Shown here: positions 1-64,000 of the stretch, in pieces
How positions within the stretch are numbered: position 1 is the first letter of the stretch
How the letters are laid out: each line of letters opens with the position of its first letter
NCBI RefSeq assembly: GCF_003583405.1
Contig: NZ_QXEC01000010.1
Coordinates: 62,001-126,000 of the forward strand
Length of the DNA: 64,000 bases
Source of the DNA: Micromonospora radicis
Lineage (GTDB): Bacteria > Actinomycetota > Actinomycetes > Mycobacteriales > Micromonosporaceae
Direction: 5' to 3'
Translations under genes and position numbers: made by a program
The notes under the pieces: model-generated
Seen by the model: only the letters and a program-made list of their open reading frames with translations
The model's database searches: none
What the model was told of the DNA's origin: nothing

Positions 1-899
1 AGCAGGATGGTCCGGGTGGACATCGCCATGCCGGCGATCAGGCCGCCCAGCCCGAGCGCGCCGGTGTCGCCCATGAAGATCCGGGCCGGTGAGGTGTTCC
101 ACCACAGGAAGCCCACACAGGCCCCGGCCGCCGCCCCGGCGATCAACGCGATCTCCAGCGGATCCCGCACCGTGTAGCAGTAGTTGTTCGGGTTGGCGGT
201 GTACGCCGGATCGGCGCACCAGTGCCGGTACTGCCAGAAGGCGATCACCGCGTACGCGCCGAGCACCATCACCGAGGCCCCGGTGGCCAGGCCGTCGAGC
301 CCGTCGGTGAGGTTCACCCCGTTGGTCGCCGCCATCACCACGAAGATGAAGATGATCACGGCGCCGATCTTGGTCACGTCCAGCGCCGGGATGTCCCGGA
401 TAAAGCTCAGCGTGGTGCTGCCGACGGTCTCGGTGTTGGTCACCGCGCCCGAGGCGTCGGTCATGGTGGACGGGAAGTAGAGCGCGATCACGCCGAACAC
501 CGCGCCGACCAGGATCTGCCCGAGCAGCTTGCCGCGGGCGCTCAACCCACCGCTGTGCCGCTTGCGCACCTTCAGGAAGTCGTCGATGAAGCCGACCGCG
601 CCGCAGAAGACCATCAGCCCCAGCAGCACCAGCGCGGTGATGGTCGGCTCCACCTGGGCGATCTGCGCGTCCGGCAGGGTGGTCAACGCCAGGTGACCCG
701 CGACGTACGCGATCACGGTGGCGAGGATGAACACCACGCCGCCCATGGTCGGGGTGCCCTTCTTGCCCTGGTGCATCTGCGGGCCGTCAGTCCGGATCGG
801 CTGACCCGCCTTCAGCCGGGTGAAGACCCGGATCGCGATCGGGGTGCCGAACAGCGAGACGAGGAAGGCCACCCCGATGGCCACGATGACCGCTCTCAC
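1..899 (-). CDS. mraY: Phospho-N-acetylmuramoyl-pentapeptide-transferase MraY (partial, 3' end outside window)
   Basis: Integral membrane enzyme that moves phospho-MurNAc-pentapeptide from UDP to undecaprenyl phosphate, giving lipid I. The reading frame is open from a GTG at 899 to the window edge, about 299 codons, so the C-terminus is missing. Visible family signatures are the N-terminal GTPTMGG loop, the GFIDDFLK segment with the acidic pair, the [13 protein letters not shown] loop and the [13 protein letters not shown] loop, separated by hydrophobic helices. The GTG overlaps the murF stop codon in a GTGA, which fixes the start and indicates translational coupling at the distal end of the dcw operon. 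Confidence 0.96.
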
Positions 900-2320
900 G
901 CCGCGCCACCCCCGGCCACCGGACCGGCCGGGGAGCCGGCGACCGCGTCGGCACGCAGCGCGTCGGCCACCTCCCAGGTCCGGTACCGGGACCCCTTCAC
1001 CAGGACGACGTCGCCCGGCCGTAGCTCGCTGCGCAGCACCTCGACGGCCGCCGCCTGATCGGTGAGCAGCACCGATTCTCCTCCCCAGTCACCTACCGAT
1101 GTCGCCCCGTGGTGGATCGGCGCCGCCGCCTCGCCGACCACGAGCAGCCGGGCGACGCCCAGCTCGGCCGCCAGGCGGCCCATGTCGGCGTGCCCCTGCG
1201 TCTCGAACTCACCCAGCTCGGCCATGTAGCCGAGCACCGCGACGGTACGCCGTCCGACGCCGATGCCGGCCAGCGCACGCAGCGCCACCGCCATCGACGC
1301 CGGGTTGGCGTTGTACGAGTCGTCGATCACGGTCACCCCGTCGGTACGCTCGAAGACGTCCATCCGACGGGTGGAGACCAGCCCGAGCGCACCCAGCGCG
1401 ACGGCCGTCTCGGCCAACGGCATGCCCAGCTCCCGGGCCACCGCCGCCGCGGCGAGGGTGTTCCAGACCTGGTGCCGCCCGGTCAGCCCGAGCCGTACCG
1501 GCGCGCTGCCCTCCGGCGTCACCAGGGTGTACGCGGGCCGCCCGCGCTCGTCCAGTGTCACGTCCACGGCCCGTACGTCGGCGTGTGCCGCCTCGCCGTA
1601 CCGGACCACCCGGGCGGTCGTCCGGCTCGCCATCGCGTCGACCAGCGGGTCATCGGCGTTGAGTACCGCCAGCCCGTCGGCCGGCAGCGCCTCGACCAGC
1701 TCGCCCTTGGCCAGCGCGATGTTCTCCTGCGAACCGAACTCGCCGATGTGCGACACCCCGACGTTGAGCACCACGGAGATCCGCGGCGGCGCCACCTCGC
1801 ACAGGTACCGCACGTGCCCGATGCCCCGGGCGCCCTTCTCCAGCACCAGGTAACGGGTGGACGGCCCCGCCTGCAACGCCGTGTACGGATGCCCCAGCTC
1901 GTTGTTGAACGACCCGGGCGGCGCCACCGTCTCGCCGAGCCGGGCGGTGAGCTGGGCGATCAGATCCTTGGTGGTGGTCTTGCCGGAGGAGCCGGTCAGC
2001 CCGATCACGGTCAGCCCGGGCAGCCGGTCGACCACGGCGCGGGCCAACCGGGCCATCGCGGTCAGCGCGTCGGCGACCACCACCATCGGCACGCCGGGCA
2101 CCTCACGGGTACCCAGCACCGCCACCGCACCGGCCGCGACGGCCCCGGCGGCGAAGTCGTGCCCGTCCACCTGCTCGCCGTCGAAGGCGACGAAGAGTCC
2201 CCCCGGGGTGACCTTGCGGGAGTCGAACTCGACGCTCCCGGTCACCTGGGCGGCGGGGTCGGCGGCGACCAGTCGCCCGTCGACGGCCGACGCGACCTCG
2301 GCCAGGCTCAGCGCGATCAC
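896..2320 (-). CDS. murF: UDP-N-acetylmuramoyl-tripeptide--D-alanyl-D-alanine ligase MurF
   Basis: Cytoplasmic Mur ligase that adds D-Ala-D-Ala to UDP-MurNAc-tripeptide using ATP, the last cytoplasmic step before MraY. At 474 aa it has the usual family length. An N-terminal substrate domain precedes the ATP-binding central domain, whose P-loop TGSSGKTT is at residues 109-116. NNELGHP and a conserved Asp-Ser-Tyr-Asn-Ala-Asn-Pro stretch follow. The GTG start overlaps the murE stop in GTGA, and its own stop overlaps the mraY start, so the three genes form a coupled unit. Confidence 0.96.
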
Positions 2321-3837
2321 CGGTGACCCGCCAGCTTGCCGAAGCGGGCCCGCAGCGCGTCGGCCAGCTCGGTCACGTCGTCGAACGGGAACACCTCGCC
2401 GGCGATCTCCTGGCCGCGTTCGTGGCCCTTGCCGAGCACCGCCACCACGTCACCGGGGGCCGCCAGCCGGACCGCCTCGTCGATCGCCGCGCGTCGCCCG
2501 GCCACCTCCACCACCCGGGCCGGTGTGTCGGCTCCGTACGCGCCGGCCAGCACCTCGGCCCGGATCGCCGAGGGCTCCTCGGTGCGCGGGTTGTCGTCGG
2601 TCACCACCACCACGTCGGCTCCCTCCGCGGCTGCGGCACCCATCAGCGGCCGCTTGCCCCGATCCCGATCGCCGCCCGCGCCGATCACACAGATCAGCCG
2701 GCCGGCACTGAGTTCCCGCAGCGCGGCCAGGACGGCCACCACGGCGTCGGTCTTGTGCGCGTAGTCGACGACCCCGCGTACCCCGCCGGCCACGCCCACC
2801 GACTCCAGCCGGCCGGGTACGCCGCCGCAGTCGGCCACGCCCCGCGCGGCGGTCGCCGGGTCGATCCCGGCGGCGACCAGGGTGGCGATGGCCAGCAGCG
2901 CGTTCGCCACGTTGTGCCGGCCGGGCAGCGCCACCCGGGCGTCCAGGACCAGCCCGTCCGGGCCGTGCGCGGTGAACCGCTGGGCGTACCCCTCGCCGTC
3001 GACGTCGTCGGCCCACCAGGTGGCGGCCCGGTCACCGGCGGCCGAGAAACCCACCGTCGCGGGCCGGAACAGCGCCTTGAGCGCCGGGTCGTCCTGGTTG
3101 AGCACCTCGACGGCGCAGCGACCGTCGAACAGGCGTGCCTTGGCGGCGAAGTAGTCCGCCGAGTCGGCGTGGAAGTCGAGGTGGTCGGAGCCGAAGTTGG
3201 TCCAGCCCCCCACGGTGAACCGCACGCCGCCGACCCGGCCCATCGCCAGGGCGTGGCTGGAGACCTCCATGACCACCGCGGTGACCCCGCGCTCCCGGGC
3301 GGCGGCCAGCATCGCGTGCAGGTCGGTGGCTTCCGGCGTGGTCCGTACGCTGTCCAGCACCAGGTCGCCGAGGCGGGTCTCCACGGTGCCGATCAGGCCG
3401 GTGGTGTGTCCGGCGGCGCGCAACCCCGACTCGACGAGGTACGCCGTCGAGGTCTTGCCGGCGGTACCGGTCACCCCGATCACGGTCAGCGCCGCGGTCG
3501 GATCGCCGTAGACGGCCGAGGCGAGCCCACCGAGTTCCGCCCGGGGGTCGGCCACCACCAGGGCCGGCAACCCACTCGCGGCGGCCAGTTCGGCGCCCGC
3601 CGGGTCGGTGAGTACTGCCACCGCTCCGGCGCCCGCCGCGGCGGCGGCGAACTCCGCGCCGTGTCGACGGGCACCGGGCAGCGCCGCGTACAGATCGCCG
3701 GGGCGCACCTCCTGGCTGGCGTGGGTCACCCCGGTCACCACCGGATCGATGCTGGTGGAGGGCGCCACGGCGAGCCGGGCGGCTAGGTCACCGAGCCGGA
3801 TTCCGGGCACGGTACGGGGACGAGGATTGCCGCGCAC
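2317..3837 (-). CDS. murE: UDP-N-acetylmuramoyl-L-alanyl-D-glutamate--2,6-diaminopimelate ligase MurE
   Basis: Adds the third stem-peptide residue to UDP-MurNAc-L-Ala-D-Glu. The P-loop GTAGKTS lies at about residues 124-130. DNPR at about 415-418 is the known signature for meso-diaminopimelate rather than lysine, which fits an actinobacterial wall. The frame stays open for 84 codons upstream to 4089, but that stretch is Arg/Pro-rich and unlike the family. The GTG at 3837 has an AGGG about 9 bases upstream and gives a normal 506 aa, so it was chosen; the start remains somewhat uncertain. About 290 bases separate it from ftsI, so murE may also have its own promoter. Confidence 0.93.
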   Translation of the reverse strand: MRGNPRPRTVPGIRLGDLAARLAVAPSTSIDPVVTGVTHASQEVRPGDLYAALPGARRHGAEFAAAAAGAGAVAVLTDPAGAELAAASGLPALVVADPRAELGGLASAVYGDPTAALTVIGVTGTAGKTSTAYLVESGLRAAGHTTGLIGTVETRLGDLVLDSVRTTPEATDLHAMLAAARERGVTAVVMEVSSHALAMGRVGGVRFTVGGWTNFGSDHLDFHADSADYFAAKARLFDGRCAVEVLNQDDPALKALFRPATVGFSAAGDRAATWWADDVDGEGYAQRFTAHGPDGLVLDARVALPGRHNVANALLAIATLVAAGIDPATAARGVADCGGVPGRLESVGVAGGVRGVVDYAHKTDAVVAVLAALRELSAGRLICVIGAGGDRDRGKRPLMGAAAAEGADVVVVTDDNPRTEEPSAIRAEVLAGAYGADTPARVVEVAGRRAAIDEAVRLAAPGDVVAVLGKGHERGQEIAGEVFPFDDVTELADALRARFGKLAGHR

Positions 3838-4131
3838 GGCGTCAGACCCTACCCGGTCGCCCGCTGTCGGCCGCACGGCGCGCCTGAATCTCCGTCGCAG
3901 GGAGTCAGACCGCAGGTCGCCGCCGCCGGGACCGCTGCCGTCCTCGCCCGGATCATGATCACGCTCGATCCCGGACCGATTGGCCTTCGGGACGGCGGCA
4001 GCCACTCGATCCGGGATCGGGCGCATCGCACCAGACAGCGGATGCGGCCCGGCCGCCGGCGAATCCGCGACACCCCGCCACGGATCCACCGACGTCGTCG
4101 GACGGCTGGTCGAAGACGACGACCGACGTCA

Positions 4132-6354
4132 TTACGGGAAGACCGTGAACTTCGGTGCCGGTTCGCTCGACGGCGGCACCTTGAAATGGCGCAGGGTGAA
4201 GGTCATCATTTCTCGGAACGCCGGAGCGGCGACGGTTCCGCCGCCACCACTCGGGCTGTGCACGAATACCGCGATCACATATCGAGGATTCTCCGCCGGA
4301 GCCATTCCGATGAACGAGGCTACGTCGCCGGGCTGTTTCTTGCCGTCGACCAGCCGCCAGCCGGTCCCGGTCTTGCCGGCCACCCGGTAGCCGGGCACCG
4401 CCGCGGCCCGCCCGGTGGCGTTGTCCACGGTGGTGACCGCCTCCATGATGGTACGCAGCGAGGCGGCGTGGTCCGGACTGAGCACCTGGCGGGTCACCGG
4501 GGCCTCGGCCGGCGTCCGGTTGCCCTTCGGGTCGATCGTCTCCTTGACCAGGTGCGGCTGGATGTACGTGCCGTCGTTGGCGATGGCGGCGTACGCGGCG
4601 GCCATCTGCAACGGGGTGGCGTCGACGCTGTGCCCGATCGGCACCGACCCGTGTGACGATTCGCTCCACTCCGAGATCGGCAGCAGCCGGCCGCTGGCCT
4701 CACCGGGCATGCCGACCCCGGTCGGCTTGCCGAGGCCGAATCGCCGCTGGTAGTCGAGCAGGCGTTCCGGGCCGAGCTTGTCGGCGATCTGGATGGTGCC
4801 GACGTTGGAGGAGTAGGCCATCATTCCGGCCACGCTCATCCGTCGTCCGTTGGCGAAGTGCGTGTCCGGGAACCAGGTGTCACCCTTACGGATGGCGTTG
4901 GCGACGGGGAACGACGTCTCGGGCGTGATCACCCCCTCCTGGAGGGCCGCCCCGAACGTGATCGCCTTGTGCACCGAGCCGGGGTCGACCACGAAGCTGG
5001 TGGCCGCGTCCTCCCGGTCGGTCGGGTCGCTGCTGCGCGGCCTCGCCGCGTTGTAGGTCGGGTCGCTGGCCTGCGCCAGCACCTCGCCGGTGCGCACGTC
5101 CAGCACCACCGCGGCGGCGGTGCTGGCCTGCACCGCCTTCGCCTGCTCGCTGAGGATCCGCTGCGTCATGAACTGCAGGTCCCGGTCGATGGTCAGCACC
5201 ATCGAACTGCCCGGCTTGGCTTCGGTGGTCCGGCTGTAGCCGCCGGGGATGGGCGCGCCGAGACCGATCTCGAAGGTCCGTTCGCCGTCCTCGCCGTGCA
5301 GCAGGTCGTCGTAGCGCGCCTCCAACCCCTCCAACCCGGCCATGTCGAGGCTGGTGAAGCCGAGCAGGTTGGCGGCCAGGTCGCCGCCGGGCACCTCCCG
5401 CCGCTCGTCGCGCTGGGTGTGGATGCCGGACAGGTCGAGCGCGGCGATCTCCCGCGCGCGGTCGATGTCCACCCCCCGGGCCAGGTACTCGAACTCGGAG
5501 TCGACGCCGTTGATCCGCTTGCGCGGTTGCATCTTCGTCGCCAGCTCCGAGGCCGGGATGCCGAGCAGCGGGGAGAGTGTCCGGGCGGTCGCCTCGATGT
5601 CCTCGACCCGGGTGGGGTCGGCGTAGACGTACCGGGCCTCGACGCTGTGCGCCAGCGGGGCGCCGTCCCGGTCGTAGATCGCGCCGCGGGGCGCCGGCAA
5701 CTTCACGGTCCGCAGCCGGTCGGCGAGCCCGCCGTCGGCGTACGCCGGTGTCTCCACCGCCTGGAGCACGACGAGCCGGACACCGATCGCGACGAACAGG
5801 GCCATCGCCAGCGCGGTGCCCAGGCGCAGTCGGCGGCCCGGGTCGGCGAGCTTGGGCGGGCGGGGTGGCTTGCGGGCCGGGCGGCGGCCCGGCGGCCGGT
5901 CGTCGCGGCGGGGATCCCGGCCGCCGACCCGCCGTCGCGGTGCCGCGGTCGTCGCCGCGTCGGACCGGGTGCGGGCGGTGACGGTACGCACCACCGTGGT
6001 GCGGCCGGCCGCACCGTCCCGACGGGCCGGACCGCCCTGCCGGTCACCGGCCCGGGTCGCGGCGGCCCGGCCGCCGTCGAGCACCTGCAACGCCGGCCGG
6101 AACGGATCCTGGGACCGGCTGCTGCGGGGCGTACGACGCTGCTCGGCACGCCCGGCGGCCGGCGCGCCGCCACCTTCCCGGACGGTCCGGCCCCGTGGGG
6201 TGTACGCGCGGGCGTCGGAGATGCCACCGATGCTCGATTCGCCGCCACGTTCCCCGCCGGTGCGGGGCGGTACCCCGCGATCCGACCCACCACGCGACGA
6301 ACCGCGCCGGGAGCCTGTGGCGTCCCGGCGCGGTTCCTCCGACCTCGATGGCAC
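4132..6354 (-). CDS. ftsI: Peptidoglycan D,D-transpeptidase FtsI (class B PBP3)
   Basis: Septal transpeptidase of the divisome. The 740-aa protein has a long Arg/Pro/Gly-rich cytoplasmic N-terminus (about 1-170), one membrane anchor (about 177-198), a PBP dimerisation domain and the penicillin-binding domain. The active-site motifs are SVHK (Ser460, Lys463), SSN (515-517) and KTG (661-663). The extended basic cytoplasmic tail is typical of actinobacterial PbpB. It lies 3 bases downstream of the FtsL-like gene. The C-terminal end is followed by about 290 non-coding bases before murE. Confidence 0.95.
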   Translation of the reverse strand: MPSRSEEPRRDATGSRRGSSRGGSDRGVPPRTGGERGGESSIGGISDARAYTPRGRTVREGGGAPAAGRAEQRRTPRSSRSQDPFRPALQVLDGGRAAATRAGDRQGGPARRDGAAGRTTVVRTVTARTRSDAATTAAPRRRVGGRDPRRDDRPPGRRPARKPPRPPKLADPGRRLRLGTALAMALFVAIGVRLVVLQAVETPAYADGGLADRLRTVKLPAPRGAIYDRDGAPLAHSVEARYVYADPTRVEDIEATARTLSPLLGIPASELATKMQPRKRINGVDSEFEYLARGVDIDRAREIAALDLSGIHTQRDERREVPGGDLAANLLGFTSLDMAGLEGLEARYDDLLHGEDGERTFEIGLGAPIPGGYSRTTEAKPGSSMVLTIDRDLQFMTQRILSEQAKAVQASTAAAVVLDVRTGEVLAQASDPTYNAARPRSSDPTDREDAATSFVVDPGSVHKAITFGAALQEGVITPETSFPVANAIRKGDTWFPDTHFANGRRMSVAGMMAYSSNVGTIQIADKLGPERLLDYQRRFGLGKPTGVGMPGEASGRLLPISEWSESSHGSVPIGHSVDATPLQMAAAYAAIANDGTYIQPHLVKETIDPKGNRTPAEAPVTRQVLSPDHAASLRTIMEAVTTVDNATGRAAAVPGYRVAGKTGTGWRLVDGKKQPGDVASFIGMAPAENPRYVIAVFVHSPSGGGGTVAAPAFREMMTFTLRHFKVPPSSEPAPKFTVFP

Positions 6355-6357
6355 GGC

Positions 6358-6963
6358 CTACCGCTCCGCGCCCTGGGTGCTCGTGATCGACGCCTGCCCG
6401 CCGGCCGGCTGCGGCACGCCGATCAGCTTGCCGTCGGGCAGCCGGATCAGCGCCGGCTCACCCGACTCGACCAGCCCCAGCTTGCGGGCCTGGGCGGCCA
6501 GGTTGCCCGGCGCCTCGGCGTCGGCGATCTCCTTGGTCAGCTGCTGCTGCTCCACGTCGAGCTTGGCCTGCTGCTCCTGGAGCTCCAACAGCCGGAAGGC
6601 GTTCTCGTTGATCTTCGTGTTGACCGCCAGGATGCCCAGTACCCCGCCGACCACCAGCACCACGACCAGCGCCGCGAAGGGCGCCCGGGGCACCCGTACC
6701 GGCGGCGGCGGGGCGACCCGCAGCCGCGGCGACTCCGCCCGCTGCGGCTCGGCGGCGACCCGCTCCACCGGACGCAGCGCGGCGCTGCCCTGGGTGGGGA
6801 ACTCGCGCGCCCCCCGGGCGCGAGTCTCCTCCAGTCGGCTCACCCGGTCGGTGCGCCGGTTGACGTCTCCGGTCCCCCTGGCCCGCTCCGCCGCGATCCG
6901 GCCCCCCGACCGCGGTGCGCGCTGCCCGACGTCGGCGACATCCCGACGCTTGTCCACGTTCAT
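6358..6963 (-). CDS. FtsL-like septum formation initiator protein
   Basis: Small bitopic division protein of 201 aa, in the position of ftsL between rsmH and ftsI. It has an Arg-rich cytoplasmic N-terminus (about 1-90), one strong transmembrane helix (about 95-115), then a Glu/Gln/Leu-rich heptad region (about 120-150) expected to form a coiled coil, and a short periplasmic tail. This is the FtsL/DivIC architecture; sequence identity in this family is low, so position is half the evidence. The ATG overlaps the rsmH stop in ATGA. In the known family the partner is FtsB/FtsQ in the septal complex. Confidence 0.82.
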
Positions 6964-8066
6964 GTTCCCTCCCCCTCTTCGTCCGTCGTCTCCCCCGGGC
7001 CCCGCCTGGGATCCGATCCGGAACCACCGGCCGAGCCCGTCCCCGGTTGGTGCATCGCCTTGACCCGGCGGCGGTACCGTTCGCGGTCGGTACGCCCCTG
7101 TTGCCGGGCCTGCGGGTCGATCCGTTCCGCCGCCCGCAGGCGGACCGAAGCGGCCCGCGGGTTGGCGTCGACCTCCCCCTCCCCGGGCAGCTCCGCGCCC
7201 CGGCTGAGCAGCCGGAACGTCGGCTCAGACCCGGGCAGTTCGACCGGGAGGTCGACCGGGCCCGTACTGCGGACCCGGCCGGCGAGCGCCTGTTTGGTGA
7301 GCCTGTCCTCCAGCGAGTGGTAGGACAGCACCACCAGGCGACCGCCGATGGAAAGTCGGTCCAGAGCGGCCGGCAACGCGGTTTCCAGCGCCGCCAGTTC
7401 CCTGTTTACCTCGATCCTTAAAGCCTGAAACGTTCTCTTTGCCGGGTGCCCGCCCGTTCGTCGGGCTGGTGCCGGAATGGACTCCCGGACCAACTCGGCC
7501 AACCGCGCCGACGAGGTGATCGGGGCCCGCTCCCGCTCGCGGATGATCGCCGAAGCGATCCGGCCGGCGAACTTCTCCTCGCCGTACACCCGCAGCACCC
7601 GGGCCAGATCCGGGTGGGCGTAGGTGTTGACCACCTGCTCGGCGGTCACCCCCCGGGTCTGGTCCATCCGCATGTCCAGCGGCGCGTCCTGCGCGTACGC
7701 GAACCCGCGGTCGGGCGCGTCGAGCTGCAACGAGGAGACGCCGAGGTCGAACAGGACGCCGTCCACGGCCGGATAGCCCAGCCGGTCGAGCACCTCGGGC
7801 AACTCGTCGTAGACGGCGTGCTCCAGGTGGATCCGGTCGGCGAACCGAGCCAGCCGGACCCGGGCGTGGGCGAGCGCCTCGGTGTCCCGATCCAGCCCCA
7901 CCAGGATGGTCTCCGGGTGGGCCTGCAACACCGCCTCGGCGTGCCCGGCCAGGCCCAACGTCGCGTCGACGTGCACGGTGCGGCCACCCCGGCCCAGCGC
8001 GGGGGCCAGCAGCTCGAGACACCGCTCGAGCAGCACCGGCACGTGCGTGCCGCGTAGCTCCCCCAT
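6960..8066 (-). CDS. rsmH: 16S rRNA (cytosine(1402)-N(4))-methyltransferase RsmH
   Basis: Methylates N4 of C1402 in the 16S decoding centre using S-adenosylmethionine. The protein begins with the family start GTHVPVLL and the SAM-binding [11 protein letters not shown] segment. It also shows [27 protein letters not shown] and the C-terminal SYHSLEDR motif. The frame is open further upstream to 8177, but ATG 8066 is preceded by GGGGGTCGAC, a good ribosome site, and gives the usual length (368 aa). The stop overlaps the next gene in ATGA. The 209 bases between it and mraZ hold nothing recognisable. Confidence 0.95.
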
Positions 8067-8275
8067 GTCGACCCCCACTGGTTGCACCGTTGTCGTTCCC
8101 GCGCCCTGCTCGTCGGACGACGCCGTGCCGTCGTACCGCCAGATCCCCATCCGCTCCCCGCCCGCCCGTCGGGCCACGGCCCTCCGTGTCGGATCGTGCC
8201 CCTGGCACCGGGGAAGGGATGCCAGGAACTCGAAAGCGGCTGGAGATCTCGCAGTACGTCGGGCGCCGTCACGCC

Positions 8276-8707
8276 CTACAGACCGCCTGGCAGCACCCCT
8301 TCCTCGATGTCGGCGAAGTCGTCTTCGCTCTCGGCGAGGTAGGTCTCCCAGGCGACCTTGTCCCAGACCTCGACCCGAGTGCTCGCCCCGATGACCACCA
8401 GATCCCGGTCGAGCCCCGCGTAGCTGCGCAGGTGCGCCGGGATGGTGACCCGGCCCTGCTTGTCGGGGACCTCGTCGTGCGCGCTGGCGAAGAAGACCCG
8501 GCTGTAGGCCCGGGCCGCCTTGTGTGTCATCGGCTGCGCGCGCAACTGCTCCGCGATGCGCTGGAACTCGGGCGTCGGAAAGACGTAGAGGCAGCGCTCC
8601 TGCCCTTTGGTGATCACGACACCCCCCGCCAGCTCATCCCGGAACTTCGCCGGAAGGATCAACCGGCCCTTGTCGTCCAGACGTGGGGTGTGGGTGCCGA
8701 GGAACAT
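8276..8707 (-). CDS. mraZ: Transcriptional regulator MraZ
   Basis: First gene of the division and cell-wall cluster; the family is a DNA-binding autoregulator of this operon. At 143 aa it has the expected two SpoVT/AbrB-like halves, each with the DxxGR signature: [13 protein letters not shown] near residue 11 and [13 protein letters not shown] near residue 82. The ATG follows a G-rich ribosome site. GTGG(A/G)G repeats, the known MraZ box type, lie about 85 bases upstream. Confidence 0.97.
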
Positions 8708-8791
8708 CGGCCCAACCCCCTCGCCCTTCTAGCGGCGTTCGCGCGCCGCAGACCCCCCGGGCCGGTGGGCCCTCCCGGCCTCACCAATGCG

Positions 8792-8819
8792 CCCCACTCT
8801 ACTCCACTTCCCTCCACCC
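8792..8819 (-). promoter_or_regulatory. MraZ box: three GTGG(A/G)G direct repeats upstream of mraZ
   Basis: Read on the minus strand, GGGTGGAGG (8819-8811), AAGTGGAGT (8809-8801) and AGAGTGGGG (8800-8792) form three direct repeats at 9-10-base spacing, ending 85 bases before the mraZ ATG. MraZ is known to bind short GTG-containing direct repeats with about one helical turn spacing, so autoregulation is the natural reading. Position and repeat form are seen directly; binding is inferred. Confidence 0.75.
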
Positions 8820-8879
8820 GCAACCAGATTCGACCGCGTGGCGCGCCGCTCTGGACGACAAAACCGCACGTCAGCCGGG

Positions 8880-8895
8880 GTGGAGCGGAGTGGAG
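8880..8895 (+). promoter_or_regulatory. Second GTGGAG repeat pair, oriented towards murT
   Basis: GTGGAG occurs at 8880-8885 and again at 8890-8895 on the plus strand, exactly 10 bases apart. The hexamer is the one seen in the mraZ-proximal repeats, but the orientation is opposite. The pair lies about 150 bases before the murT start. It may be a second MraZ operator serving murT-gatD or part of a looped operator; this is inference from sequence only. Confidence 0.5.
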
Positions 8896-9033
8896 GGCCG
8901 AGGCGCCGCGGGGGCGGGTCCGCTATCCGACATAGATCGACTCCGTCCGGCGGAGCGGTCGCCGCCCGGCCGCCACGAAAGCTGAGCCGAACGGATCGTC
9001 GTCGGTGGCGATCTGACCCCTCCGGTGGTCCGG

Positions 9034-9039
9034 TAACCT
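9034..9039 (+). promoter_or_regulatory. murT -10 element (leaderless promoter)
   Basis: TAACCT lies 7 bases before the murT GTG, placing the expected transcription start at the start codon itself. No ribosome site is present between them. A clear -35 hexamer is not visible. Confidence 0.55.
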
Positions 9040-9046
9040 CGCTCGC

Positions 9047-10309
9047 GTGACGGACGCGAAGATGCCCCTGCGGGCGAAGGTGGCCAGCTCCGTGTCGCGG
9101 ACCGCCGCGGCGCTGTCGCGCGCCGCGGGACGCGGCGACGGCTCGGTGATCGGCGGCTGGCTCGGTCTCAAGATCGACCCGGACCTGCTCGCCCACCTGT
9201 CCTCGGGGCGGGCCATCGCACTGGTCTCCGGCACCAACGGCAAGACGACCACCACCCGGTTGGCCGCCGCGGCGGTCGGCGTCCTCGGCCGGGTCGCCAC
9301 CAACTCGTTCGGCGCCAACATGCCGACCGGCCACACCTCCGCCCTGGCGAAGGCGGGCAGCACCCCGTACGCGGTGCTGGAGGTCGACGAGCACTACCTG
9401 GCGCAGGTGATCGAGGCGACCGAGCCACACGTGGTGGCGCTGCTGAACCTCTCCCGCGACCAGCTGGACCGGGCCAAGGAGGTCGCCATGATGGCGCAGC
9501 TCTGGCGCGCCGCGCTGGCCCGCCACCCGGACATCCGGATCGTCGCCAACGCCGACGACCCGATGGTGGTCTGGGCCGCCACCCCGCCCGCCAGCCACGA
9601 CCACCAGATCACCCCGCCGCACGTCACCTGGTTCTCCGCCGGGCAGCGCTGGCACGACGACTCCTGGGTCTGCCCCGAGTGCGGCTCCACCATCCAGCGC
9701 TCCGGCGACCAGTGGTGGTGCACCGGCTGCGCGCTGCGCCGGCCCGAGCCGCAGTGGACCGTGGACGAGGAGGGCGTGGTCGACCCGACCGGCGCCTGGT
9801 ACAAGGTCAAGCTCCAGCTCCCGGGCAAGGTCAACGTCGGCAACGCGGCCACCGCCCTGGCCGTGGCCGCCGAGTTCGGGGTACGCCCGTTCGACGCCGT
9901 CCCCCGCCTCGGTGACGTCACCTCCGTCGCCGGCCGGTACGCGCAGGTGGTGCGGGACGGCCGCACCGTCCGGCTGTTGCTGGCCAAGAACCCGGCCAGC
10001 TGGCTGGAGGCGTTCGACATGGCCGACCTCGCGCCGACCCTGCTGTCCATCAACGCCCGCGACCCCGACGGGCTGGACACCTCCTGGCTGTTCGACGTCG
10101 ACTTCGCCCCGCTGCGCGGGCGCCAGGTGCTGATCACCGGCGACCGGGCCTACGACCTGGCCGTCCGGCTGGACGTCAACGACGTACCGTTCCAGCACGT
10201 ACGCACCTTCGACGAGGCGGTCCGGGCGGTACCACCGGGGCGGCTGGAGGTCATCGCGAACTACACCGCGTTCCAGGACATCCGAGCGGAGTTGGACCGT
10301 GTCAACTGA
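9047..10309 (+). CDS. murT: Lipid II isoglutaminyl synthase subunit MurT
   Basis: Mur-ligase-like subunit that, with GatD, amidates the alpha-carboxyl of D-Glu in the lipid II stem peptide (glutamine as nitrogen donor, ATP-dependent). In the 420 aa the P-loop SGTNGKTTTT is at 61-70. A four-cysteine ribbon typical of MurT is at C209, C212, C225 and C228. A C-terminal DUF1727-type domain follows. It starts with GTG 7 bases after a TAACCT element and has no ribosome site, so it is probably leaderless. Its end overlaps gatD by 11 bases. It is divergent from the mraZ operon. Confidence 0.95.
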   Translation: MTDAKMPLRAKVASSVSRTAAALSRAAGRGDGSVIGGWLGLKIDPDLLAHLSSGRAIALVSGTNGKTTTTRLAAAAVGVLGRVATNSFGANMPTGHTSALAKAGSTPYAVLEVDEHYLAQVIEATEPHVVALLNLSRDQLDRAKEVAMMAQLWRAALARHPDIRIVANADDPMVVWAATPPASHDHQITPPHVTWFSAGQRWHDDSWVCPECGSTIQRSGDQWWCTGCALRRPEPQWTVDEEGVVDPTGAWYKVKLQLPGKVNVGNAATALAVAAEFGVRPFDAVPRLGDVTSVAGRYAQVVRDGRTVRLLLAKNPASWLEAFDMADLAPTLLSINARDPDGLDTSWLFDVDFAPLRGRQVLITGDRAYDLAVRLDVNDVPFQHVRTFDEAVRAVPPGRLEVIANYTAFQDIRAELDRVN

Positions 10310-11021
10310 GACCCTGCGTATCGTCTGGATCTACCCGGACCTGCTGTCCACCTACGGCGACCGGGGCAACGTGCTGATCCTGGCCCGGCGGGCGCGCCAG
10401 CGCGGGTTCCCGGTCGAGGTGCTGGAGGTCCGCTCCGACCAGCAGCTGCCCACCACCGCCGACATCTACCTGATCGGTGGCGGCGAGGACGGGCCGCAGG
10501 CGCTCGGCGCGCAACGGCTGCTCGCCGACGGCGGGTTGCACCGCGCGGTGGCCCAGGGGTCGGTGGTCTTCGGTGTCTGCGCCGGTTACCAGCTGCTCGG
10601 CACCTCGTTCTTCGCCAAGGGCACCCAGTACCGCGGGCTGGAGCTGCTCGACCTCAGCTCGGACCGGGGCGAGACCCGCGCGGTCGGCGAACTCGCCGGT
10701 GAGATCGACGCCCGGCTGGGCCTGCCGCCGCTGACCGGCTTCGAGAACCACGGCGGGCGCACCCGGCTCGGCCCGGGTGTCGCCCCGCTGGCCCGGGTCA
10801 CCACCGGGATCGGCAACGACGGCAACACCGAGGGGGCGTGGCGGGGCAAGCTGCTCGGCACGTACTCCCACGGGCCGGCGCTGGCCCGCAACCCGGCCCT
10901 GGCCGACCTGCTGTTGCGCTGGGCCACCGGCGCCCAGCAGCTCCCGCCGCTGGACGACACCTGGGCCGACCGGCTGCGGGCCGAGCGCCAGACCGCGGTG
11001 GCCGTCGCCGCCCGGCCATGA
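10299..11021 (+). CDS. gatD: Lipid II isoglutaminyl synthase glutaminase subunit GatD
   Basis: Class I (CobB/CobQ-like) glutamine amidotransferase of 240 aa that supplies ammonia to MurT. The nucleophile Cys94 sits in GVCAGYQLLG, the catalytic His191 in TYSHGP, and an IGGGEDGPQ stretch is near residue 60. Translation starts inside the 3' end of murT (11-base overlap) and the stop overlaps the following gene in ATGA, so the three are coupled. GatD needs MurT for activity in characterised species, which matches the gene fusion-like arrangement. Confidence 0.95.
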   Translation: MSTETLRIVWIYPDLLSTYGDRGNVLILARRARQRGFPVEVLEVRSDQQLPTTADIYLIGGGEDGPQALGAQRLLADGGLHRAVAQGSVVFGVCAGYQLLGTSFFAKGTQYRGLELLDLSSDRGETRAVGELAGEIDARLGLPPLTGFENHGGRTRLGPGVAPLARVTTGIGNDGNTEGAWRGKLLGTYSHGPALARNPALADLLLRWATGAQQLPPLDDTWADRLRAERQTAVAVAARP

Positions 11022-11779
11022 CCCCGGCCGTCCGGCGGCTGCTCGGTGTCGTCCGGGCCTGGGCGACCGGGAGCGGCACCACGCGAGCCGGACGGCGCGG
11101 GCTCCGGTTCGGGCTACCCCCGTCGGTACTCCGGTTCGGCGTACTGCTGCTCCTGCTGGCCGGATTCGGGCTGACGCTGCTGCTGGCGCCGCTGCCCGAC
11201 CCGGCGACGTTGCCGCAGCTGGCCGACCGGCTGGGCGCGTTCGCCCCGGTCGCGGCCGTCCTCGGCGGTGCGCTGCTGCTGGTGGCGCTGGTGCCGCGTA
11301 CCTTCATCACGCTCGCCTCGGGGGCGATCTTCGGAATGCTGCCGGGCGCCCTGTACGCGCTGGGTGCCGCCCTGGTCGCGGCGGCGGTCGGCTTCACCGT
11401 GGGTCGACTGCTGGGCCGGGAGTTCGTGGCCGAACGGGTACGCGGCCGGCTGGCCCGCCTGGACGGCTGGTTCACCCGGCAGAGCGTGCTCGGCGTGATG
11501 ACCGTACGGCTGCTGCCGGTCTCCGGCTTCGGCCTGGTCAGCTACGGCTACGGCACCACCGGCGCCCGGCTGCTGCCGTTCCTCGCCGGCAGCGTGATCG
11601 CCTCCGTGCCGACCGCGTTCGGCTACGCGGCGGTCGGTGCCGCCGTCACCTCCCCCGGCGGGATCAACTGGTTCGCCGCCGCGCCGGCCGCGCTCGGCCT
11701 GATCGCCAGCGCGGTGCTGATCGCCCACTGGTGGCGCGCCGAGCAGCGACGCCGCACCACCCCCGCACCACCTGGTTGA
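11018..11779 (+). CDS. TVP38/TMEM64 family (SNARE-associated, DedA-like) membrane protein
   Basis: Membrane protein of 253 aa in the VTT/DedA-like superfamily, whose members include lipid scramblases or transporters. It has an Arg-rich N-terminus, a first helix near 35-55, and then the domain signature with RTFITLASGAIFGMLPG, a Gly/Ala-rich re-entrant stretch, and MTVRLLPVSGFGLVSYGYG. The ATG overlaps the gatD stop in ATGA. Sitting behind the lipid II amidation pair, a lipid-carrier role is possible but not shown. Its stop codon lies inside the left arm of a perfect inverted repeat. Confidence 0.85.
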   Translation: MTPAVRRLLGVVRAWATGSGTTRAGRRGLRFGLPPSVLRFGVLLLLLAGFGLTLLLAPLPDPATLPQLADRLGAFAPVAAVLGGALLLVALVPRTFITLASGAIFGMLPGALYALGAALVAAAVGFTVGRLLGREFVAERVRGRLARLDGWFTRQSVLGVMTVRLLPVSGFGLVSYGYGTTGARLLPFLAGSVIASVPTAFGYAAVGAAVTSPGGINWFAAAPAALGLIASAVLIAHWWRAEQRRRTTPAPPG

Positions 11780-11835
11780 TCATGAGGTTGGCGGCGGCTT
11801 GAAGATCAGCCACTGCCGCCAACCTCATGATCAAC
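11775..11835. terminator. Perfect 21-bp inverted repeat between convergent genes
   Basis: Arms at 11775-11795 and 11815-11835 are perfectly complementary over 21 bases with a 19-base loop. The element lies between the convergent TVP38 gene and leuS and includes the TVP38 stop codon in its left arm. It lacks a U-tract on either side, so it may be a bidirectional, non-canonical terminator or a dispersed palindrome. Its GATCATG core resembles two other gene-end palindromes at 50097-50160 and 59325-59394. Confidence 0.6.
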
Positions 11836-11848
11836 GGAGCGGGTGGGG

Positions 11849-14680
11849 TCACCGCACCACGGAGACCATGCGGCCCTTCACCACGATGACCTTGCGGGGA
11901 TCCTTGCCGGCCAGTACGCCGGCCACCGCGGCCAGCGCCTCGGCGCGGACGGCCTCCTCGGTGGCGTCGGCGGGAACCTCGATGCGGCCGCGGACCTTGC
12001 CGTTGACCTGGACCGGGTAGGTGACCGTCTCGGCGACCAGCAGGGCCGGGTCGGCGACCGGGAAGTCCGCGTAGGTCAGCGAGGTGTCGTGACCCAGCCG
12101 CCGCCACAACTCCTCGGCGATGTGCGGGGCGACCGGCGCCAGCATCAGCACCAGCGGCTCGGCCACCTCCCGCGGCGTACGGGCCAGCCGGGTCACCCCG
12201 TTGGTCAGCTCGATCAGCTTGGCGATCGCGGTGTTGAACCGGATCCCCTCCATGTCGCCCCGGACGCCGTCGATCACCTTGTGCAGCAGCCGTCGGGTCG
12301 CCTCGTCGGCGGGCTCGTCGACCACCCGCGACTCGCCGGTCTGTTCGTCGACGATGGCCCGCCAGACCCGCTGCAGGAACCGGTACGAGCCGACCACCGC
12401 CCGGGTCTCCCACGGGCGGGACACCTCCAGCGGCCCCATCGACATCTCGTACACCCGGAACGTGTCGGCACCGTACGCCGCGCACATCTCGTCCGGGGTG
12501 ACCACGTTCTTCAGGGACTTGCCCATCTTGCCGTACTCGCGGCTGACCTGGACGTCGCCCAGGAACCAGCCGCCGTCGCGCTCGACGACCTCCTCGGCCG
12601 GCACGTACGCGCCCCGGGCGTCGGTGTACGCGTACGCCTGGATGTAGCCCTGGTTGAACAGCTTGCGGAACGGCTCGAAGCTCGACACGTGCCCCAGGTC
12701 GTACAGCACCTTGTGCCAGAACCGGGCGTACAGCAGGTGCAGCACGGCGTGCTCGGCGCCGCCGACGTACAGGTCCACGCCGCCGCAGTCGCCCTCGCCG
12801 CGCGGCCCCATCCAGTACCGCTCGGTCTCCGCGTCGACGAACCGGTCGCCGTTGGTCGGGTCCAGGTAGCGCAGCTCATACCAGCAGGAGCCGGCCCACT
12901 GCGGCATGACGTTTGTCTCCCGGGTGTAGCGCTTGGGACCGTCACCCAGGTCCAGCTCCACCTCGACCCAGTCGCGGCGGCGCGACAGCGGCGTCTCCGG
13001 GTTGCTGTCCGCGTCCTCCGGATCGAAGGTACGCGGGGAGAAGTCGTCCACCTCGGGCAGCTCGACCGGCAGCATCTCCTCCGGCAGCGCGATGGCGGAC
13101 CCGTCGGCGTCGTAGACGATCGGGAACGGCTCACCCCAGTACCGCTGCCGGCTGAACAGCCAGTCCCGCAGCCGGTAGGTGGTCGCGCCCCGACCGGTGC
13201 CGGTCTCCTCCAGCCAGGCGATGATCCGCGCCTTGGCGTCGGCCACCCCCAGGCCGTCCAGGTCCAGACCGCGCTCGGGCGCGGCGCTGTTGATCGCCGG
13301 ACCGTCCCCGGTGTACGCCTTACCGTCGAAGCCCTCCGACGGCTGCACGGTACGCACGATCGGCAGCTCGAAGACCTCCGCGAACTCCCAGTCCCGCTCG
13401 TCCTGGGCGGGTACCGCCATGATCGCGCCGGTGCCGTAGCCGGCCAGTACGTAGTCGGCGATGAAGATCGGGATCTGCCCACCGGTGACCGGGTTGGTGG
13501 CGTACCCGCCGGTGAAGACGCCCGTCTTCTCCTTGGTGTCGGCCTGCCGCTCGACGTCGGTCTTGGCACCGGCCGCCTTGCGGTACGCCTCGACGGCGGC
13601 GCGCGGGCTGGCGTGCCCGCCGGTCCACGCGTCCCGGGTGCCCTGCGGCCAGGCCGCCGGCACCAGCGCGTCGACCAGCTCGTGCTCGGGCGCCAGCACC
13701 ATGTAGGTGGCCCCGAAGATGGTGTCCGGCCGGGTCGTGAACACCCGGATCGGGGCAACGGCGGTCGGGAAGTCGATGTGCGCGCCGGTGGACCGGCCGA
13801 TCCAGTTGCGCTGCATCAGCTTGATCGGCTCGGGCCAGTCCAGCTTGTCCAGGTCGTCCAGCAGCCGGTCACCGTACGCGGTGATCCGCATCATCCACTG
13901 CTTCAGGTTGCGCTTGAAGACCGGGAAGTTGCCCCGCTCGGAGCGGCCGTCGGCGGTGACCTCCTCGTTGGCCAGCACCGTGCCCAGCCCGGGGCACCAG
14001 TTCACCGGCGCCTGCGACACGTACGCCAGCCGGTGGTCGTCGACGACCTGACGGCGCTCGGCCGCGGACAGCTCGCTCCACGGGCGACCGTCCGCGGTAC
14101 GCCGGGTCCCGGCGGCGAACTCGGCGGTCAGTTCGCTGATCGGGCGGGCCCGACCGGCCTCGCGGTCGTACCAGGAGTTGAAGATCTGCAGGAAGATCCA
14201 CTGGGTCCAGCGGTAGAAGTCGGTGTCGATGGTGGCCACCGAGCGCCGCTGGTCGTGGGCCAGCCCCAGCCGGCGCAGCTGCTCCCGGTACCGCCCGATG
14301 TTCGCCTCGGTGGTGGCCCGGGGGTGGGTGCCGGTCTGCACCGCGTACTGCTCGGCGGGCAGGCCGAACGCGTCGAAGCCCATCGCGTGCAGCACGTTGC
14401 GGCCGGCCATCCGCTGGTAGCGGGCGAAGCAGTCGGTGCCGATGTAGCCCAGCGGGTGCCCGACGTGCAGCCCCGCGCCCGACGGGTACGGGAACATGTC
14501 CAGCACGTACAGCTTCTCGGCGCCGGTGCGCGGGTGGGCCGGGTCGGCCAGCGGACCGGACGGGTTCGGGGCGTGGAAGCTGCCCTCCCGTTCCCAGACG
14601 TCCTGCCAGCGGCGTTCGATCTCGTCGGCCAGCACCGCGGTGTATCGGAACGGTGGGCTGTCGCTGGTCGGGGTACTCAT
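11849..14680 (-). CDS. leuS: Leucyl-tRNA synthetase
   Basis: Class Ia synthetase of 943 aa charging tRNA-Leu. The HIGH-type motif HVGH is at 72-75 in [16 protein letters not shown]. The editing (CP1) domain contains [13 protein letters not shown]. The KMSKS motif is present as KMGKS near residue 718, followed by the anticodon-binding region. The frame is open upstream, but ATG 14680 has a GAGGAGAGGCC ribosome site and the canonical start. The 5' region carries a leader ORF and terminator, so expression is probably attenuated in response to leucyl-tRNA supply. Confidence 0.96.
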
Positions 14681-14788
14681 GGCCTCTCCTCGAGTCGCTC
14701 GGCGGAGTCTGTCCGTGCTGGCTGGTCTCGGAACTGCGCCCGGCGGCCCGTCCCGGGCCGGCGCCCGGGCAGGAGGTGCGGCGGGCAC

Positions 14789-14814
14789 AAAAAAGCCCCT
14801 CGCGCAGGAGGGGC
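14789..14814 (-). terminator. Intrinsic terminator in the leuS leader (attenuator)
   Basis: On the minus strand a 7-bp GC stem (14814-14808 with 14801-14795, loop of 6) is followed at once by six T residues (14794-14789). This is a textbook intrinsic terminator, oriented with leuS and about 110 bases before its ATG, so readthrough must be controlled for leuS to be made. Confidence 0.8.
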
Positions 14815-14816
14815 CG

Positions 14817-14849
14817 CCGTGCTGTCGCGCGTTCAGCGCATCAGCACGG
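14817..14849 (-). promoter_or_regulatory. leuS leader antiterminator-type hairpin
   Basis: Arms CCGTGCTG (14849-14842, minus strand) and CAGCACGG (14824-14817) pair perfectly over 8 bases, with an inner GCGC/GCGC extension around a 5-base loop. The 5' arm overlaps the last codons and stop of the leader ORF. Outer pairing of GGGCC (14852-14848) with GGCCC (14815-14811) would consume the first bases of the terminator stem, so the two structures look mutually exclusive. Confidence 0.6.
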
Positions 14850-14879
14850 CCCGGTAAGAAGCAGGAAGACTCCGGCCAT
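14841..14879 (-). CDS. leuS leader peptide with three consecutive Leu codons
   Basis: ATG at 14879 opens a 12-codon ORF reading [12 protein letters not shown] before a TGA, with CTG CTT CTT in a row. CTT is unusual in this GC-rich genome. It is too short for ordinary gene finding. It begins 7 bases after a TACACT element and is followed by an antiterminator-type hairpin and an intrinsic terminator, then leuS. This is the layout of ribosome-mediated attenuation: stalling on Leu codons when charged tRNA-Leu is scarce would favour readthrough. Translation itself is inferred. Confidence 0.65.
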
Positions 14880-14886
14880 GTCCGGC

Positions 14887-14892
14887 AGTGTA
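14887..14892 (-). promoter_or_regulatory. leuS leader -10 element
   Basis: TACACT on the minus strand, 7 bases before the leader-peptide ATG, so the transcript would start at that ATG (leaderless leader ORF). No good -35 is seen. Confidence 0.5.
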
Positions 14893-14938
14893 CCGCCATC
14901 GACAGGCCACCGTCGCCCGCCACCCCCGCCCCGCCCGC

Positions 14939-15289
14939 TCAGTCCTGGTCGGCGGGGGTGGGGCCGGCCCGGCCGCCGAGTTCGTCGTAGCGGGTCACGG
15001 CCGCCAGCGGCGCCCCGGACCGGTACGCGGCCCGGGCCAGGGCGTAGCCGCCGACCGGCGCGGTGAACAGTTGCAGGCCGACCGCCACCAGCACCACCAC
15101 GGCGGTACGCGGACCCGGCATCAGCAGCAGCACCCCCAGCAGGACGAAGCTCAGCCCGAGGCTGGCCGCCTTGGCCACCGAGTTCATCCGGTTGTACACG
15201 TCCGGCAGGCGGACCATGCCCACCGCGCTGATCGCGATCAGGGCGGTACCGAGCAGCAGCAGCACCGACGCGGCGAGGGTACGGATCAC
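14939..15289 (-). CDS. mnhG: Mrp-type Na+/H+ antiporter subunit G
   Basis: Small subunit (116 aa) of the multi-subunit monovalent cation/proton antiporter. It has three hydrophobic helices and the conserved segment GMVRLPDVYNRMNSVAKAASLG after the first helix, diagnostic of MnhG/MrpG. It is last in the operon, and its GTG overlaps the mrpF stop in GTGA. After its stop there is only about 50 bp to the leuS leader promoter, so readthrough into the leuS leader is possible. Confidence 0.93.
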   Translation of the reverse strand: MIRTLAASVLLLLGTALIAISAVGMVRLPDVYNRMNSVAKAASLGLSFVLLGVLLLMPGPRTAVVVLVAVGLQLFTAPVGGYALARAAYRSGAPLAAVTRYDELGGRAGPTPADQD

Positions 15290-15543
15290 GGCTGCCGCCG
15301 GTGCACCAGTCGGGCCATCGCCACGGTGGCCAGGAAGCTCACCAGCGTGCCGGTGAGCACCAGGTCGAGCAGATCCGGTGCGTCCAGCCGGGCGGCGAGC
15401 AGGGCCAACGCCGCCAGGAAGACGAAGAACCCCAGGTCCAGCGCGGCGGCCCGGTCGGCGTCGGTCGGCCCGATCACCAGCCGGCCGATCACCACCGCCA
15501 TCGCTCCCACCAGGACCACGAGCAGTACGTCGAGCAGGATCAT
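15286..15543 (-). CDS. mnhF: Mrp-type Na+/H+ antiporter subunit F
   Basis: An 85-aa membrane subunit with three predicted helices and the MrpF signature RLVIGPTDADRAAALD between helices one and two. The ATG at 15543 was chosen because GGAGGTGGCG lies directly upstream and it overlaps the mrpE stop in ATGA; the open frame extends further upstream only as antisense-like Arg-rich sequence. Part of the Mrp complex that exchanges external protons for internal Na+ (and often K+). Confidence 0.92.
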   Translation of the reverse strand: MILLDVLLVVLVGAMAVVIGRLVIGPTDADRAAALDLGFFVFLAALALLAARLDAPDLLDLVLTGTLVSFLATVAMARLVHRRQP

Positions 15544-16001
15544 CGCCACCTCCACGGCACGCCCGCGCCGTCGCCGGGCGGTTCGTCGTCGGGTCCGTTC
15601 TCGGCGGGGTGGTCGGCCGGGCGGATCGCGGCCAGCACCCGCCGTTCCAACTCGGCGACGTCCCGGCGGAAGGCCACCGGGTCGGCGGCGTACATGCCGT
15701 GCACCGACAACGCCGTCGGGTCGCGGTGGATGGCCAGGGTGAGGGTGCCCGGGGTCAGGCTGACCGCCAGCGCCACCGCGGCCACCTCGGTGTCGGTGAC
15801 CGCCCGCAGCGGCACCCGCACCACCCCCGGCGTCAGGCCCGAGCCGGGGGTCAGGATCTCCCAGGCCACGGCGAGGTTGGCCTGGCACAACCGGACGGCG
15901 AAGTAGCCGGTGAAGCGGAGCACCCGACCGGCCCGTACCGCCACGCGCCGGGTGGGCCCGGTGGGGGTGCCCCGGCTCGTTCCGCCGGTGGGTCGCCTCA
16001 T
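15540..16001 (-). CDS. mnhE: Mrp-type Na+/H+ antiporter subunit E
   Basis: A 153-aa MrpE family subunit. A hydrophobic segment near 30-50 holds the typical NLAVAWEIL stretch, then LRAVTDTEVAAVALAVSLTPGTLTL, the conserved MrpE core, and a hydrophilic acidic tail. The ATG at 16001 overlaps the mrpD stop in ATGA, which fixes the start against a long spurious upstream extension. The N-terminus is basic and rather longer than in other families, so only the core is well matched. Confidence 0.9.
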   Translation of the reverse strand: MRRPTGGTSRGTPTGPTRRVAVRAGRVLRFTGYFAVRLCQANLAVAWEILTPGSGLTPGVVRVPLRAVTDTEVAAVALAVSLTPGTLTLAIHRDPTALSVHGMYAADPVAFRRDVAELERRVLAAIRPADHPAENGPDDEPPGDGAGVPWRWR

Positions 16002-17461
16002 CGGCCGGTCACCGCCCGGACGTAGCCGGCCGGGTCGCGCAGCCCCGCCGCGGCGGTCTCCGCCACCACCAGCAACGGTTCGGCGGCCAGCCCCGCCACC
16101 AGTGCGACGGCGGCCAGCGCCAGCGGCGGGGCGGTCAGCGCCGGGCCGATCCGGGCCGCCACGGCCGCCGAGGCCGGCGGTTCGCTGGTGAACAACGCAC
16201 TCCAGATCTTCAGCATGGACAGCAGGGTCACCAGGCTGACCAGCACCGCCACCGTCATCGCCAGCCAGGCGCCGGCCTCCGCGGCGGCCCGCAGCAGCAG
16301 GAACTTCGCCAGGAAGCCGGCGAACGGCGGCAGGCCGGCCAGCGACAGCGCCGCCCCGGCGAAGGCCACGGCCAGTACCGGTCGCACGGTGGCCAGACCG
16401 CCGGCACCGCGCAACCGATCGGTACCCCGCCCAGCGCGCACCGCCGCCGCACAGAGGAACAGCGCCGCCTTCACCAGGACGTACTGGGCCAGGTAGTAGA
16501 CGGCCGCGGTGAGGCTCGCGGCGGTGAACAGCGCCAGGCCGAGCAGCACGTAGCCGATCTGGCTGACCATGTGGAAGGTCAGGATCCGGCGCATCGAGTT
16601 CTCCCCGACCGCGCCGAGCACCCCCACCACCATCGACAGCACCGCCACCGTGCCGAGCAGCCAGTGGTAGGCCGGGTCGCCGCCGTACACCACCGCGTAG
16701 ACGCGGATCACCGCGTACAGGCCGACCTTGGTCAACAGGCCGGAGAAGAGCGCCACCACCACCGGCGAGGCCACCGGGTAGGTGCGGGGCAGCCACTCGT
16801 GCGTCGGCACCAGCGCGCTCTTCACGCCCAGGGCCAGCAGCACCACCCCGGCGGCCACCGCCACCAGCGGTTCGTCCCGGGCCGCGCCGGCCAGTTCGCC
16901 CAGGCCGACCACCCCGGTGGTGCCGTACACCAGGGCCACACCGGTCAGCAGCAGGGTGGAGCCGAGCAGGTTGGTCGCCACGTACACCCGGCCCGCGCCG
17001 TCGCGCCCGGCCCCACCGGCCAGGCTCAGCAGCACGTACGACGGCACCAGCATGACCTCGATCAACACGAAGAGGTTGAACAGGTCGGTGGTGAGGAACG
17101 CCCCGTACGCTCCCGCCGAGAGCACCAGCACCAGCGGCAGGAAGTGCGGCCGGCGGTCGTCTCCGCTACCCACGGCGGAGACCAGGCAGCAGCACACCAC
17201 CAGCGCCGCGACGGTCACCAGCAGGGCGCTGAGCGCGTCCGCGGCCAGGCCGATCGCGGCCACCGGCGGCCAGCCACCGACCCGCAACACGGGTACCGAT
17301 CCGTCGGCGGTGCCGACCAGCAGCACCACCCCCGCCACCAGCACCGCCACCGTGGTGACCAACGCGGCGGCCCGGTGTACCCGGATCCGGCCCGGCAGTA
17401 CGAGCAGCACACCGGCCACCAGCAGCGGCCCGGCCACCGGCAACAGCAGCAGGGTGGTCAC
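15998..17461 (-). CDS. mnhD: Mrp-type Na+/H+ antiporter subunit D
   Basis: A 487-aa polytopic membrane protein homologous to complex I NuoL/M/N proton-pumping subunits. Conserved stretches include DLFNLFVLIEVMLVPSYVLL with the essential Glu, KSALVPTHEWLPRTYPVASPVVVALFSGLLTKVGLY with the key Lys residues, and the LAGLPPFAGFLAKF loop. It overlaps mrpC at its start and mrpE at its stop. In this family, subunits A and D carry the proton paths of the antiporter. Confidence 0.95.
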   Translation of the reverse strand: MTTLLLLPVAGPLLVAGVLLVLPGRIRVHRAAALVTTVAVLVAGVVLLVGTADGSVPVLRVGGWPPVAAIGLAADALSALLVTVAALVVCCCLVSAVGSGDDRRPHFLPLVLVLSAGAYGAFLTTDLFNLFVLIEVMLVPSYVLLSLAGGAGRDGAGRVYVATNLLGSTLLLTGVALVYGTTGVVGLGELAGAARDEPLVAVAAGVVLLALGVKSALVPTHEWLPRTYPVASPVVVALFSGLLTKVGLYAVIRVYAVVYGGDPAYHWLLGTVAVLSMVVGVLGAVGENSMRRILTFHMVSQIGYVLLGLALFTAASLTAAVYYLAQYVLVKAALFLCAAAVRAGRGTDRLRGAGGLATVRPVLAVAFAGAALSLAGLPPFAGFLAKFLLLRAAAEAGAWLAMTVAVLVSLVTLLSMLKIWSALFTSEPPASAAVAARIGPALTAPPLALAAVALVAGLAAEPLLVVAETAAAGLRDPAGYVRAVTGR

Positions 17462-17859
17462 GACGGCTCCCCCGTCGGTCGGGTGTCGTCGGCGCGGCCG
17501 CCGGGGTCGGCGCGGCCGGGTGCGGCGGGATCACCGGCGGCGCCGGGGCCGGCGGACCCGCCGGTCGCGGTGGGCTCCGGCCCGCCGCGGCGGCGGAGCA
17601 GGCCGAGCAGGTGGATGGTGATGCCGAAGGTGATCACGATCGCGGTGAGCACGAACGCCTGCGGCAACGGGTCGGCGGTCTGCGGACCCACCTCCTCCAG
17701 CGCCGTGGTGCGGCGGTCCAGCCCTCCGGCGGCGAGCAACACCACGTTGACCGCGTGCCCGAGCAGGACGAAGCCCAGCACCACCCGCAGCTGCCCCGGT
17801 CGCAGCAGCAGGTACACGCCGGCCGCCACCAGGACACCGACCATGACCGTGGCGCTCAC
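17458..17859 (-). CDS. mnhC: Mrp-type Na+/H+ antiporter subunit C
   Basis: A 133-aa NuoK-like subunit with three helices. LLGHAVNVVLLAAGG and the QAFVLTAIVITFGI segment are the MrpC/NuoK core. The C-terminal 40 residues are a Gly/Ala/Pro-rich hydrophilic tail not found in shorter homologues. The GTG start at 17859 lies 46 bases after mrpA; an internal ATG six codons later is an alternative start. The stop overlaps mrpD. Confidence 0.93.
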   Translation of the reverse strand: MSATVMVGVLVAAGVYLLLRPGQLRVVLGFVLLGHAVNVVLLAAGGLDRRTTALEEVGPQTADPLPQAFVLTAIVITFGITIHLLGLLRRRGGPEPTATGGSAGPGAAGDPAAPGRADPGGRADDTRPTGEPS

Positions 17860-17905
17860 CCCGGCCCCCCGTCGGCGGGACGGGGGCGGCGACGGCGCCC
17901 GCCGC

Positions 17906-20686
17906 TCACCGGGCGACTCCGGCCGCCGGGCGGGCGGCGGGTGTCCCGAGCCGCCGCACCGCGGCCACCACCAGCGCCAGCACCATCAGGTAGACGCCGA
18001 GATCGAACACGAGCGAGGTGGTCAGCGAGGGCAGCCCGCTGGGTGACTCGACGTGCAGCGGGGCGAGCAGGGGCCGGCCGACGGTCAACGGCGCCAGCCC
18101 GGCGCCGACGGCGGCCGACAGCCCCGCCGCGAGCAGCGGTACCGCCGGCAGCCGGCCCAGCAGTGGTGCGCCGCCGGGGCAGGCGAGCTGTCCCAGGCCG
18201 ACCGCGGTGCCGGCGAGCAGTCCCCCGATGAAGCCGCCGCCGGTCTCCTCGTGGCCGCGGAGGAAGAGCACCGCCGAGGCCACCAGCATCACCGGCGCGA
18301 GCACCCGGTAGGCGAGGCCGAGCACGACGTCACCGCCGGTGGGTTCACCCGCGACCGGGCCGGCGCCCGCGGCGGCGCCGCCGAGTGGCCGGGTGCCGGC
18401 GCCACCGGCCGGCGCGGTGAGGCGGACCAGCCCGAGGGCCACCACCGCGAGCACCACCGCCTCGCCGAGGGTGTCCAGGGCCCGGAAGTCGACCAGGATG
18501 GTGTTGACGACGTTCGCCCCGCCGGTCAGCTCCTCCGCCTGCTCCAGGTACCACCGGCCCGGCTCGGAGAGCTGGGTACGACCGGTCAACGCGGCGGTGC
18601 CGGCCGCCGCAGCGACCCCGGTCGCCACCGCCAACAGCGCCGCGCCGAGCACCGGACGACCCGGGCCGACGCCCGTCAGGCGGCGCGGCTGCTGCCGCAG
18701 GGCCAGCATGACGACGACCGCGGTGAGCACCTCGACCAGCATCAGGGTCAGCGCCACGTCCGGGGCTCCGGTGGTCAGGAACCAGGCCGACAGCAGCAGT
18801 CCCACCACCCCGGTCAGCCCGATCGCGGCCAGCGCGGAGCGCACCACGAGCAGCCCGGCCAGGGTCGCCACGAGCAGTCCGACCAGCAGCCAGTCGCCGG
18901 GCCGGCCCGGGCCGCCGGGCGCGGGGGCCGGGACTCCGGGCAGCACCAGGGCGAACACCGCCAGCGCCACCACCGCCAGCAGCGGCCGCACCAGGTACGG
19001 GGCCGGACCGGGCGGATGCGCCCCACGGGCCACGACCGCACCGAGGCGCAGCAGCGCGTGTCGACCCCGGTCCAGCAGTACGGCGAAGGGCGGTGTGGTC
19101 GGTACCGCCGACAGCCAGCGGTGCACCCGGACCCGTCCGACGAACAGCAACGTACCCAGCAGCACGGCGGCGACGCTCAGGCCGAGCGCTGGGGTGAAGC
19201 CGTGCCAGAACGCCAGGTAGGGCGAGCCGCCACCGGGGCGGGCGTCGTCGGCGGCCCGCTGCACCAGCGGGCTCAGCACGGTCACCGCCGGCCCGAGGGC
19301 GGTGGCGAGCACCGCGGCCAGCCCGGCCGGGGCGAGGAACGCCCAGGACGGCTCACGCAGCTGACGCTGCCGGGTCGGTCCCTCGCACATGCCGTGCACC
19401 AGCCGGGCCGCGTACCCGAAGGTGAGTACCGAGGCGAGCAGCCCGAGTCCGGCGGCGCACCAGCCCAGCCACGTCCCGCCGGGGGCGGCACCGAGCGACT
19501 CGAAGATCGCCTCCTTGCCGACGAAGCCGATGGTGGGCGGCAGCCCGGCCAGCGACATCGCGGCGAGCGCGGTGAGCCCGACCGTCACCGGCATCACCCG
19601 GTGCAGGCCGGACAGCTCCCGTACGTCGCGGCTGCCCGCCTGGTGGTCGATGATGCCGACGAGCATGAACAGGGTGGCCTTGAACAGCGCGTGCGCGACG
19701 GTGTAGAGGATCGCCGCCGCGTCGGCGGCCGGGGTACCCACCCCGATCACCCCGACCAGCAGGCCGAGTTGGCTGACCGTGGAGTACGCGAGCAGCGCCT
19801 TGAGGTCGTACTGCCGCAGCGCCAGCGCCGCGCCGAGGACCGCGGTGAGCAGCCCGACGGCCAGCAGCGTGAGATCCCACGCGAGGGTGCCACCGAACAC
19901 CGCCGAGAACCGCATCAGCAGGTAGACGCCGGCCTTGACCATGGTAGCCGCGTGCAGGTAGGCGCTCACCGGTGTGATCGCCACCATCGCGCCGGGCAGC
20001 CAGAAGTGGAACGGCAGTTGCGCGGACTTGGTGAACGCGGCGACCAGGATCAGCGCACCCACCGCCCAGGCCGGGCCGCCGGTGAGCCGCTCCGGCTCGG
20101 CGATGATGGTGTTCAGGCTGGTGGTGCCGAGGTGCACCGCCAGCAGCACGATCGCGGCCAGCAGGGCGAGCCCGCCGGCGACGGTGACCAGCAGCGCCTG
20201 CACGGCGGGCCCGGTGGCCGCCGGTCGGCCGCCCTGCCCGATCAGCACGAAGGAGACGATCGAGGTCAGCTCCCAGAAGACGAAGAGCACCAGCAGGTCG
20301 TCGGCGAGTACCAGGCCCAGCATCGCGGCGGCGAAGACGGTCAGCGTCACGTACACCCGGGCGTAGTCCTCGTCGGAGTCGGCGCTCAGGTAGCGGGGGC
20401 AGTAGGCCATGATCAGCGCGCCGACGCCGAGCGCGAGCAGCGCGAAGACCAGGCCGAGCGCGTCCATCCGCAGCGCGGCGGAGACCGCCAGTTCGGGCAG
20501 CCACCGCCAGGCGACCGCGACCTCCCGGTCGTCGAGGATCACCGGCAGGCGGCTGAGTAGCAGCGCCGCCCCGACCAGGTACCCCACGGCGAGTGGGTAG
20601 CCGGCGTCGCGCCCGAACCGCCGGGTCAGCAGCGGGACGCAGGCGGCCAGGCCGAGTTGCCAGCCGAGTACGACGGCGAGGATCAT
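17906..20686 (-). CDS. mnhA: Mrp-type Na+/H+ antiporter subunit A fused to subunit B
   Basis: Large first subunit, 926 aa. Residues 1 to about 650 are the NuoL-like proton channel, with LLVLFVFWELTSIVSFVLIG, the FTKSAQLPFHFWLPGAM loop and ATLFMLVGIIDHQ. A MrpA-specific C-terminal domain follows. The last 150 residues match MrpB (TGGGFIGGLLAGTAVGLGQLA), so A and B are one polypeptide, as in many actinobacteria. ATG 20686 gives a normal hydrophobic N-terminus; the upstream open frame is not protein-like. A clear ribosome site is lacking. It is divergent from moxR, with 280 bases between them. Confidence 0.95.
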   Translation of the reverse strand: MILAVVLGWQLGLAACVPLLTRRFGRDAGYPLAVGYLVGAALLLSRLPVILDDREVAVAWRWLPELAVSAALRMDALGLVFALLALGVGALIMAYCPRYLSADSDEDYARVYVTLTVFAAAMLGLVLADDLLVLFVFWELTSIVSFVLIGQGGRPAATGPAVQALLVTVAGGLALLAAIVLLAVHLGTTSLNTIIAEPERLTGGPAWAVGALILVAAFTKSAQLPFHFWLPGAMVAITPVSAYLHAATMVKAGVYLLMRFSAVFGGTLAWDLTLLAVGLLTAVLGAALALRQYDLKALLAYSTVSQLGLLVGVIGVGTPAADAAAILYTVAHALFKATLFMLVGIIDHQAGSRDVRELSGLHRVMPVTVGLTALAAMSLAGLPPTIGFVGKEAIFESLGAAPGGTWLGWCAAGLGLLASVLTFGYAARLVHGMCEGPTRQRQLREPSWAFLAPAGLAAVLATALGPAVTVLSPLVQRAADDARPGGGSPYLAFWHGFTPALGLSVAAVLLGTLLFVGRVRVHRWLSAVPTTPPFAVLLDRGRHALLRLGAVVARGAHPPGPAPYLVRPLLAVVALAVFALVLPGVPAPAPGGPGRPGDWLLVGLLVATLAGLLVVRSALAAIGLTGVVGLLLSAWFLTTGAPDVALTLMLVEVLTAVVVMLALRQQPRRLTGVGPGRPVLGAALLAVATGVAAAAGTAALTGRTQLSEPGRWYLEQAEELTGGANVVNTILVDFRALDTLGEAVVLAVVALGLVRLTAPAGGAGTRPLGGAAAGAGPVAGEPTGGDVVLGLAYRVLAPVMLVASAVLFLRGHEETGGGFIGGLLAGTAVGLGQLACPGGAPLLGRLPAVPLLAAGLSAAVGAGLAPLTVGRPLLAPLHVESPSGLPSLTTSLVFDLGVYLMVLALVVAAVRRLGTPAARPAAGVAR

Positions 20687-20969
20687 GCCGGCTCGGACCG
20701 GCGGCCCCGCTGAACGTCCGTCGGCATGTTCCTCCTCTTCCGGGCCGGGTCGCGCCCTTACCCGGCAGAACCGGTGACATGCGTTCCGTGACGACAAATC
20801 GCTGCGTAAGCACTCAAACACCTGCGGCGGTCGGCGTTGGCGACAAACATGGTTAGCCTGAGAGGCCAGTGAGATTGCTGCGGCAGACGAGGCTCGCACG
20901 TCGCGAACCCAGCGGCGGGTCCAGGTGCTCTACTACAGAGCTGCCGTGACTGCGACGAGGAGGAGGCCC

Positions 20970-22022
20970 GTGACACAACAGACCTGGGACGAAGTTGGCG
21001 GTCTGCTGCCGTACGACGAGTTCCGCGCCGCGAGCGACGCCATCGTGGCCAACATCGAGCAGGTCATCCAGGGCAAGACCGCCACCGTGCGGCTCGCCCT
21101 GGCCGTCCTGCTCGCCGAGGGTCACCTACTCATCGAGGACGTGCCCGGGGTCGGCAAGACCAAGCTGGCCAAGGCCCTGGCCCGGTCGATCGACTGCTCG
21201 GTACGGCGCATCCAGTTCACCCCCGACCTGCTGCCCAGCGACGTCACCGGGGTCAGCGTCTACAACCAGGAGACGCACGACTTCGAGTTCCGCCCGGGTG
21301 CCGTCTTCGCCAACCTGGTCGTCGGCGACGAGATCAACCGGGCGTCCCCGAAGACCCAGTCCGCCCTGCTGGAGTGCATGGAGGAGCGGCAGGTCACCGT
21401 CGACGGGGTGACGTACCAGCTACAGACGCCGTTCATGGTGATCGCCACCCAGAACCCGATCGAGATGGAGGGCACGTACCCCCTGCCGGAGGCGCAGCGG
21501 GACCGCTTCACCGCCCGGATCGCGATGGGCTACCCGGACCCGACCGCCGAGCTGGCCATGCTCGACGGGCACGGCGCCGTGGATCCCCTGCCGGCGTTGC
21601 GGCCGGTCTCCGACGCCGACACGGTACGCCGGCTGATCGGGCACGTCCGGCAGGTGCACGTCGCCGACGCGGTCAAGCAGTACGCCGTCGACCTGGTCAC
21701 CGCCACCCGTGAGTCGCCCGACCTGCGGCTCGGCGCGTCCCCCCGGTGCACGCTGCAGCTGCTGCGGACCGCCCGGGCGGTGGCCGCCCTGGACGGGCGC
21801 GACTACGTGCTCCCGGACGACCTGCAGGTGCTCGCGGTGCCGGTGCTGGCGCACCGGCTCATCCCCACCGCCGACGCCCAGCTCGCCCGGCGCACCACCG
21901 ACGCGATCATCGCCGACCTGGTGCACCGGCTGCCGCTGCCGCACGACCGCAAGCGCTCGCCGTACGAGAACCGTCCGCCGGCCGGCAACGGCCGGGCCCC
22001 GTTCGAGCCGCGGAGGCCGTGA
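20970..22022 (+). CDS. MoxR family AAA+ ATPase
   Basis: AAA+ ATPase (350 aa) of the MoxR type; such proteins act as chaperones for VWA or DUF58 partners. Walker A is EDVPGVGKTKLA, Walker B is VGDEINRA, and sensor-type FMVIATQNPIEMEGTYPLPEAQRDRF follows, all strongly conserved. GTG 20970 has a GAGGAGGAGG ribosome site at its ideal distance, which sets the start. It heads a three-gene unit with a DUF58 protein and a transglutaminase, a widespread but poorly understood set. No convincing promoter was resolved in the preceding 280 bases. Confidence 0.93.
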   Translation: MTQQTWDEVGGLLPYDEFRAASDAIVANIEQVIQGKTATVRLALAVLLAEGHLLIEDVPGVGKTKLAKALARSIDCSVRRIQFTPDLLPSDVTGVSVYNQETHDFEFRPGAVFANLVVGDEINRASPKTQSALLECMEERQVTVDGVTYQLQTPFMVIATQNPIEMEGTYPLPEAQRDRFTARIAMGYPDPTAELAMLDGHGAVDPLPALRPVSDADTVRRLIGHVRQVHVADAVKQYAVDLVTATRESPDLRLGASPRCTLQLLRTARAVAALDGRDYVLPDDLQVLAVPVLAHRLIPTADAQLARRTTDAIIADLVHRLPLPHDRKRSPYENRPPAGNGRAPFEPRRP

Positions 22023-22023
22023 C

Positions 22024-23322
22024 GTGCGTGCCGGGCTACGCGGCCTGACCACCCGCGGCCGGTCGTTCCTGGCCGCCGCGCTGGCGGCGGCCATCTCCGC
22101 CGGCATCCTCGGCGAGAAGGACCTGCTGCGGGTGGCGGTACTGCTGGCCGTGCTGCCGCTGCTCGCCGCGCTCTACGTCGGGCGCAGCCGGTACAAGCTG
22201 GCCTGTCACCGGTCGCTGGAGCCGCACCGGGTGCCGGTGGGCGCCAGCGCCCGGGTGGTGCTGCGGCTGCAGAACATGTCCCGGCTGCCCACCGGCACCC
22301 TGCTGCTGGAGGATCGGCTGCCGTACGCGCTGGGCAGCCGGCCCCGGGTGGTGCTGGAGCGGCTCGGCGCGCATCAGGCCAGCTCGGTGGCGTACACGGT
22401 GCGCGCCGACGTTCGCGGCCGGTACGAGGTCGGTCCGCTGGTGGTCCGGATGACCGACCCGTTCGGTCTCTGCGAGCTGAGTCGGGCCTTCCCCGGCACC
22501 GACCGACTCACCGTCGTCCCCCAGGTGGTGCCGCTGCCGTCGGTACGGCTGCCGGGCGAGTACACCGGCAGCGGTGAGAGTCGGGCCCGCTCGGTCGCGG
22601 TGCACGGCGAGGACGACGCGGCGACCCGCGAGTACCGGCGCGGCGACGACCTGCGCCGGGTGCACTGGAAGTCGACCGCGCGGACCGGTGAGTTGATGGT
22701 GCGGCGGGAGGAGCAGCCCTGGGAGAGCCGGGCGACGGTCCTGCTGGACACCCGCGCGTACGGCCACCAGGGCGACGGCCCGACGGCCAGCTTCGAGTGG
22801 GCCGTCTCGGCCGCGGCCAGCATCGCCATGCACCTGCGCCAGGCCGGTTACAAGCTGCGGCTGGTCACCGGTGCCGGCGACGACGTCGACGCGACCGAGG
22901 GTGCCGGCGACGGGCTGCTGCTCGACCAGCTCGCCGAGGTCCGGATGGACCAGCGGGTGGAGATCACGACGCTGGTGCAGCACGTCCGCCAGCGGGCCGA
23001 CGGTGGTCTGATCATCGGCCTGTTCGGGTCGCTGAGCACCGCCGAGGCCGAGCTGCTGGCCGGGCTGCGGGCCAACGGCGCCACCTGCGTGTGTTTCCTG
23101 CTGGACAGCTCCGCCTGGCTCAACCTGCCGGCCGCCGCCCGGGCCGAGGCCGACCAGGCCCACGACGCCGCCGCGCTGGTGCTGTTGCAGGCCGGATGGC
23201 GGGTGATCGGCGTCGACCACGGCGGCCGGCTGCCGGCGCTCTGGCCGCAGGCGGGCCGGGGCTCCCAGGGCTTCGCCCTGCGCGCCGCGATGGCCGAGAC
23301 GGTGGCCGGCGGCGCGCGATGA
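22024..23322 (+). CDS. DUF58 domain-containing membrane protein
   Basis: A 432-aa protein with two N-terminal membrane helices (about 12-55), a beta-rich region, and the DUF58 signature REYRRGDDLRRVHWKSTAR with the trailing TGELMVRREE, followed by a VWA-like C-terminal fold. The GTG at 22024 comes one base after the moxR stop with GGAGG 8 bases upstream. In this gene set the MoxR ATPase is thought to act on the DUF58 protein; the exact role is not known. Confidence 0.9.
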   Translation: MRAGLRGLTTRGRSFLAAALAAAISAGILGEKDLLRVAVLLAVLPLLAALYVGRSRYKLACHRSLEPHRVPVGASARVVLRLQNMSRLPTGTLLLEDRLPYALGSRPRVVLERLGAHQASSVAYTVRADVRGRYEVGPLVVRMTDPFGLCELSRAFPGTDRLTVVPQVVPLPSVRLPGEYTGSGESRARSVAVHGEDDAATREYRRGDDLRRVHWKSTARTGELMVRREEQPWESRATVLLDTRAYGHQGDGPTASFEWAVSAAASIAMHLRQAGYKLRLVTGAGDDVDATEGAGDGLLLDQLAEVRMDQRVEITTLVQHVRQRADGGLIIGLFGSLSTAEAELLAGLRANGATCVCFLLDSSAWLNLPAAARAEADQAHDAAALVLLQAGWRVIGVDHGGRLPALWPQAGRGSQGFALRAAMAETVAGGAR

Positions 23323-23338
23323 ACGGAAGGTCCCCCTC

Positions 23339-25813
23339 ATGATCGCCCATCGGAACCTTGGCCTGGTGGCCGCGGCCGCGACGCTGCTCGCCGCCGCACC
23401 GCTGTCGGCCATCTTCGAACGCTGGACGTGGCTGATCCAGGCGGTCATCGCGGTGGCCGCGGTGGCCGCCGCCGCCGCGCTGGCCCGGCTCGGCCGGACC
23501 CCGCTGTGGGCCCAGGTGCTGGCCATGCTCGGTGGCCTCACGCTCGCCCTGACCTGGCTGTTCCCCAGCGGCGAGGAGCTGCTGGCGGTGCTGCCCACCC
23601 CGGGCACCTTCGGGCACTTCGCCGAGTTGCTCACCGGCTCGGTCGAGGCCATGCGCTCGTACGGCGTGAAGGTTCCGGACGTCGACCCGCTGCTCTTCGT
23701 CACCGTGCTCGGCATCGGGGCGGTGGCGGTCCTGGTCGACGTGCTCTGCGTGGGGTTGCGTCGCCCGGCCCTGGCCGGGCTGCCGATGCTGGCGATCTAC
23801 TCGGTGCCGGTGGCGGTCTACGTGGACAGCGTGCCGCCGGTGCCGTTCGCGATCGGCGCGGCCGGTTTCCTCTGGCTGCTGGTCGCCGACAACGTCGACC
23901 GGGTGCGCCGGTTTGGCCGCCGGTTCACCGGCGACGGCCGGGACGTCGACGTGTGGGAGGCGTCGCCACTGGCCGCCGCCGGTCGCCGGCTGGCCGTGCT
24001 GGGGCTCGCGCTGGCCGTGCTGGTCCCGCTGGCCGTGCCGGGGATGACGGTGGGCCTGATGGGCACGCTGAACTCCGGCGTGGGCTCCGGTCTCGGCGGG
24101 CCGGGCCTGGGCGCCTCGCCCGGTCGGGTGGACCTGTTCGCCGCGCTCAGCGGTGAACTCAACCAGTCCCGGGTGACCGACCTGGTGAAGGTCACCACCA
24201 CCGAGCAGGATCCGTTCTACCTGCGCTTCGGCGTCGCCGACGACCTGCGCGCGGACGGTTTCCGGGTACGCGGCCCGAACGGCCAGCGCGCCACCGGCAA
24301 CCTGCCCGAGCCGGCCGAACGGTCCCGGCCCGGCATCGAACGGACCCGGCACCAGGCCACCGTCGAGGTGACCCGCGAGCTGAACATGCCGCTGCTGCCG
24401 TTCTACGCCGAACCGGCCAGCTTCTCCGATCTCGGCAACAGCTGGTTCTACGACCCGAACCTGCAGGTGCTCTTCGCCAACCGGGACAACTCGCGGAGCA
24501 AGAAGTTCTCGTTCGAGTACATCCGTTCGACGTACACCCCGCAGGCGCTGCGCTCGGCCCAGCCGCTGCCGGCCGACCTGCCGCTGCGCCGCCAGCAGAC
24601 CGTCACCCCCGACGTGCCGGAGGTGCGGGCCCTGGTCGCGGAGCTGACCGAGGGCGAGCGCACCGAGTACGACAAGGTGCGGGCCATCTACGACTACTTC
24701 TCCGAGGACAACGGCTTCACGTACCAGCTGAGCACCGAGGAGGGCACCAGCGGCCAGGAGATCCTCGACTTCCTGGAGAACAAGGCCGGCTACTGCCAGC
24801 AGTACGCCGCGGCGCTGGCCTGGATGGTCCGCGACGCCGGCATCCCGGCCCGGGTCGCCTTCGGGTTCACCAACGGCAACCGGCGCAGCGGTGACACCCT
24901 GACCCTGACCAACCGGAACCTGCACGCCTGGACGGAGGTCTACTTCGACCAGATCGGCTGGGTGCCGTTCGACGCGACCCCCTCCTACGGGGTACCCGGC
25001 TCGACCCGCTCGGCCTGGGCGCCGGACATCGACGCCCCGGAGGAGTCGACTCCGCAGACCGATCCGACGGACACGCCCGACGACGCCGACCCGTCGGCGG
25101 CGCCGGAGCGCGGCCCGGACCAGTTCGAGGCCGGTGACGAGTCGGGTGCCGTCGGCGGCGGCGACACGCCGGCCCGGCAGACCCCGCGCTGGCCCCTGCT
25201 GACCGTGGTCGGTGTGCTGGTGCTGCTGCTCCTGCTCGCCATGCCGGCACTGCGCCGGTACGCGCTGCGTCGTCGACGCGGACGGCCGGCGCCGGTGCTG
25301 CGTACCGTCGACGTACCGGACGGGGACTCCGCCGAACCGGGTCGGCCGCTGGTGCTGGTCGGTGCCGACTCGGACCGGGCACGGGCGGACGCGCACGCCG
25401 CCTGGGCGGAACTGATCGACACGCTTGTCGACTACCGGGTCCGGGTGGACCCGACGGAGACCCCGCGGGCGACCGCCGACCGGCTGGTGCGGGAGACGCT
25501 CACCGCCGACGCCGAGGCCGGGACGGCGGCCCGGCTACTCGGCCGGGCCGAGGAACGGGCCCGGTACGCGCGGGATCCGCTGACCGGCGAGCCACTGCCG
25601 GCGGCCCTGCACTCGGTGCGTGGCGCGCTCGCCGGGCAGGCCGACCGGCGGACCCGGCTGATCGCGGCCGCGTTGCCGCCGTCGGTGCTGCGCCGGTGGC
25701 GGACCACCCTGGCGGACGGTTCGGAACGGCTGGTGACCGGCGTGGGCCGGCTCCGGCACCGGATGCTGCGGTTCAGCCCCCGTCGGCTGATCGCCCAGCG
25801 GGTGAGCCGCTGA
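23339..25813 (+). CDS. Membrane transglutaminase-like protein (DUF3488/TgpA family)
   Basis: An 824-aa protein with six or so N-terminal helices (about 8-245), an extracytoplasmic transglutaminase-like domain, one more helix near 620-640 and a cytoplasmic DUF4129-type tail. The catalytic triad is visible as Cys486 (AGYCQQYA), His529 (NLHAWTEV) and Asp545 (FDATPS). A GAAGG ribosome site precedes the ATG. It ends the moxR operon, before a strong hairpin. TgpA-type proteins are thought to modify or cleave cell-surface protein or peptide bonds; the substrate here is unknown. Confidence 0.9.
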   Translation: MIAHRNLGLVAAAATLLAAAPLSAIFERWTWLIQAVIAVAAVAAAAALARLGRTPLWAQVLAMLGGLTLALTWLFPSGEELLAVLPTPGTFGHFAELLTGSVEAMRSYGVKVPDVDPLLFVTVLGIGAVAVLVDVLCVGLRRPALAGLPMLAIYSVPVAVYVDSVPPVPFAIGAAGFLWLLVADNVDRVRRFGRRFTGDGRDVDVWEASPLAAAGRRLAVLGLALAVLVPLAVPGMTVGLMGTLNSGVGSGLGGPGLGASPGRVDLFAALSGELNQSRVTDLVKVTTTEQDPFYLRFGVADDLRADGFRVRGPNGQRATGNLPEPAERSRPGIERTRHQATVEVTRELNMPLLPFYAEPASFSDLGNSWFYDPNLQVLFANRDNSRSKKFSFEYIRSTYTPQALRSAQPLPADLPLRRQQTVTPDVPEVRALVAELTEGERTEYDKVRAIYDYFSEDNGFTYQLSTEEGTSGQEILDFLENKAGYCQQYAAALAWMVRDAGIPARVAFGFTNGNRRSGDTLTLTNRNLHAWTEVYFDQIGWVPFDATPSYGVPGSTRSAWAPDIDAPEESTPQTDPTDTPDDADPSAAPERGPDQFEAGDESGAVGGGDTPARQTPRWPLLTVVGVLVLLLLLAMPALRRYALRRRRGRPAPVLRTVDVPDGDSAEPGRPLVLVGADSDRARADAHAAWAELIDTLVDYRVRVDPTETPRATADRLVRETLTADAEAGTAARLLGRAEERARYARDPLTGEPLPAALHSVRGALAGQADRRTRLIAAALPPSVLRRWRTTLADGSERLVTGVGRLRHRMLRFSPRRLIAQRVSR

Positions 25814-25834
25814 CCGGCGGCCCGGAAACGCCAG

Positions 25835-25870
25835 AGACCTCCGGCGGTGGGCGACCACTGCCGGAGGTCT
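25835..25870 (+). terminator. Strong hairpin terminator after the moxR operon
   Basis: A 16-bp stem (25835-25850 with 25855-25870, one G-U pair) closes on a GCGA tetraloop 21 bases after the transglutaminase stop, followed by TGCTTCGT. It is a stable GNRA-capped hairpin at the operon end with a weak T-rich tail. The remaining 200 bases to the DUF3040 gene contain nothing recognisable. Confidence 0.75.
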
Positions 25871-26076
25871 TGCTTCGTGGCCGGCGCCGGGCCTGCTGGC
25901 CCCGGACGGTGGCGGGCATCGTGGCACCACGACGGTGGCGGCGGAACAGCCGACCGAGCCGGCCGGCTCAGGTGTGAGCGAACGGCAGCGACTCGATCGG
26001 CGGCAGGCCGATCGAGCACGATTCACCCCGCAGGGGTGGCCCCGGTGACGCGCCCCGCCTTACCGACGGGGCGGGT

Positions 26077-26472
26077 TCAGCGGTGCCCCTCCGGGCGCTG
26101 ACGCCACCGGTCCTCCATCCGGTCGATGAAGCCCGGTCGCCGGCCGGCACGACCGCGGGACCGGCGACGAGTCGCCGTGCCCCCGACCACGTGCAGGTCG
26201 GGCGACTGCGCCCGACGGTGCGACTGCACCGCGAACGCGGCCGAGGCCAGCATGACAACGAACCCCGCCACGGCCAGTGGCGGAGTCTTGATCACCGCGC
26301 CATACACCAGCAACGCCAGGCCGGCGACGATCAAGCCGGCAGCGACGAGCAGGCGACGCCGCGCATGGAAGCGCGGATCGCTGGCGCGCACGGCCGAGGC
26401 GAACTTGGGGTCCTCGGCAAGCGACCGCTCGATCTGCTCGAACAGCCGCTGCTCGTGCTCCGAGAGCGGCAC
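26077..26472 (-). CDS. DUF3040 domain membrane protein
   Basis: A 131-aa protein starting MPLSEHEQRLFEQIERSLAEDPKFA, the diagnostic N-terminus of DUF3040. Two predicted membrane helices follow (about 40-60 and 65-84), then a very basic C-terminus. In mycobacteria the family member Rv2169c lies close to the mraZ/rsmH cluster, so its presence here is conserved context. Function is unknown. It is convergent with the transglutaminase gene. Confidence 0.88.
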   Translation of the reverse strand: MPLSEHEQRLFEQIERSLAEDPKFASAVRASDPRFHARRRLLVAAGLIVAGLALLVYGAVIKTPPLAVAGFVVMLASAAFAVQSHRRAQSPDLHVVGGTATRRRSRGRAGRRPGFIDRMEDRWRQRPEGHR

Positions 26473-26587
26473 GGCACTCCTCCCCGGTCACGTTGGTCGG
26501 TCCGGTCGGACCGACAGACCGTGGCAGCCAACCGGCTGCTTACCCGCAAGTCTACGAGGGCCCTCGCGCGTCGGAAAGCGGGACGAC

Positions 26588-27847
26588 CTATGGCCGGGTC
26601 GGATTTTCCTTTCGGCGCAGATCGGGGGCGCCGAGAAGACTGGCCGGCGCGACGACGGACCGCCCGAAACGGGCCGCCGCGGCGTCCGCGGCGGCCTCCG
26701 CCTCCCGCCAGCCCCGCTCCGGCGCGCCCAGGGTGAGCTGCCGGGGCGTCCGGTCCGCCGCGGTCAGCCCCTCGGCGCGTACGCCGACCAGGCGGATCAG
26801 CTCACCGGGCGGCAGAGCGGTGAACAGCGCCCACGCGGTGTCGAACAACTCCCGGGCCACATCGGTGGGTATGTCGAGGGTGCGCGAGCGGCTGACGGTG
26901 CGGAAGTCGGACATCCGCACCTTCACCGACACCGTCCGCCCCAGCTGCCCGGCGGCCCGCAACCGGCCGCCGACCTTCTCGGCCAGGGCGAGCAGCGTGC
27001 GGCGGATCTCCCGCGGGTCGACCACGTCGACGTCGAAGGTCACCTCCGCGCCGATCGACTTCTCCGCCTGCTCCGGGCTGACCCGGCGCGGATCCCGCCC
27101 CCAGGACAGCTCGTGCAGGTGGGTGGCGGCCGCCGCGCCGACCGCGGTACGCAACATGCCGACCGGCGCCTGGGCGAGATCACCGACGGTACGCAGGCCG
27201 AGCCGCTGCAACGCCTCGGCGGAACGCTCCCCCACCCCCCACAGCGCGGCGACCGGCAGCGGGTGGAGAAACTCGAGCAGCTGGCCGGCGGGGACGACCA
27301 GCAGCCCGTCCGGCTTGGCCCGGGTCGACCCGAGCTTGGCCACGAACTTGCTCGGCGCCACCCCCACCGAGCAGGTCAGCCCCTGCTCCGCGGCGATCCG
27401 TTCGCGGATCCGGCGGCCGATCGCCGCGGGCGAACCGAACAGCCGCCGGGCACCGGCCACGTCGAGGAACGCCTCGTCCAGCGAGAGCGGCTCGACCAGC
27501 GGGGTGACGTCGCGGAAGATCTGCATGACCGCCCGCGACGCGGCCGTGTACCGGGTGAAGTCCGGCGGCAGGAAGACCGCGTGCGGGCAGAGCGCACGGG
27601 CGCGCAGCGTCGGCATGGCGCTGCGTACGCCGTACCGTCGGGCCTCGTAGCTGGCCGAACTGACCACGCCGCGCGGGCCGACCCCGCCGACCACGACGGC
27701 CCGGCCGCGCAGCTCGGGCCGGTGCCGCACCTCGACCGAGGCGTAGAAGGCGTCCATGTCGACGTGCAGGATCGGGCAGCCGGTGTCGTCGGCGTCCGGC
27801 CCGAACCGGGGATCACCGCCCCGGGGTAGCGACTGGCTGCGGCCCAT
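26588..27847 (-). CDS. dinB: DNA polymerase IV (Y-family)
   Basis: Translesion polymerase of 419 aa. The catalytic acidic residues are Asp30/Asp32 in HVDMDAFYASVE and Asp124/Glu125 in LSLDEAFLD. The thumb region (VGVAPSKFVAKLGS, WGVGERSAEALQRLG) and the little-finger domain follow. The start ATG lies 6 bases after a TAACCT element, with no ribosome site, so it is probably leaderless. No LexA box is seen next to it. It lies upstream of, but apart from, the dnaE2/imuB set. Confidence 0.95.
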   Translation of the reverse strand: MGRSQSLPRGGDPRFGPDADDTGCPILHVDMDAFYASVEVRHRPELRGRAVVVGGVGPRGVVSSASYEARRYGVRSAMPTLRARALCPHAVFLPPDFTRYTAASRAVMQIFRDVTPLVEPLSLDEAFLDVAGARRLFGSPAAIGRRIRERIAAEQGLTCSVGVAPSKFVAKLGSTRAKPDGLLVVPAGQLLEFLHPLPVAALWGVGERSAEALQRLGLRTVGDLAQAPVGMLRTAVGAAAATHLHELSWGRDPRRVSPEQAEKSIGAEVTFDVDVVDPREIRRTLLALAEKVGGRLRAAGQLGRTVSVKVRMSDFRTVSRSRTLDIPTDVARELFDTAWALFTALPPGELIRLVGVRAEGLTAADRTPRQLTLGAPERGWREAEAAADAAAARFGRSVVAPASLLGAPDLRRKENPTRP

Positions 27848-27886
27848 CCGGGCAGGTTAGCGCCCCGGTCCGACGTTCTGCTCCGG

Positions 27887-29125
27887 TCAGCCCCGCACGG
27901 TCAGCAGCGGGATGGTCATCTCGGCCGCCGTGTCGGCGCCGTGGAAGGCCACCAGCCGGGACAGCACCGGACTCTCCGCCCGGCTGGCCAGCACCGCGTA
28001 CCTGCCATTGCAGACCACCACGAGGTCGCCGATGCGGCTCAGGTGCTCCTCGGGTACCGGCCCGAACCAGCCGGTGGCCACCGCCTCGTCCCGGGTCAGC
28101 ACCCGGGCGGCCGGCCCCAGCACCCCCGCCCAGGCGGCCCGGACGTCTTCGGTGGCGCCCGGTGCGACGTGCAGGTAGCGCACCCGGGGCTCACCCGCGA
28201 CGACCCGCACGCCGTCGGTCAGCCGCGGGTTGGTGTCCAGGTCGAACCGGTGCCCTGCCGGCACGTCCAGCTGCCCGTGGTCGGCGGTGACCAGCAGCGC
28301 CGCGTCCGGTGGCAGCCCGTCGACCAGCCGGGCCAGCAGCCCGTCCAGCTCGGTCACCGCGGTCCGCCAGGGCACCGAGTCGACGCCGCTGAGGTGGCCG
28401 TGCCGGTCGACGTCCGGGTGGTAGCCGGAGACCAGGGTCGGCCCGTCCCCGGCGCTCAGGGCGGCCAGCATGGTGGCGGCCAGCGCGTCGACACCGGCCG
28501 CACCCCGGTAGTCGGCACCCCGGTTGGCGGCCACCGTCAGGCCGGTGCCGCCGAACTCGGGCCGGCTCACCACGGTCACCGCCACCCCGGTGGCCCGGGC
28601 CCGGGCCAGCTGGGTGGTGACCGGCTGCCAGCGCAGCGGTGCCGGGTCGCCGGCCCACTCGATGTGGTTGAGCACCCGGTCGGTGCCCGGCACCCGCAGG
28701 GTGAAACCGAGTACCCCGTGCGCCCCGGCGGCGACGCCGGTGCCCAGGGTGACCAGGCTGGTCGGCGTGGTGGAGGGAAACCCGCAGGTCAGCGGCTTGC
28801 CGACGGTGGCGGTCAGGCCCGCCAGGGTGGGCGCGTACGGCGCGGCGGCCGGGATCTGATACCAGCCGAGGCCGTCGACCAGCAGCACCGCGACCCGGCG
28901 TACCCCGGCCAGCTCGGCGGTGAGCCCGAGCAGGTCGACGGCGCCGGGCACACCGAGCACGGCGAGCGCGCTGGGCAGTACGTCGGCCAGGCTCCCACCG
29001 CCGTACGCCGGCACCACCGGAGCAAGGAAGGGCACCTCATCAACGCCTGGTGCGCAGGAAGGGCCCACTCCTGGCACCGGCTGCCCGGCGGGCGCCGGGT
29101 CGGGGGCGGGCGCCGGGTCGGTCAT
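27887..29125 (-). CDS. Type I phosphodiesterase/nucleotide pyrophosphatase family protein
   Basis: A 412-aa member of the alkaline phosphatase superfamily. The metal and nucleophile region is VDGLGW with GFPSTTPTSLVTLGTG (Thr nucleophile in the PSTTPT stretch). Later ligands appear in DVDRHGHLSG and TADHGQLDV. No signal peptide is visible; a Pro-rich N-terminus precedes the domain. Its start overlaps the methyltransferase stop in ATGA, so the two are cotranscribed. The substrate is not predictable. Confidence 0.88.
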   Translation of the reverse strand: MTDPAPAPDPAPAGQPVPGVGPSCAPGVDEVPFLAPVVPAYGGGSLADVLPSALAVLGVPGAVDLLGLTAELAGVRRVAVLLVDGLGWYQIPAAAPYAPTLAGLTATVGKPLTCGFPSTTPTSLVTLGTGVAAGAHGVLGFTLRVPGTDRVLNHIEWAGDPAPLRWQPVTTQLARARATGVAVTVVSRPEFGGTGLTVAANRGADYRGAAGVDALAATMLAALSAGDGPTLVSGYHPDVDRHGHLSGVDSVPWRTAVTELDGLLARLVDGLPPDAALLVTADHGQLDVPAGHRFDLDTNPRLTDGVRVVAGEPRVRYLHVAPGATEDVRAAWAGVLGPAARVLTRDEAVATGWFGPVPEEHLSRIGDLVVVCNGRYAVLASRAESPVLSRLVAFHGADTAAEMTIPLLTVRG

Positions 29126-29868
29126 GCCGGGCGGCGGGCGAACAGGTGCAGTTGCGCGGCGACATCCCGCCAGGGCGGCCGGGCGGCCAGCGTCCGTTCC
29201 AACTCGACCAGGGCGGCCGGCTGGCCGTCGGCCACGACCGCGGGCAGCAGGTCCGCCAGCACGCGTACGCCGTGGATCTCCTCGACGGTGAGCCCGGCGG
29301 CGGCCAGCAGCGCGGCGGCGCCGTCGGCGTCGAAGCGGCGGCGCAGCGTGTCCCGGGGCCCGGCGGCGCCGTCGGGGTCGGCCGCCAGCGCGGCGGCCAC
29401 GTCGAGGTGACCGTTCATCGCCCGGCCGAGCACCGCCGCCGACCGGCCGGCCACCAGCACACTCGCCGCGCCACCCGGGCGCAACGCGCCGGCCAGCGCG
29501 GCCACCACCGACGCCGGGTCGTCGACGACCTCCAGTACGGCGTGACAGAGCACCAGGTCGACGCCGGCCGGTTCGACCAGTCCGGCGAGCGCGTCACCGT
29601 CGCCCTGCACCGCGCGTACCCGGTCGGCCACCCCCGCCTCGGCGGCGCGGCGGCTGAGCGCGGCCAGTGCGTCGGGGCTGGCGTCGACCACGGTGACCTG
29701 GTGGCCGGCCTGGGCCAGCGGTACGGCGAACCCGCCGGTGCCGCCGCCCACGTCGAGCACGGTCAGCTCGGTGTCGGGCCGGCGGTCCAGTTCGGCGCGC
29801 AGCACCGACCAGACCACGGCGGTGCGGGGGGTCAGTGGCGGCCCGGACGGGTTGAGGGTCTGCTCCAC
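29122..29868 (-). CDS. Class I SAM-dependent methyltransferase
   Basis: A 248-aa protein with the Rossmann SAM site VLDVGGGTGGFAVPLA (motif I), the acidic VVDAS end of strand 2, and DLVLCHAVLEVVDDP (motif IV region). The substrate is unknown. GTG 29868 follows a TAGGCT element by 7 bases with no ribosome site, indicating a leaderless transcript. It heads a two-gene unit with the phosphodiesterase. Confidence 0.85.
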   Translation of the reverse strand: MEQTLNPSGPPLTPRTAVVWSVLRAELDRRPDTELTVLDVGGGTGGFAVPLAQAGHQVTVVDASPDALAALSRRAAEAGVADRVRAVQGDGDALAGLVEPAGVDLVLCHAVLEVVDDPASVVAALAGALRPGGAASVLVAGRSAAVLGRAMNGHLDVAAALAADPDGAAGPRDTLRRRFDADGAAALLAAAGLTVEEIHGVRVLADLLPAVVADGQPAALVELERTLAARPPWRDVAAQLHLFARRPA

Positions 29869-29913
29869 CCGGTCGAGCCTAGTCAGCGCGGGCCGGACGT
29901 GTTCCCCCGGCGG

Positions 29914-32900
29914 TCAGCGGAAGTCGCGGGAGGCCGGGCTGACCGGGGGTTCGATCGCCTCCAACCGGTCGGCGACCAGGTTGACCACGCCCTCGTGCCG
30001 CTGCAACAGCCCGCGCACCACCAGGGCCGCGCTGGTCCGGGCCACCCGCCGGTGCCGCTGCCACAGCCCCGGTGAACAGGTGACGTTGAGCATTCCGGTC
30101 TCGTCCTCCAGGTTCAGGAAGGTGACCCCACCCGCGGTCGCCGGCCGCTGCCGGTGGGTGACGATCCCGCCGACCCGGATCCGGCGACCCGGCTCGACCC
30201 GACCCAGCCGGTCGATCGGCACCGCACCCAGGGCGTCCAGCTGTGGGCGGACGAACCGGGCCGGATGGTGCTCCGGGGACAGTCCGGTGGCCCACACGTC
30301 GGCGACCAGCCGGTCCACCTCCGCCATGCCGGGCAGGGTGGGTGCCGTCGCGCCGGTCACCGTGCCGGGCAGCCGGTCCGGCCGGTCCTGGGCCGCCGCG
30401 CCGGCCACCCAGAGCGCCTGCCGGCGGCTCAGTCCGAAGCAGGCGAAGGCGTCCGCGGTGGCCAACGCCTCCAACTGCGCGGCGGTCAGCCCCACCCGCC
30501 GGGCCAGCTCCGGCATGTCCCGGTACGGCCCGTGCGCCGCCCGCTCGGCCACGATCCGCTGTGCCACCTCGTCGCCGAGGGTACGCACGCCGGACAGTCC
30601 AAGCCGGACGGCCGGCCCGTCCAGCCCCCAGGCGTGCGGCGGTTCCCCCGGCCGGCTGCCCCACCGAGTCTGCGGGGTGGACTCCAGCACCGGCTGCACA
30701 CCGCTGGCGTTGACGTCCGGGCGGCGTACCTGCACCCCGTGCCGGCGGGCGTCGTCGACCAGGGTCTGCGGCGAGTAGAAGCCCATCGGCTGGGCACTGA
30801 GCAGCGCGGCCAGGAAGGGCCCGGGGTGGTAGCGCTTGAGCCAGGAGCTGGCGTAGACCAGGTAGGCGAAGCTCATCGCGTGGCTCTCCGGGAAGCCGTA
30901 GCTGGCGAAGGCGGTGAGCTTGCGGTAGACGTCGTCGGCCAGCTCACCGGTGATGCCGCGCTCGGCCATGCCCCGGTAGAGCCGGTCGGCGATCTTCGCC
31001 ATCCGCTGCACCGACCGCTTGGCGCCCATCGCCCGGCGCAACTGGTCGGCCTCGGCCGCGTCGAAGCCGGCCAGGTCGATGGCGAGCTGCATCAACTGCT
31101 CCTGGAACAGCGGTACGCCGAGCGTCTTCTCCAGCGCGTTGCGCATCAGCGGGTGGGCGTAGGTCACCGGCTCCTGGCCGTTCTTGCGCCGGATGTACGG
31201 ATGCACCGAGCCGCCCTGGATCGGACCGGGCCGGATCAGCGCCACCTCGACCACCAGGTCGTAGAACGTCCGGGGCTTGAGCCGGGGCAGGGTGGCCATC
31301 TGGGCGCGACTCTCCACCTGGAACACCCCGACCGAGTCGGCCCGACAGAGCATGTCGTAGACCTCGGGGTCGTCAAGCGTCATGTCGCCGAGATCCAGAC
31401 TCATCCCGATCATGTCGTAGCCGTAGTGCAGCGCCGACAGCATGCCGAGACCGAGCAGGTCGAACTTGACCAGGCCGACGGCGGCGCAGTCGTCCTTGTC
31501 CCACTGGAGCACGCTGCGGCCGGGCATCCGGCCCCACTCCACCGGGCAGACCTCGATCACCGGCCGGTCGCAGATCACCATGCCACCGGAGTGGATGCCC
31601 AGATGCCGGGGGAACGTCTGCAACTCGTTGGCGTACGCGATCACCGGCTCGGGGATCTCCGGCACGTCCACCGTGGCCACGTCCCCCCACCGGTCGATCT
31701 GCTTGCTCCAGGCGTCCTGCTGGCCGGGCGAGAAGCCGAACGCCTTGGCCACGTCCCGCACCGCCGACCGGGGCCGGTAGGAGATCACGTTGGCCACCTG
31801 GGCGGTGTGCTCCCGCCCGTACCGGGTGTAGACGTGCTGGATGACCTCCTCCCGGCGGTCGGACTCGATGTCCACGTCGATGTCGGGCGGACCGTCGCGC
31901 TCGGGAGCCAGGAACCGCTCGAACAGCAGCCGGTGCCGGACCGCGTCCACGTTGGTGATCCGCAGCGCGTAGCAGACCGCCGAGTTCGCCGCCGAGCCCC
32001 GGCCCTGGCAGTAGATGTCCACCCGCCGGCAGAAGTCGACGATGTCGTAGACCACCAGGAAGTAGCCGGGGAAGCCCAGCTCCTCGATCATGTTCAGCTC
32101 GTGGTCGAGTTGCGCGTACGCCTGCGGGTGCGCGGCACGGGGGCCGTAGCGTTCCCGCGCGCCGGCTTCGGTGAGGTGCCGCAGCCAGCTCATCTCGGTG
32201 TGCCCCGGCGGCACCGGGTACGCCGGCAGCTGCGGCGCGACGAGCTGGAGGTCGAAGGCGAGTTCCGCGCCGAACTCGGCGGCCCGGGCCACCGCACCCG
32301 GGTACGCGGCGAACCGGGCCGCCATCTCGGCGCCGCTGCGCAGGTGGGCGGTGCCCGCGGCGGGCAGCCAGCCGTCGATCTCGTCCAGGCTGCGCCGGGC
32401 CCGGACCGCCGCGACGGTGGTGGCCAGCCGACGCCGCCTGGGGGTGGCGTAGTGCACGTTGTTCGTGGCGACCGTGGGCAGCCCGGCGGTGGCGGCCAGC
32501 TCGGCCAGGGCGTCGTTGCGGTCCCCGTCGACCGGGTGCCCGTGGTCGGTCAGCTCCACCGCCACCGTCTCCGCGCCGAACAGCGCGGTGAGCCGGTCCA
32601 GCTCGCGGGCTGCCGCGTCGACCCCCTCGGTGAGCAGGGCGGACGGCACGTGCCCCTTGCGGCAGCCGGTCAGCACCAGTACGTGATCACGCAGGTCGGC
32701 GGCGACCTCCTCCAGTTCCCCGTAGACCGGACGGCCCTTCTCCCCGCCCCGCAACTGGGCCCGGGCGATGGTCGCGGCCAGTCGGGCGTACCCCTCGTGG
32801 CCGTGCGCCAACACCAGCAGATGGCTGCCGAAGGGGTCCGGTACGCCGTTGCGCCCCACTCCCCGGCGCGACGCGGACTCCCCCCGTGGGGCGGACGGTC

Positions 32901-33375
32901 TCCGGCGCTGGCGCCCCGGTGGAGCCGGTGGTCCGGGCTGCGGGTCGGGCAGGCCGAGGGTCAGCTCCGCTCCGAAGATCGTCGGCAGGTGCAGCGCGCG
33001 GGCCGCCTCGGCGAAGCGCACCACCCCGTAGAAACCGTCATGATCGGTGACGGCGAGCCCGGTGAGCCCCAACCGGGTCGCCTCCTCGACGAGTTCCTCC
33101 GGGTGGCTGGCGCCGTCGAGGAAACTGAAGTTGGTGTGCGCATGCAGCTCGGCGTACGGCACCGCATCGTCGGGACGGGTCAGCTCCGGCGGTGCGTAGT
33201 GCTCCCGCCGCCGGCTCCACGCCGGTGAGTCGCCCCCGTCGGCGTCGACCGCGAGCGGATCCACCACATGCAGATGCCGTCCGCTGTTCTTCCCGCCGCC
33301 CTTCCCCGTGTCGGGCCGCCCGGAGAGCACCCGCTCCAACTCCGACCAGGGCAACCGTGGATTGTGGAAACTCAC
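29914..33375 (-). CDS. dnaE2: Error-prone DNA polymerase DnaE2
   Basis: Alternative C-family polymerase alpha subunit for damage-induced mutagenesis. It has an N-terminal PHP domain (ELHAHTNFSFLDGASHPEELV), the polymerase core with the catalytic PDIDVDIESDRREEVI, a helix-hairpin-helix and a C-terminal OB fold (RIRVGGIVTHRQRPATAGGVTF). GTG 33375 (VSFHNPRLPW, the usual family start) follows a GAGGTGGGGGCG ribosome site and gives 1153 aa; a GTG three codons earlier (33384) is an alternative. It lies 72 bases after imuB. In characterised actinobacteria it works with ImuA' and ImuB. Confidence 0.94.
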   Translation of the reverse strand: MSFHNPRLPWSELERVLSGRPDTGKGGGKNSGRHLHVVDPLAVDADGGDSPAWSRRREHYAPPELTRPDDAVPYAELHAHTNFSFLDGASHPEELVEEATRLGLTGLAVTDHDGFYGVVRFAEAARALHLPTIFGAELTLGLPDPQPGPPAPPGRQRRRPSAPRGESASRRGVGRNGVPDPFGSHLLVLAHGHEGYARLAATIARAQLRGGEKGRPVYGELEEVAADLRDHVLVLTGCRKGHVPSALLTEGVDAAARELDRLTALFGAETVAVELTDHGHPVDGDRNDALAELAATAGLPTVATNNVHYATPRRRRLATTVAAVRARRSLDEIDGWLPAAGTAHLRSGAEMAARFAAYPGAVARAAEFGAELAFDLQLVAPQLPAYPVPPGHTEMSWLRHLTEAGARERYGPRAAHPQAYAQLDHELNMIEELGFPGYFLVVYDIVDFCRRVDIYCQGRGSAANSAVCYALRITNVDAVRHRLLFERFLAPERDGPPDIDVDIESDRREEVIQHVYTRYGREHTAQVANVISYRPRSAVRDVAKAFGFSPGQQDAWSKQIDRWGDVATVDVPEIPEPVIAYANELQTFPRHLGIHSGGMVICDRPVIEVCPVEWGRMPGRSVLQWDKDDCAAVGLVKFDLLGLGMLSALHYGYDMIGMSLDLGDMTLDDPEVYDMLCRADSVGVFQVESRAQMATLPRLKPRTFYDLVVEVALIRPGPIQGGSVHPYIRRKNGQEPVTYAHPLMRNALEKTLGVPLFQEQLMQLAIDLAGFDAAEADQLRRAMGAKRSVQRMAKIADRLYRGMAERGITGELADDVYRKLTAFASYGFPESHAMSFAYLVYASSWLKRYHPGPFLAALLSAQPMGFYSPQTLVDDARRHGVQVRRPDVNASGVQPVLESTPQTRWGSRPGEPPHAWGLDGPAVRLGLSGVRTLGDEVAQRIVAERAAHGPYRDMPELARRVGLTAAQLEALATADAFACFGLSRRQALWVAGAAAQDRPDRLPGTVTGATAPTLPGMAEVDRLVADVWATGLSPEHHPARFVRPQLDALGAVPIDRLGRVEPGRRIRVGGIVTHRQRPATAGGVTFLNLEDETGMLNVTCSPGLWQRHRRVARTSAALVVRGLLQRHEGVVNLVADRLEAIEPPVSPASRDFR

Positions 33376-33447
33376 CGCCCCCACCTCGCCACCACGATCT
33401 TGGTACGCGGGTGCCCCCGGGAGAGCCGTTTCGTACCAAGGTTCACG

Positions 33448-35130
33448 TCAGTCATAGATCGCCTCCACTCGCCAGCGACCTGCCTCGACGGCGAGCAGCA
33501 GAGCCGAGCCGTCGGCCAGGCAGACCTGGAAACGGGCCCGACGGACGGCCTCGGCGGGCACCCACCACCGCTCGTCGACCGGCCACGGGCCGGCCCAGCC
33601 GACGATCTCGGACGCTGCCGCGGTGGGGGCGGGGGTGGCGAGGGTCAGTCGGGCCGGCGGGGCGCTCACCGTCAGCCGTGCACTCACCACGACCGGCACA
33701 CCGGTGGCGTCCACCACGTTCGCGGCGAGCGGGACGGGCAGCACCACCGCCGGTGCGGGCGCCGGCAGCCGTCCCGGCCAGGACGGTACGGCCGCCGCAT
33801 CCACCCGCCGTCCACCGGCACCCGCCGCCCGGCCGGGGACGGGGTCCGGCAGCGACGGCAGGGGCAGCGCCAACGCACCGGAGGCGGGGTCGGGCGGCGG
33901 GAAGGGCAGTGGCGGCGCACCGGGGCGGGTGGGCCGCCGCTCGTCCCCCCAGGGCACCAGCCGCACCTGGTCCGCCGGTGACCGCCCGCCGCCGAGCACG
34001 GCGGTGACCACCGCCTCGGGGCCGAGCAGGCCCTGCACCCGGCTCAGCGCCCGGTGTGCCCGCTCGCGTTCCTCGCCGGCCTCCCCCCACAGGCCGGCCT
34101 GTAGGCCGACCTGGGCGAGCACCCCGTCCGGCACCAACCGCAGCCGGATGATCCCCGAGGTGGGGCGAGCGAGCCCACCCCGGCGGGCACCGGAGAGCCA
34201 GCCGTCCAGCTGCCAGCGGACCCGGTCGGCGATCGCCGCCGCGGTCAGCAGGCCGTCGTGTCGCCAGACCCGGTGCAGTTCCTGGCCGTGCTCGGTGACC
34301 GCCTCGATGCCGAGCCGGGTGCAGGCCAGCCCGTGGCCGGCGAGGCGTTCGTGCAACCGTTCGGCCAGCGTCCGGGCGGCGAACGCCGCGACGTCGACCC
34401 GCTCGATCGGCTCGTCCAGGTCGGCGGTGACCGTCAGGTCGACGGGTGGCCGCCGGACCGCGAGCGGACGGTCGTCCCGGCCGCTCGCCAGCCGGTGGGC
34501 CAGCGCCCCGTCGGAGCCGAACCGGGCCAGCACGTCACCGGCGGACAACGCGGCGAAGTCACCGAGCGTACGCACCCCGAGCCGACGCAGCAGATCGGCC
34601 AGGGTGGGCCGGCCGAGCGCCTCGACGGGCTGGGCGGCCAGGAACTCCGGCGTCCCACCGGGCGGCACGATCCGCCCCCGCCGGGCGGCCAGCCCGGCGG
34701 CGAAGACCCCGTCGGCGACGCCGACCTGGCTCTCCACCGCGCAGTTCTGGGCGACGTGCTCGACGATCCGCTCGGCGGCCGCCTCCTCACCGCCGAGGTA
34801 CCGGCTCGGCCCCCGGGCGGCCAGTGCGCAGGCTCCGGGCCGGATCACCTCGACACCCGCGGCCACCTCCTCGACCGCGGCCACCACCGGCTCGAAGGCG
34901 CGCGTGTCCCGGCCGGGGTCGTGGTCGACGACGGTGAGTCGCGGGCAACGGCTCTGTGCCTCCCGGCGCCGCAGCCCGCGCCGGACGCCCTCGGCACGGG
35001 CCTGCTCGGAGCAGGCCACCACCCGGTTGGCGGACAGCACCGCGACCGGGTCGGTGGCGGGCACCCCGTCGACGATCTCGGCGGCGAGCACCGGCCAGTC
35101 CGGGCACCAGAGCAACAGGGTGCGCGTCAT
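33448..35130 (-). CDS. imuB: ImuB-like Y-family polymerase homologue
   Basis: A 560-aa Y-family-like protein that recruits DnaE2 to the beta clamp in the mutasome. The N-terminus MTRTLLLWCPDWPV replaces the catalytic Asp motif of true Y polymerases, so it is expected to be catalytically inactive, as known for ImuB. Helix-hairpin-helix and little-finger regions follow, then a long Pro/Ala/Gly-rich insertion (about 390-480) and a conserved C-terminal tail. ATG 35130 fits the family; upstream codons are not protein-like. Confidence 0.9.
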   Translation of the reverse strand: MTRTLLLWCPDWPVLAAEIVDGVPATDPVAVLSANRVVACSEQARAEGVRRGLRRREAQSRCPRLTVVDHDPGRDTRAFEPVVAAVEEVAAGVEVIRPGACALAARGPSRYLGGEEAAAERIVEHVAQNCAVESQVGVADGVFAAGLAARRGRIVPPGGTPEFLAAQPVEALGRPTLADLLRRLGVRTLGDFAALSAGDVLARFGSDGALAHRLASGRDDRPLAVRRPPVDLTVTADLDEPIERVDVAAFAARTLAERLHERLAGHGLACTRLGIEAVTEHGQELHRVWRHDGLLTAAAIADRVRWQLDGWLSGARRGGLARPTSGIIRLRLVPDGVLAQVGLQAGLWGEAGEERERAHRALSRVQGLLGPEAVVTAVLGGGRSPADQVRLVPWGDERRPTRPGAPPLPFPPPDPASGALALPLPSLPDPVPGRAAGAGGRRVDAAAVPSWPGRLPAPAPAVVLPVPLAANVVDATGVPVVVSARLTVSAPPARLTLATPAPTAAASEIVGWAGPWPVDERWWVPAEAVRRARFQVCLADGSALLLAVEAGRWRVEAIYD

Positions 35131-35173
35131 GACCCGAGCCACCGGTGGCGTACCCGGACCGGATCCGGCCTGG

Positions 35174-35725
35174 ATGTGGACGTGGCGGTGCGCACAACCA
35201 GGCCGATCACTTGACTTCATCCTGGTGCCGCTCGGCCTGCTGGCCCTCGCCCAGCGCGTCGCCGACACCGGGTCGGGCCGCACCGCCGTCGCCGCCTTCG
35301 TCACCAGCACGGTCGGCGCCGGCCTGGTGCTGCCGTACTACGGCGCCGAGGCGTTCGGCCTGCACGCGATCGCCCGCCAGGCCGCCGCCGACCCGCGGAT
35401 CGACCTGCTCGCCCTGGCCGACCAGGTGCGGTACGACCCGATCGCGGTCACCACCTTCGGTGCCGGCCTGCTGGCGCTCGGCGCCGGCGCCACCCTCGCC
35501 CCGGTGGCGCTCTGGCGCGGCCTGCGCCGGCCCGGCGGTGGCGGTGGCGGTGGCGGTGACAACCTGCCGTCCCGGCTCAGTGGGGTGCCGTTCGCCCTCG
35601 GGTTCCTGCTCTTCCTGCCCCAGTTCTCCACCCCGGCAGCCGTCCGGATCGGGCACGGCGTACTGCTCGGTGCCGGGCTGCTCTGGCTCGCCACGGTGCT
35701 GTGGGGTACCAGCCCCAGCCGCTGA
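35174..35725 (+). pseudogene. N-terminally shortened membrane protein between imuA' and imuB
   Basis: A plus-strand frame encodes four or five hydrophobic helices (LDFILVPLGLLALAQRV, STVGAGLVLPYYGAEAFG, FGAGLLALGAGATL, and two C-terminal helices) with a Gly-repeat loop, which reads like a genuine membrane protein. The first helix begins abruptly, without a good start codon or ribosome site: ATG 35174 adds an odd Trp/Arg-rich leader, while GTG 35225 is an alternative. Only 44 bases separate ATG 35174 from the imuB start. It is best read as a gene that lost its 5' end, inserted in antisense orientation within the mutasome set. A short intact protein cannot be excluded. Confidence 0.5.
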
Positions 35726-35841
35726 CCGGCTACCCCGGGCCGGGCCGCCGAGCCCGGCACCGACCACACCGACCGGGCCGGTGCCAATCCGCCACACCGA
35801 CCTGGCGCCGACCGCACCGCGAACCGCGCACCGCGGGTCAC

Positions 35842-36564
35842 TCATGCCGACGCCACCATGCGCAGCCCGGTGGCTCCCGACCGACTGGCACCGGTCGACC
35901 GGGGAATGATCTGGGTCAGTTCGGTACCGGGCAGCCAGAGCTTGACCTCCTTGGGCCGGGCGGCCGCGCCCCGACCACGGGCCGAGACGGTCACCTCGCG
36001 GCGGCGCAGCCGGCCCCGCCCCGCCCCGAGCCCCTCCCACGCCCCACGCACCACCTCGAGCGTCACGTCCGCGCCGTCCCACCGGCCGTACGGAACGAGC
36101 ACGCTGCCACGCTGCCGGGCCCGCGCGGCCAGACGGCTGGCGACGGAGCCGGCGACGGTGTCCGGCACGGCGGTGACCACCACGTCGACCCCGTCGATGA
36201 GCGCGGCGACCACGGTGGGCCACTCGGGCCCGGGCTGCGGCACCAGGGCGAGCCGGTCCAGGGCGATCCCGGCCTCGGCCGCCGCGCCGACCCCGAAGGT
36301 CGGCATGCCGACCACCGCACACCACGAACCGGCGCGGGACGCCTCGGCGAGCAGGGCGAGCAGCAGCGAGGTGGTGCCGCTGGGCCGGGAGCGCCCCAGA
36401 CCGACCGCGATGGTGCTGCCGCGCCGCAGTCCTCGGCCGGGCAGCAGCCCGGCCAACTCGGACCGTACGGGCAGCACCCGGTGCCCGCCCGCCGGGTCGG
36501 GTGCGCTGGCCGGGCGCACCAGCCCGGCCAGCGCGGCGGAACCGACGACCATGCGGCCCGCCAT
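35842..36564 (-). CDS. imuA: ImuA' (RecA-like mutasome protein)
   Basis: About 240 aa with a RecA-fold core: GLRRGSTIAVGLGRSRPSGTTSLLLALLAEA occupies the Walker A position without a classical GKT, as in actinobacterial ImuA'. It has DVVVTAVPD in the Walker B position, and a basic C-terminus. ATG 36564 follows GGGGTGGAGCCG; an upstream GTG (36597) is an alternative. It belongs with imuB and dnaE2 on the same strand but is separated from imuB by an opposite-strand gene. Confidence 0.78.
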   Translation of the reverse strand: MAGRMVVGSAALAGLVRPASAPDPAGGHRVLPVRSELAGLLPGRGLRRGSTIAVGLGRSRPSGTTSLLLALLAEASRAGSWCAVVGMPTFGVGAAAEAGIALDRLALVPQPGPEWPTVVAALIDGVDVVVTAVPDTVAGSVASRLAARARQRGSVLVPYGRWDGADVTLEVVRGAWEGLGAGRGRLRRREVTVSARGRGAAARPKEVKLWLPGTELTQIIPRSTGASRSGATGLRMVASA

Positions 36565-36696
36565 CGGCTCCACCCCCGTCGTGTCACCACCGGGCACCGG
36601 CCGGTGGATGGTGCTGTCGTTGATCGGACAAGGACGTTCACGCCGGACGGCGTCCGGTCACCCTGGATCCCGCCGGTGGTGACCGGACGCCGTGAC

Positions 36697-37146
36697 TCAG
36701 GCGACGAGACCGTCGATCGCCGGCTGATGGGCCAGACCGAGCGCGCACTCCACCACCGCCACGAACTCCACGGCGGCACGGAGCAGGTCGTCGGCCTCCC
36801 GGGCGGTCACCACCCGAGGTATGCCGGCCTCGGCGGCGGCCCGCTTGCCGGCGGCGATGGCGAAGTAGCCGGCCCACTCGTCGAGTTCGGGGGCGACGCT
36901 GGCGAGCAGGACCCAGACGCTGGTGATCCGGCTGCGGCGGGTCGGCGCGGGGCGGGCCCGGGCGGCGAGCACCGCGGCGGCGGCGCGCAGGGCCGCGAGG
37001 TGCGCGGCGGCGTACCGGAGCCCGTCCGGGCCGGTCCGGGCCGCCTCGGCGAGCCCCTGCCGGGCCACCGTCAACAGTTGCGCGGGGGTGCGGTGCGGCA
37101 ACACGTGCGCGGGCACCGTCGGCACCTGGGCCGGACTGGTCGGCAT
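36697..37146 (-). CDS. SAV_6107-type HEPN domain protein
   Basis: A 149-aa helical protein with the HEPN-like pattern typical of the SAV_6107 family, which usually lies directly upstream of imuA' in actinomycetes. Features include PAQLLTVARQGLAEAA, a WAGYFAIAAGKRAAAEAG segment and a C-terminal EFVAVVECAL helix. ATG 37146 has a GGAGGAGAGAC ribosome site. Role unknown; context suggests a DNA-damage or mutasome accessory. The presumed SOS promoter lies over 300 bases upstream. Confidence 0.78.
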   Translation of the reverse strand: MPTSPAQVPTVPAHVLPHRTPAQLLTVARQGLAEAARTGPDGLRYAAAHLAALRAAAAVLAARARPAPTRRSRITSVWVLLASVAPELDEWAGYFAIAAGKRAAAEAGIPRVVTAREADDLLRAAVEFVAVVECALGLAHQPAIDGLVA

Positions 37147-37307
37147 GTCTCTCCTCCAGGTGGACCGGGGCGGGCGATCGCGCGGCGGAGCGGATCCGTC
37201 GGCGCGGGACACCCGCGGCGGGCGGTGCGGAGGAAGACGCACCAGATGGGTGGCCGGCCGGGTGCGGAGCTTCCCCACACCACACCCGGCCGGCGTACCG
37301 GCGGGTC

Positions 37308-37346
37308 CGTCGCCCGCCGCCCGGGGGTCGTGGGCGGCGGGCGACG
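37308..37346. other. 15-bp perfect hairpin in the HEPN/imuA' leader
   Basis: Arms 37308-37322 and 37332-37346 are perfectly complementary over 15 GC-rich bases with a 9-base loop. It lies between the LexA boxes and the HEPN start, about 160 bases before the ATG. No U-tract follows in either direction. It may be a structured 5' leader element or part of a decayed gene. Confidence 0.5.
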
Positions 37347-37453
37347 ATCCTGCCTGATGGGTCCGGACTCGCGACTGCCCGAAGCCCGGTGCGGTCCGCG
37401 GCACCGCACCTCCTCCGGGCCGGTGCCGCGAAACACCTGCCCCGAGGGAGGGT

Positions 37454-37490
37454 TGGAACGAACGTTCGAGGCAATCGAACACTCGTTCTA
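37454..37490 (-). promoter_or_regulatory. Tandem LexA (SOS) boxes
   Basis: Two sites of the actinobacterial LexA form (TCGAAC-N4-GTTCGA) lie 21 bases apart: TGGAACGAACGTTCGA at 37454-37469 and TCGAACACTCGTTCTA at 37475-37490. Each matches 11 of 12 consensus bases and each has an intact GAAC-N4-GTTC core. They lie 308 bases upstream of the HEPN-imuA' genes on the minus strand, and about 210 bases upstream of ybaK on the other. SOS control of the mutasome is the likely role; the rest of 37147-37453 holds only a hairpin and no gene. Confidence 0.75.
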
Positions 37491-37557
37491 ACTGCTGCTG
37501 ACAGTACACCCTTCCACCGACGAAAACGCAACGTGTGACGCGCCGACATCCGACCCG

Positions 37558-37650
37558 GTGACCGACCGCCTGCCCCCGGGCGCCCGGCTGCTGGAGATCG
37601 GCGCGGGCACCGGGCAGGACAGCGCGTACTCCGTGGACACCGGCCACGCC
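37558..37650 (+). pseudogene. Remnant of a class I SAM methyltransferase
   Basis: This short stretch, in frame with the following ybaK gene, encodes LPPGARLLEIGAGTGQDSAY, a recognisable motif I region of a class I methyltransferase. After about 30 codons the similarity ends and the sequence runs into the ybaK leader. No start region or remaining domain is found nearby. It looks like a deletion remnant; an N-terminal extension of the YbaK protein starting at GTG 37558 is the less likely alternative. Confidence 0.55.
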
Positions 37651-37698
37651 TACCGGCTCCAGTCGCTGACACTGCGCCGCCCCGGGGAGAATGGCGGG

Positions 37699-38187
37699 AT
37701 GCAGTCACACCCGAACGTACGGGCGGTACAGGACGCGCTGGCCGGCGCGGACGCCCGGGACGGTGCCGGCGCACCGGCCACCGTCCGCCTGCTGCCCGAC
37801 GCGGTGCACACCGCCGCGGCCGCCGCCGAGGCGCTCGGCGTCGACGTGGGCGCCATCGCCAACTCGCTCGTCTTCGACGCCGACGGGGCCCCGCTGCTGG
37901 TGCTCACCTCCGGGGCGCACCGAGTGGACACCGCCGCGCTGGCCACCCGGCTCGCCGTCGGCCGGCTACGCCGGGCCACCCCGCAGTTCGTCAAGGACCA
38001 CACCGGGCAGGTGATCGGCGGGGTCGCGCCGGTGGGCCACCCGCAGCCGTTGCGCACCCTGGTGGACACCGCCCTGGAGAAGTACGACGAGATCTGGGCC
38101 GCCGGTGGCGTGCCGCAGGCGGTCTTCCCCAGCACGTACGCCGAACTGCTGCGAGTCACCGGCGGCACCCCGACCGACGTGGCGTGA
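37699..38187 (+). CDS. YbaK/EbsC family (aminoacyl-tRNA editing-like) protein
   Basis: A 162-aa YbaK/ProX-like protein; family members hydrolyse mischarged aminoacyl-tRNAs in trans. It shows the conserved IANSLVFDADGAPLLVLTSG, the KDHTGQVIGGVAPVGHP loop and the ending YDEIWAAGGVPQAVFPSTYAEL. The ATG at 37699 gives the normal length. The stop overlaps the following gene in GTGA, so it heads the carotenoid-like operon, an unexpected companion. Confidence 0.88.
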   Translation: MQSHPNVRAVQDALAGADARDGAGAPATVRLLPDAVHTAAAAAEALGVDVGAIANSLVFDADGAPLLVLTSGAHRVDTAALATRLAVGRLRRATPQFVKDHTGQVIGGVAPVGHPQPLRTLVDTALEKYDEIWAAGGVPQAVFPSTYAELLRVTGGTPTDVA

Positions 38188-38924
38188 ACGAGCCGGCGAG
38201 CGTCCCGCGACTGGTGACCCTGCACGTGTGGCGGATCCCCCGCACCGCGCTGCCCCGGGCGCTGGTCCGGATGGCGCTGGATCCGCGCCGGCTACGCGCC
38301 CTGCCCGGCGTACGGTTCGGCAAGCTGCTCGGCACCGGAACCGGCACCGGCTTCGGGCCGGGCGACGCCGACCCGACCCGCTGGGCGGCGCTGACGGTGT
38401 GGGACTCCCCCGCCGCCGCCACCCGGTTTGCCGGCTCGCCGGTGGACCGGGCCTGGTCCGGCATCGCCGAGGCCGGTGTCCGGCTCGACCTGCGGCCGCT
38501 GACCAGCCGGGGTGAGTGGTCCGGCCGCCGCCCCTTCGGCGAGCCGACGGGTGGCCAAGTGACCGGCCCGGTGCTGGCCCTGACCCGGGCCAGGCTGCGA
38601 CCCACCCGGGCACTCACCTTCTGGCGGGCGGTCCCGCCGGTCGCCGCCGCGCTGCGGGCCGCGCCCGGCCTGCTGGCCCGCTTCGGCGTCGGCGAGGCCC
38701 CGCTGGGCTGGCAGGGCACGGTGAGTGTGTGGCGTGACCCGGCAGATCTGGTGGCGTTCGCGTACCGTCACCCGGAGCACCGGGCCGCGATCACCCGGAC
38801 CCCGACCGAGCGGTGGTACGCGGAGGAGCTCTTCGCCCGGTTCGAGGTGCGGGACGTGACCGGTGACCGGACGGTACTGGGGTGGGTCGCCGACGACGGC
38901 CCGGCGAAGGGTGGGCAGGCGTGA
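38184..38924 (+). CDS. Spheroidene monooxygenase-like (CrtA family) protein
   Basis: A 246-aa protein resembling the CrtA-like monooxygenase family: N-terminal LVTLHVWRIPRTALPRALVRMA, then RFGKLLGTGTGTGFGPGDADPTRWAALTVWDSP, and a second repeat-like half ending in YRHPEHRAAITRT and RWYAEELFARFEV. Classical CrtA adds a keto group at C-2 of acyclic carotenoids. The embedding with cruF-, glycosyltransferase- and crtI-like genes supports a carotenoid role. It overlaps both neighbours by GTGA. Confidence 0.75.
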   Translation: MNEPASVPRLVTLHVWRIPRTALPRALVRMALDPRRLRALPGVRFGKLLGTGTGTGFGPGDADPTRWAALTVWDSPAAATRFAGSPVDRAWSGIAEAGVRLDLRPLTSRGEWSGRRPFGEPTGGQVTGPVLALTRARLRPTRALTFWRAVPPVAAALRAAPGLLARFGVGEAPLGWQGTVSVWRDPADLVAFAYRHPEHRAAITRTPTERWYAEELFARFEVRDVTGDRTVLGWVADDGPAKGGQA

Positions 38925-39487
38925 GGTTGGTGCGGTGGACACCGGACGATCTCCTCCGGCGGCTGGGCGACGTGGTGGCCGTCTACGGCGAGGCCATGGG
39001 CTACCGCGCCGACCTGCTGGAGGCCCGTCGCGGCTACATCGCCACCCACGTCCGCCGGCCCGGTTTCCGGGCCGTCGCCAGCCTGACCAGCGAGGGACAC
39101 CTGGCCGGCTTCGGCTACGGCTACGTCGGCGCCCCCGGACAGTGGTGGCACGACCAGGTCTGGCGGGCCCTGGACCCGGCCACCCGGCAACGCTGGTTGA
39201 CCGACTGCTTCGAGGTGGTCGAGTTGCACGTACGCCCACCGGCGCAGGGCCACGGCCTGGGCGCCGGGCAACTGCGAGCCCTGCTCACCATCGCCGAGGG
39301 CAGCACCACGCTGCTGTCCACCCCGGAGGCCGACGAGAGCACCTCACGCGCCTGGCGGCTGTACCGCCGGTTCGGCTTCGTCGACCTCCTGCGCGACTTC
39401 AACTTCCCCGGTGACGAACGCCCGTTCGGCGTACTCGGCCGGGATCTGCCCCTGCCCGCGCCCGGACAGCCGCCCGTCCGGTCATGA
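38921..39487 (+). CDS. GNAT family N-acetyltransferase inside the carotenoid operon
   Basis: A 188-aa GNAT fold protein. A FRAVASLTSEGHLAGFGYGYVG strand region leads to the acetyl-CoA loop VELHVRPPAQGHGLGAGQL and the final RRFGFVDLLRDF. GTG 38921 overlaps the upstream stop in GTGA, and its stop overlaps cruF in ATGA, so it is a true operon member. The acceptor is unknown; acylation of a carotenoid glycoside or a small metabolite is possible but unproven. Confidence 0.82.
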   Translation: MRLVRWTPDDLLRRLGDVVAVYGEAMGYRADLLEARRGYIATHVRRPGFRAVASLTSEGHLAGFGYGYVGAPGQWWHDQVWRALDPATRQRWLTDCFEVVELHVRPPAQGHGLGAGQLRALLTIAEGSTTLLSTPEADESTSRAWRLYRRFGFVDLLRDFNFPGDERPFGVLGRDLPLPAPGQPPVRS

Positions 39488-40341
39488 CCGCGCGATCACC
39501 GGCCCGGGCCTACCCCTGGGTACTGCTGGCGCTGCTGGTGCTGGCCCAGATCGGCTACCCGCTCACCGAGGGGCCCGTCCGGGCCCGACTGACCGTGGCC
39601 ACCGTGCTGATCGGCTACCTGCTCTCGGTCGGCCACGCCCTGGCCAGCCGAGGGCCGCGTACGGCGATCACGCTGGTCGTCCTGGTCACCGGTGGCGGCT
39701 TCGCCATCGAGGCGCTCGGCGTGGCCACCGGCTTCCCGTTCGGCAGCTACGACTACTCCGGCCAGCTCGGGCCGAAGCTCGCCGGGGTACCGCTGATCAT
39801 CCCGCTGGCCTGGACCTGGATGGCCTGGCCGGCCTGGCTGGTGGCGACCCGACTGGCCGGCGGCGACACCAGCGCCGGCACCGGTCGACGGTGGCGGTGG
39901 CCGGCGCGGATCGGGCTGGCCACCCTCGGGTTGGCCACCTGGGATCTCTTCCTCGACCCGCAGATGGTGGCCGAGGGCCACTGGGTGTGGCGGGCGGCCA
40001 CCCCGGCGCTGCCCGGCCTGGCCGGCATCCCGGTCAGCAACTACCTGGGCTGGCTACTGTTCGCGGTGCTGGTGATGACCGCGCTGCGCCCGCTCGCCGG
40101 GCCCGCCGTGGCCGACACCGACGCCCGCGACCATCCGATGTACGCGCTCTACCTGTGGACGTACGGCTCCAGCGTGCTGGCCCACGCGGTCTTCCTCGGC
40201 CTGCCCGCCTCCGCGCTGTGGGGCGCGGCCGGCATGGGGGTGGTCGCGGTGCCGCTGGCGGTGACGCTGCTGCGGGCCCGCCGCCGCGGCCACGACGACA
40301 CCACCGTGCCCGCGCGCACCCGGGTCGACGCCCCGGCATGA
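39484..40341 (+). CDS. cruF: Carotenoid 1',2'-hydratase-like protein (CruF family)
   Basis: A 285-aa polytopic membrane protein of the CruF/carotenoid biosynthesis family. Seven or so helices are seen, with FGSYDYSGQLGPKLAGVPLIIPLAWTWMAW, the WDLFLDPQMVAEGHWVW segment and GIPVSNYLGW, all conserved family stretches. CruF hydrates the psi end group of acyclic carotenoids in cyanobacteria and in C50 pathways. ATGA overlaps on both sides couple it with the GNAT gene and the glycosyltransferase. Confidence 0.85.
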   Translation: MTARSPARAYPWVLLALLVLAQIGYPLTEGPVRARLTVATVLIGYLLSVGHALASRGPRTAITLVVLVTGGGFAIEALGVATGFPFGSYDYSGQLGPKLAGVPLIIPLAWTWMAWPAWLVATRLAGGDTSAGTGRRWRWPARIGLATLGLATWDLFLDPQMVAEGHWVWRAATPALPGLAGIPVSNYLGWLLFAVLVMTALRPLAGPAVADTDARDHPMYALYLWTYGSSVLAHAVFLGLPASALWGAAGMGVVAVPLAVTLLRARRRGHDDTTVPARTRVDAPA

Positions 40342-41465
40342 CCGGCCCGCTCGTCGCGCTGCTCGTCGTCGCCGCGTTGACCGCGCACACCGTGGTCAAC
40401 GCCGGCCGGTGGTTGCGCCGACCGACCGACGGGCCGGTGGAGTGCGCCGAACGGGTGGTGGTGCTGCTGCCGCTGCGCGACGAGGCCACCCGGGTCACCC
40501 CGTGCCTGCGGGCCCTGCTCGCCCAACGCGGGGTACCCCGGCTGCGCGTGCTGGTCCTCGACGACGGTTCGACCGACGGCACCGCCGACGTGGTCCGCGC
40601 GGTGGTCGCCGACGACCCGCGGGTCACCCTGCTCACCGGGGCCGCCCCGCCACCCGGCTGGCTGGGCAAGCCGCACGCCTGCTGGCAGCTGGCCAGCCGC
40701 ACCGAGGCGTCCGCCGACGCGCTGGTCTTCGTGGACGCCGACGTGGTGCTCGGCCGGTACGCCGTGGCGGCGGCCGTCACCGAACTGCGCGCCGCCGGGG
40801 CGACCCTGCTGTCGCCGTACCCGAGGATCGTGGTGCGGACCGTGGCCGACCGGCTGGTACAGCCGCTGTTGCAGTGGCTGTGGTTGACCTTCCTGCCGTT
40901 GCGCGCGATGGAACGCTCGGCGCGGCCGTCACTGGCCGCGGCGGGCGGGCAGTTCCTGGTCGTCGACCGGGCCGGCTACCTGCGGGCCGGCGGGCACGCG
41001 GCGGTCGCCGACCGGGTGTTGGAGGACGTCGAGCTGGCCCGGGCGGTGAAACGCGCGGGCGGCCGGATCGCGCTGGCCGACGGCTCCCGGCTGGCCTCCT
41101 GCCGGATGTACGACAGCTGGCCGCAGCTGCGTGACGGCTACACCAAGTCGCTGTGGGCCTCGTTCGGACACCCGACGGCCGCCGCGCTGGTGGTGACCGT
41201 GCTGCTCCTGCTCTACACCGTGCCCGCGCTGGTCGCCGTGGTGGCGCTACTGGCCGGGGCACCGCTGCTGGCCGGGGTGGCCTTCCTGGCGTACCTGGTG
41301 GGGGTGGCCGGGCGGGTGGTCAGCGCCCGGGCCACCGGCGGGCGGGCCTGGCCCGACGCGCTGAGCCACCCCGTGTCGGTCGCGGTCCTCGGTTGGCTGA
41401 CCCTGCGGTCGTACCATCTGCGCAAGCGGCGGCGCCTGTCCTGGCGCGGTCGTCCGGTCGGCTGA
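40338..41465 (+). CDS. Family 2 glycosyltransferase (CruG-like)
   Basis: A 375-aa GT2 enzyme with an N-terminal membrane anchor, the nucleotide-sugar site VLVLDDGSTDGTADVVR, the metal-binding VFVDADVVLG and an acceptor-loop LEDVELARAVKRAGG, then two C-terminal membrane helices. This is the CruG architecture, in which the enzyme glycosylates the 2'-hydroxyl of carotenoids. The ATG at 40338 overlaps the cruF stop in ATGA. The assignment to carotenoids rests on the neighbours. Confidence 0.82.
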   Translation: MTGPLVALLVVAALTAHTVVNAGRWLRRPTDGPVECAERVVVLLPLRDEATRVTPCLRALLAQRGVPRLRVLVLDDGSTDGTADVVRAVVADDPRVTLLTGAAPPPGWLGKPHACWQLASRTEASADALVFVDADVVLGRYAVAAAVTELRAAGATLLSPYPRIVVRTVADRLVQPLLQWLWLTFLPLRAMERSARPSLAAAGGQFLVVDRAGYLRAGGHAAVADRVLEDVELARAVKRAGGRIALADGSRLASCRMYDSWPQLRDGYTKSLWASFGHPTAAALVVTVLLLLYTVPALVAVVALLAGAPLLAGVAFLAYLVGVAGRVVSARATGGRAWPDALSHPVSVAVLGWLTLRSYHLRKRRRLSWRGRPVG

Positions 41466-41527
41466 CGCCCGCGGCGGTGCCGCGGCGAACGACCGGGGAA
41501 CTCGGCCCCGGCCTGGGAGGACGTGGG

Positions 41528-43015
41528 ATGGCGCGGATCGTGGTCGTCGGTGCGGGGGTGGGTGGGCTGGCCACCGCCGCCCGGCTGGCCGTCACCGGGC
41601 ATCAGGTCACCGTCCTCGAACGGGCCGACGTGGTCGGCGGCAAGCTCGGCCGGCACACCCGGGACATCCCGGAGGGCTCGTTCCACTTCGACACCGGTCC
41701 CAGCCTGCTCACCCTGCCCGAGGTCTTCCACGAGCTGTTCGAGGCCACCGGGGCGAAGCTGGACGAGTACCTCGACCTGGTGCCGCTGGACCCGATCGTG
41801 CGGCACGTCTTCCCCGGCGGCGGACCGGTGCTCGACTCCTGCGCCGACCCGGCGGAGTTCACCGCCCGGATCGGCGCCGCCCTCGGCGACCGGGCCGCCG
41901 CCGACTGGCAGCGGCTGTGGCGCCGGGCCGCCCGGGTGTGGCGGGCCTCCGAACACGACATCCTGCGCCGCCGCGTCGACTCGCCCCGGGATCTGACCCG
42001 ACTGGCCTGGCGGCTCGGCGACCTGGCCGCCATCCGGCCCGGGCAGAGCCTGCGCGGACTGGGCCGCGCCCAGCTGACCGACCCCCGGCTGCGGATGCTG
42101 CTGGACCGGTACGCCACGTACACCGGCGCCGACCCGCGCCGGGCGCCGGCCGCCCTGGTCGCGGTCCCCTACGCCGAGCTGGCCTTCGGCGGCTGGTACC
42201 TGCGCGGTGGGCTGGGCAGCCTCGCCGACGCGCTGCTGTCGCGCTGCCTGGACCTGGGAGTGGTCGTCCGCACCGGCGCCGCGGTCACCCGGATCGACGC
42301 GGCGGGCGGGCGGGTGCACGGCGTACGCGTCGCCGGGCAGCACGCCCCGATCCCCGCCGACGTGGTGGTGGCCAACGTCGACGCGCTCACCGTCTACCGT
42401 GACCTGCTGCCCGACCCGCGTCGGCTGGCCGGGCTCACCGACCGCAGCCTGGCCGGGTTCGTGCTGCTGCTCGGCGTACGCGGAAACTCCGGGCTGGCCC
42501 ACCACAACGTCTTCTTCCCGCGTGACTACGACGCCGAGTTCGACGCGATCTTCGGCGCACCGGGGCGCGGGGTGCGCGCGCGACCGGCCACCGACCCGAC
42601 GGTCTTCGTCACCGTGGCGGACGACCCGACGGTCCGCCCGACCGGACACGAGGCGTGGTTCGTGCTGGTCAACGCCGCCCGCCAGGGCACGGCACCCGGT
42701 GCGGTGGACTGGCGGCGGCCGGGACTGGCGGCGGCGTACGCCGACCGGATCCTCGACGTGCTGGCCGAACGCGGCGTGGACGTCCGCGACCGGCTGCTGT
42801 TCCGCGACATCCGTACCCCGGCCGACCTGGCCACCGCCACCGGCGCACCGGGCGGGACCATCTACGGTACGGCCGGCGGCCTGCTCCGCCCGGCCAACCG
42901 GGGCCCGGCCCACGGCCTGTGGCTGGTCGGCGGCTCCAGCCACCCGGGTGGCGGCCTGCCGATGGTCACCCTGTCCGCGCAGATCGTCGCCACCGAGATC
43001 GGCCCCGCCTGGTAG
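41528..43015 (+). CDS. Phytoene desaturase family FAD oxidoreductase (CrtI/CrtD-like)
   Basis: A 495-aa CrtI-type flavoenzyme. The N-terminal FAD dinucleotide motif is VVVGAGVGGLATAARLA, then GKLGRHTRDIPEGSFHFDTGPSLLTLPEV, and the C-terminal GLWLVGGSSHPGGGLPMV is the family signature. It could be a phytoene desaturase or a 3',4'-desaturase (CrtD) acting on the hydrated end group; sequence alone does not decide. A GGGAGG ribosome site precedes the ATG, 62 bases after the glycosyltransferase. Confidence 0.87.
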   Translation: MARIVVVGAGVGGLATAARLAVTGHQVTVLERADVVGGKLGRHTRDIPEGSFHFDTGPSLLTLPEVFHELFEATGAKLDEYLDLVPLDPIVRHVFPGGGPVLDSCADPAEFTARIGAALGDRAAADWQRLWRRAARVWRASEHDILRRRVDSPRDLTRLAWRLGDLAAIRPGQSLRGLGRAQLTDPRLRMLLDRYATYTGADPRRAPAALVAVPYAELAFGGWYLRGGLGSLADALLSRCLDLGVVVRTGAAVTRIDAAGGRVHGVRVAGQHAPIPADVVVANVDALTVYRDLLPDPRRLAGLTDRSLAGFVLLLGVRGNSGLAHHNVFFPRDYDAEFDAIFGAPGRGVRARPATDPTVFVTVADDPTVRPTGHEAWFVLVNAARQGTAPGAVDWRRPGLAAAYADRILDVLAERGVDVRDRLLFRDIRTPADLATATGAPGGTIYGTAGGLLRPANRGPAHGLWLVGGSSHPGGGLPMVTLSAQIVATEIGPAW

Positions 43016-43031
43016 CTGCGACGGGTGCGGC

Positions 43032-43721
43032 TCAGCCGGCGTCGATCAGTGCCCGGCGGACGGCGGAGAGCAACTGCCCCAACCCGAACGCGGCCAGCAG
43101 CACCCACACCGCCGTCGCCATGGTGATGGTGCCGGCCGCCAGGTCCAGCTGGATCAGCCCGGTCAGACCGGCCAGCAACAGTCCCGCCACCGCCACGCAG
43201 ACCCGGGTGGGCCGCTCCCCCACCGTCACCGCGCCGATCTCCCGCATCCCCGCGGAGACCGCGCGGGCCCGCACGTACTCGTGCAGCCAGGACAGCGCAC
43301 CCGCCGCGACGACCAGCGCCCCCGGCGCACCGACCAGCCAGAACGCCACCAGCCAGGCGGCCTCACCGAGCCGGTCGGCCAGCGAGTCGTAGACGTAGCC
43401 GAGCCGGGTGGTGCGACCGGTGGCCACCGCCACCGCCCCGTCGACGCTGTCCGCCACCGACGCCAGCAGCACGAACAGGGCACCGAGGAACGGCCCGTCG
43501 CCGGGCCGGGTCGCGAACAGCGGCACGCAGAGACAGAGCAGCACACCGACCGCGGTCACCGCGGTCGGGCCGACCCGGAGCCGGCCCAGCAGGAACCCGA
43601 GGTGGTAGGAGAACCGCAGCCAGCCGCGTACCACCGGCGTGGCGGCGCGCGGGTCGAACCCACCGTGCAGCCGGGCCCACGCGGTGGCGTACTCGTTCCA
43701 GTTCAGCTGTCTGCCCACCAC
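43032..43721 (-). CDS. CDP-alcohol phosphatidyltransferase family protein
   Basis: A 229-aa membrane protein with the CDP-OH-P motif DSVDG-x2-A-x9-G-x3-D-x3-D in the segment DSVDGAVAV to YDSLAD, so the four acidic residues are intact. The Arg normally following the Ala of DGxxAR is Val here. About five helices surround the motif. The product could be a phospholipid or another CDP-activated transfer; the substrate is unknown. It is convergent with the carotenoid operon, 16 bases apart. Confidence 0.8.
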   Translation of the reverse strand: MVGRQLNWNEYATAWARLHGGFDPRAATPVVRGWLRFSYHLGFLLGRLRVGPTAVTAVGVLLCLCVPLFATRPGDGPFLGALFVLLASVADSVDGAVAVATGRTTRLGYVYDSLADRLGEAAWLVAFWLVGAPGALVVAAGALSWLHEYVRARAVSAGMREIGAVTVGERPTRVCVAVAGLLLAGLTGLIQLDLAAGTITMATAVWVLLAAFGLGQLLSAVRRALIDAG

Positions 43722-43764
43722 GGTTCAACCGTCGCGGCGGCGCTGAGGTATCGCGCCGCGAACC

Positions 43765-44682
43765 TCACGTCGGGGCGCCCACCCGCAGGTTCTGCCAGAT
43801 CTCCCGGGTCGCGGTGGACCGGTTGAAGGTGATGAAGTGGATGCCCGGCACCCCCTCGTCGAGCAGCCGCTGACACATCTCGCTGGTCTGCTCGATGCCG
43901 AGCCGGCGGACCGCCTCCGGATCGTCGGCGACCCGCTCGAAGCGGGCGGCCAGCGCCGGCGGGAAGGGCGCCCCGGACAGCTGCACCGATCGTTCGATCG
44001 TGCCGATCCTGATCACCGGCATCACCCCGGCCAGGATCGGGGTGTCGCACCCCGCGGCGACCACCCGGTCGCGCAGGCGGAGATACTCGTCGGCGTCGAA
44101 GAACATCTGGGTGATCGCGAACTCGGCACCGGCCCGACACTTCCGGACGAAGTACTCGGTGTCGCTGGCGACGTCCGCCGAGCGGGGATGGCGGTACGGG
44201 AAGGCGGCCACCCCGACGCTGAAGTCGCCGGAGCGACGCACCAAGCGGACCAGGTCCTCGGCGTAGTCGACGCCCTCGGGGTGGGGAACCCACTCGCCGG
44301 TCGGGTCACCGGGCGGGTCGCCCCGCACCGCCAGCACGTTGCGCACCCCGGCGCCGGCCAGCCGTCCGATCACGTTCCGCAACTCGGCCACCGAGTGGTT
44401 GACCGCGGTCAGGTGGGCCATCGGCAGCAGGGTGGTCTCGGTGGCGATCCGTTCGGTGACCGCGACCGTGGTGTCGCGGGTCGACCCACCGGCGCCGTAG
44501 GTGATCGAGACGAACGACGGGCGCAACGACTCCAACTCACGGATGGCCTGCCAGAGCTGTCGCTCGCCCTCCGCCGTCTTCGGCGGCATGAACTCGAAGG
44601 AGAAGGTCGGCTGGCAGTCACGGACCAGCTCCCCGATCGCGGGTTGCGGATTCGGGAGGACCGAGGGTAGACCGAGCGCCAC
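43765..44682 (-). CDS. metF: Methylenetetrahydrofolate reductase
   Basis: A 305-aa flavoprotein reducing 5,10-methylene-THF to 5-methyl-THF for methionine synthesis. FSFEFMPPKTAEGE, VSITYGAGGSTRD, HLTAVNHS, the ALRGDPP-like VLAVRGDPPGDP, and AEFAITQMFFDAD are all conserved. The GTG start lies 6 bases after TAGAGT with no ribosome site, so the transcript is probably leaderless. Order with idsA and pknL matches mycobacterial Rv2172c-Rv2176. Confidence 0.95.
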   Translation of the reverse strand: MALGLPSVLPNPQPAIGELVRDCQPTFSFEFMPPKTAEGERQLWQAIRELESLRPSFVSITYGAGGSTRDTTVAVTERIATETTLLPMAHLTAVNHSVAELRNVIGRLAGAGVRNVLAVRGDPPGDPTGEWVPHPEGVDYAEDLVRLVRRSGDFSVGVAAFPYRHPRSADVASDTEYFVRKCRAGAEFAITQMFFDADEYLRLRDRVVAAGCDTPILAGVMPVIRIGTIERSVQLSGAPFPPALAARFERVADDPEAVRRLGIEQTSEMCQRLLDEGVPGIHFITFNRSTATREIWQNLRVGAPT

Positions 44683-44915
44683 GCACCGACTCTAGCGGGC
44701 CGCCGCCGACTCCCCCACCGCTTCCCACAGTGGGGACAGCCGCGTCGGCGTCCGCAGCGGTCCGCCGTCGAGAGCGGAAACGTCGTACCCCGCGGGTAGT
44801 TCTGGAACCAGCGCGGGTGGGGTTCGCGGCCACACGGGGGACGCGTGGGGGTCTGATCCGATCGGTGCGCCGGGCGTCCGGGCGCACCACCGCCGCGTCG
44901 ATCCCGGAGGACCGC

Positions 44916-45434
44916 ATGCCCCCGCCCGACCACTCTCCGCCGGCCGGTCCACCACCGACAGGCCCACGGCTGGCCCGGCTGCGGCTCGCCCGAGGCTGGA
45001 GCCAGTCCCGACTCGCCGCCGAACTCTGCGCCGCCGCCGGCGTGCCCACGTTGAGCCGGCACGAGATCTCGCGGTGGGAACGACAACGCCGGGTGCCCGG
45101 CCGGTTCTGGCGGGGCTGGCTGGCCCAGGTCCTCGACCCGACGGCCAGCCCACCGACGGCCGGCCCACCGAAGGCCGGCCCACCGACGGCCGGCTCGCTG
45201 GCGGCCGGCCCACCGAAGGCCGGCTCGCTGGCCGGGCGAGCGGCCCGCCGGACCGCCGGGGGTGCGGCCCGCCGGACCGCCGGGGGTGCGGCTGGTGACC
45301 GGGCTCGTCGGGCCGGTCCCGGCCGACCGGTTCGGGGCGGCCCGTCGCCGCGACGCGCCGTCCGGAGCAGGAACAACCACATCGCGACGCGCCGGGACGC
45401 GGGTGGGTGGGCGTGCCGCGCCACGACCCACTAG
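44916..45434 (+). CDS. Xre-family helix-turn-helix protein with repeat-rich tail
   Basis: A 172-aa protein. After a Pro-rich start, residues about 18-60 form an Xre/Cro HTH: LARLRLARGWSQSRLAAEL then TLSRHEISRWERQRRVP. The C-terminal half is low complexity, encoded by short DNA repeats (45149-45235 and a 24-bp tandem copy at 45240-45287), and ends Arg-rich. ATG 44916 with a GGAGGA site was chosen over an earlier in-frame ATG. The tail may vary in length by slippage. It sits in the metF-idsA gap; its target is unknown. Confidence 0.7.
   Translation: MPPPDHSPPAGPPPTGPRLARLRLARGWSQSRLAAELCAAAGVPTLSRHEISRWERQRRVPGRFWRGWLAQVLDPTASPPTAGPPKAGPPTAGSLAAGPPKAGSLAGRAARRTAGGAARRTAGGAAGDRARRAGPGRPVRGGPSPRRAVRSRNNHIATRRDAGGWACRATTH
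45149..45287 (+). repeat. In-frame short repeats inside the Xre-type gene
   Basis: Units of the type CCACCGA(C/A)GGCCGGCC recur from 45149 to 45235, alternating with GCTCGCTGG. A 24-bp unit (45240-45263) is then duplicated exactly at 45264-45287. All lie in the coding frame of the Xre-like protein (period a multiple of three), giving a Pro/Ala/Gly-rich repetitive tail. Confidence 0.75.
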
Positions 45435-45437
45435 CGT
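45432..45437 (+). promoter_or_regulatory. idsA -10 element (leaderless promoter)
   Basis: TAGCGT lies 6 bases before the idsA GTG, without an intervening ribosome site, so transcription should start at the start codon. The element overlaps the stop codon of the preceding gene. Confidence 0.5.
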
Positions 45438-45443
45438 CGGGAC

Positions 45444-46526
45444 GTGACCCACGCTGCTCCCGTTTCCCCAGTCGACCGCGCCAGCCTCCGCGAGCGGGTC
45501 GACCGGGCGCTGTCCGACTTCCTCACCGGTCGCCGCTCGTGGATGACCGGCGTCGACGACGCCCTGGTGCCGGTCGCCGAGGCGATCGAGGCGTTCGTGC
45601 TGGGCGGGGGCAAGCGACTGCGGCCGGCCTTCGCCTACTGGGGGTACCGGGGCGCCGGCGGGGTGGACACCGACGCCGTGGTGACCGCCCTCGCCGCGCT
45701 GGAGTTCGTGCAGGCCAGCGCCCTGATCCACGACGACCTGATGGACCGTTCGGACACCCGCCGGGGTGAACCGGCGGTGCACCGCCGGTTCGCCAGCCGA
45801 CACCGCAGCGCCGGTTGGGGTGGGGATCCGGACGGCTTCGGTGACGCGGCGGCGATCCTGCTGGGTGACCTGTGTCTGGTCTGGTCCGACGAGATGCTGC
45901 ACTCCGCCGGGCTGGATCCCCGAACGGTGGCCCGGGCCCGACCGGACTTCGACGAGATGCGCACCGAGGTCACCGTCGGGCAGTACCTCGACGTGGTGAC
46001 CCAGGCCGCCGGGGAGACCTCGCTGGAACGGGCCAGCAAGGTGGCCCGGTACAAGTCGGCGAAGTACACCGTGGAGCGGCCGTTGCTGCTCGGCGCGGCG
46101 CTGGCCGACGCGCCCGCCGACGTACGGGTCGCCTACTCGGCGTACGGGTTGCCGCTGGGCGAGGCATTCCAGCTGCGCGACGACGTGCTGGGCGTCTTCG
46201 GCGACCCGGCCCAGACGGGCAAGCCGGCCGGCGACGACCTGCGTGAGGGCAAGCGGACGTACCTGGTGGCGGCGGCCCTGGAGGCGGCCGGCGACGCCGA
46301 CCGGGCGCTGCTGCTCGCCGGGCTCGGCGACGCCGACCTGGACACCGCCGGGGTGGCCCGGCTACGTGAGGTGATCATCTCGACCGGTGCGTTGACCCGC
46401 ACCGAACAGCGCATCGTCACGCTGACCGACGCCGCGCTCGCCGCGCTGACCGGGGTCGACCTGGACACCGAGGCCCGCCAGGCCCTGGTAGACCTGGCCA
46501 TCGCCGCCACCCGCCGAGCCGACTGA
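45444..46526 (+). CDS. idsA: Polyprenyl diphosphate synthase (IdsA/GGPP synthase type)
   Basis: A 360-aa trans-isoprenyl diphosphate synthase condensing IPP with allylic diphosphates. The first Asp-rich motif is HDDLMD (Asp97, Asp98, Asp101) followed by RRGEPAVHRRF. The second is FQLRDDVLGVFGDP, with the distal GDDLREGKRT. The small residues just before the first motif fit geranylgeranyl or longer products. It could supply GGPP for the carotenoid genes upstream. Homologous position to mycobacterial idsA2 (Rv2173). Confidence 0.93.
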   Translation: MTHAAPVSPVDRASLRERVDRALSDFLTGRRSWMTGVDDALVPVAEAIEAFVLGGGKRLRPAFAYWGYRGAGGVDTDAVVTALAALEFVQASALIHDDLMDRSDTRRGEPAVHRRFASRHRSAGWGGDPDGFGDAAAILLGDLCLVWSDEMLHSAGLDPRTVARARPDFDEMRTEVTVGQYLDVVTQAAGETSLERASKVARYKSAKYTVERPLLLGAALADAPADVRVAYSAYGLPLGEAFQLRDDVLGVFGDPAQTGKPAGDDLREGKRTYLVAAALEAAGDADRALLLAGLGDADLDTAGVARLREVIISTGALTRTEQRIVTLTDAALAALTGVDLDTEARQALVDLAIAATRRAD

Positions 46527-46544
46527 CCCCCAACCTCACCGCCG

Positions 46545-46654
46545 CACCTCTCACCGCCCCGCCCCCGCCCCGCCCACGCCCCGGCCCGGGCGCGTGGGAG
46601 TGGGCCGGGAGGCGCGTGGGGGTGGGTGGGGGGCGCGTGGGGGTGGGGTGGAGG
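46545..46654. repeat. Low-complexity C/G-run intergenic region
   Basis: Between the convergent idsA and Rv2175c-like gene, the plus strand runs from C-rich (GCCCCCGCCCCGCCC) to G-rich with GGCGCGTGGGGGTGGG-type repeats. Runs of three to six G at short intervals could form a quadruplex or slippage-prone tract. No gene or clean terminator hairpin is seen. Confidence 0.5.
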
Positions 46655-47038
46655 CTAGAAGCCGAGGGCTTGGGCGCGGCGCTTGATCTCGCGGGCCTGG
46701 TCACCGCCGAGAGCGGCGGCGGGGGTACCGCCGAGCAGCGTGTCGTCGGGCTCATAGAGCCAGCGCAGTGCCGCCTCGTCGTCGTAGCCGGCGTCGGTCA
46801 ACAGGGTGAGCACGCCGGGCAGGTGCTTGCGCACCGTGGGGTTGGCCACCAGCTCGGCGGGGATCCGACGGACGCCGTCCCGGCGTACCGCGATCAGTTC
46901 CCGGTCCCGGATCATCTGATGGACCTTGCTGATCGTCAGGTCGAGTCGCTCGGCGACGTCCGGCAGGGTGAGCCAGTCCGCCGGTTCGGCGGCGCCGGCG
47001 GAGGGAACGGTGCCCTCGGCGGGTACGGAGTCGGTCAC
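46655..47038 (-). CDS. Rv2175c-like DNA-binding protein
   Basis: A 127-aa regulator with a winged or excisionase-like HTH (WLTLPDVAERLDLTISKVHQMIRDREL) and a Rv2175c-type C-terminal domain (VRKHLPGVLTLLTDAGYDDEAALRWL). In mycobacteria Rv2175c is a substrate of the adjacent kinase PknL; here too it is divergent from a PknL-type gene. The N-terminus is Thr/Ser/Ala-rich, a plausible phosphorylation region. GTG 47038 was chosen; further upstream codons are Gly/Cys-rich and unlikely. Confidence 0.85.
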   Translation of the reverse strand: MTDSVPAEGTVPSAGAAEPADWLTLPDVAERLDLTISKVHQMIRDRELIAVRRDGVRRIPAELVANPTVRKHLPGVLTLLTDAGYDDEAALRWLYEPDDTLLGGTPAAALGGDQAREIKRRAQALGF

Positions 47039-47188
47039 CGGACCACCCTGCCACGGCACCGTGCCCCCGGCGCAACAGCCTCCCCGCAGCCACGCCGAAC
47101 AGGCCGAACCGGCACCTCCGGACGTACGGTGGACCCGCCGGAGTCCGCTCGGCGGTAGCATCCTGTTCAACCTTCATCCCCCGACACA

Positions 47189-47194
47189 TAGACT
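47189..47194 (+). promoter_or_regulatory. pknL -10 element
   Basis: TAGACT lies 8 bases before the pknL ATG with TTCAAC 17 bases further upstream (47166-47171), a fair -35. There is no ribosome site, so the mRNA is probably leaderless. Confidence 0.55.
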
Positions 47195-47202
47195 CCCTGC
47201 CG

Positions 47203-49191
47203 ATGGACACACAGGTCGCCGACACGTTGCTGGGCTCGCTGATCGACGGGCGCTACCGCATCCGCGGTCGCGTGGCCCGTGGCGGCATGGCGACCGTGTA
47301 CACCGCCACCGACGAGCGGCTCGAACGCACCGTGGCGGTCAAGATCATTCATTCCACCCAGGGTCCGGGCGGGCAGGCGGGGCTGGGCGGCTTCGTCGAC
47401 CGGTTCGCCGACGAGGCCAAGACGATCGCCCGGCTGACCCACCCCAACGTGGTGGCGGTCTACGACCAGGGCACCCACGCCGGAATGCCGTACCTGGTCA
47501 TGGAGTACGTACGCGGGCGCACGCTGCGCGAGGTGCTGACCGAGCGGCGCCGGCTCAACCCGGACGAGGCGCTGGCCATCGCCGAGCAGATGCTCGCCGC
47601 GCTCGCCGCCGCCCACCGGGCCGGGCTGGTGCACCGCGACGTCAAGCCGGAGAACGTGCTGGTCGCCGAGGCGCCCAGCGGCGGCCCGGCCAACCTCGTC
47701 GACGGCGTCGTCAAGGTCACCGACTTCGGGCTGGCCCGGGCGGTGGAGGCCAGCACCGACCACGACAGTGGCAACCAGCTGATGGCCACCGTGGCGTACG
47801 TCGCCCCGGAACTGGTCACCGACGGCCGCGCCGACGTGCGTACGGACGTCTACTCGGCGGGCATCGTCCTGTTCGAGATGCTCACCGGCCGGGTGCCGTA
47901 CGACGGCAACCGGCCCATCGACATCGCCTGGCAGCACGTCGACCGGGACGTGCCCGTGCCGTCGACGTTGGTGCCCAGCCTGCCGAGGGTGCTCGACGAC
48001 CTGGTCGCCAAGGCCACCCGACGCGACCCGGCCGCCCGGCCCGCCGACGCCGGCACCCTGCTGGCCGAGGTGCAGGTGGCCCGGGACAGCCTCGGCAACC
48101 CGAACACCCACACCGCCATGCTGGCTCCCGTCTCCGACGGCCCGGCGGTGTCCCAGCCGACCATGGTGGTGGCGGCGGTCCGGCCGGCCGAGCGGCCGAC
48201 CTGGGCACGGCTACCCGAGGGCGGCGCGCCCACCCGGGGACGGCGCCGGGCGGCCCCGGACGGCGAGACCGACGTGTGGTCCCGGCTGGCCGCGCTGCGT
48301 ACCCGGTTGGTGGGCGAGTCGAACGGACGCCTCGCCGTCGCCGCCGTGGTGGTGGTCCTCGGCCTGGTCGCCGCCCTCGGCGGTTGGTGGTTCGGCGTGG
48401 GCCGGTACACCGACGCGCCGCAGTTGGTCAGCATGACCAAGGCCGAGGCGGAGGCGCAGGCGGCGCAGGGCGGTTTCACGCTGCGTTACGCCGACCCGCG
48501 TCACGACGAACAGGTTCCCCGCGACGGTGTGCTGGCGCAGCAACCGGCCGGCACGGACCGGATCCTCAAGGGCGGCACGATCACCCTGACCCTCTCGCTG
48601 GGGCCGGCCAAGTTCCCGATGCCCGACGTGGTGGGCAAGGAGTTCGACCTGGCCGAGGCCGACCTGGCCAGCGCCCAACTCGAGGTGGTCAAGGGCACCG
48701 CCCGGTACGACGACGGCCTGCCGGAGGGCATGGTGGTGGCCACCAGGCCGGAGGCGGGCAAGGAGGTCAAGCCGGGCGACAAGGTAACCGTCATCCTCAG
48801 CAAGGGCCGCGCCCCGATCACGGTGCCGAACCTGGTCGGCAAGAACCTCAACGACGCCCGTAACCAGATCGCGCAGCTCGGCCTGGTGCTGGTGGAGCCG
48901 ACCTACAAGGAATCGGACAAGCCCCGCGACGAGGTGATCGGGCAGAGTCCGGCCGACGGCAGCGGCGTGGAGAAGGGCGCCCAGATCCGGCTGGAGGTCA
49001 GCGAAGGTCCGCCGCTGGTGACCGTGCCCCGCGTCGTCGACCTGCCGTGTCAGCAGGCCAAGCAGGTGCTGGAGAGCCAGGGCTTCCCGGTGGCGGTGCA
49101 GTTCAACCCCGAGGCGGTGGCCCGGTTCCAGAACCCGAACGAGAACGCCCAGGTGCCACCGGGTACCCAGGTCACCATCGGGTGCTTCTGA
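47203..49191 (+). CDS. pknL: Serine/threonine protein kinase with four PASTA repeats (PknL type)
   Basis: Transmembrane Hanks-type kinase of 662 aa. The kinase domain occupies about 18-290, with the P-loop GRVARGGMATVY, ATP-binding Lys47, catalytic HRD (144-146) in HRDVKPEN and DFG at 174. One membrane helix (about 376-397) precedes four PASTA domains (about 405-662), which in this family bind peptidoglycan or muropeptides. An internal Thr/Ser-rich linker is present. It is divergent from the Rv2175c-like gene. The stop overlaps nfo by one base (TGATG). Confidence 0.95.
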   Translation: MDTQVADTLLGSLIDGRYRIRGRVARGGMATVYTATDERLERTVAVKIIHSTQGPGGQAGLGGFVDRFADEAKTIARLTHPNVVAVYDQGTHAGMPYLVMEYVRGRTLREVLTERRRLNPDEALAIAEQMLAALAAAHRAGLVHRDVKPENVLVAEAPSGGPANLVDGVVKVTDFGLARAVEASTDHDSGNQLMATVAYVAPELVTDGRADVRTDVYSAGIVLFEMLTGRVPYDGNRPIDIAWQHVDRDVPVPSTLVPSLPRVLDDLVAKATRRDPAARPADAGTLLAEVQVARDSLGNPNTHTAMLAPVSDGPAVSQPTMVVAAVRPAERPTWARLPEGGAPTRGRRRAAPDGETDVWSRLAALRTRLVGESNGRLAVAAVVVVLGLVAALGGWWFGVGRYTDAPQLVSMTKAEAEAQAAQGGFTLRYADPRHDEQVPRDGVLAQQPAGTDRILKGGTITLTLSLGPAKFPMPDVVGKEFDLAEADLASAQLEVVKGTARYDDGLPEGMVVATRPEAGKEVKPGDKVTVILSKGRAPITVPNLVGKNLNDARNQIAQLGLVLVEPTYKESDKPRDEVIGQSPADGSGVEKGAQIRLEVSEGPPLVTVPRVVDLPCQQAKQVLESQGFPVAVQFNPEAVARFQNPNENAQVPPGTQVTIGCF

Positions 49192-50063
49192 TGGCGGCCA
49201 CGGACCCCGGCCACCGGCCGATCGGCTCGCACACGCCCACCTCCGGCGGGCTGGCGAAGGCGGTACTGCCGTACCTCGACGCCACCGGTTCCGAGGTGGC
49301 GCAGGTCTACGTCGGCAACTCCCGGGGCTGGGCGACGCCGGCCGGCGACCCGGCCCAGGACGCGTTGTTCCGCGACGGCTGCGCGCAGCGGGGCGTCGCC
49401 GCCTACATCCACGCGTCACTACTGGTCAACCTTGGTTCGCCGACCGCCGCCACGGTCGAACGGTCGGCCCAGAGCCTGGCCCACGCGCTGCGCCGGGGGA
49501 CGGCGATCGGTGCCCGCGCGGTGGTGTTCCACGCCGGCAGCGCGGTGGACGCCGGACACGCCGAGACGGCGATGCGGCAGGTACGCGAGTCCCTGCTGCC
49601 ACTGTTGGACTCGGCCGCCGAGAGCGGCGGGCCGATGCTGCTGGTCGAGCCGAGCGCGGGCGGCGGCCGGTCACTGGCCAGCCGGGTGGAGCACCTCGGC
49701 CCCTACCTCGACGCGGTGGACCGGCACCCGTGGCTGGGCGTCTGCTTCGACACCTGCCACGCCTTCGCGGCCGGGCACGACCTGGCCGCCGAGGGCGGCA
49801 TGACCGAGACGCTGGACACCCTGGTGGCCACCGTCGGCGCGGACCGGCTCCGGCTGGTGCACGCCAACGACTCGAAGGATCTGTGCGGTTCCACCCGGGA
49901 CCGGCACGAGAACATCGGCAAGGGCAGCATCGGTGAGCCGGCCTTCGCCGAACTGATGCGCCACCCCGCCACCGCCGGCGTACCGATCCTGGTGGAGACC
50001 CCCACCGAGCGTCACGAGGGCCACGCCGCTGACATCGCCCTCCTCCGCCACCTCCTGCCCTAA
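49191..50063 (+). CDS. nfo: Endonuclease IV (AP endonuclease Nfo)
   Basis: A 290-aa zinc-dependent AP endonuclease of base-excision repair. Metal-binding and family motifs are seen in order: IGSHTPTSGGL, YIHASLLVNLGSP, VVFHAGSAVDAG, LLVEPSAGGG, CFDTCHAFAAGHDL, LVHANDSKDLCGS, RHENIGKGSIG and ILVETPTE. ATG 49191 shares one base with the pknL stop, which indicates coupling with the kinase. No LexA site is nearby. Confidence 0.95.
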   Translation: MAATDPGHRPIGSHTPTSGGLAKAVLPYLDATGSEVAQVYVGNSRGWATPAGDPAQDALFRDGCAQRGVAAYIHASLLVNLGSPTAATVERSAQSLAHALRRGTAIGARAVVFHAGSAVDAGHAETAMRQVRESLLPLLDSAAESGGPMLLVEPSAGGGRSLASRVEHLGPYLDAVDRHPWLGVCFDTCHAFAAGHDLAAEGGMTETLDTLVATVGADRLRLVHANDSKDLCGSTRDRHENIGKGSIGEPAFAELMRHPATAGVPILVETPTERHEGHAADIALLRHLLP

Positions 50064-50096
50064 CACGCCCCTCCCAGCGCCCTCGCGCCCTCGCGC

Positions 50097-50160
50097 TCTT
50101 GCACTTCCGGTCGCAGGAGTGTCCGCTTATGCGCCTTATGTCGCGGCGAGAAGTACAAGA
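50097..50160. terminator. Gene-end palindrome (TCTTGCACTTC type)
   Basis: Arms TCTTGCACTTC (50097-50107) and GAAGTACAAGA (50150-50160) pair over 11 bases with one G-U, 42 bases apart. It lies 34 bases after the nfo stop, between convergent nfo and the threonine aldolase gene. It resembles the palindrome at 59325-59394. The following 80 bases are GCG-rich low-complexity sequence. Confidence 0.5.
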
Positions 50161-50240
50161 TCGGCGGCGCGGAGCGCGCGGCGTGCGGGCGCGGGGTGCG
50201 GCGTGCAGGCGCGGGGGTGCGAGAAGGGGTGGACGGGGAG

Positions 50241-51272
<1,032 letters not shown>

Positions 51273-51278
51273 AGTTGT

Positions 51279-52932
<1,654 letters not shown>

Positions 52933-53412
52933 TCAGGGCGTCGGCGCGGGAGCCGGGCTGTGCCCGCCGGGCCGTTCGTCGGAGATGCACCAGTCGAGCC
53001 CGTCCCGGGTGACCGTGAACAGCAGCGGCCGGGTGGCCTCGCGCTTGCCCACGGTCACCGTGACCGCGGTGCTGACCTCCTGCCCGACCGGACCGGGGCG
53101 GATGTCGGTGATCTCGACCTGCGACACCTCGAAGTGGTCGGCGAAGTCGCCGTTGGGCCCGGTGGCCGCCGCGTCGAACGCCTTGTGCAGCACGGCGCAG
53201 AGTTGGCTGCGCCCGGCCGCCACGTCCTTGGCGGTCATCGCGTCCAGGTACGCCTGCACCCGTTCCCGGGACATCGCCAGCGCCTCCTCGGCCGGCGCCC
53301 GACCGGGCTTCTCCGCCTCGTCCTCGGTGTCGAGCAGACCACAGCCGACCAGCGCGAACGGCACGGTCGTGAGCAGGGCCGCGAAGGGCCAGCGCGGATG
53401 ACGCATCCGCAT
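52933..53412 (-). CDS. Small secreted lipoprotein of unknown function
   Basis: A 159-aa protein with a basic start and hydrophobic signal segment ending in the lipobox LVGC, so Cys24 should be acylated. The mature part has a helix-rich start (AEEALAMSRERVQAYLDAMTAKD) and a beta-rich remainder typical of NTF2-like or DUF4878-type folds. ATG 53412 with GGGAGGTGGTG upstream was chosen. Role unknown; it lies between aroG and the chitinase. Confidence 0.78.
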   Translation of the reverse strand: MRMRHPRWPFAALLTTVPFALVGCGLLDTEDEAEKPGRAPAEEALAMSRERVQAYLDAMTAKDVAAGRSQLCAVLHKAFDAAATGPNGDFADHFEVSQVEITDIRPGPVGQEVSTAVTVTVGKREATRPLLFTVTRDGLDWCISDERPGGHSPAPAPTP

Positions 53413-53541
53413 CACCACCTCCCGGTCACCGACATCGAGACAGGTTCGACCGGCGAGTCTGTCACACCCACCCGGCACGCGGACGGGGAGGGGCCGGTGC
53501 GGCCCCTCCCCGTCGTGTGGGGTGTTGCGTCGGCCTACGGC

Positions 53542-55146
<1,605 letters not shown>

Positions 55147-55163
55147 GTGGCGTCTCCAAACAG

Positions 55164-55180
55164 TTAGGAAACTTTCCAAA
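55164..55180 (-). promoter_or_regulatory. Chitinase operator-like palindrome
   Basis: The segment centres on GGAAACTTTCC (55167-55177), a perfect 11-bp palindrome extended by TT/AA pairs to 17 bases with one mismatch. It lies just downstream of the -10 element, where a bound repressor would block transcription. A sugar-responsive regulator is the likely ligand; the regulator is not in this window. Confidence 0.6.
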
Positions 55181-55191
55181 AGGTTGAGGAG

Positions 55192-55220
55192 ACGCTACTC
55201 ACACGACACCACTTCGTCAA
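55192..55220 (-). promoter_or_regulatory. Chitinase promoter (TTGACG-17-TAGCGT)
   Basis: On the minus strand TTGACG (55220-55215) is separated by exactly 17 bases from TAGCGT (55197-55192), the best sigma-70-type promoter in the window. It lies 46 bases upstream of the chitinase ATG. Confidence 0.75.
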
Positions 55221-55304
55221 GATGTCCATGTATCGATTTCCTGCTGGAGCGCAGGGAGACGGGAACGACCGCACCCGCCGGCCGAACAACCCGCGGGCGA
55301 TCCG

Positions 55305-56243
55305 TCAGCACGGCGAGGAGGGAGCCGCCTTGCCGTGCAGGATCCGGTACCCGTACGCGGGGTCGACTGACAACTCGTACCGGATGCGCCACCGCGTGCA
55401 GATCTCCTCTTCCCGCCCCTTCGGCCCGTAGCCCGGTGCCTGCTCGCTCCGGAAGGTGACCTCTGCCCACAGTGCCCCGCGCCGGTCGGCGTCCCGGACG
55501 GCACGCAACACGATGTCCGAGTCCCGAGTAGTCGCCAATGCCAGACCGAACCGCTCGACCGCCTCCTCGTTGCGAGGGTCGAGCACCTTGCCCGCCGGGT
55601 CGAACAGCGCCGCCGCCTGGCGATGATCTCCGTTGTTGATGCCTCCGAAGTAGCTGTCGAACATCGCCGCGACATCGGCGGCACGCGGGTCAGACAGGGC
55701 GGACTCGACGATGGTGACCAGCCCCACGGCGACCGGCATCGAAACAGTGGGCTCGGACGAGGAAGACGGCAGTTCGCCAGCGTCCGCGCCCGGCGTCGGC
55801 TCGCCGACCGGCAGCGAGGCCACGCCACCGGACGCCGCCTGGCCGACCTGCATCTCGTCGCCGCCCTTGTCGTCGCCGTCGAGCAGCAGGAGACCGAACG
55901 CGCCACCAGCGACGACGACCACGACGACCAGAGCCAGCGTACGCGCGAGGCTGATCCCACCCGGTCCGCCACTACCGTCCGACGCAACAGGCGACGGGAC
56001 GTCCGGGATCAGGGCGTCCGCAGTGTCGCCGACAATCGACGCGCCGCTCTTCGGCGCGCCCGGGCGCCCGGCAACTGGCTCCTGTGGCGCGGCGGGCGGC
56101 GCAACGGCGTGCCGTTCCGGCCGGGCGGCCGCGACAGGGCCGGCGTCAAGCGACGATCCGGGCAATCCCGCCTGGCAGATTCCACAGAGGGTCGCCGCAC
56201 TGTCGTTCTTGAATCCGCACTCCGGGCACTCCGCGTTCGGCAC
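55305..56243 (-). CDS. Zinc-ribbon single-pass membrane protein of unknown function
   Basis: A 312-aa protein. The N-terminus has a four-cysteine ribbon (Cys6, Cys9, Cys20, Cys23 in CPECGFKND and LCGIC), followed by a Pro/Ala-rich linker, one membrane helix (about 100-122) and an acidic extracytoplasmic region. The C-terminal domain (MFDSYFGGINNGDHRQAAALFDP then VTFRSEQAPGYGP) looks like an NTF2-like or sensor fold. GTG 56243 with GGAGGGAGC upstream was preferred to earlier codons. It is divergent from the four-TM protein. I do not recognise a named family. Confidence 0.75.
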   Translation of the reverse strand: MPNAECPECGFKNDSAATLCGICQAGLPGSSLDAGPVAAARPERHAVAPPAAPQEPVAGRPGAPKSGASIVGDTADALIPDVPSPVASDGSGGPGGISLARTLALVVVVVVAGGAFGLLLLDGDDKGGDEMQVGQAASGGVASLPVGEPTPGADAGELPSSSSEPTVSMPVAVGLVTIVESALSDPRAADVAAMFDSYFGGINNGDHRQAAALFDPAGKVLDPRNEEAVERFGLALATTRDSDIVLRAVRDADRRGALWAEVTFRSEQAPGYGPKGREEEICTRWRIRYELSVDPAYGYRILHGKAAPSSPC

Positions 56244-56535
56244 AGACTGCTCCCTCCGTATCGGAACTGACGATTGATTCGCGGCTCCGAGTGGACCCCA
56301 GGGAGCCCGATGACGCAACCCGCCGATGAGTCCGACCCGCTTTTACCCAACCCGCCAGCCAGTCCCCAATGATCAATACGAACAACGGTCCGACCGATCC
56401 CCGCAACTGGCCAAGCGGGCCAACTGAACGAACTCACCCCGGTGGCCGAACTCCCACGAACGGGCCATGTCGGCCGACCCGGACATCTTCTAGCGTCGAC
56501 GGACCGACTCACACCGCCATCGATCTGGTAGGGAT
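56244..56535. promoter_or_regulatory. Divergent intergenic region of the accessory island
   Basis: About 290 bases of lower GC than the neighbours separate the zinc-ribbon gene from the four-TM gene. TAGCGT at 56491-56496 could be a -10 for the plus strand, with GGTAGGGAT as ribosome site just before ATG 56536. No palindromic operator was recognised. Confidence 0.35.
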
Positions 56536-58320
56536 ATGACGAACACAACGGGAACTGACCGGAATCCGACAGAAGAGCAATTCTTCTTCACCCACGATGT
56601 ACCCGGCGCCGGGAACCGTCCATCGCGGATGTCACCGACCACCCGCTACCTGTGCGGCGCGGCATATTCCAACCACGACTTCGCGGAGGAGGTGATCGCA
56701 GAACTGGTCGAGAACGGCCGGCGGGCCGTCGTGCCGGCCATCGGGTACGACCTGGGGCCGGTCCTTCGGCACTGCTATCGGGCTCGGCAGCTCTGGTTCG
56801 GCCAGAATCTGATCATCACCGTCATCCTGTTCCTCGGTGTCATCCTCGCCTTCGCCTCCACCGCGACGCTGCTACTGTTCGCGCTCGCCGTCGTCGGCTT
56901 CAGTCACCTGCTCAACAGTCCGGCCAGGTCCAACTGGCGCATCGCGATTCTGATCGGCGTCATCCTGCTACTCGTCCTCATCGCGCCGGCTCTGCTGCAG
57001 TTGGTCGCGTCTGTTGCCCCCGACTCGCCCCTGCTGCCGGGCGACGACGGCCCGTCGATGACCGCGGTGATCGGCTGGGCGGTCGGGCTCGCACTGGCGG
57101 TACTCGGCACCATCGCGGCAACTCGACGAACGGTGTTGCGCACGCTGACCCAGGATCTCGCGCCCGAGCGGAAGCCAGCGGACCTGCCGAGCGCACCGGC
57201 CGACCGCCTACTGGCACGGCATCGCGTCGAAACCGTGGAGGAAGCACAGCACGGCAACATCGTGCTGCACTCCGGGCCCGATCCCTTCCTCGGTGCTGGC
57301 CGGGTCACCCACGCCTGGTCCATGGCGCTGGAGTTGCGCCGCGACAACGCCGCCGGACAATCCGCGGAGCGGGCCGCCGACGATCGTGTGGCGGTCGATC
57401 CGGTTGCCCTCAACCGGCACGTCAAGCGTTGCCTGGCCGCGCTGGCCGGCACCGACCTCCCGCCACACGAACGCCTCGCCGGGCTCGCATTGCGCGACCA
57501 GATCATGGCTGCTGGTACCCGGTGGCGGAAGTATCCCTTGATCGACCAGGAGTTTCGGCTGCCGTATCCGTACGCGACACCGCAGGCGATGGAGGCGATC
57601 ATCCGCGCGCCGCAGACCAGCGCCCGACATTTCCTGCGAGCCACCGTCGGCGCAGAAAACCGCGAGGTCGTCGAGGACAAGGGCACCACCATCATGCCGG
57701 CCGAGTACCAGAACATCGTCGTCTCCACCTTCACCCACATCGCAGTCGAGGGTGGAATGCTCTACGTCGAGAACGTCTCCACCGTCCTGGGCCCACTACG
57801 CCAGGAGTTCCTCGACATCGACCAGTACGCTCCCGGCGACGAGAACGGCAGCGAACCGCTGTTGCAGGCGTTGCGTACCTTTCCGGGCAGCACCCTGCTC
57901 GCGCCGGTGCGTCTACTCCAGGCAATCAGTCGGGCGTTCTCCGTCAGCCGGGCCATGGGGCGCGCCGAGCGCGACACCGACAGCCAACCGGTGTACGACT
58001 TCGGCGCGCGTGCCGAGGCGCGCCAACTGGCCTCCGCGCCTCGCCCGGTCACCTACCTGCAGCGGCTGGACGCGGAGAAGTACAGCAAGCTGATGGAGCG
58101 GCGCATCAGCGAGGCGATCATCGGCTACCTACGCAACAACGGAATTGACACCGCCGAGTACGAGACCCGGATGAACGTCTTCAACAACAACGGGGTGTTC
58201 ATCAGAGGTGACAACCAGGGGGCCGCGGCCGCCGGCACCGGCGCCCATGCCCTGCTCAATCAGAACACGCCGAACCAGCGAAAGGACGGACAGCGTGCCG
58301 GAGCCGGAGCCCAGAAATAA
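56536..58320 (+). CDS. Four-helix membrane protein with C-terminal Asn/Gly motif (accessory island)
   Basis: A 594-aa protein of unknown family. A soluble N-terminus with CGAAYSNHDFAEEVIAELV precedes membrane helices at about 91-108, 110-127, 135-158 and 176-196. A large cytoplasmic region follows (HRVETVEEAQHGNIVLHSG, RWRKYPLIDQEFRLPYPYATPQAMEAII, ISEAIIGYLRNNGID). The tail at about 550-577 carries NNNGVFIRGDNQGAAAAG, closely like the N-terminus of the next protein. The 3' end overlaps that gene by 26 bases. Base use is less GC-biased than in flanking genes. Possibly a signalling or defence component; not established. Confidence 0.72.
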   Translation: MTNTTGTDRNPTEEQFFFTHDVPGAGNRPSRMSPTTRYLCGAAYSNHDFAEEVIAELVENGRRAVVPAIGYDLGPVLRHCYRARQLWFGQNLIITVILFLGVILAFASTATLLLFALAVVGFSHLLNSPARSNWRIAILIGVILLLVLIAPALLQLVASVAPDSPLLPGDDGPSMTAVIGWAVGLALAVLGTIAATRRTVLRTLTQDLAPERKPADLPSAPADRLLARHRVETVEEAQHGNIVLHSGPDPFLGAGRVTHAWSMALELRRDNAAGQSAERAADDRVAVDPVALNRHVKRCLAALAGTDLPPHERLAGLALRDQIMAAGTRWRKYPLIDQEFRLPYPYATPQAMEAIIRAPQTSARHFLRATVGAENREVVEDKGTTIMPAEYQNIVVSTFTHIAVEGGMLYVENVSTVLGPLRQEFLDIDQYAPGDENGSEPLLQALRTFPGSTLLAPVRLLQAISRAFSVSRAMGRAERDTDSQPVYDFGARAEARQLASAPRPVTYLQRLDAEKYSKLMERRISEAIIGYLRNNGIDTAEYETRMNVFNNNGVFIRGDNQGAAAAGTGAHALLNQNTPNQRKDGQRAGAGAQK

Positions 58321-58666
58321 CTACGGCGTCTACGTACACGGGAACCAGACCGGAGCCGCGGCGGTCAACGGGGATGCGATCGTGTACCAACAGGTGCCCA
58401 ACAACGACCCAGCCGAACTGGCCCGCATCCTGGATCAACTCCGGACGATCCGTAGCCTGATAGAGGCGAACCGTTCGGCACTGCCGGAGGCGGACCTGGC
58501 GATCCGCGATGTCGACCGGATTGCAGACCTGCTCCAGGCCGAACAACTCGACCGCACGAGCATCAAGGCCGGCATGGACCGGCTGTTGCATCGAATGGGG
58601 GCGGCCGGCAGCCTGGCCGGAGGCATGATCGCTCTCCATCAGCTCGTCACGGGCTTCCTGGGCTGA
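58295..58666 (+). CDS. Small helical protein sharing an Asn/Gly motif with the upstream membrane protein
   Basis: A 123-aa protein. Residues 8-33 read NNYGVYVHGNQTGAAAVNG and onward, matching the C-terminal tail motif of the preceding protein in pattern: NNxGV(F/Y)(I/V)xG, then Q and GAAA. After this come two or three amphipathic helices (LARILDQLRTIRSLIEAN; IADLLQAEQLDRTSIKAGMDRLL) and a hydrophobic C-terminal segment. GTG 58295 follows GAAAGGACGGACAG and lies inside the upstream gene, so the two are translationally coupled. The motif is of the kind proposed for amyloid-like signalling partners; function is inferred only. Confidence 0.72.
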   Translation: MPEPEPRNNYGVYVHGNQTGAAAVNGDAIVYQQVPNNDPAELARILDQLRTIRSLIEANRSALPEADLAIRDVDRIADLLQAEQLDRTSIKAGMDRLLHRMGAAGSLAGGMIALHQLVTGFLG

Positions 58667-58770
58667 ACACGACGCGTTCAGCTTCGTCGTAGCCTGCCCG
58701 CCGGGCTCCAGATCAACACGTTCCCCGACCTGGACCCGGCGGACGGCGCCGCACGACGTAGCCTCCGACC

Positions 58771-59256
58771 ATGACAATCTTCGACATCCCGATCGGTGCG
58801 CTCACCGGTGGACCGGCCGACCTCGCGCAGTACCGGGGGCGTGCCCTGCTGGTGGTCAACGTCGCCTCCCGGTGCGGCCTCACCCCGCAGTACGCCGGAC
58901 TGCAGGCCTTGCAGGACGAGTACGCCGGCCGGGGGCTGGTGGTGCTCGGCGTGCCCTGCAACCAGTTCGCCGGTCAGGAACCGGGAGACGCCACGGAGAT
59001 CAGCGAGTTCTGCCAGGTCAACTACGGGGTCACCTTCCCGCTGACGGAGAAGGTCGACGTCAACGGTCCGAACCGGCACCCGCTCTACGCCGGGCTGGTG
59101 GATACTCCCGACGCCGACGGCCACACCGGCGACGTCCGGTGGAACTTCGAGAAGTTCCTGATCGCCCCGGACGGCACCGTCGCGGCCCGCTTCGCGCCCA
59201 CCGTCACCCCCGACGACCTCACCCTCCGCACCACCCTCGAGAAGACCCTCCCCTAA
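58771..59256 (+). CDS. Glutathione peroxidase family protein (Cys type)
   Basis: A 161-aa thioredoxin-fold peroxidase. The peroxidatic cysteine is in NVASRCGLTPQYAGL (Cys, not selenocysteine). GVPCNQFAGQEPG with the resolving-type Cys and Gln, and the WNFEKFLIAPDG stretch with the catalytic Trp, are present. Enzymes like this usually use thioredoxin rather than glutathione in actinobacteria, which have mycothiol. The ATG lies 6 bases after TAGCCT (58759-58764), with no ribosome site, so the transcript is probably leaderless. Confidence 0.93.
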   Translation: MTIFDIPIGALTGGPADLAQYRGRALLVVNVASRCGLTPQYAGLQALQDEYAGRGLVVLGVPCNQFAGQEPGDATEISEFCQVNYGVTFPLTEKVDVNGPNRHPLYAGLVDTPDADGHTGDVRWNFEKFLIAPDGTVAARFAPTVTPDDLTLRTTLEKTLP

Positions 59257-59266
59257 CAGCCCCGCC

Positions 59267-59325
59267 TCCCTCACCTCACCTCGGCTCGGCTCACCTCGGC
59301 TCACCTCGGCTCACCTCGGCTCGGC
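59267..59325. repeat. CTCACCTCGG tandem repeats
   Basis: After the gpx stop, units of CTCACCTCGG(CT) recur about five times with slight variation. It is non-coding, slippage-type sequence directly next to a palindrome. Confidence 0.7.
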
Positions 59326-59394
59326 GATCTTGCAGCTATGGTCACCCCTTTCTGGCTTTCATGCCTCTTTGTGGCGACGCAAACTGCATGATCG
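59325..59394. terminator. Gene-end palindrome (CGATCTTGCAG type)
   Basis: Arms CGATCTTGCAG (59325-59335) and CTGCATGATCG (59384-59394) pair over 11 bases with one mismatch, with a 48-base loop. The core resembles those at 50097-50160 and 11775-11835, suggesting a dispersed element family at gene ends. Confidence 0.45.
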
Positions 59395-59470
59395 GCGAGG
59401 CGGAGCGGCGCTCGGCGAGACGCGCTAGGCGAGGGGCGGGGTAGGTTCGGTGGTGGCGGAAGGGGTGGGT

Positions 59471-60142
59471 ATGGCGACGGTGGGACTGATCGGCAGCGGC
59501 CACATCGGTGGGACGCTGGCGCGGCTGGCGGTGCACGCCGGGTACGAGGTGGTGTTGAGCAACTCGCGGGGCCCGGAGACCCTGACCGACCTGGTCGACG
59601 AGTTGGGGCCGCAGGCGAGCGCCGGGACGGTCGACGCGGCGGCCCGGGCCGGAGACCTGGTGGTGGTCACGATCCCGCTCAAGGCGTACCGGTCGGTGCC
59701 GGTCGCGCCGCTGGCCGGCAAGGTCGTCATCGACACCAACAACTACTACCCACAGCGGGACGGCCAGATCCCCGAGCTGGACGAAGGCACCGCCACCAGC
59801 AGCGAGCTGCTGCAACGCCACCTGCCCGAGGCGCGCGTGGTGAAGGCGTTCAACAACATCTTCTTCAAGCACCTGTCCGCCCTGGCCCGACCTACCGGCG
59901 CTGCCGACCGCAGCGCGCTGCCGATCGCCGGCGACGACGCCGAGGCGAAGACCGCTGTCACCGCCTTCCTCGACCGGATCGGCTACGACGCGGTGGATGC
60001 CGGCACGCTCGCGGAAGGCCGGCGCTTCCAACCGGACACCCCGGCGTACGGCACGATCTACTCCGCCGACCCGGCGAACCTGGAGCGGGAGGCCCCCGCC
60101 GACGCCGACGTGGTGCGGACCGCCCTCACCGAGGCCGGCTAG
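59471..60142 (+). CDS. NAD(P)-binding oxidoreductase (F420:NADPH reductase-like)
   Basis: A 223-aa protein with an N-terminal Rossmann fold (TVGLIGSGHIGGTLARLAV), SNSRGPETL as the NADP phosphate-binding region, VVVTIPLKAYRSVP, DTNNYYPQRDG and VVKAFNNIFFKHL, which match the F420-dependent NADP reductase-like family. It may be an F420H2:NADP+ oxidoreductase or a paralogue with another role. ATG 59471 has GGAAGGGG upstream. Confidence 0.82.
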   Translation: MATVGLIGSGHIGGTLARLAVHAGYEVVLSNSRGPETLTDLVDELGPQASAGTVDAAARAGDLVVVTIPLKAYRSVPVAPLAGKVVIDTNNYYPQRDGQIPELDEGTATSSELLQRHLPEARVVKAFNNIFFKHLSALARPTGAADRSALPIAGDDAEAKTAVTAFLDRIGYDAVDAGTLAEGRRFQPDTPAYGTIYSADPANLEREAPADADVVRTALTEAG

Positions 60143-60150
60143 CCCCGACC

Positions 60151-60312
60151 CGTCCCGCCGAGGCCAGCAAGCCCCGCCCGGCCCCGCCAAGGCCGGCAAG
60201 CCCCGCCCGGCCCCGCCAAGGCCGGCAAGCCCCGCTCGGTCCTGACGGGGCCGGTCAGCCCGGCCCGGTCGGGCGAGGCCCGGTCAGCGAGGCCCGGTCA
60301 GCGAGGCCCGGT
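60151..60312. repeat. Two GC-rich tandem repeat blocks
   Basis: A 29-bp unit (GGCCCCGCCAAGGCCGGCAAGCCCCGCCC type) recurs at 60151, 60180 and 60209. A 14-bp unit GCGAGGCCCGGTCA recurs at 60273, 60287 and 60301. The second block includes the stop codon and last codons of the GNAT gene on the minus strand. Confidence 0.8.
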
Positions 60313-60853
60313 GGGTCCGCCACTCGGGGGCCAGCAGCGACCAGACCTCCAGGTCGATCCGCCCGTCCGGCCCCGGTGACACCGCACGTAGTACGCCGTC
60401 CCGGCGCATGCCGAGCCGACGGGCCACCGCGATGCTACGCACGTTGCCGGCGACCACTCGCCACTCGACCCTATGCAGGCCGCGTTCGTCGACCACCCAG
60501 TCGATCAGCCGGCTGACCGCGCGGGTCACCAGCCCGCGTCCCTCGGCGGCCGGCTCCAACCAGCAGCCGGCCTCGCAGACGCCGGTGTCCGCGTCGAGCG
60601 ACACCAGCAGCACCCCGCCGACCAGCCTCCCGCCGGCCCAGATTCCCCAGATGCCGCCGTCGTCGCGGGCCCACCGGTCGGCGTAGCGTTGCAGCACGTG
60701 GCGGGCCTGGCCCAGATCGGTGGCCACGAAGGACGGCGACACCCAGGGCGAGATGCTCTGCCTCGCCCGGTCCAGGTTGGCCAGGAACTCCTCGGCGTGC
60801 CACGGGTTGAGCGGACGCAGCTGCGCGTCCTCGGTCAGCGCGGCGGCGAACAT
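60284..60853 (-). CDS. GNAT family N-acetyltransferase (RimJ/RimL-like)
   Basis: A 189-aa RimJ/RimL-type acetyltransferase. QLRPLNPWHAEEFLANLDRARQSISPWVS at the start, the acetyl-CoA region EAGCWLEPAAEGRGLVTRAV, and the end WRVVAGNVRSIAVARRLGMRRDGVLR are typical. ATG 60853 has GGAGGAAACTG and shares one base with the upstream stop. The last codons fall inside a 14-bp repeat, so the C-terminal end may vary between strains. The substrate is unknown. Confidence 0.88.
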   Translation of the reverse strand: MFAAALTEDAQLRPLNPWHAEEFLANLDRARQSISPWVSPSFVATDLGQARHVLQRYADRWARDDGGIWGIWAGGRLVGGVLLVSLDADTGVCEAGCWLEPAAEGRGLVTRAVSRLIDWVVDERGLHRVEWRVVAGNVRSIAVARRLGMRRDGVLRAVSPGPDGRIDLEVWSLLAPEWRTHRASLTGPR

Positions 60854-61344
60854 CAGTTTCCTCCTGTGCTCGGTGCGATCCACCGCATCGCCACCGTCGA
60901 CGTGGGGCGGAAACCCAACTCCTGGTACAGCGCGGCGCCGTCGCCGCTGGCCTTCAGGTCGACGGTGCGTACGCCGCGGGCCGCGAACCAGTCGAGCAGC
61001 GCCGTCAGGCAGGCGCGCGAGTATCCCCGGCGGCGGTACGCCGCGTCGGTCACCACGTTGAAGACGTACCCCGATCGGCCGGTCGGGTCGGCCGGCCCGC
61101 CGAGCCGGAGGTCGATCACGCCGACCACGCAGGCGGCCAGCGTCCCCGGCCGGCCCGGGGCGTCCACCACGTACGCGGCGAGTTCGGCCTCCGGGTCCGG
61201 CAGCAGGTTCCGCAGCGTACGTAGCATGGTGTGCTGCCACGCACCGGGGGCCGGCGGTACGCCGTCCAGCGCGGCGAACATGACGGCCCGCAGCCGGAGG
61301 AGTTCGGAAACGTCGTCCACCGTCGCCCGCCGTGCGTCACCCAC
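60853..61344 (-). CDS. GNAT family N-acetyltransferase
   Basis: A 163-aa GNAT protein with ARRATVDDVSELLRLRAVMF, a GYVFNVVTDAAYRRRGYSRACL acetyl-CoA loop and GAALYQELGFRPTSTVAMRW. GTG 61344 lies 6 bases after TACGGT (61356-61351) with no ribosome site, so it is probably leaderless and is the first gene of a two-GNAT unit. The acceptor is unknown. Confidence 0.87.
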   Translation of the reverse strand: MGDARRATVDDVSELLRLRAVMFAALDGVPPAPGAWQHTMLRTLRNLLPDPEAELAAYVVDAPGRPGTLAACVVGVIDLRLGGPADPTGRSGYVFNVVTDAAYRRRGYSRACLTALLDWFAARGVRTVDLKASGDGAALYQELGFRPTSTVAMRWIAPSTGGN

Positions 61345-61432
61345 CGGCCCACCGTAGCGAGCTGATCTTCGCCGACCGTCGCCGGGATCGGCGCGCCGCA
61401 CGGCGGCGCCGGAGCAGGGCCGGGGAGCCGGG

Positions 61433-61783
61433 TCAGACGGGACGGCGGCCGGCGAAGCCGCAGTCAGCGCGGTGGTACCAGCGCACGTCGGTGTCCCCCT
61501 CCAGCCAGCACCAGAGCACCTGCCGGCCCTCGCGCTCGCCAGGAAAGTCGAGCAGCACCGGTGCGATGCTCTTGACCTCGATGCCCGGTCCGCGCAGCTC
61601 GTCGAGGATGCCGTGCAGTCGGGCCTCCAACGCCTTGACCTCGGGCCGGCCGCCAAGCGCGCTCACCCCGTGGCCGGTCAGGTCGGCCTGCAACTCGGCC
61701 AGGTCGGCGCGGACCCGGATCAGTTCGTCGACGCGGGGGTGCAGGGTGGCCACCAGGTACCGAGCCTGGGCGAGAGTGAACAC
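61433..61783 (-). CDS. DUF2203 family protein
   Basis: About 116 aa with the family pattern: VFTLAQARYLVATLHPRVDELIRVRADL helix, a LGGRPEVKALEARLHGILDELRGPGIEVKSIAPVLLDFP core, and the ending VLWCWLEGDTDVRWYHRADCGFAGR. GTG 61783 starts at the usual family position and is 6 bases after CATACT; GTG 61801 is an alternative. Function unknown. Confidence 0.8.
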   Translation of the reverse strand: MFTLAQARYLVATLHPRVDELIRVRADLAELQADLTGHGVSALGGRPEVKALEARLHGILDELRGPGIEVKSIAPVLLDFPGEREGRQVLWCWLEGDTDVRWYHRADCGFAGRRPV

Positions 61784-61938
61784 CGCGCCAGTATGCGTCA
61801 CCCGGACATTCTTCGGGTACCAGCGCCGGGCCGACAAAGCGGCGATGGACGCGGTTTCGCCGGTCCGGCGGCATCGCCGGCTCGGGAATGCCGCTCATCG
61901 GCGCCGCGGAGTGGATCACGGCCCTGGCGGCGGGCGGC

Positions 61939-62757
61939 TCACTCGGCCTGGGCGGCCAGTTCGCGGGCCCGGTCGCGGGCGGCTTCGAGGGCGGCCAGCA
62001 GGGCGGCGCGTACGCCGTGGTTCTCCAGCTCGCGCACGGCGGAGATGGTGGTGCCGGCGGGCGAGGTGACCGCCTCGCGCAGCTTGACCGGATGCTCGCC
62101 GGAGTCGCGCAGCATCACCGCCGAGCCGATCGCGGTCTGCACGATCAGGTCGTGCGCCACCTGGCGGGGCAGGCCGAGCAGGATGCCGGCGTCGGTCATC
62201 GCCTCGACCAGCAGGTAGAAGTACGCGGGGCCGGAGCCGGACAGCGCGGTCACCGCGTCCTGCTGGCTCTCCGGTACCCGGATGGTGGCGCCCAGCGGCT
62301 TGAACATCTCCTCGGCCAGGGCCAGGTGCTCGCCGGTGGCGTGCGCCCCGGCGGAGATGGCGGTCATCGCCTGGTCCACCAGGGCGGGCGTGTTGGTCAT
62401 CACCCGGACCACCGGGGTGCCCTCAGGCAGCCGGCGGCTGAAGAAGCTGCTGGGCAGCCCGGCGCAGAGGGAGATGACCAGCTTGCCGGTGGGTACCTTC
62501 GGGCCGATCTCGTCGAGCAGGGCGGCGGCGTCCTGCGGCTTGACCGAGACGGCGAGCACGTCGGCCTCGTCGACGGCGGTGGGGTTGTCGACCACCCGTA
62601 CCCCGTAGCGGGTGGCGAGTTCCTCGGCGCGCGCCGGCCGGCGGGCGGTGGCCAGCAACCGGTCGGCCGGCCAGCCCGAGCGCAGCAGACCGGAGAGCAT
62701 CAACTCGCCGATCTTGCCCGCGCCGATCACCGCGACGGTGTGCACCCCGGTTGACAC
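61939..62757 (-). CDS. proC: Pyrroline-5-carboxylate reductase
   Basis: A 272-aa NAD(P)H-dependent last enzyme of proline synthesis. It has a Rossmann start VAVIGAGKIGELML, AVSVKPQ, VRVMTNTPALV, then SGSGPAYFYLLVEAMTDAG and REAVTSPAGTTISAVRELE, the proline-binding signature. GTG 62757 with GGGGGG upstream is the start. It lies downstream of pfk behind a hairpin. Confidence 0.95.
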   Translation of the reverse strand: MSTGVHTVAVIGAGKIGELMLSGLLRSGWPADRLLATARRPARAEELATRYGVRVVDNPTAVDEADVLAVSVKPQDAAALLDEIGPKVPTGKLVISLCAGLPSSFFSRRLPEGTPVVRVMTNTPALVDQAMTAISAGAHATGEHLALAEEMFKPLGATIRVPESQQDAVTALSGSGPAYFYLLVEAMTDAGILLGLPRQVAHDLIVQTAIGSAVMLRDSGEHPVKLREAVTSPAGTTISAVRELENHGVRAALLAALEAARDRARELAAQAE

Positions 62758-62779
62758 CTGACGTACCCCCCTCGATGTG

Positions 62780-62819
62780 CCGGCGTCGCGGCGGACCGGC
62801 TGGCCCGCCGCGACGCCGG
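62780..62819 (-). terminator. Hairpin between pfk and proC
   Basis: Perfect 15-bp GC arms at 62780-62794 and 62805-62819 with a 10-base loop, 8 bases after the pfk stop on the minus strand. No T-tract follows, so it may act as a partial terminator or mRNA 3' stabiliser. Confidence 0.65.
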
Positions 62820-62827
62820 AACGACGA

Positions 62828-63856
62828 TCAGCTACCGAAGAAGACCTCGGCCTCGGCGTAACGCTCCAGCGGCACGGTCTTCAGCTCGCGGGTGGCGTCG
62901 GCCAGCGGGACGCGGACGATGTCGGTGCTCTGCATCGCGACCATCTTGCCCCAGTCACCCTCGTGGGCGGCGTCGATGGCGTGCAGGCCGAGCCGGGTGG
63001 CGAGCACCCGGTCGAACGCGGTCGGGGTGCCACCGCGCTGGATGTGCCCGAGCACGACCGTGCGGGCCTCCTTGCCGGTCTTGGCCTCCAGCTGGTCGGC
63101 CAGCCACTGGCCGATGCCGCCGAGCCGGACGTGACCGAACGCGTCCAGCTCCTGGTTCTGCAGGACCATCTGGCCCTCCAGCGGCTGGGCGCCCTCGGCG
63201 ACCACGACGATCGGGGCGTACTGGTGCTGGAAGCGCTTCTCGACGTAGCCGGCGACCTGCTCGACGTCGAAGTTCCGCTCCGGCAGCAGGATCACGTTGG
63301 CGCCGCCGGCCAGGCCGGCGTGCAGGGCGATCCAGCCGGCGTGCCGGCCCATCACCTCGACCACCAGGGTGCGGTGGTGGCTCTCGGCGGTGGTGTGCAG
63401 CCGGTCGATCGCCTCCATCGCGATGTTCACCGCGGTGTCGAAGCCGAAGGTGTAGTCGGTGGCACCGAGGTCGTTGTCGATGGTCTTCGGCACGCCGATG
63501 ACGTTGACGCCCAGCTCGTGCAGCTTGGTGGCGACACCGAGGGTGTCCTCACCGCCGATGGCGATCAGCGCGTCGACGCCCTGCGCGGCCAGGTTGTCCT
63601 TGATCCGCTCGACACCGTTCTCGATCTTGAAGGGGTTGGTCCGGGAAGAGCCGAGGATGGTCCCGCCGCGCGGCAGGATCCCGCGGACCTCCGCGATGCC
63701 CAGCGGGCGGGACAGACCCTCCAGCGGGCCCTTCCAGCCGTCCCGGAAACCCACGAACTCATGGCCGTAGCTGGCGACGCCCTTACGGACCACCGCCCGG
63801 ATGACCGCGTTGAGACCCGGGCAGTCGCCGCCGCCGGTGAGCACGCCGATACGCAT
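62828..63856 (-). CDS. pfp: 6-phosphofructokinase with PPi-type signature residues
   Basis: A 342-aa group III phosphofructokinase. The start MRIGVLTGGGDCPGLNAVIR is typical. The catalytic region is GVPKTIDNDLGATDYTFGFDTA. The phosphoryl-donor site reads GGEDT with Asp104, and the later position reads Lys124 in PKTIDND. Asp104 and Lys124 are the known markers of pyrophosphate-dependent enzymes, whereas ATP enzymes have Gly at both. So PPi is the likely phosphate donor. ATG 63856 follows AGGAGGATGAGC. The 144 bases upstream to the window end hold nothing recognised. Confidence 0.92.
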   Translation of the reverse strand: MRIGVLTGGGDCPGLNAVIRAVVRKGVASYGHEFVGFRDGWKGPLEGLSRPLGIAEVRGILPRGGTILGSSRTNPFKIENGVERIKDNLAAQGVDALIAIGGEDTLGVATKLHELGVNVIGVPKTIDNDLGATDYTFGFDTAVNIAMEAIDRLHTTAESHHRTLVVEVMGRHAGWIALHAGLAGGANVILLPERNFDVEQVAGYVEKRFQHQYAPIVVVAEGAQPLEGQMVLQNQELDAFGHVRLGGIGQWLADQLEAKTGKEARTVVLGHIQRGGTPTAFDRVLATRLGLHAIDAAHEGDWGKMVAMQSTDIVRVPLADATRELKTVPLERYAEAEVFFGS

Positions 63857-64000
63857 GATCGCTCATCCTCCTGGGGAGCATCTGGTCAAGCCCGATCAAG
63901 CCCCAGGATATGTGTCAGGTCAGACCATCGGCGCCGTTGCCGGCCCGGGGCGGGCCGTCACACCGACTGTAGTCGCCACCGGGCCGCGCCTGACACCGCG

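What the first reader, a model, noticed from the sequence alone, without database searches (positions are those of the whole stretch)
56536..58666. Coupled two-gene pair sharing an Asn/Gly motif: candidate undescribed signalling or defence module
Seen directly: the C-terminal tail of the four-TM protein (about residues 550-577) and the N-terminus of the small protein (8-33) share the pattern NNxGV(F/Y)(I/V)xG, followed by Q and GAAA. The two genes overlap by 26 bases. Known: several bacterial conflict and NLR-type systems pair adjacent proteins by short repeat-like motifs at one terminus, some amyloid-forming. Inferred: the small helical protein is an adaptor or effector recruited to the membrane protein through motif-motif contact. 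The less GC-biased base use fits an accessory origin.
Basis: partly seen in the sequence, partly recalled or inferred. Interest (0 to 1): 0.82.

Follow-up and report, generated by a model that had tools for sequence, protein, structure and literature searches.

The report
Membrane sensor wired by matching tags
A soil bacterium carries a membrane protein and a small partner that bear the same short sticky-looking tag; many relatives carry such a pair with different but again matching tags, which looks like an uncharted, possibly amyloid-like way of wiring bacterial sensors to immune-type effectors.

Summary
P0001 (594 aa, four membrane helices) ends in NNNGVFIRGDNQGAAAA; the overlapping gene's product P0002 (123 aa) begins with NNYGVYVHGNQTGAAA. 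The match beats all of 20,000 shuffles. The literal motif is not conserved, but the pairing is. In 113 family pairs, with partners chosen without looking at the motif, receptor tails match the next gene's N-terminus (cognate mean 70.0, non-cognate 27.8; 0 of 10,000 permutations). This holds among divergent receptors and in a class-wide sample. In 14 genomes with several pairs, the cognate partner scores highest for 32 of 32 receptors. Partners are interchangeable immune-type effectors: a four-helix protein, phosphorylase-superfamily enzymes, CAP12-type TIR or CHAT. The receptor has no convincing Pfam match and is not an NLR. The window's copy lies in a 3.5 kb segment missing at the same site in 52 of 60 sister genomes, with a zinc-ribbon membrane gene, a recurring third component. 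Best reading: a membrane sensor that templates its cognate effector through a private, homotypic, amyloid-like tag. It works like NLR/BELL amyloid pairs, with a new receptor and swapped termini. Amyloid formation, cell death and phage defence are inferred.

The parts
56536..58320 (+). Receptor-like membrane protein P0001, 594 aa, no convincing Pfam match
   Evidence: homologues in 105 of 300 family genomes
56752..57156 (+). Four predicted membrane helices (residues 73-207)
   Evidence: hydropathy and AF2 model with pLDDT 86, pTM 0.84
57208..58191 (+). Alpha/beta soluble domain (residues 225-552), presumed cytoplasmic; weak START/Bet v 1-like and KA1 hits only
   Evidence: best Z 7.5, a range seen without relationship
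58183..58275 (+). Receptor-side tag, residues 550-580 (NNNGVFIRGDNQGAAAAGTGAHALLNQNTPN), low confidence and unstructured in the model
58295..58666 (+). Small effector/adaptor P0002, 123 aa, GTG start, overlaps the receptor gene by 26 bases
58316..58402 (+). Effector-side tag, residues 8-36 (NNYGVYVHGNQTGAAAVNGDAIVYQQVPN)
58409..58660 (+). Four-helix bundle of P0002 (residues 39-122), distant DUF5955-like
   Evidence: Pfam E 0.086 for P0002, 31 of 46 small partners scanned hit DUF5955 at E<=1
55305..56318 (-). Divergent zinc-ribbon membrane protein (by eye one hydrophobic segment followed by a C-terminal domain): likely third gene of the cassette; its start may be a GTG near 56255
   Evidence: a gene of this kind beside 30 of 72 small-partner pairs and 0 of 41 large-partner pairs
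55239..58756 (.). Segment missing between the same flanks in 52 of 60 other genomes of the genus, where the flanks lie 8-177 nt apart
   Evidence: counted by hand from its listing

Best explanation
P0001 is a membrane sensor whose flexible C-terminal tag (residues 550-580) is held inactive until the sensor is triggered. Clustered tags then nucleate a homotypic cross-beta (amyloid-like) stack that templates the matching N-terminal tag of the small protein P0002 made from the overlapping gene. The four-helix part of P0002 is thereby concentrated and polymerised at the membrane and acts as executioner or executioner scaffold; in sister loci a phosphorylase-superfamily, TIR or CHAT domain takes its place. 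The likely outcome is cell death or dormancy, most plausibly against phage. Shown here by sequence comparison: the shared tag, its locus-by-locus covariation, its insulation within genomes, effector swapping, the accessory nature of the cassette, and a recurring third gene. Inferred: physical contact, the amyloid nature of the tag, the trigger, toxicity and defence.
For: Cognate tail/N-terminus scores: 70.0 vs 27.8 for 113 pairs (52 rank first, 5 of them tied); at receptor identity <45%, 63.7 vs 26.2 for 42 pairs (31 rank first, 36 in the top three); 0 of 10,000 permutations each. Class-wide sample: 26 scored pairs, 71.0 vs 33.2, 16 rank first, 0 of 10,000. In 14 genomes with 2-3 pairs each, cognate is highest for 32 of 32 receptors. 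Receptors about 40-48% identical to the window's carry different tags, each matched by its partner (15 listed, all scoring 45 or more). The resemblance is kept at protein level: aligned motifs share 55% of residues, yet fourfold sites in identical residues match at 0.51 against 0.45 by chance, so it is not a recent DNA duplication. Motif composition against the receptor body: N 7.1x, G 2.3x, Q 1.9x; L, R, E, P, C, W depleted; the known sigma amyloid motif is also N/Q-rich (passage). Effector swap: PNP_UDP_1, PNP + bacterial Death-like domain, CAP12-PCTIR_TIR, CHAT; PADLOC hits to the PN-superfamily effector, PycTIR and SAVED_CHAT models. A cyanobacterial MAG (Scytonema, L190) also has a matched pair, score 66. 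Flanks adjacent in 52 of 60 sister genomes.
Against: 12 of 113 family pairs score below 45, both CHAT pairs among them and several whose called partner is probably not the true one. The window's own tail ranks its cognate only 7th of 113, because relatives have nearly the same tag, and 2nd of 42 in the reduced set. The window's tags do not resemble four published amyloid signalling peptides better than shuffles do, and over all tags the resemblance to the fungal PNP motif PUASM is only slightly above shuffles. P0002 has no membrane-grade helix (max hydropathy 1.27; 22 of 72 small partners reach 1.6), so pore formation is doubtful. P0001 and P0002 have no PADLOC hit, no phage record matches P0001, and the immediate neighbours of the pair (chitinase, zinc-ribbon gene, glutathione peroxidase; read) are not defence genes. 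Only 11 of 29 loci found with the small domain in class genomes had the receptor next door. No amyloid predictor was run.
Confidence: 0.62

Rival explanations
1. Same wiring, but the tag makes an ordinary stoichiometric homotypic beta contact (strand addition, small beta-solenoid) and not an amyloid; the pair is a fixed membrane-tethered complex.
For: Covariation and insulation need only specific homotypic recognition. No amyloid propensity was measured, and similarity to published amyloid peptides is at shuffle level for the window.
Against: Near-identical tags on both partners, lack of structure in the single-chain models and N/G/Q-rich, charge-poor composition fit a self-templating stack better than a hetero-contact.
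Confidence: 0.25
2. The wiring is real but serves envelope-stress or developmental signalling in filamentous actinomycetes, not phage defence or cell death.
For: The receptor is a membrane protein with only a weak lipid-binding-fold hint; the third gene is a zinc-ribbon membrane protein; no defence genes immediately flank the window copy; motif-less paralogues exist (L163, L164).
Against: Effectors found with the same receptor are immune-type (PNP, TIR, CHAT, PNP-Death); distribution is patchy and the window locus is accessory.
Confidence: 0.25
3. The membrane protein is itself the toxic component and the small protein is its inhibitor or chaperone, docked through the tag.
For: The genes overlap. 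In the same-genus genome G019 the receptor is degenerate while a related small gene is still open.
Against: Replacement of the small protein by PNP, TIR or CHAT enzymes in the same position, PNP and TIR with a matched tag, makes it an effector slot.
Confidence: 0.08
4. The resemblance is chance, low complexity or a recent local duplication of DNA.
For: The motifs are Gly/Asn-rich.
Against: 0 of 20,000 shuffles; non-cognate controls share the composition and score far lower; synonymous sites are near chance.
Confidence: 0.02

Closest known systems
Bacterial amyloid signalling sequences (BASS1-10) in NLR/BELL two-gene clusters (passages of PMC8086366, PMC7889193 and PMC12261475; the original J Mol Biol paper was not held)
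   Same: Adjacent or overlapping genes; a short motif (20-40 residues in BASS) shared by receptor and effector; many motif families; mainly filamentous actinobacteria and cyanobacteria; small helical effector, less often CHAT or TIR.
   Different: The receptor is a four-TM protein with no NLR domain found; the tag is at the receptor's C-terminus and the effector's N-terminus (BASS: NLR N-terminus, BELL C-terminus). Match to the BASS1-10 profiles could not be tested.
Fungal NLR-linked amyloid signalling motifs, HET-s, sigma and PUASM with PNP_UDP effectors (passages of PMC9815663)
   Same: Homotypic tag transfer from a receptor to an effector encoded next door; phosphorylase-superfamily effectors with a tag.
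   Different: Prokaryotic, membrane receptor, effector tag at the N-terminus; only weak sequence resemblance to PUASM.
Effector-associated (EAD) and bacterial Death-like domain adaptor logic (passages of PMC8195603)
   Same: The same adaptor carried by receptor and effector; some PNP partners here also carry bDLD3.
   Different: The adaptor here is a short flexible tag, not a folded domain; the passages read mention no receptor of this kind.
DUF5955 (PF19380)
   Same: Four-helix partner domain; 31 of 46 small partners scanned match at E<=1, best 2e-23.
   Different: The core family, seen in 7 of 118 class genomes, shows by eye no tag and has no receptor within the fetched flanks; P0002 itself is below the family cut-off. 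No paper in the library names DUF5955.

Membership tests
BASS / NLR-associated amyloid signalosome | Receptor is an NLR (NB-ARC/NACHT STAND ATPase) | tested here: not met
   No such Pfam match in P0001 or in the families listed for 76 receptors at E<=0.1
BASS / NLR-associated amyloid signalosome | Adjacent genes share a 20-40 residue motif | tested here: met
   mean length 26.7 in 101 pairs
BASS / NLR-associated amyloid signalosome | Motif at the receptor N-terminus and effector C-terminus | tested here: not met
   In the window the match lies in the receptor's C-terminal tail and the partner's N-terminus; 101 of 113 pairs match in that arrangement. A further copy at other receptor ends was not looked for outside P0001
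BASS / NLR-associated amyloid signalosome | Motif matches one of the BASS1-10 profiles | not testable with these tools
   Profiles not held; the one published BASS3 peptide compared resembles the window tags no better than shuffles
BASS / NLR-associated amyloid signalosome | Effector is a BELL domain (helical bundle with hydrophobic helix) | tested here: inconclusive
   Helical bundle but no membrane-grade helix in P0002; no BELL model was compared
BASS / NLR-associated amyloid signalosome | Motif forms amyloid and seeds its partner | not testable with these tools
   Needs peptides
DUF5955 (PF19380) | Score above the Pfam gathering cut-off (27.1 bits) | tested here: not met
   P0002 scores 13.7 bits, E 0.086; some relatives score far better (best 2e-23)
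Known anti-phage systems (PADLOC-DB) | P0001 or P0002 matches a system model | tested here: not met
   0 families for both; sister-locus effectors do match effector models
START/Bet v 1-like ligand-binding fold (receptor soluble domain) | Clear structural match | tested here: inconclusive
   Best Foldseek E 0.047; best VIA Z 7.5 is a KA1 domain, START/Bet v 1 rows reach 7.2, a range seen without relationship

The most novel reading that the evidence does not exclude
An undescribed class of non-NLR, transmembrane immune receptors in filamentous bacteria uses a large, diversifying set of private amyloid-like tags as address codes. Several orthogonal sensor-effector circuits run side by side in one cell, with effectors (four-helix protein, phosphorylase, TIR, caspase-like) plugged in interchangeably.
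Probability: 0.5. Interest if true: 0.9.

Novelty: new variant of a known kind. Interest (0 to 1): 0.8.

Why it matters
If right, amyloid-type signal transfer in bacteria is not tied to NLRs. A membrane receptor family found in about a third of the family's sampled genomes (105 of 300) would carry it, with natural sets of matched and mismatched tags in single genomes. That makes it possible to test directly how homotypic tags stay specific, a question that also bears on RHIM, HET-s and BASS signalling. It also offers a large set of new receptor/effector pairs to test against phage.

Tried and rejected
Chance or duplication: rejected. Known families for the receptor: Pfam, NCBIfam and PADLOC gave nothing convincing (in one search no family was matched by more than 3 of 76 receptors, best E 0.0036). 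A profile search of PDB sequences hit a designed coiled coil (E 6e-5) and membrane proteins over the membrane-helix region; for the small protein it hit coiled coils, chemoreceptors and designed bundles. The fold search of the small bundle gave many unrelated four-helix proteins at Z 7-11, which for bundles may mean only a common arrangement. Resemblance to published amyloid peptides: at shuffle level for the window tags; slightly above shuffles for PUASM over all tags (9 of 202 motifs at score >=35 against 65 of 10,100 shuffles). Mobile elements: three plasmid records, partial and under 30% identity; no phage record. The first downstream-gene picker had a frame error and was redone; only the corrected version was used for counts.

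Rows dropped or weak: two partial receptors and three receptors without a partner by the coding-bias rule. In the class sample (not made non-redundant) two receptors had no partner (L154, L159) and three rows did not reach the end of the receptor profile; L163, which has no tag, was kept among the 26. The same-genome test was set up by hand; G174 (L121 has no tag; cognate still highest for both receptors) and G258 (tandem receptors, one without a partner) were left out of the 32. In one search, 11 of 29 small-domain loci had the receptor next door. Of the other 18, 8 look like the stand-alone DUF5955 core, 2 (L241, L243) match a different upstream protein clearly (scores 105 and 89), L226, L230 and L233 only at the noise level of that scan (44-55, while unrelated stretches reach 57), and 5 are unassigned.

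Literature: no paper found for DUF5955, for 'bacterial amyloid signaling' with antiphage, or for 'amyloid signaling motif' with bacteria and membrane receptor. The listings showed no membrane receptor of this kind; of the papers listed, only passages of five were read. This is an open-access library.

Full report
WHAT IS THERE. The two genes are as described: 56536-58320 (+) for P0001 and 58295-58666 (+) for P0002, overlapping by 26 bases. P0001 residues 550-580 and P0002 residues 8-36 align with score 60; no shuffle of 20,000 reaches it, and apart from segments of the receptor tail itself the next best of 5,028 six-frame window segments scores 49. P0001 is predicted with good confidence (pLDDT 86, pTM 0.84): two short N-terminal helices, four long helices at 73-207 that carry the hydrophobic stretches, an alpha/beta domain at 225-552, and an unstructured tail from about 553. 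P0002 is an unstructured N-terminus followed by a four-helix bundle at 39-122. With four membrane helices both ends of P0001 lie on one side; the arginine-rich stretch after the fourth helix suggests the cytoplasm (inference).

I collected receptor homologues: 16 of 101 genomes with the single sequence, 105 of 300 family genomes with a profile, 37 of 246 class genomes, and 42 named loci in genera such as Micromonospora, Actinoplanes, Streptomyces, Nonomuraea, Kineosporia and one Scytonema MAG. For 113 non-redundant pairs, nearly all from the family search, I chose the downstream gene by coding bias alone, not by the motif, and scored each tail against every partner N-terminus. Cognate mean 70.0, non-cognate 27.8. 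Keeping only receptors under 45% identical (42 pairs): 63.7 against 26.2, cognate first in 31 and in the top three in 36. No permutation of 10,000 reached either mean. A class-wide sample repeated this: 26 scored pairs, 71.0 against 33.2, cognate first in 16, 0 of 10,000. Score 45 is reached by 101 of 113 cognates and 833 of 12,656 non-cognates. In 14 genomes holding two or three pairs, the cognate partner scored highest for 32 of 32 receptors, so tags look insulated within a cell. Against: over all 113, only 52 cognates rank first (5 tied), because close relatives share tags; the window's own cognate ranks 7th of 113 and 2nd of 42.

THE TAG COVARIES, NOT THE MOTIF. Receptors about equally close to the window's (40-48% identity) carry tags as different as GDVNGSFAMGTGATA (L053), SGGTFNGPTAFG (L116) and GDNYGAAAAG (L065, L078), each repeated, with changes, in its own partner. 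L007 and its partner share GGQQAF...QHN / GGMQAF...QHN. Aligned tags share 55% of residues, but fourfold-degenerate third bases in identical residues match at 0.51 against 0.45 expected: protein-level selection, not recent copying. Against the receptor body, tags are rich in N (7.1-fold), G (2.3) and Q (1.9) and poor in L, R, E, P, C and W.

EFFECTOR SWAPPING. Of the 113 partners, 72 are small and 41 large. By Pfam on examples and similarity to these, 32 of the large ones are phosphorylase-superfamily, 2 CAP12-type TIR, 2 CHAT (tag scores 34 and 35, below the 45 line) and 1 a protein with a HEAT-like hit just under Pfam's cut-off whose tag does not match; 4 are unassigned and probably not the true partner. 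At least two phosphorylase partners also carry a bacterial Death-like domain (L016, L055). PADLOC effector models match the six enzyme examples given. Small partners are DUF5955-like: 31 of 46 match at E<=1, best 2e-23, but P0002 only at 0.086.

CASSETTE AND THIRD GENE. In 60 other genomes of the genus, my hand count of the listing finds the two flanks (chitinase side and glutathione peroxidase) 8-177 nt apart in 52, separated by 1.5 or 3.8 kb in 2, and not both listed in 6; in the window they are 3,518 nt apart. The extra stretch 55239-58756 carries the pair and a divergent zinc-ribbon membrane gene. A gene of that kind lies beside 30 of 72 small-partner pairs and 0 of 41 large-partner pairs (downstream could be tested for only 18 of the 41), with 29 of 31 such genes on the strand opposite to the receptor; a scan of 84 window segments found only the window's own. 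G019 of the same genus keeps a decayed receptor and a related small gene just past glutathione peroxidase.

MECHANISM. Near-identical tags on both partners point to a homotypic contact. With the lack of structure, the composition and the gene order, the amyloid-signalling model (receptor seeds effector) is the best fit; it is inferred. The effector types argue for a suicidal or dormancy response; that phosphorylase and TIR effectors destroy nucleotides is recalled knowledge of those families, not tested here. What the small bundle does is the least certain step: it lacks a membrane-grade helix in most cases, and in L230 a related bundle is fused behind a phosphorylase-like domain and a tag, so it may be a scaffold as much as a toxin.

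COMPARISON WITH THE KNOWN. BASS systems (passages of PMC8086366, PMC7889193 and PMC12261475) are the nearest: same two-gene logic, but an NLR with an N-terminal motif and a BELL protein with a C-terminal motif. Here the receptor is not an NLR and the termini are swapped. PMC9815663 (passages) describes phosphorylase-linked amyloid motifs in fungi; our tags resemble its peptide only slightly more often than shuffles do, and the window tags resemble four published peptides no better than shuffles. So: it works like an amyloid signalling pair; it is not a member of BASS as defined; it is a new variant.

LIMITS. No amyloid predictor, no complex model, no experiment. The literature was searched only in an open-access library; subscription work may already mention this receptor. 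The START/Bet v 1-like hint for the receptor domain is below the level at which it means anything by itself.

Noticed in passing
L241 and L243 (genomes G463 and G373, one genus), upstream of the small domain: A different upstream protein, made of repeats that by eye look like a right-handed beta-helix, ends in a tag (NNYYGPVFHQAVHHAQLAWNNSTVVQ in L241) that matches the N-terminus of a DUF5955-like partner (scores 105 and 89): a second receptor type using the same logic.
   Followed up: partly
L230, also L226: A phosphorylase-like domain, a tag and a DUF5955-like bundle in one protein; in L230 the next protein carries a similar tag (VGVQ-G-VHG) near its N-terminus and by eye looks membrane-bound: the modules seem permuted. 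The alignment score alone (55) is at the noise level of that scan.
   Followed up: partly
L016 and L055 partners: Phosphorylase-superfamily partners with a C-terminal bacterial Death-like domain 3 plus the N-terminal tag: two adaptor types on one effector.
   Followed up: no
L163 and L164: Receptor paralogues of another genus that end without a visible tag and without a matching partner; a natural tag-free control.
   Followed up: partly
L109: Two receptors in tandem with almost the same tag and no recognisable effector after them.
   Followed up: no
window 55239-58756 and the same site in G036 (L254) and G016 (L255): The interval between a chitinase gene and glutathione peroxidase holds different inserts in different species (by eye an ABC-transporter ATPase gene in G036), so it may be an insertion hotspot.
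   Followed up: partly
L207-L213: The DUF5955 core protein is present in 7 of 118 class genomes searched, all of one genus, by eye without a tag and with no receptor within the fetched flanks.
   Followed up: yes
L134 and L135 partners: TIR partners match PADLOC candidate PDC-S35 models as well as PycTIR; whether PDC-S35 proteins in general carry such tags was not checked.
   Followed up: no
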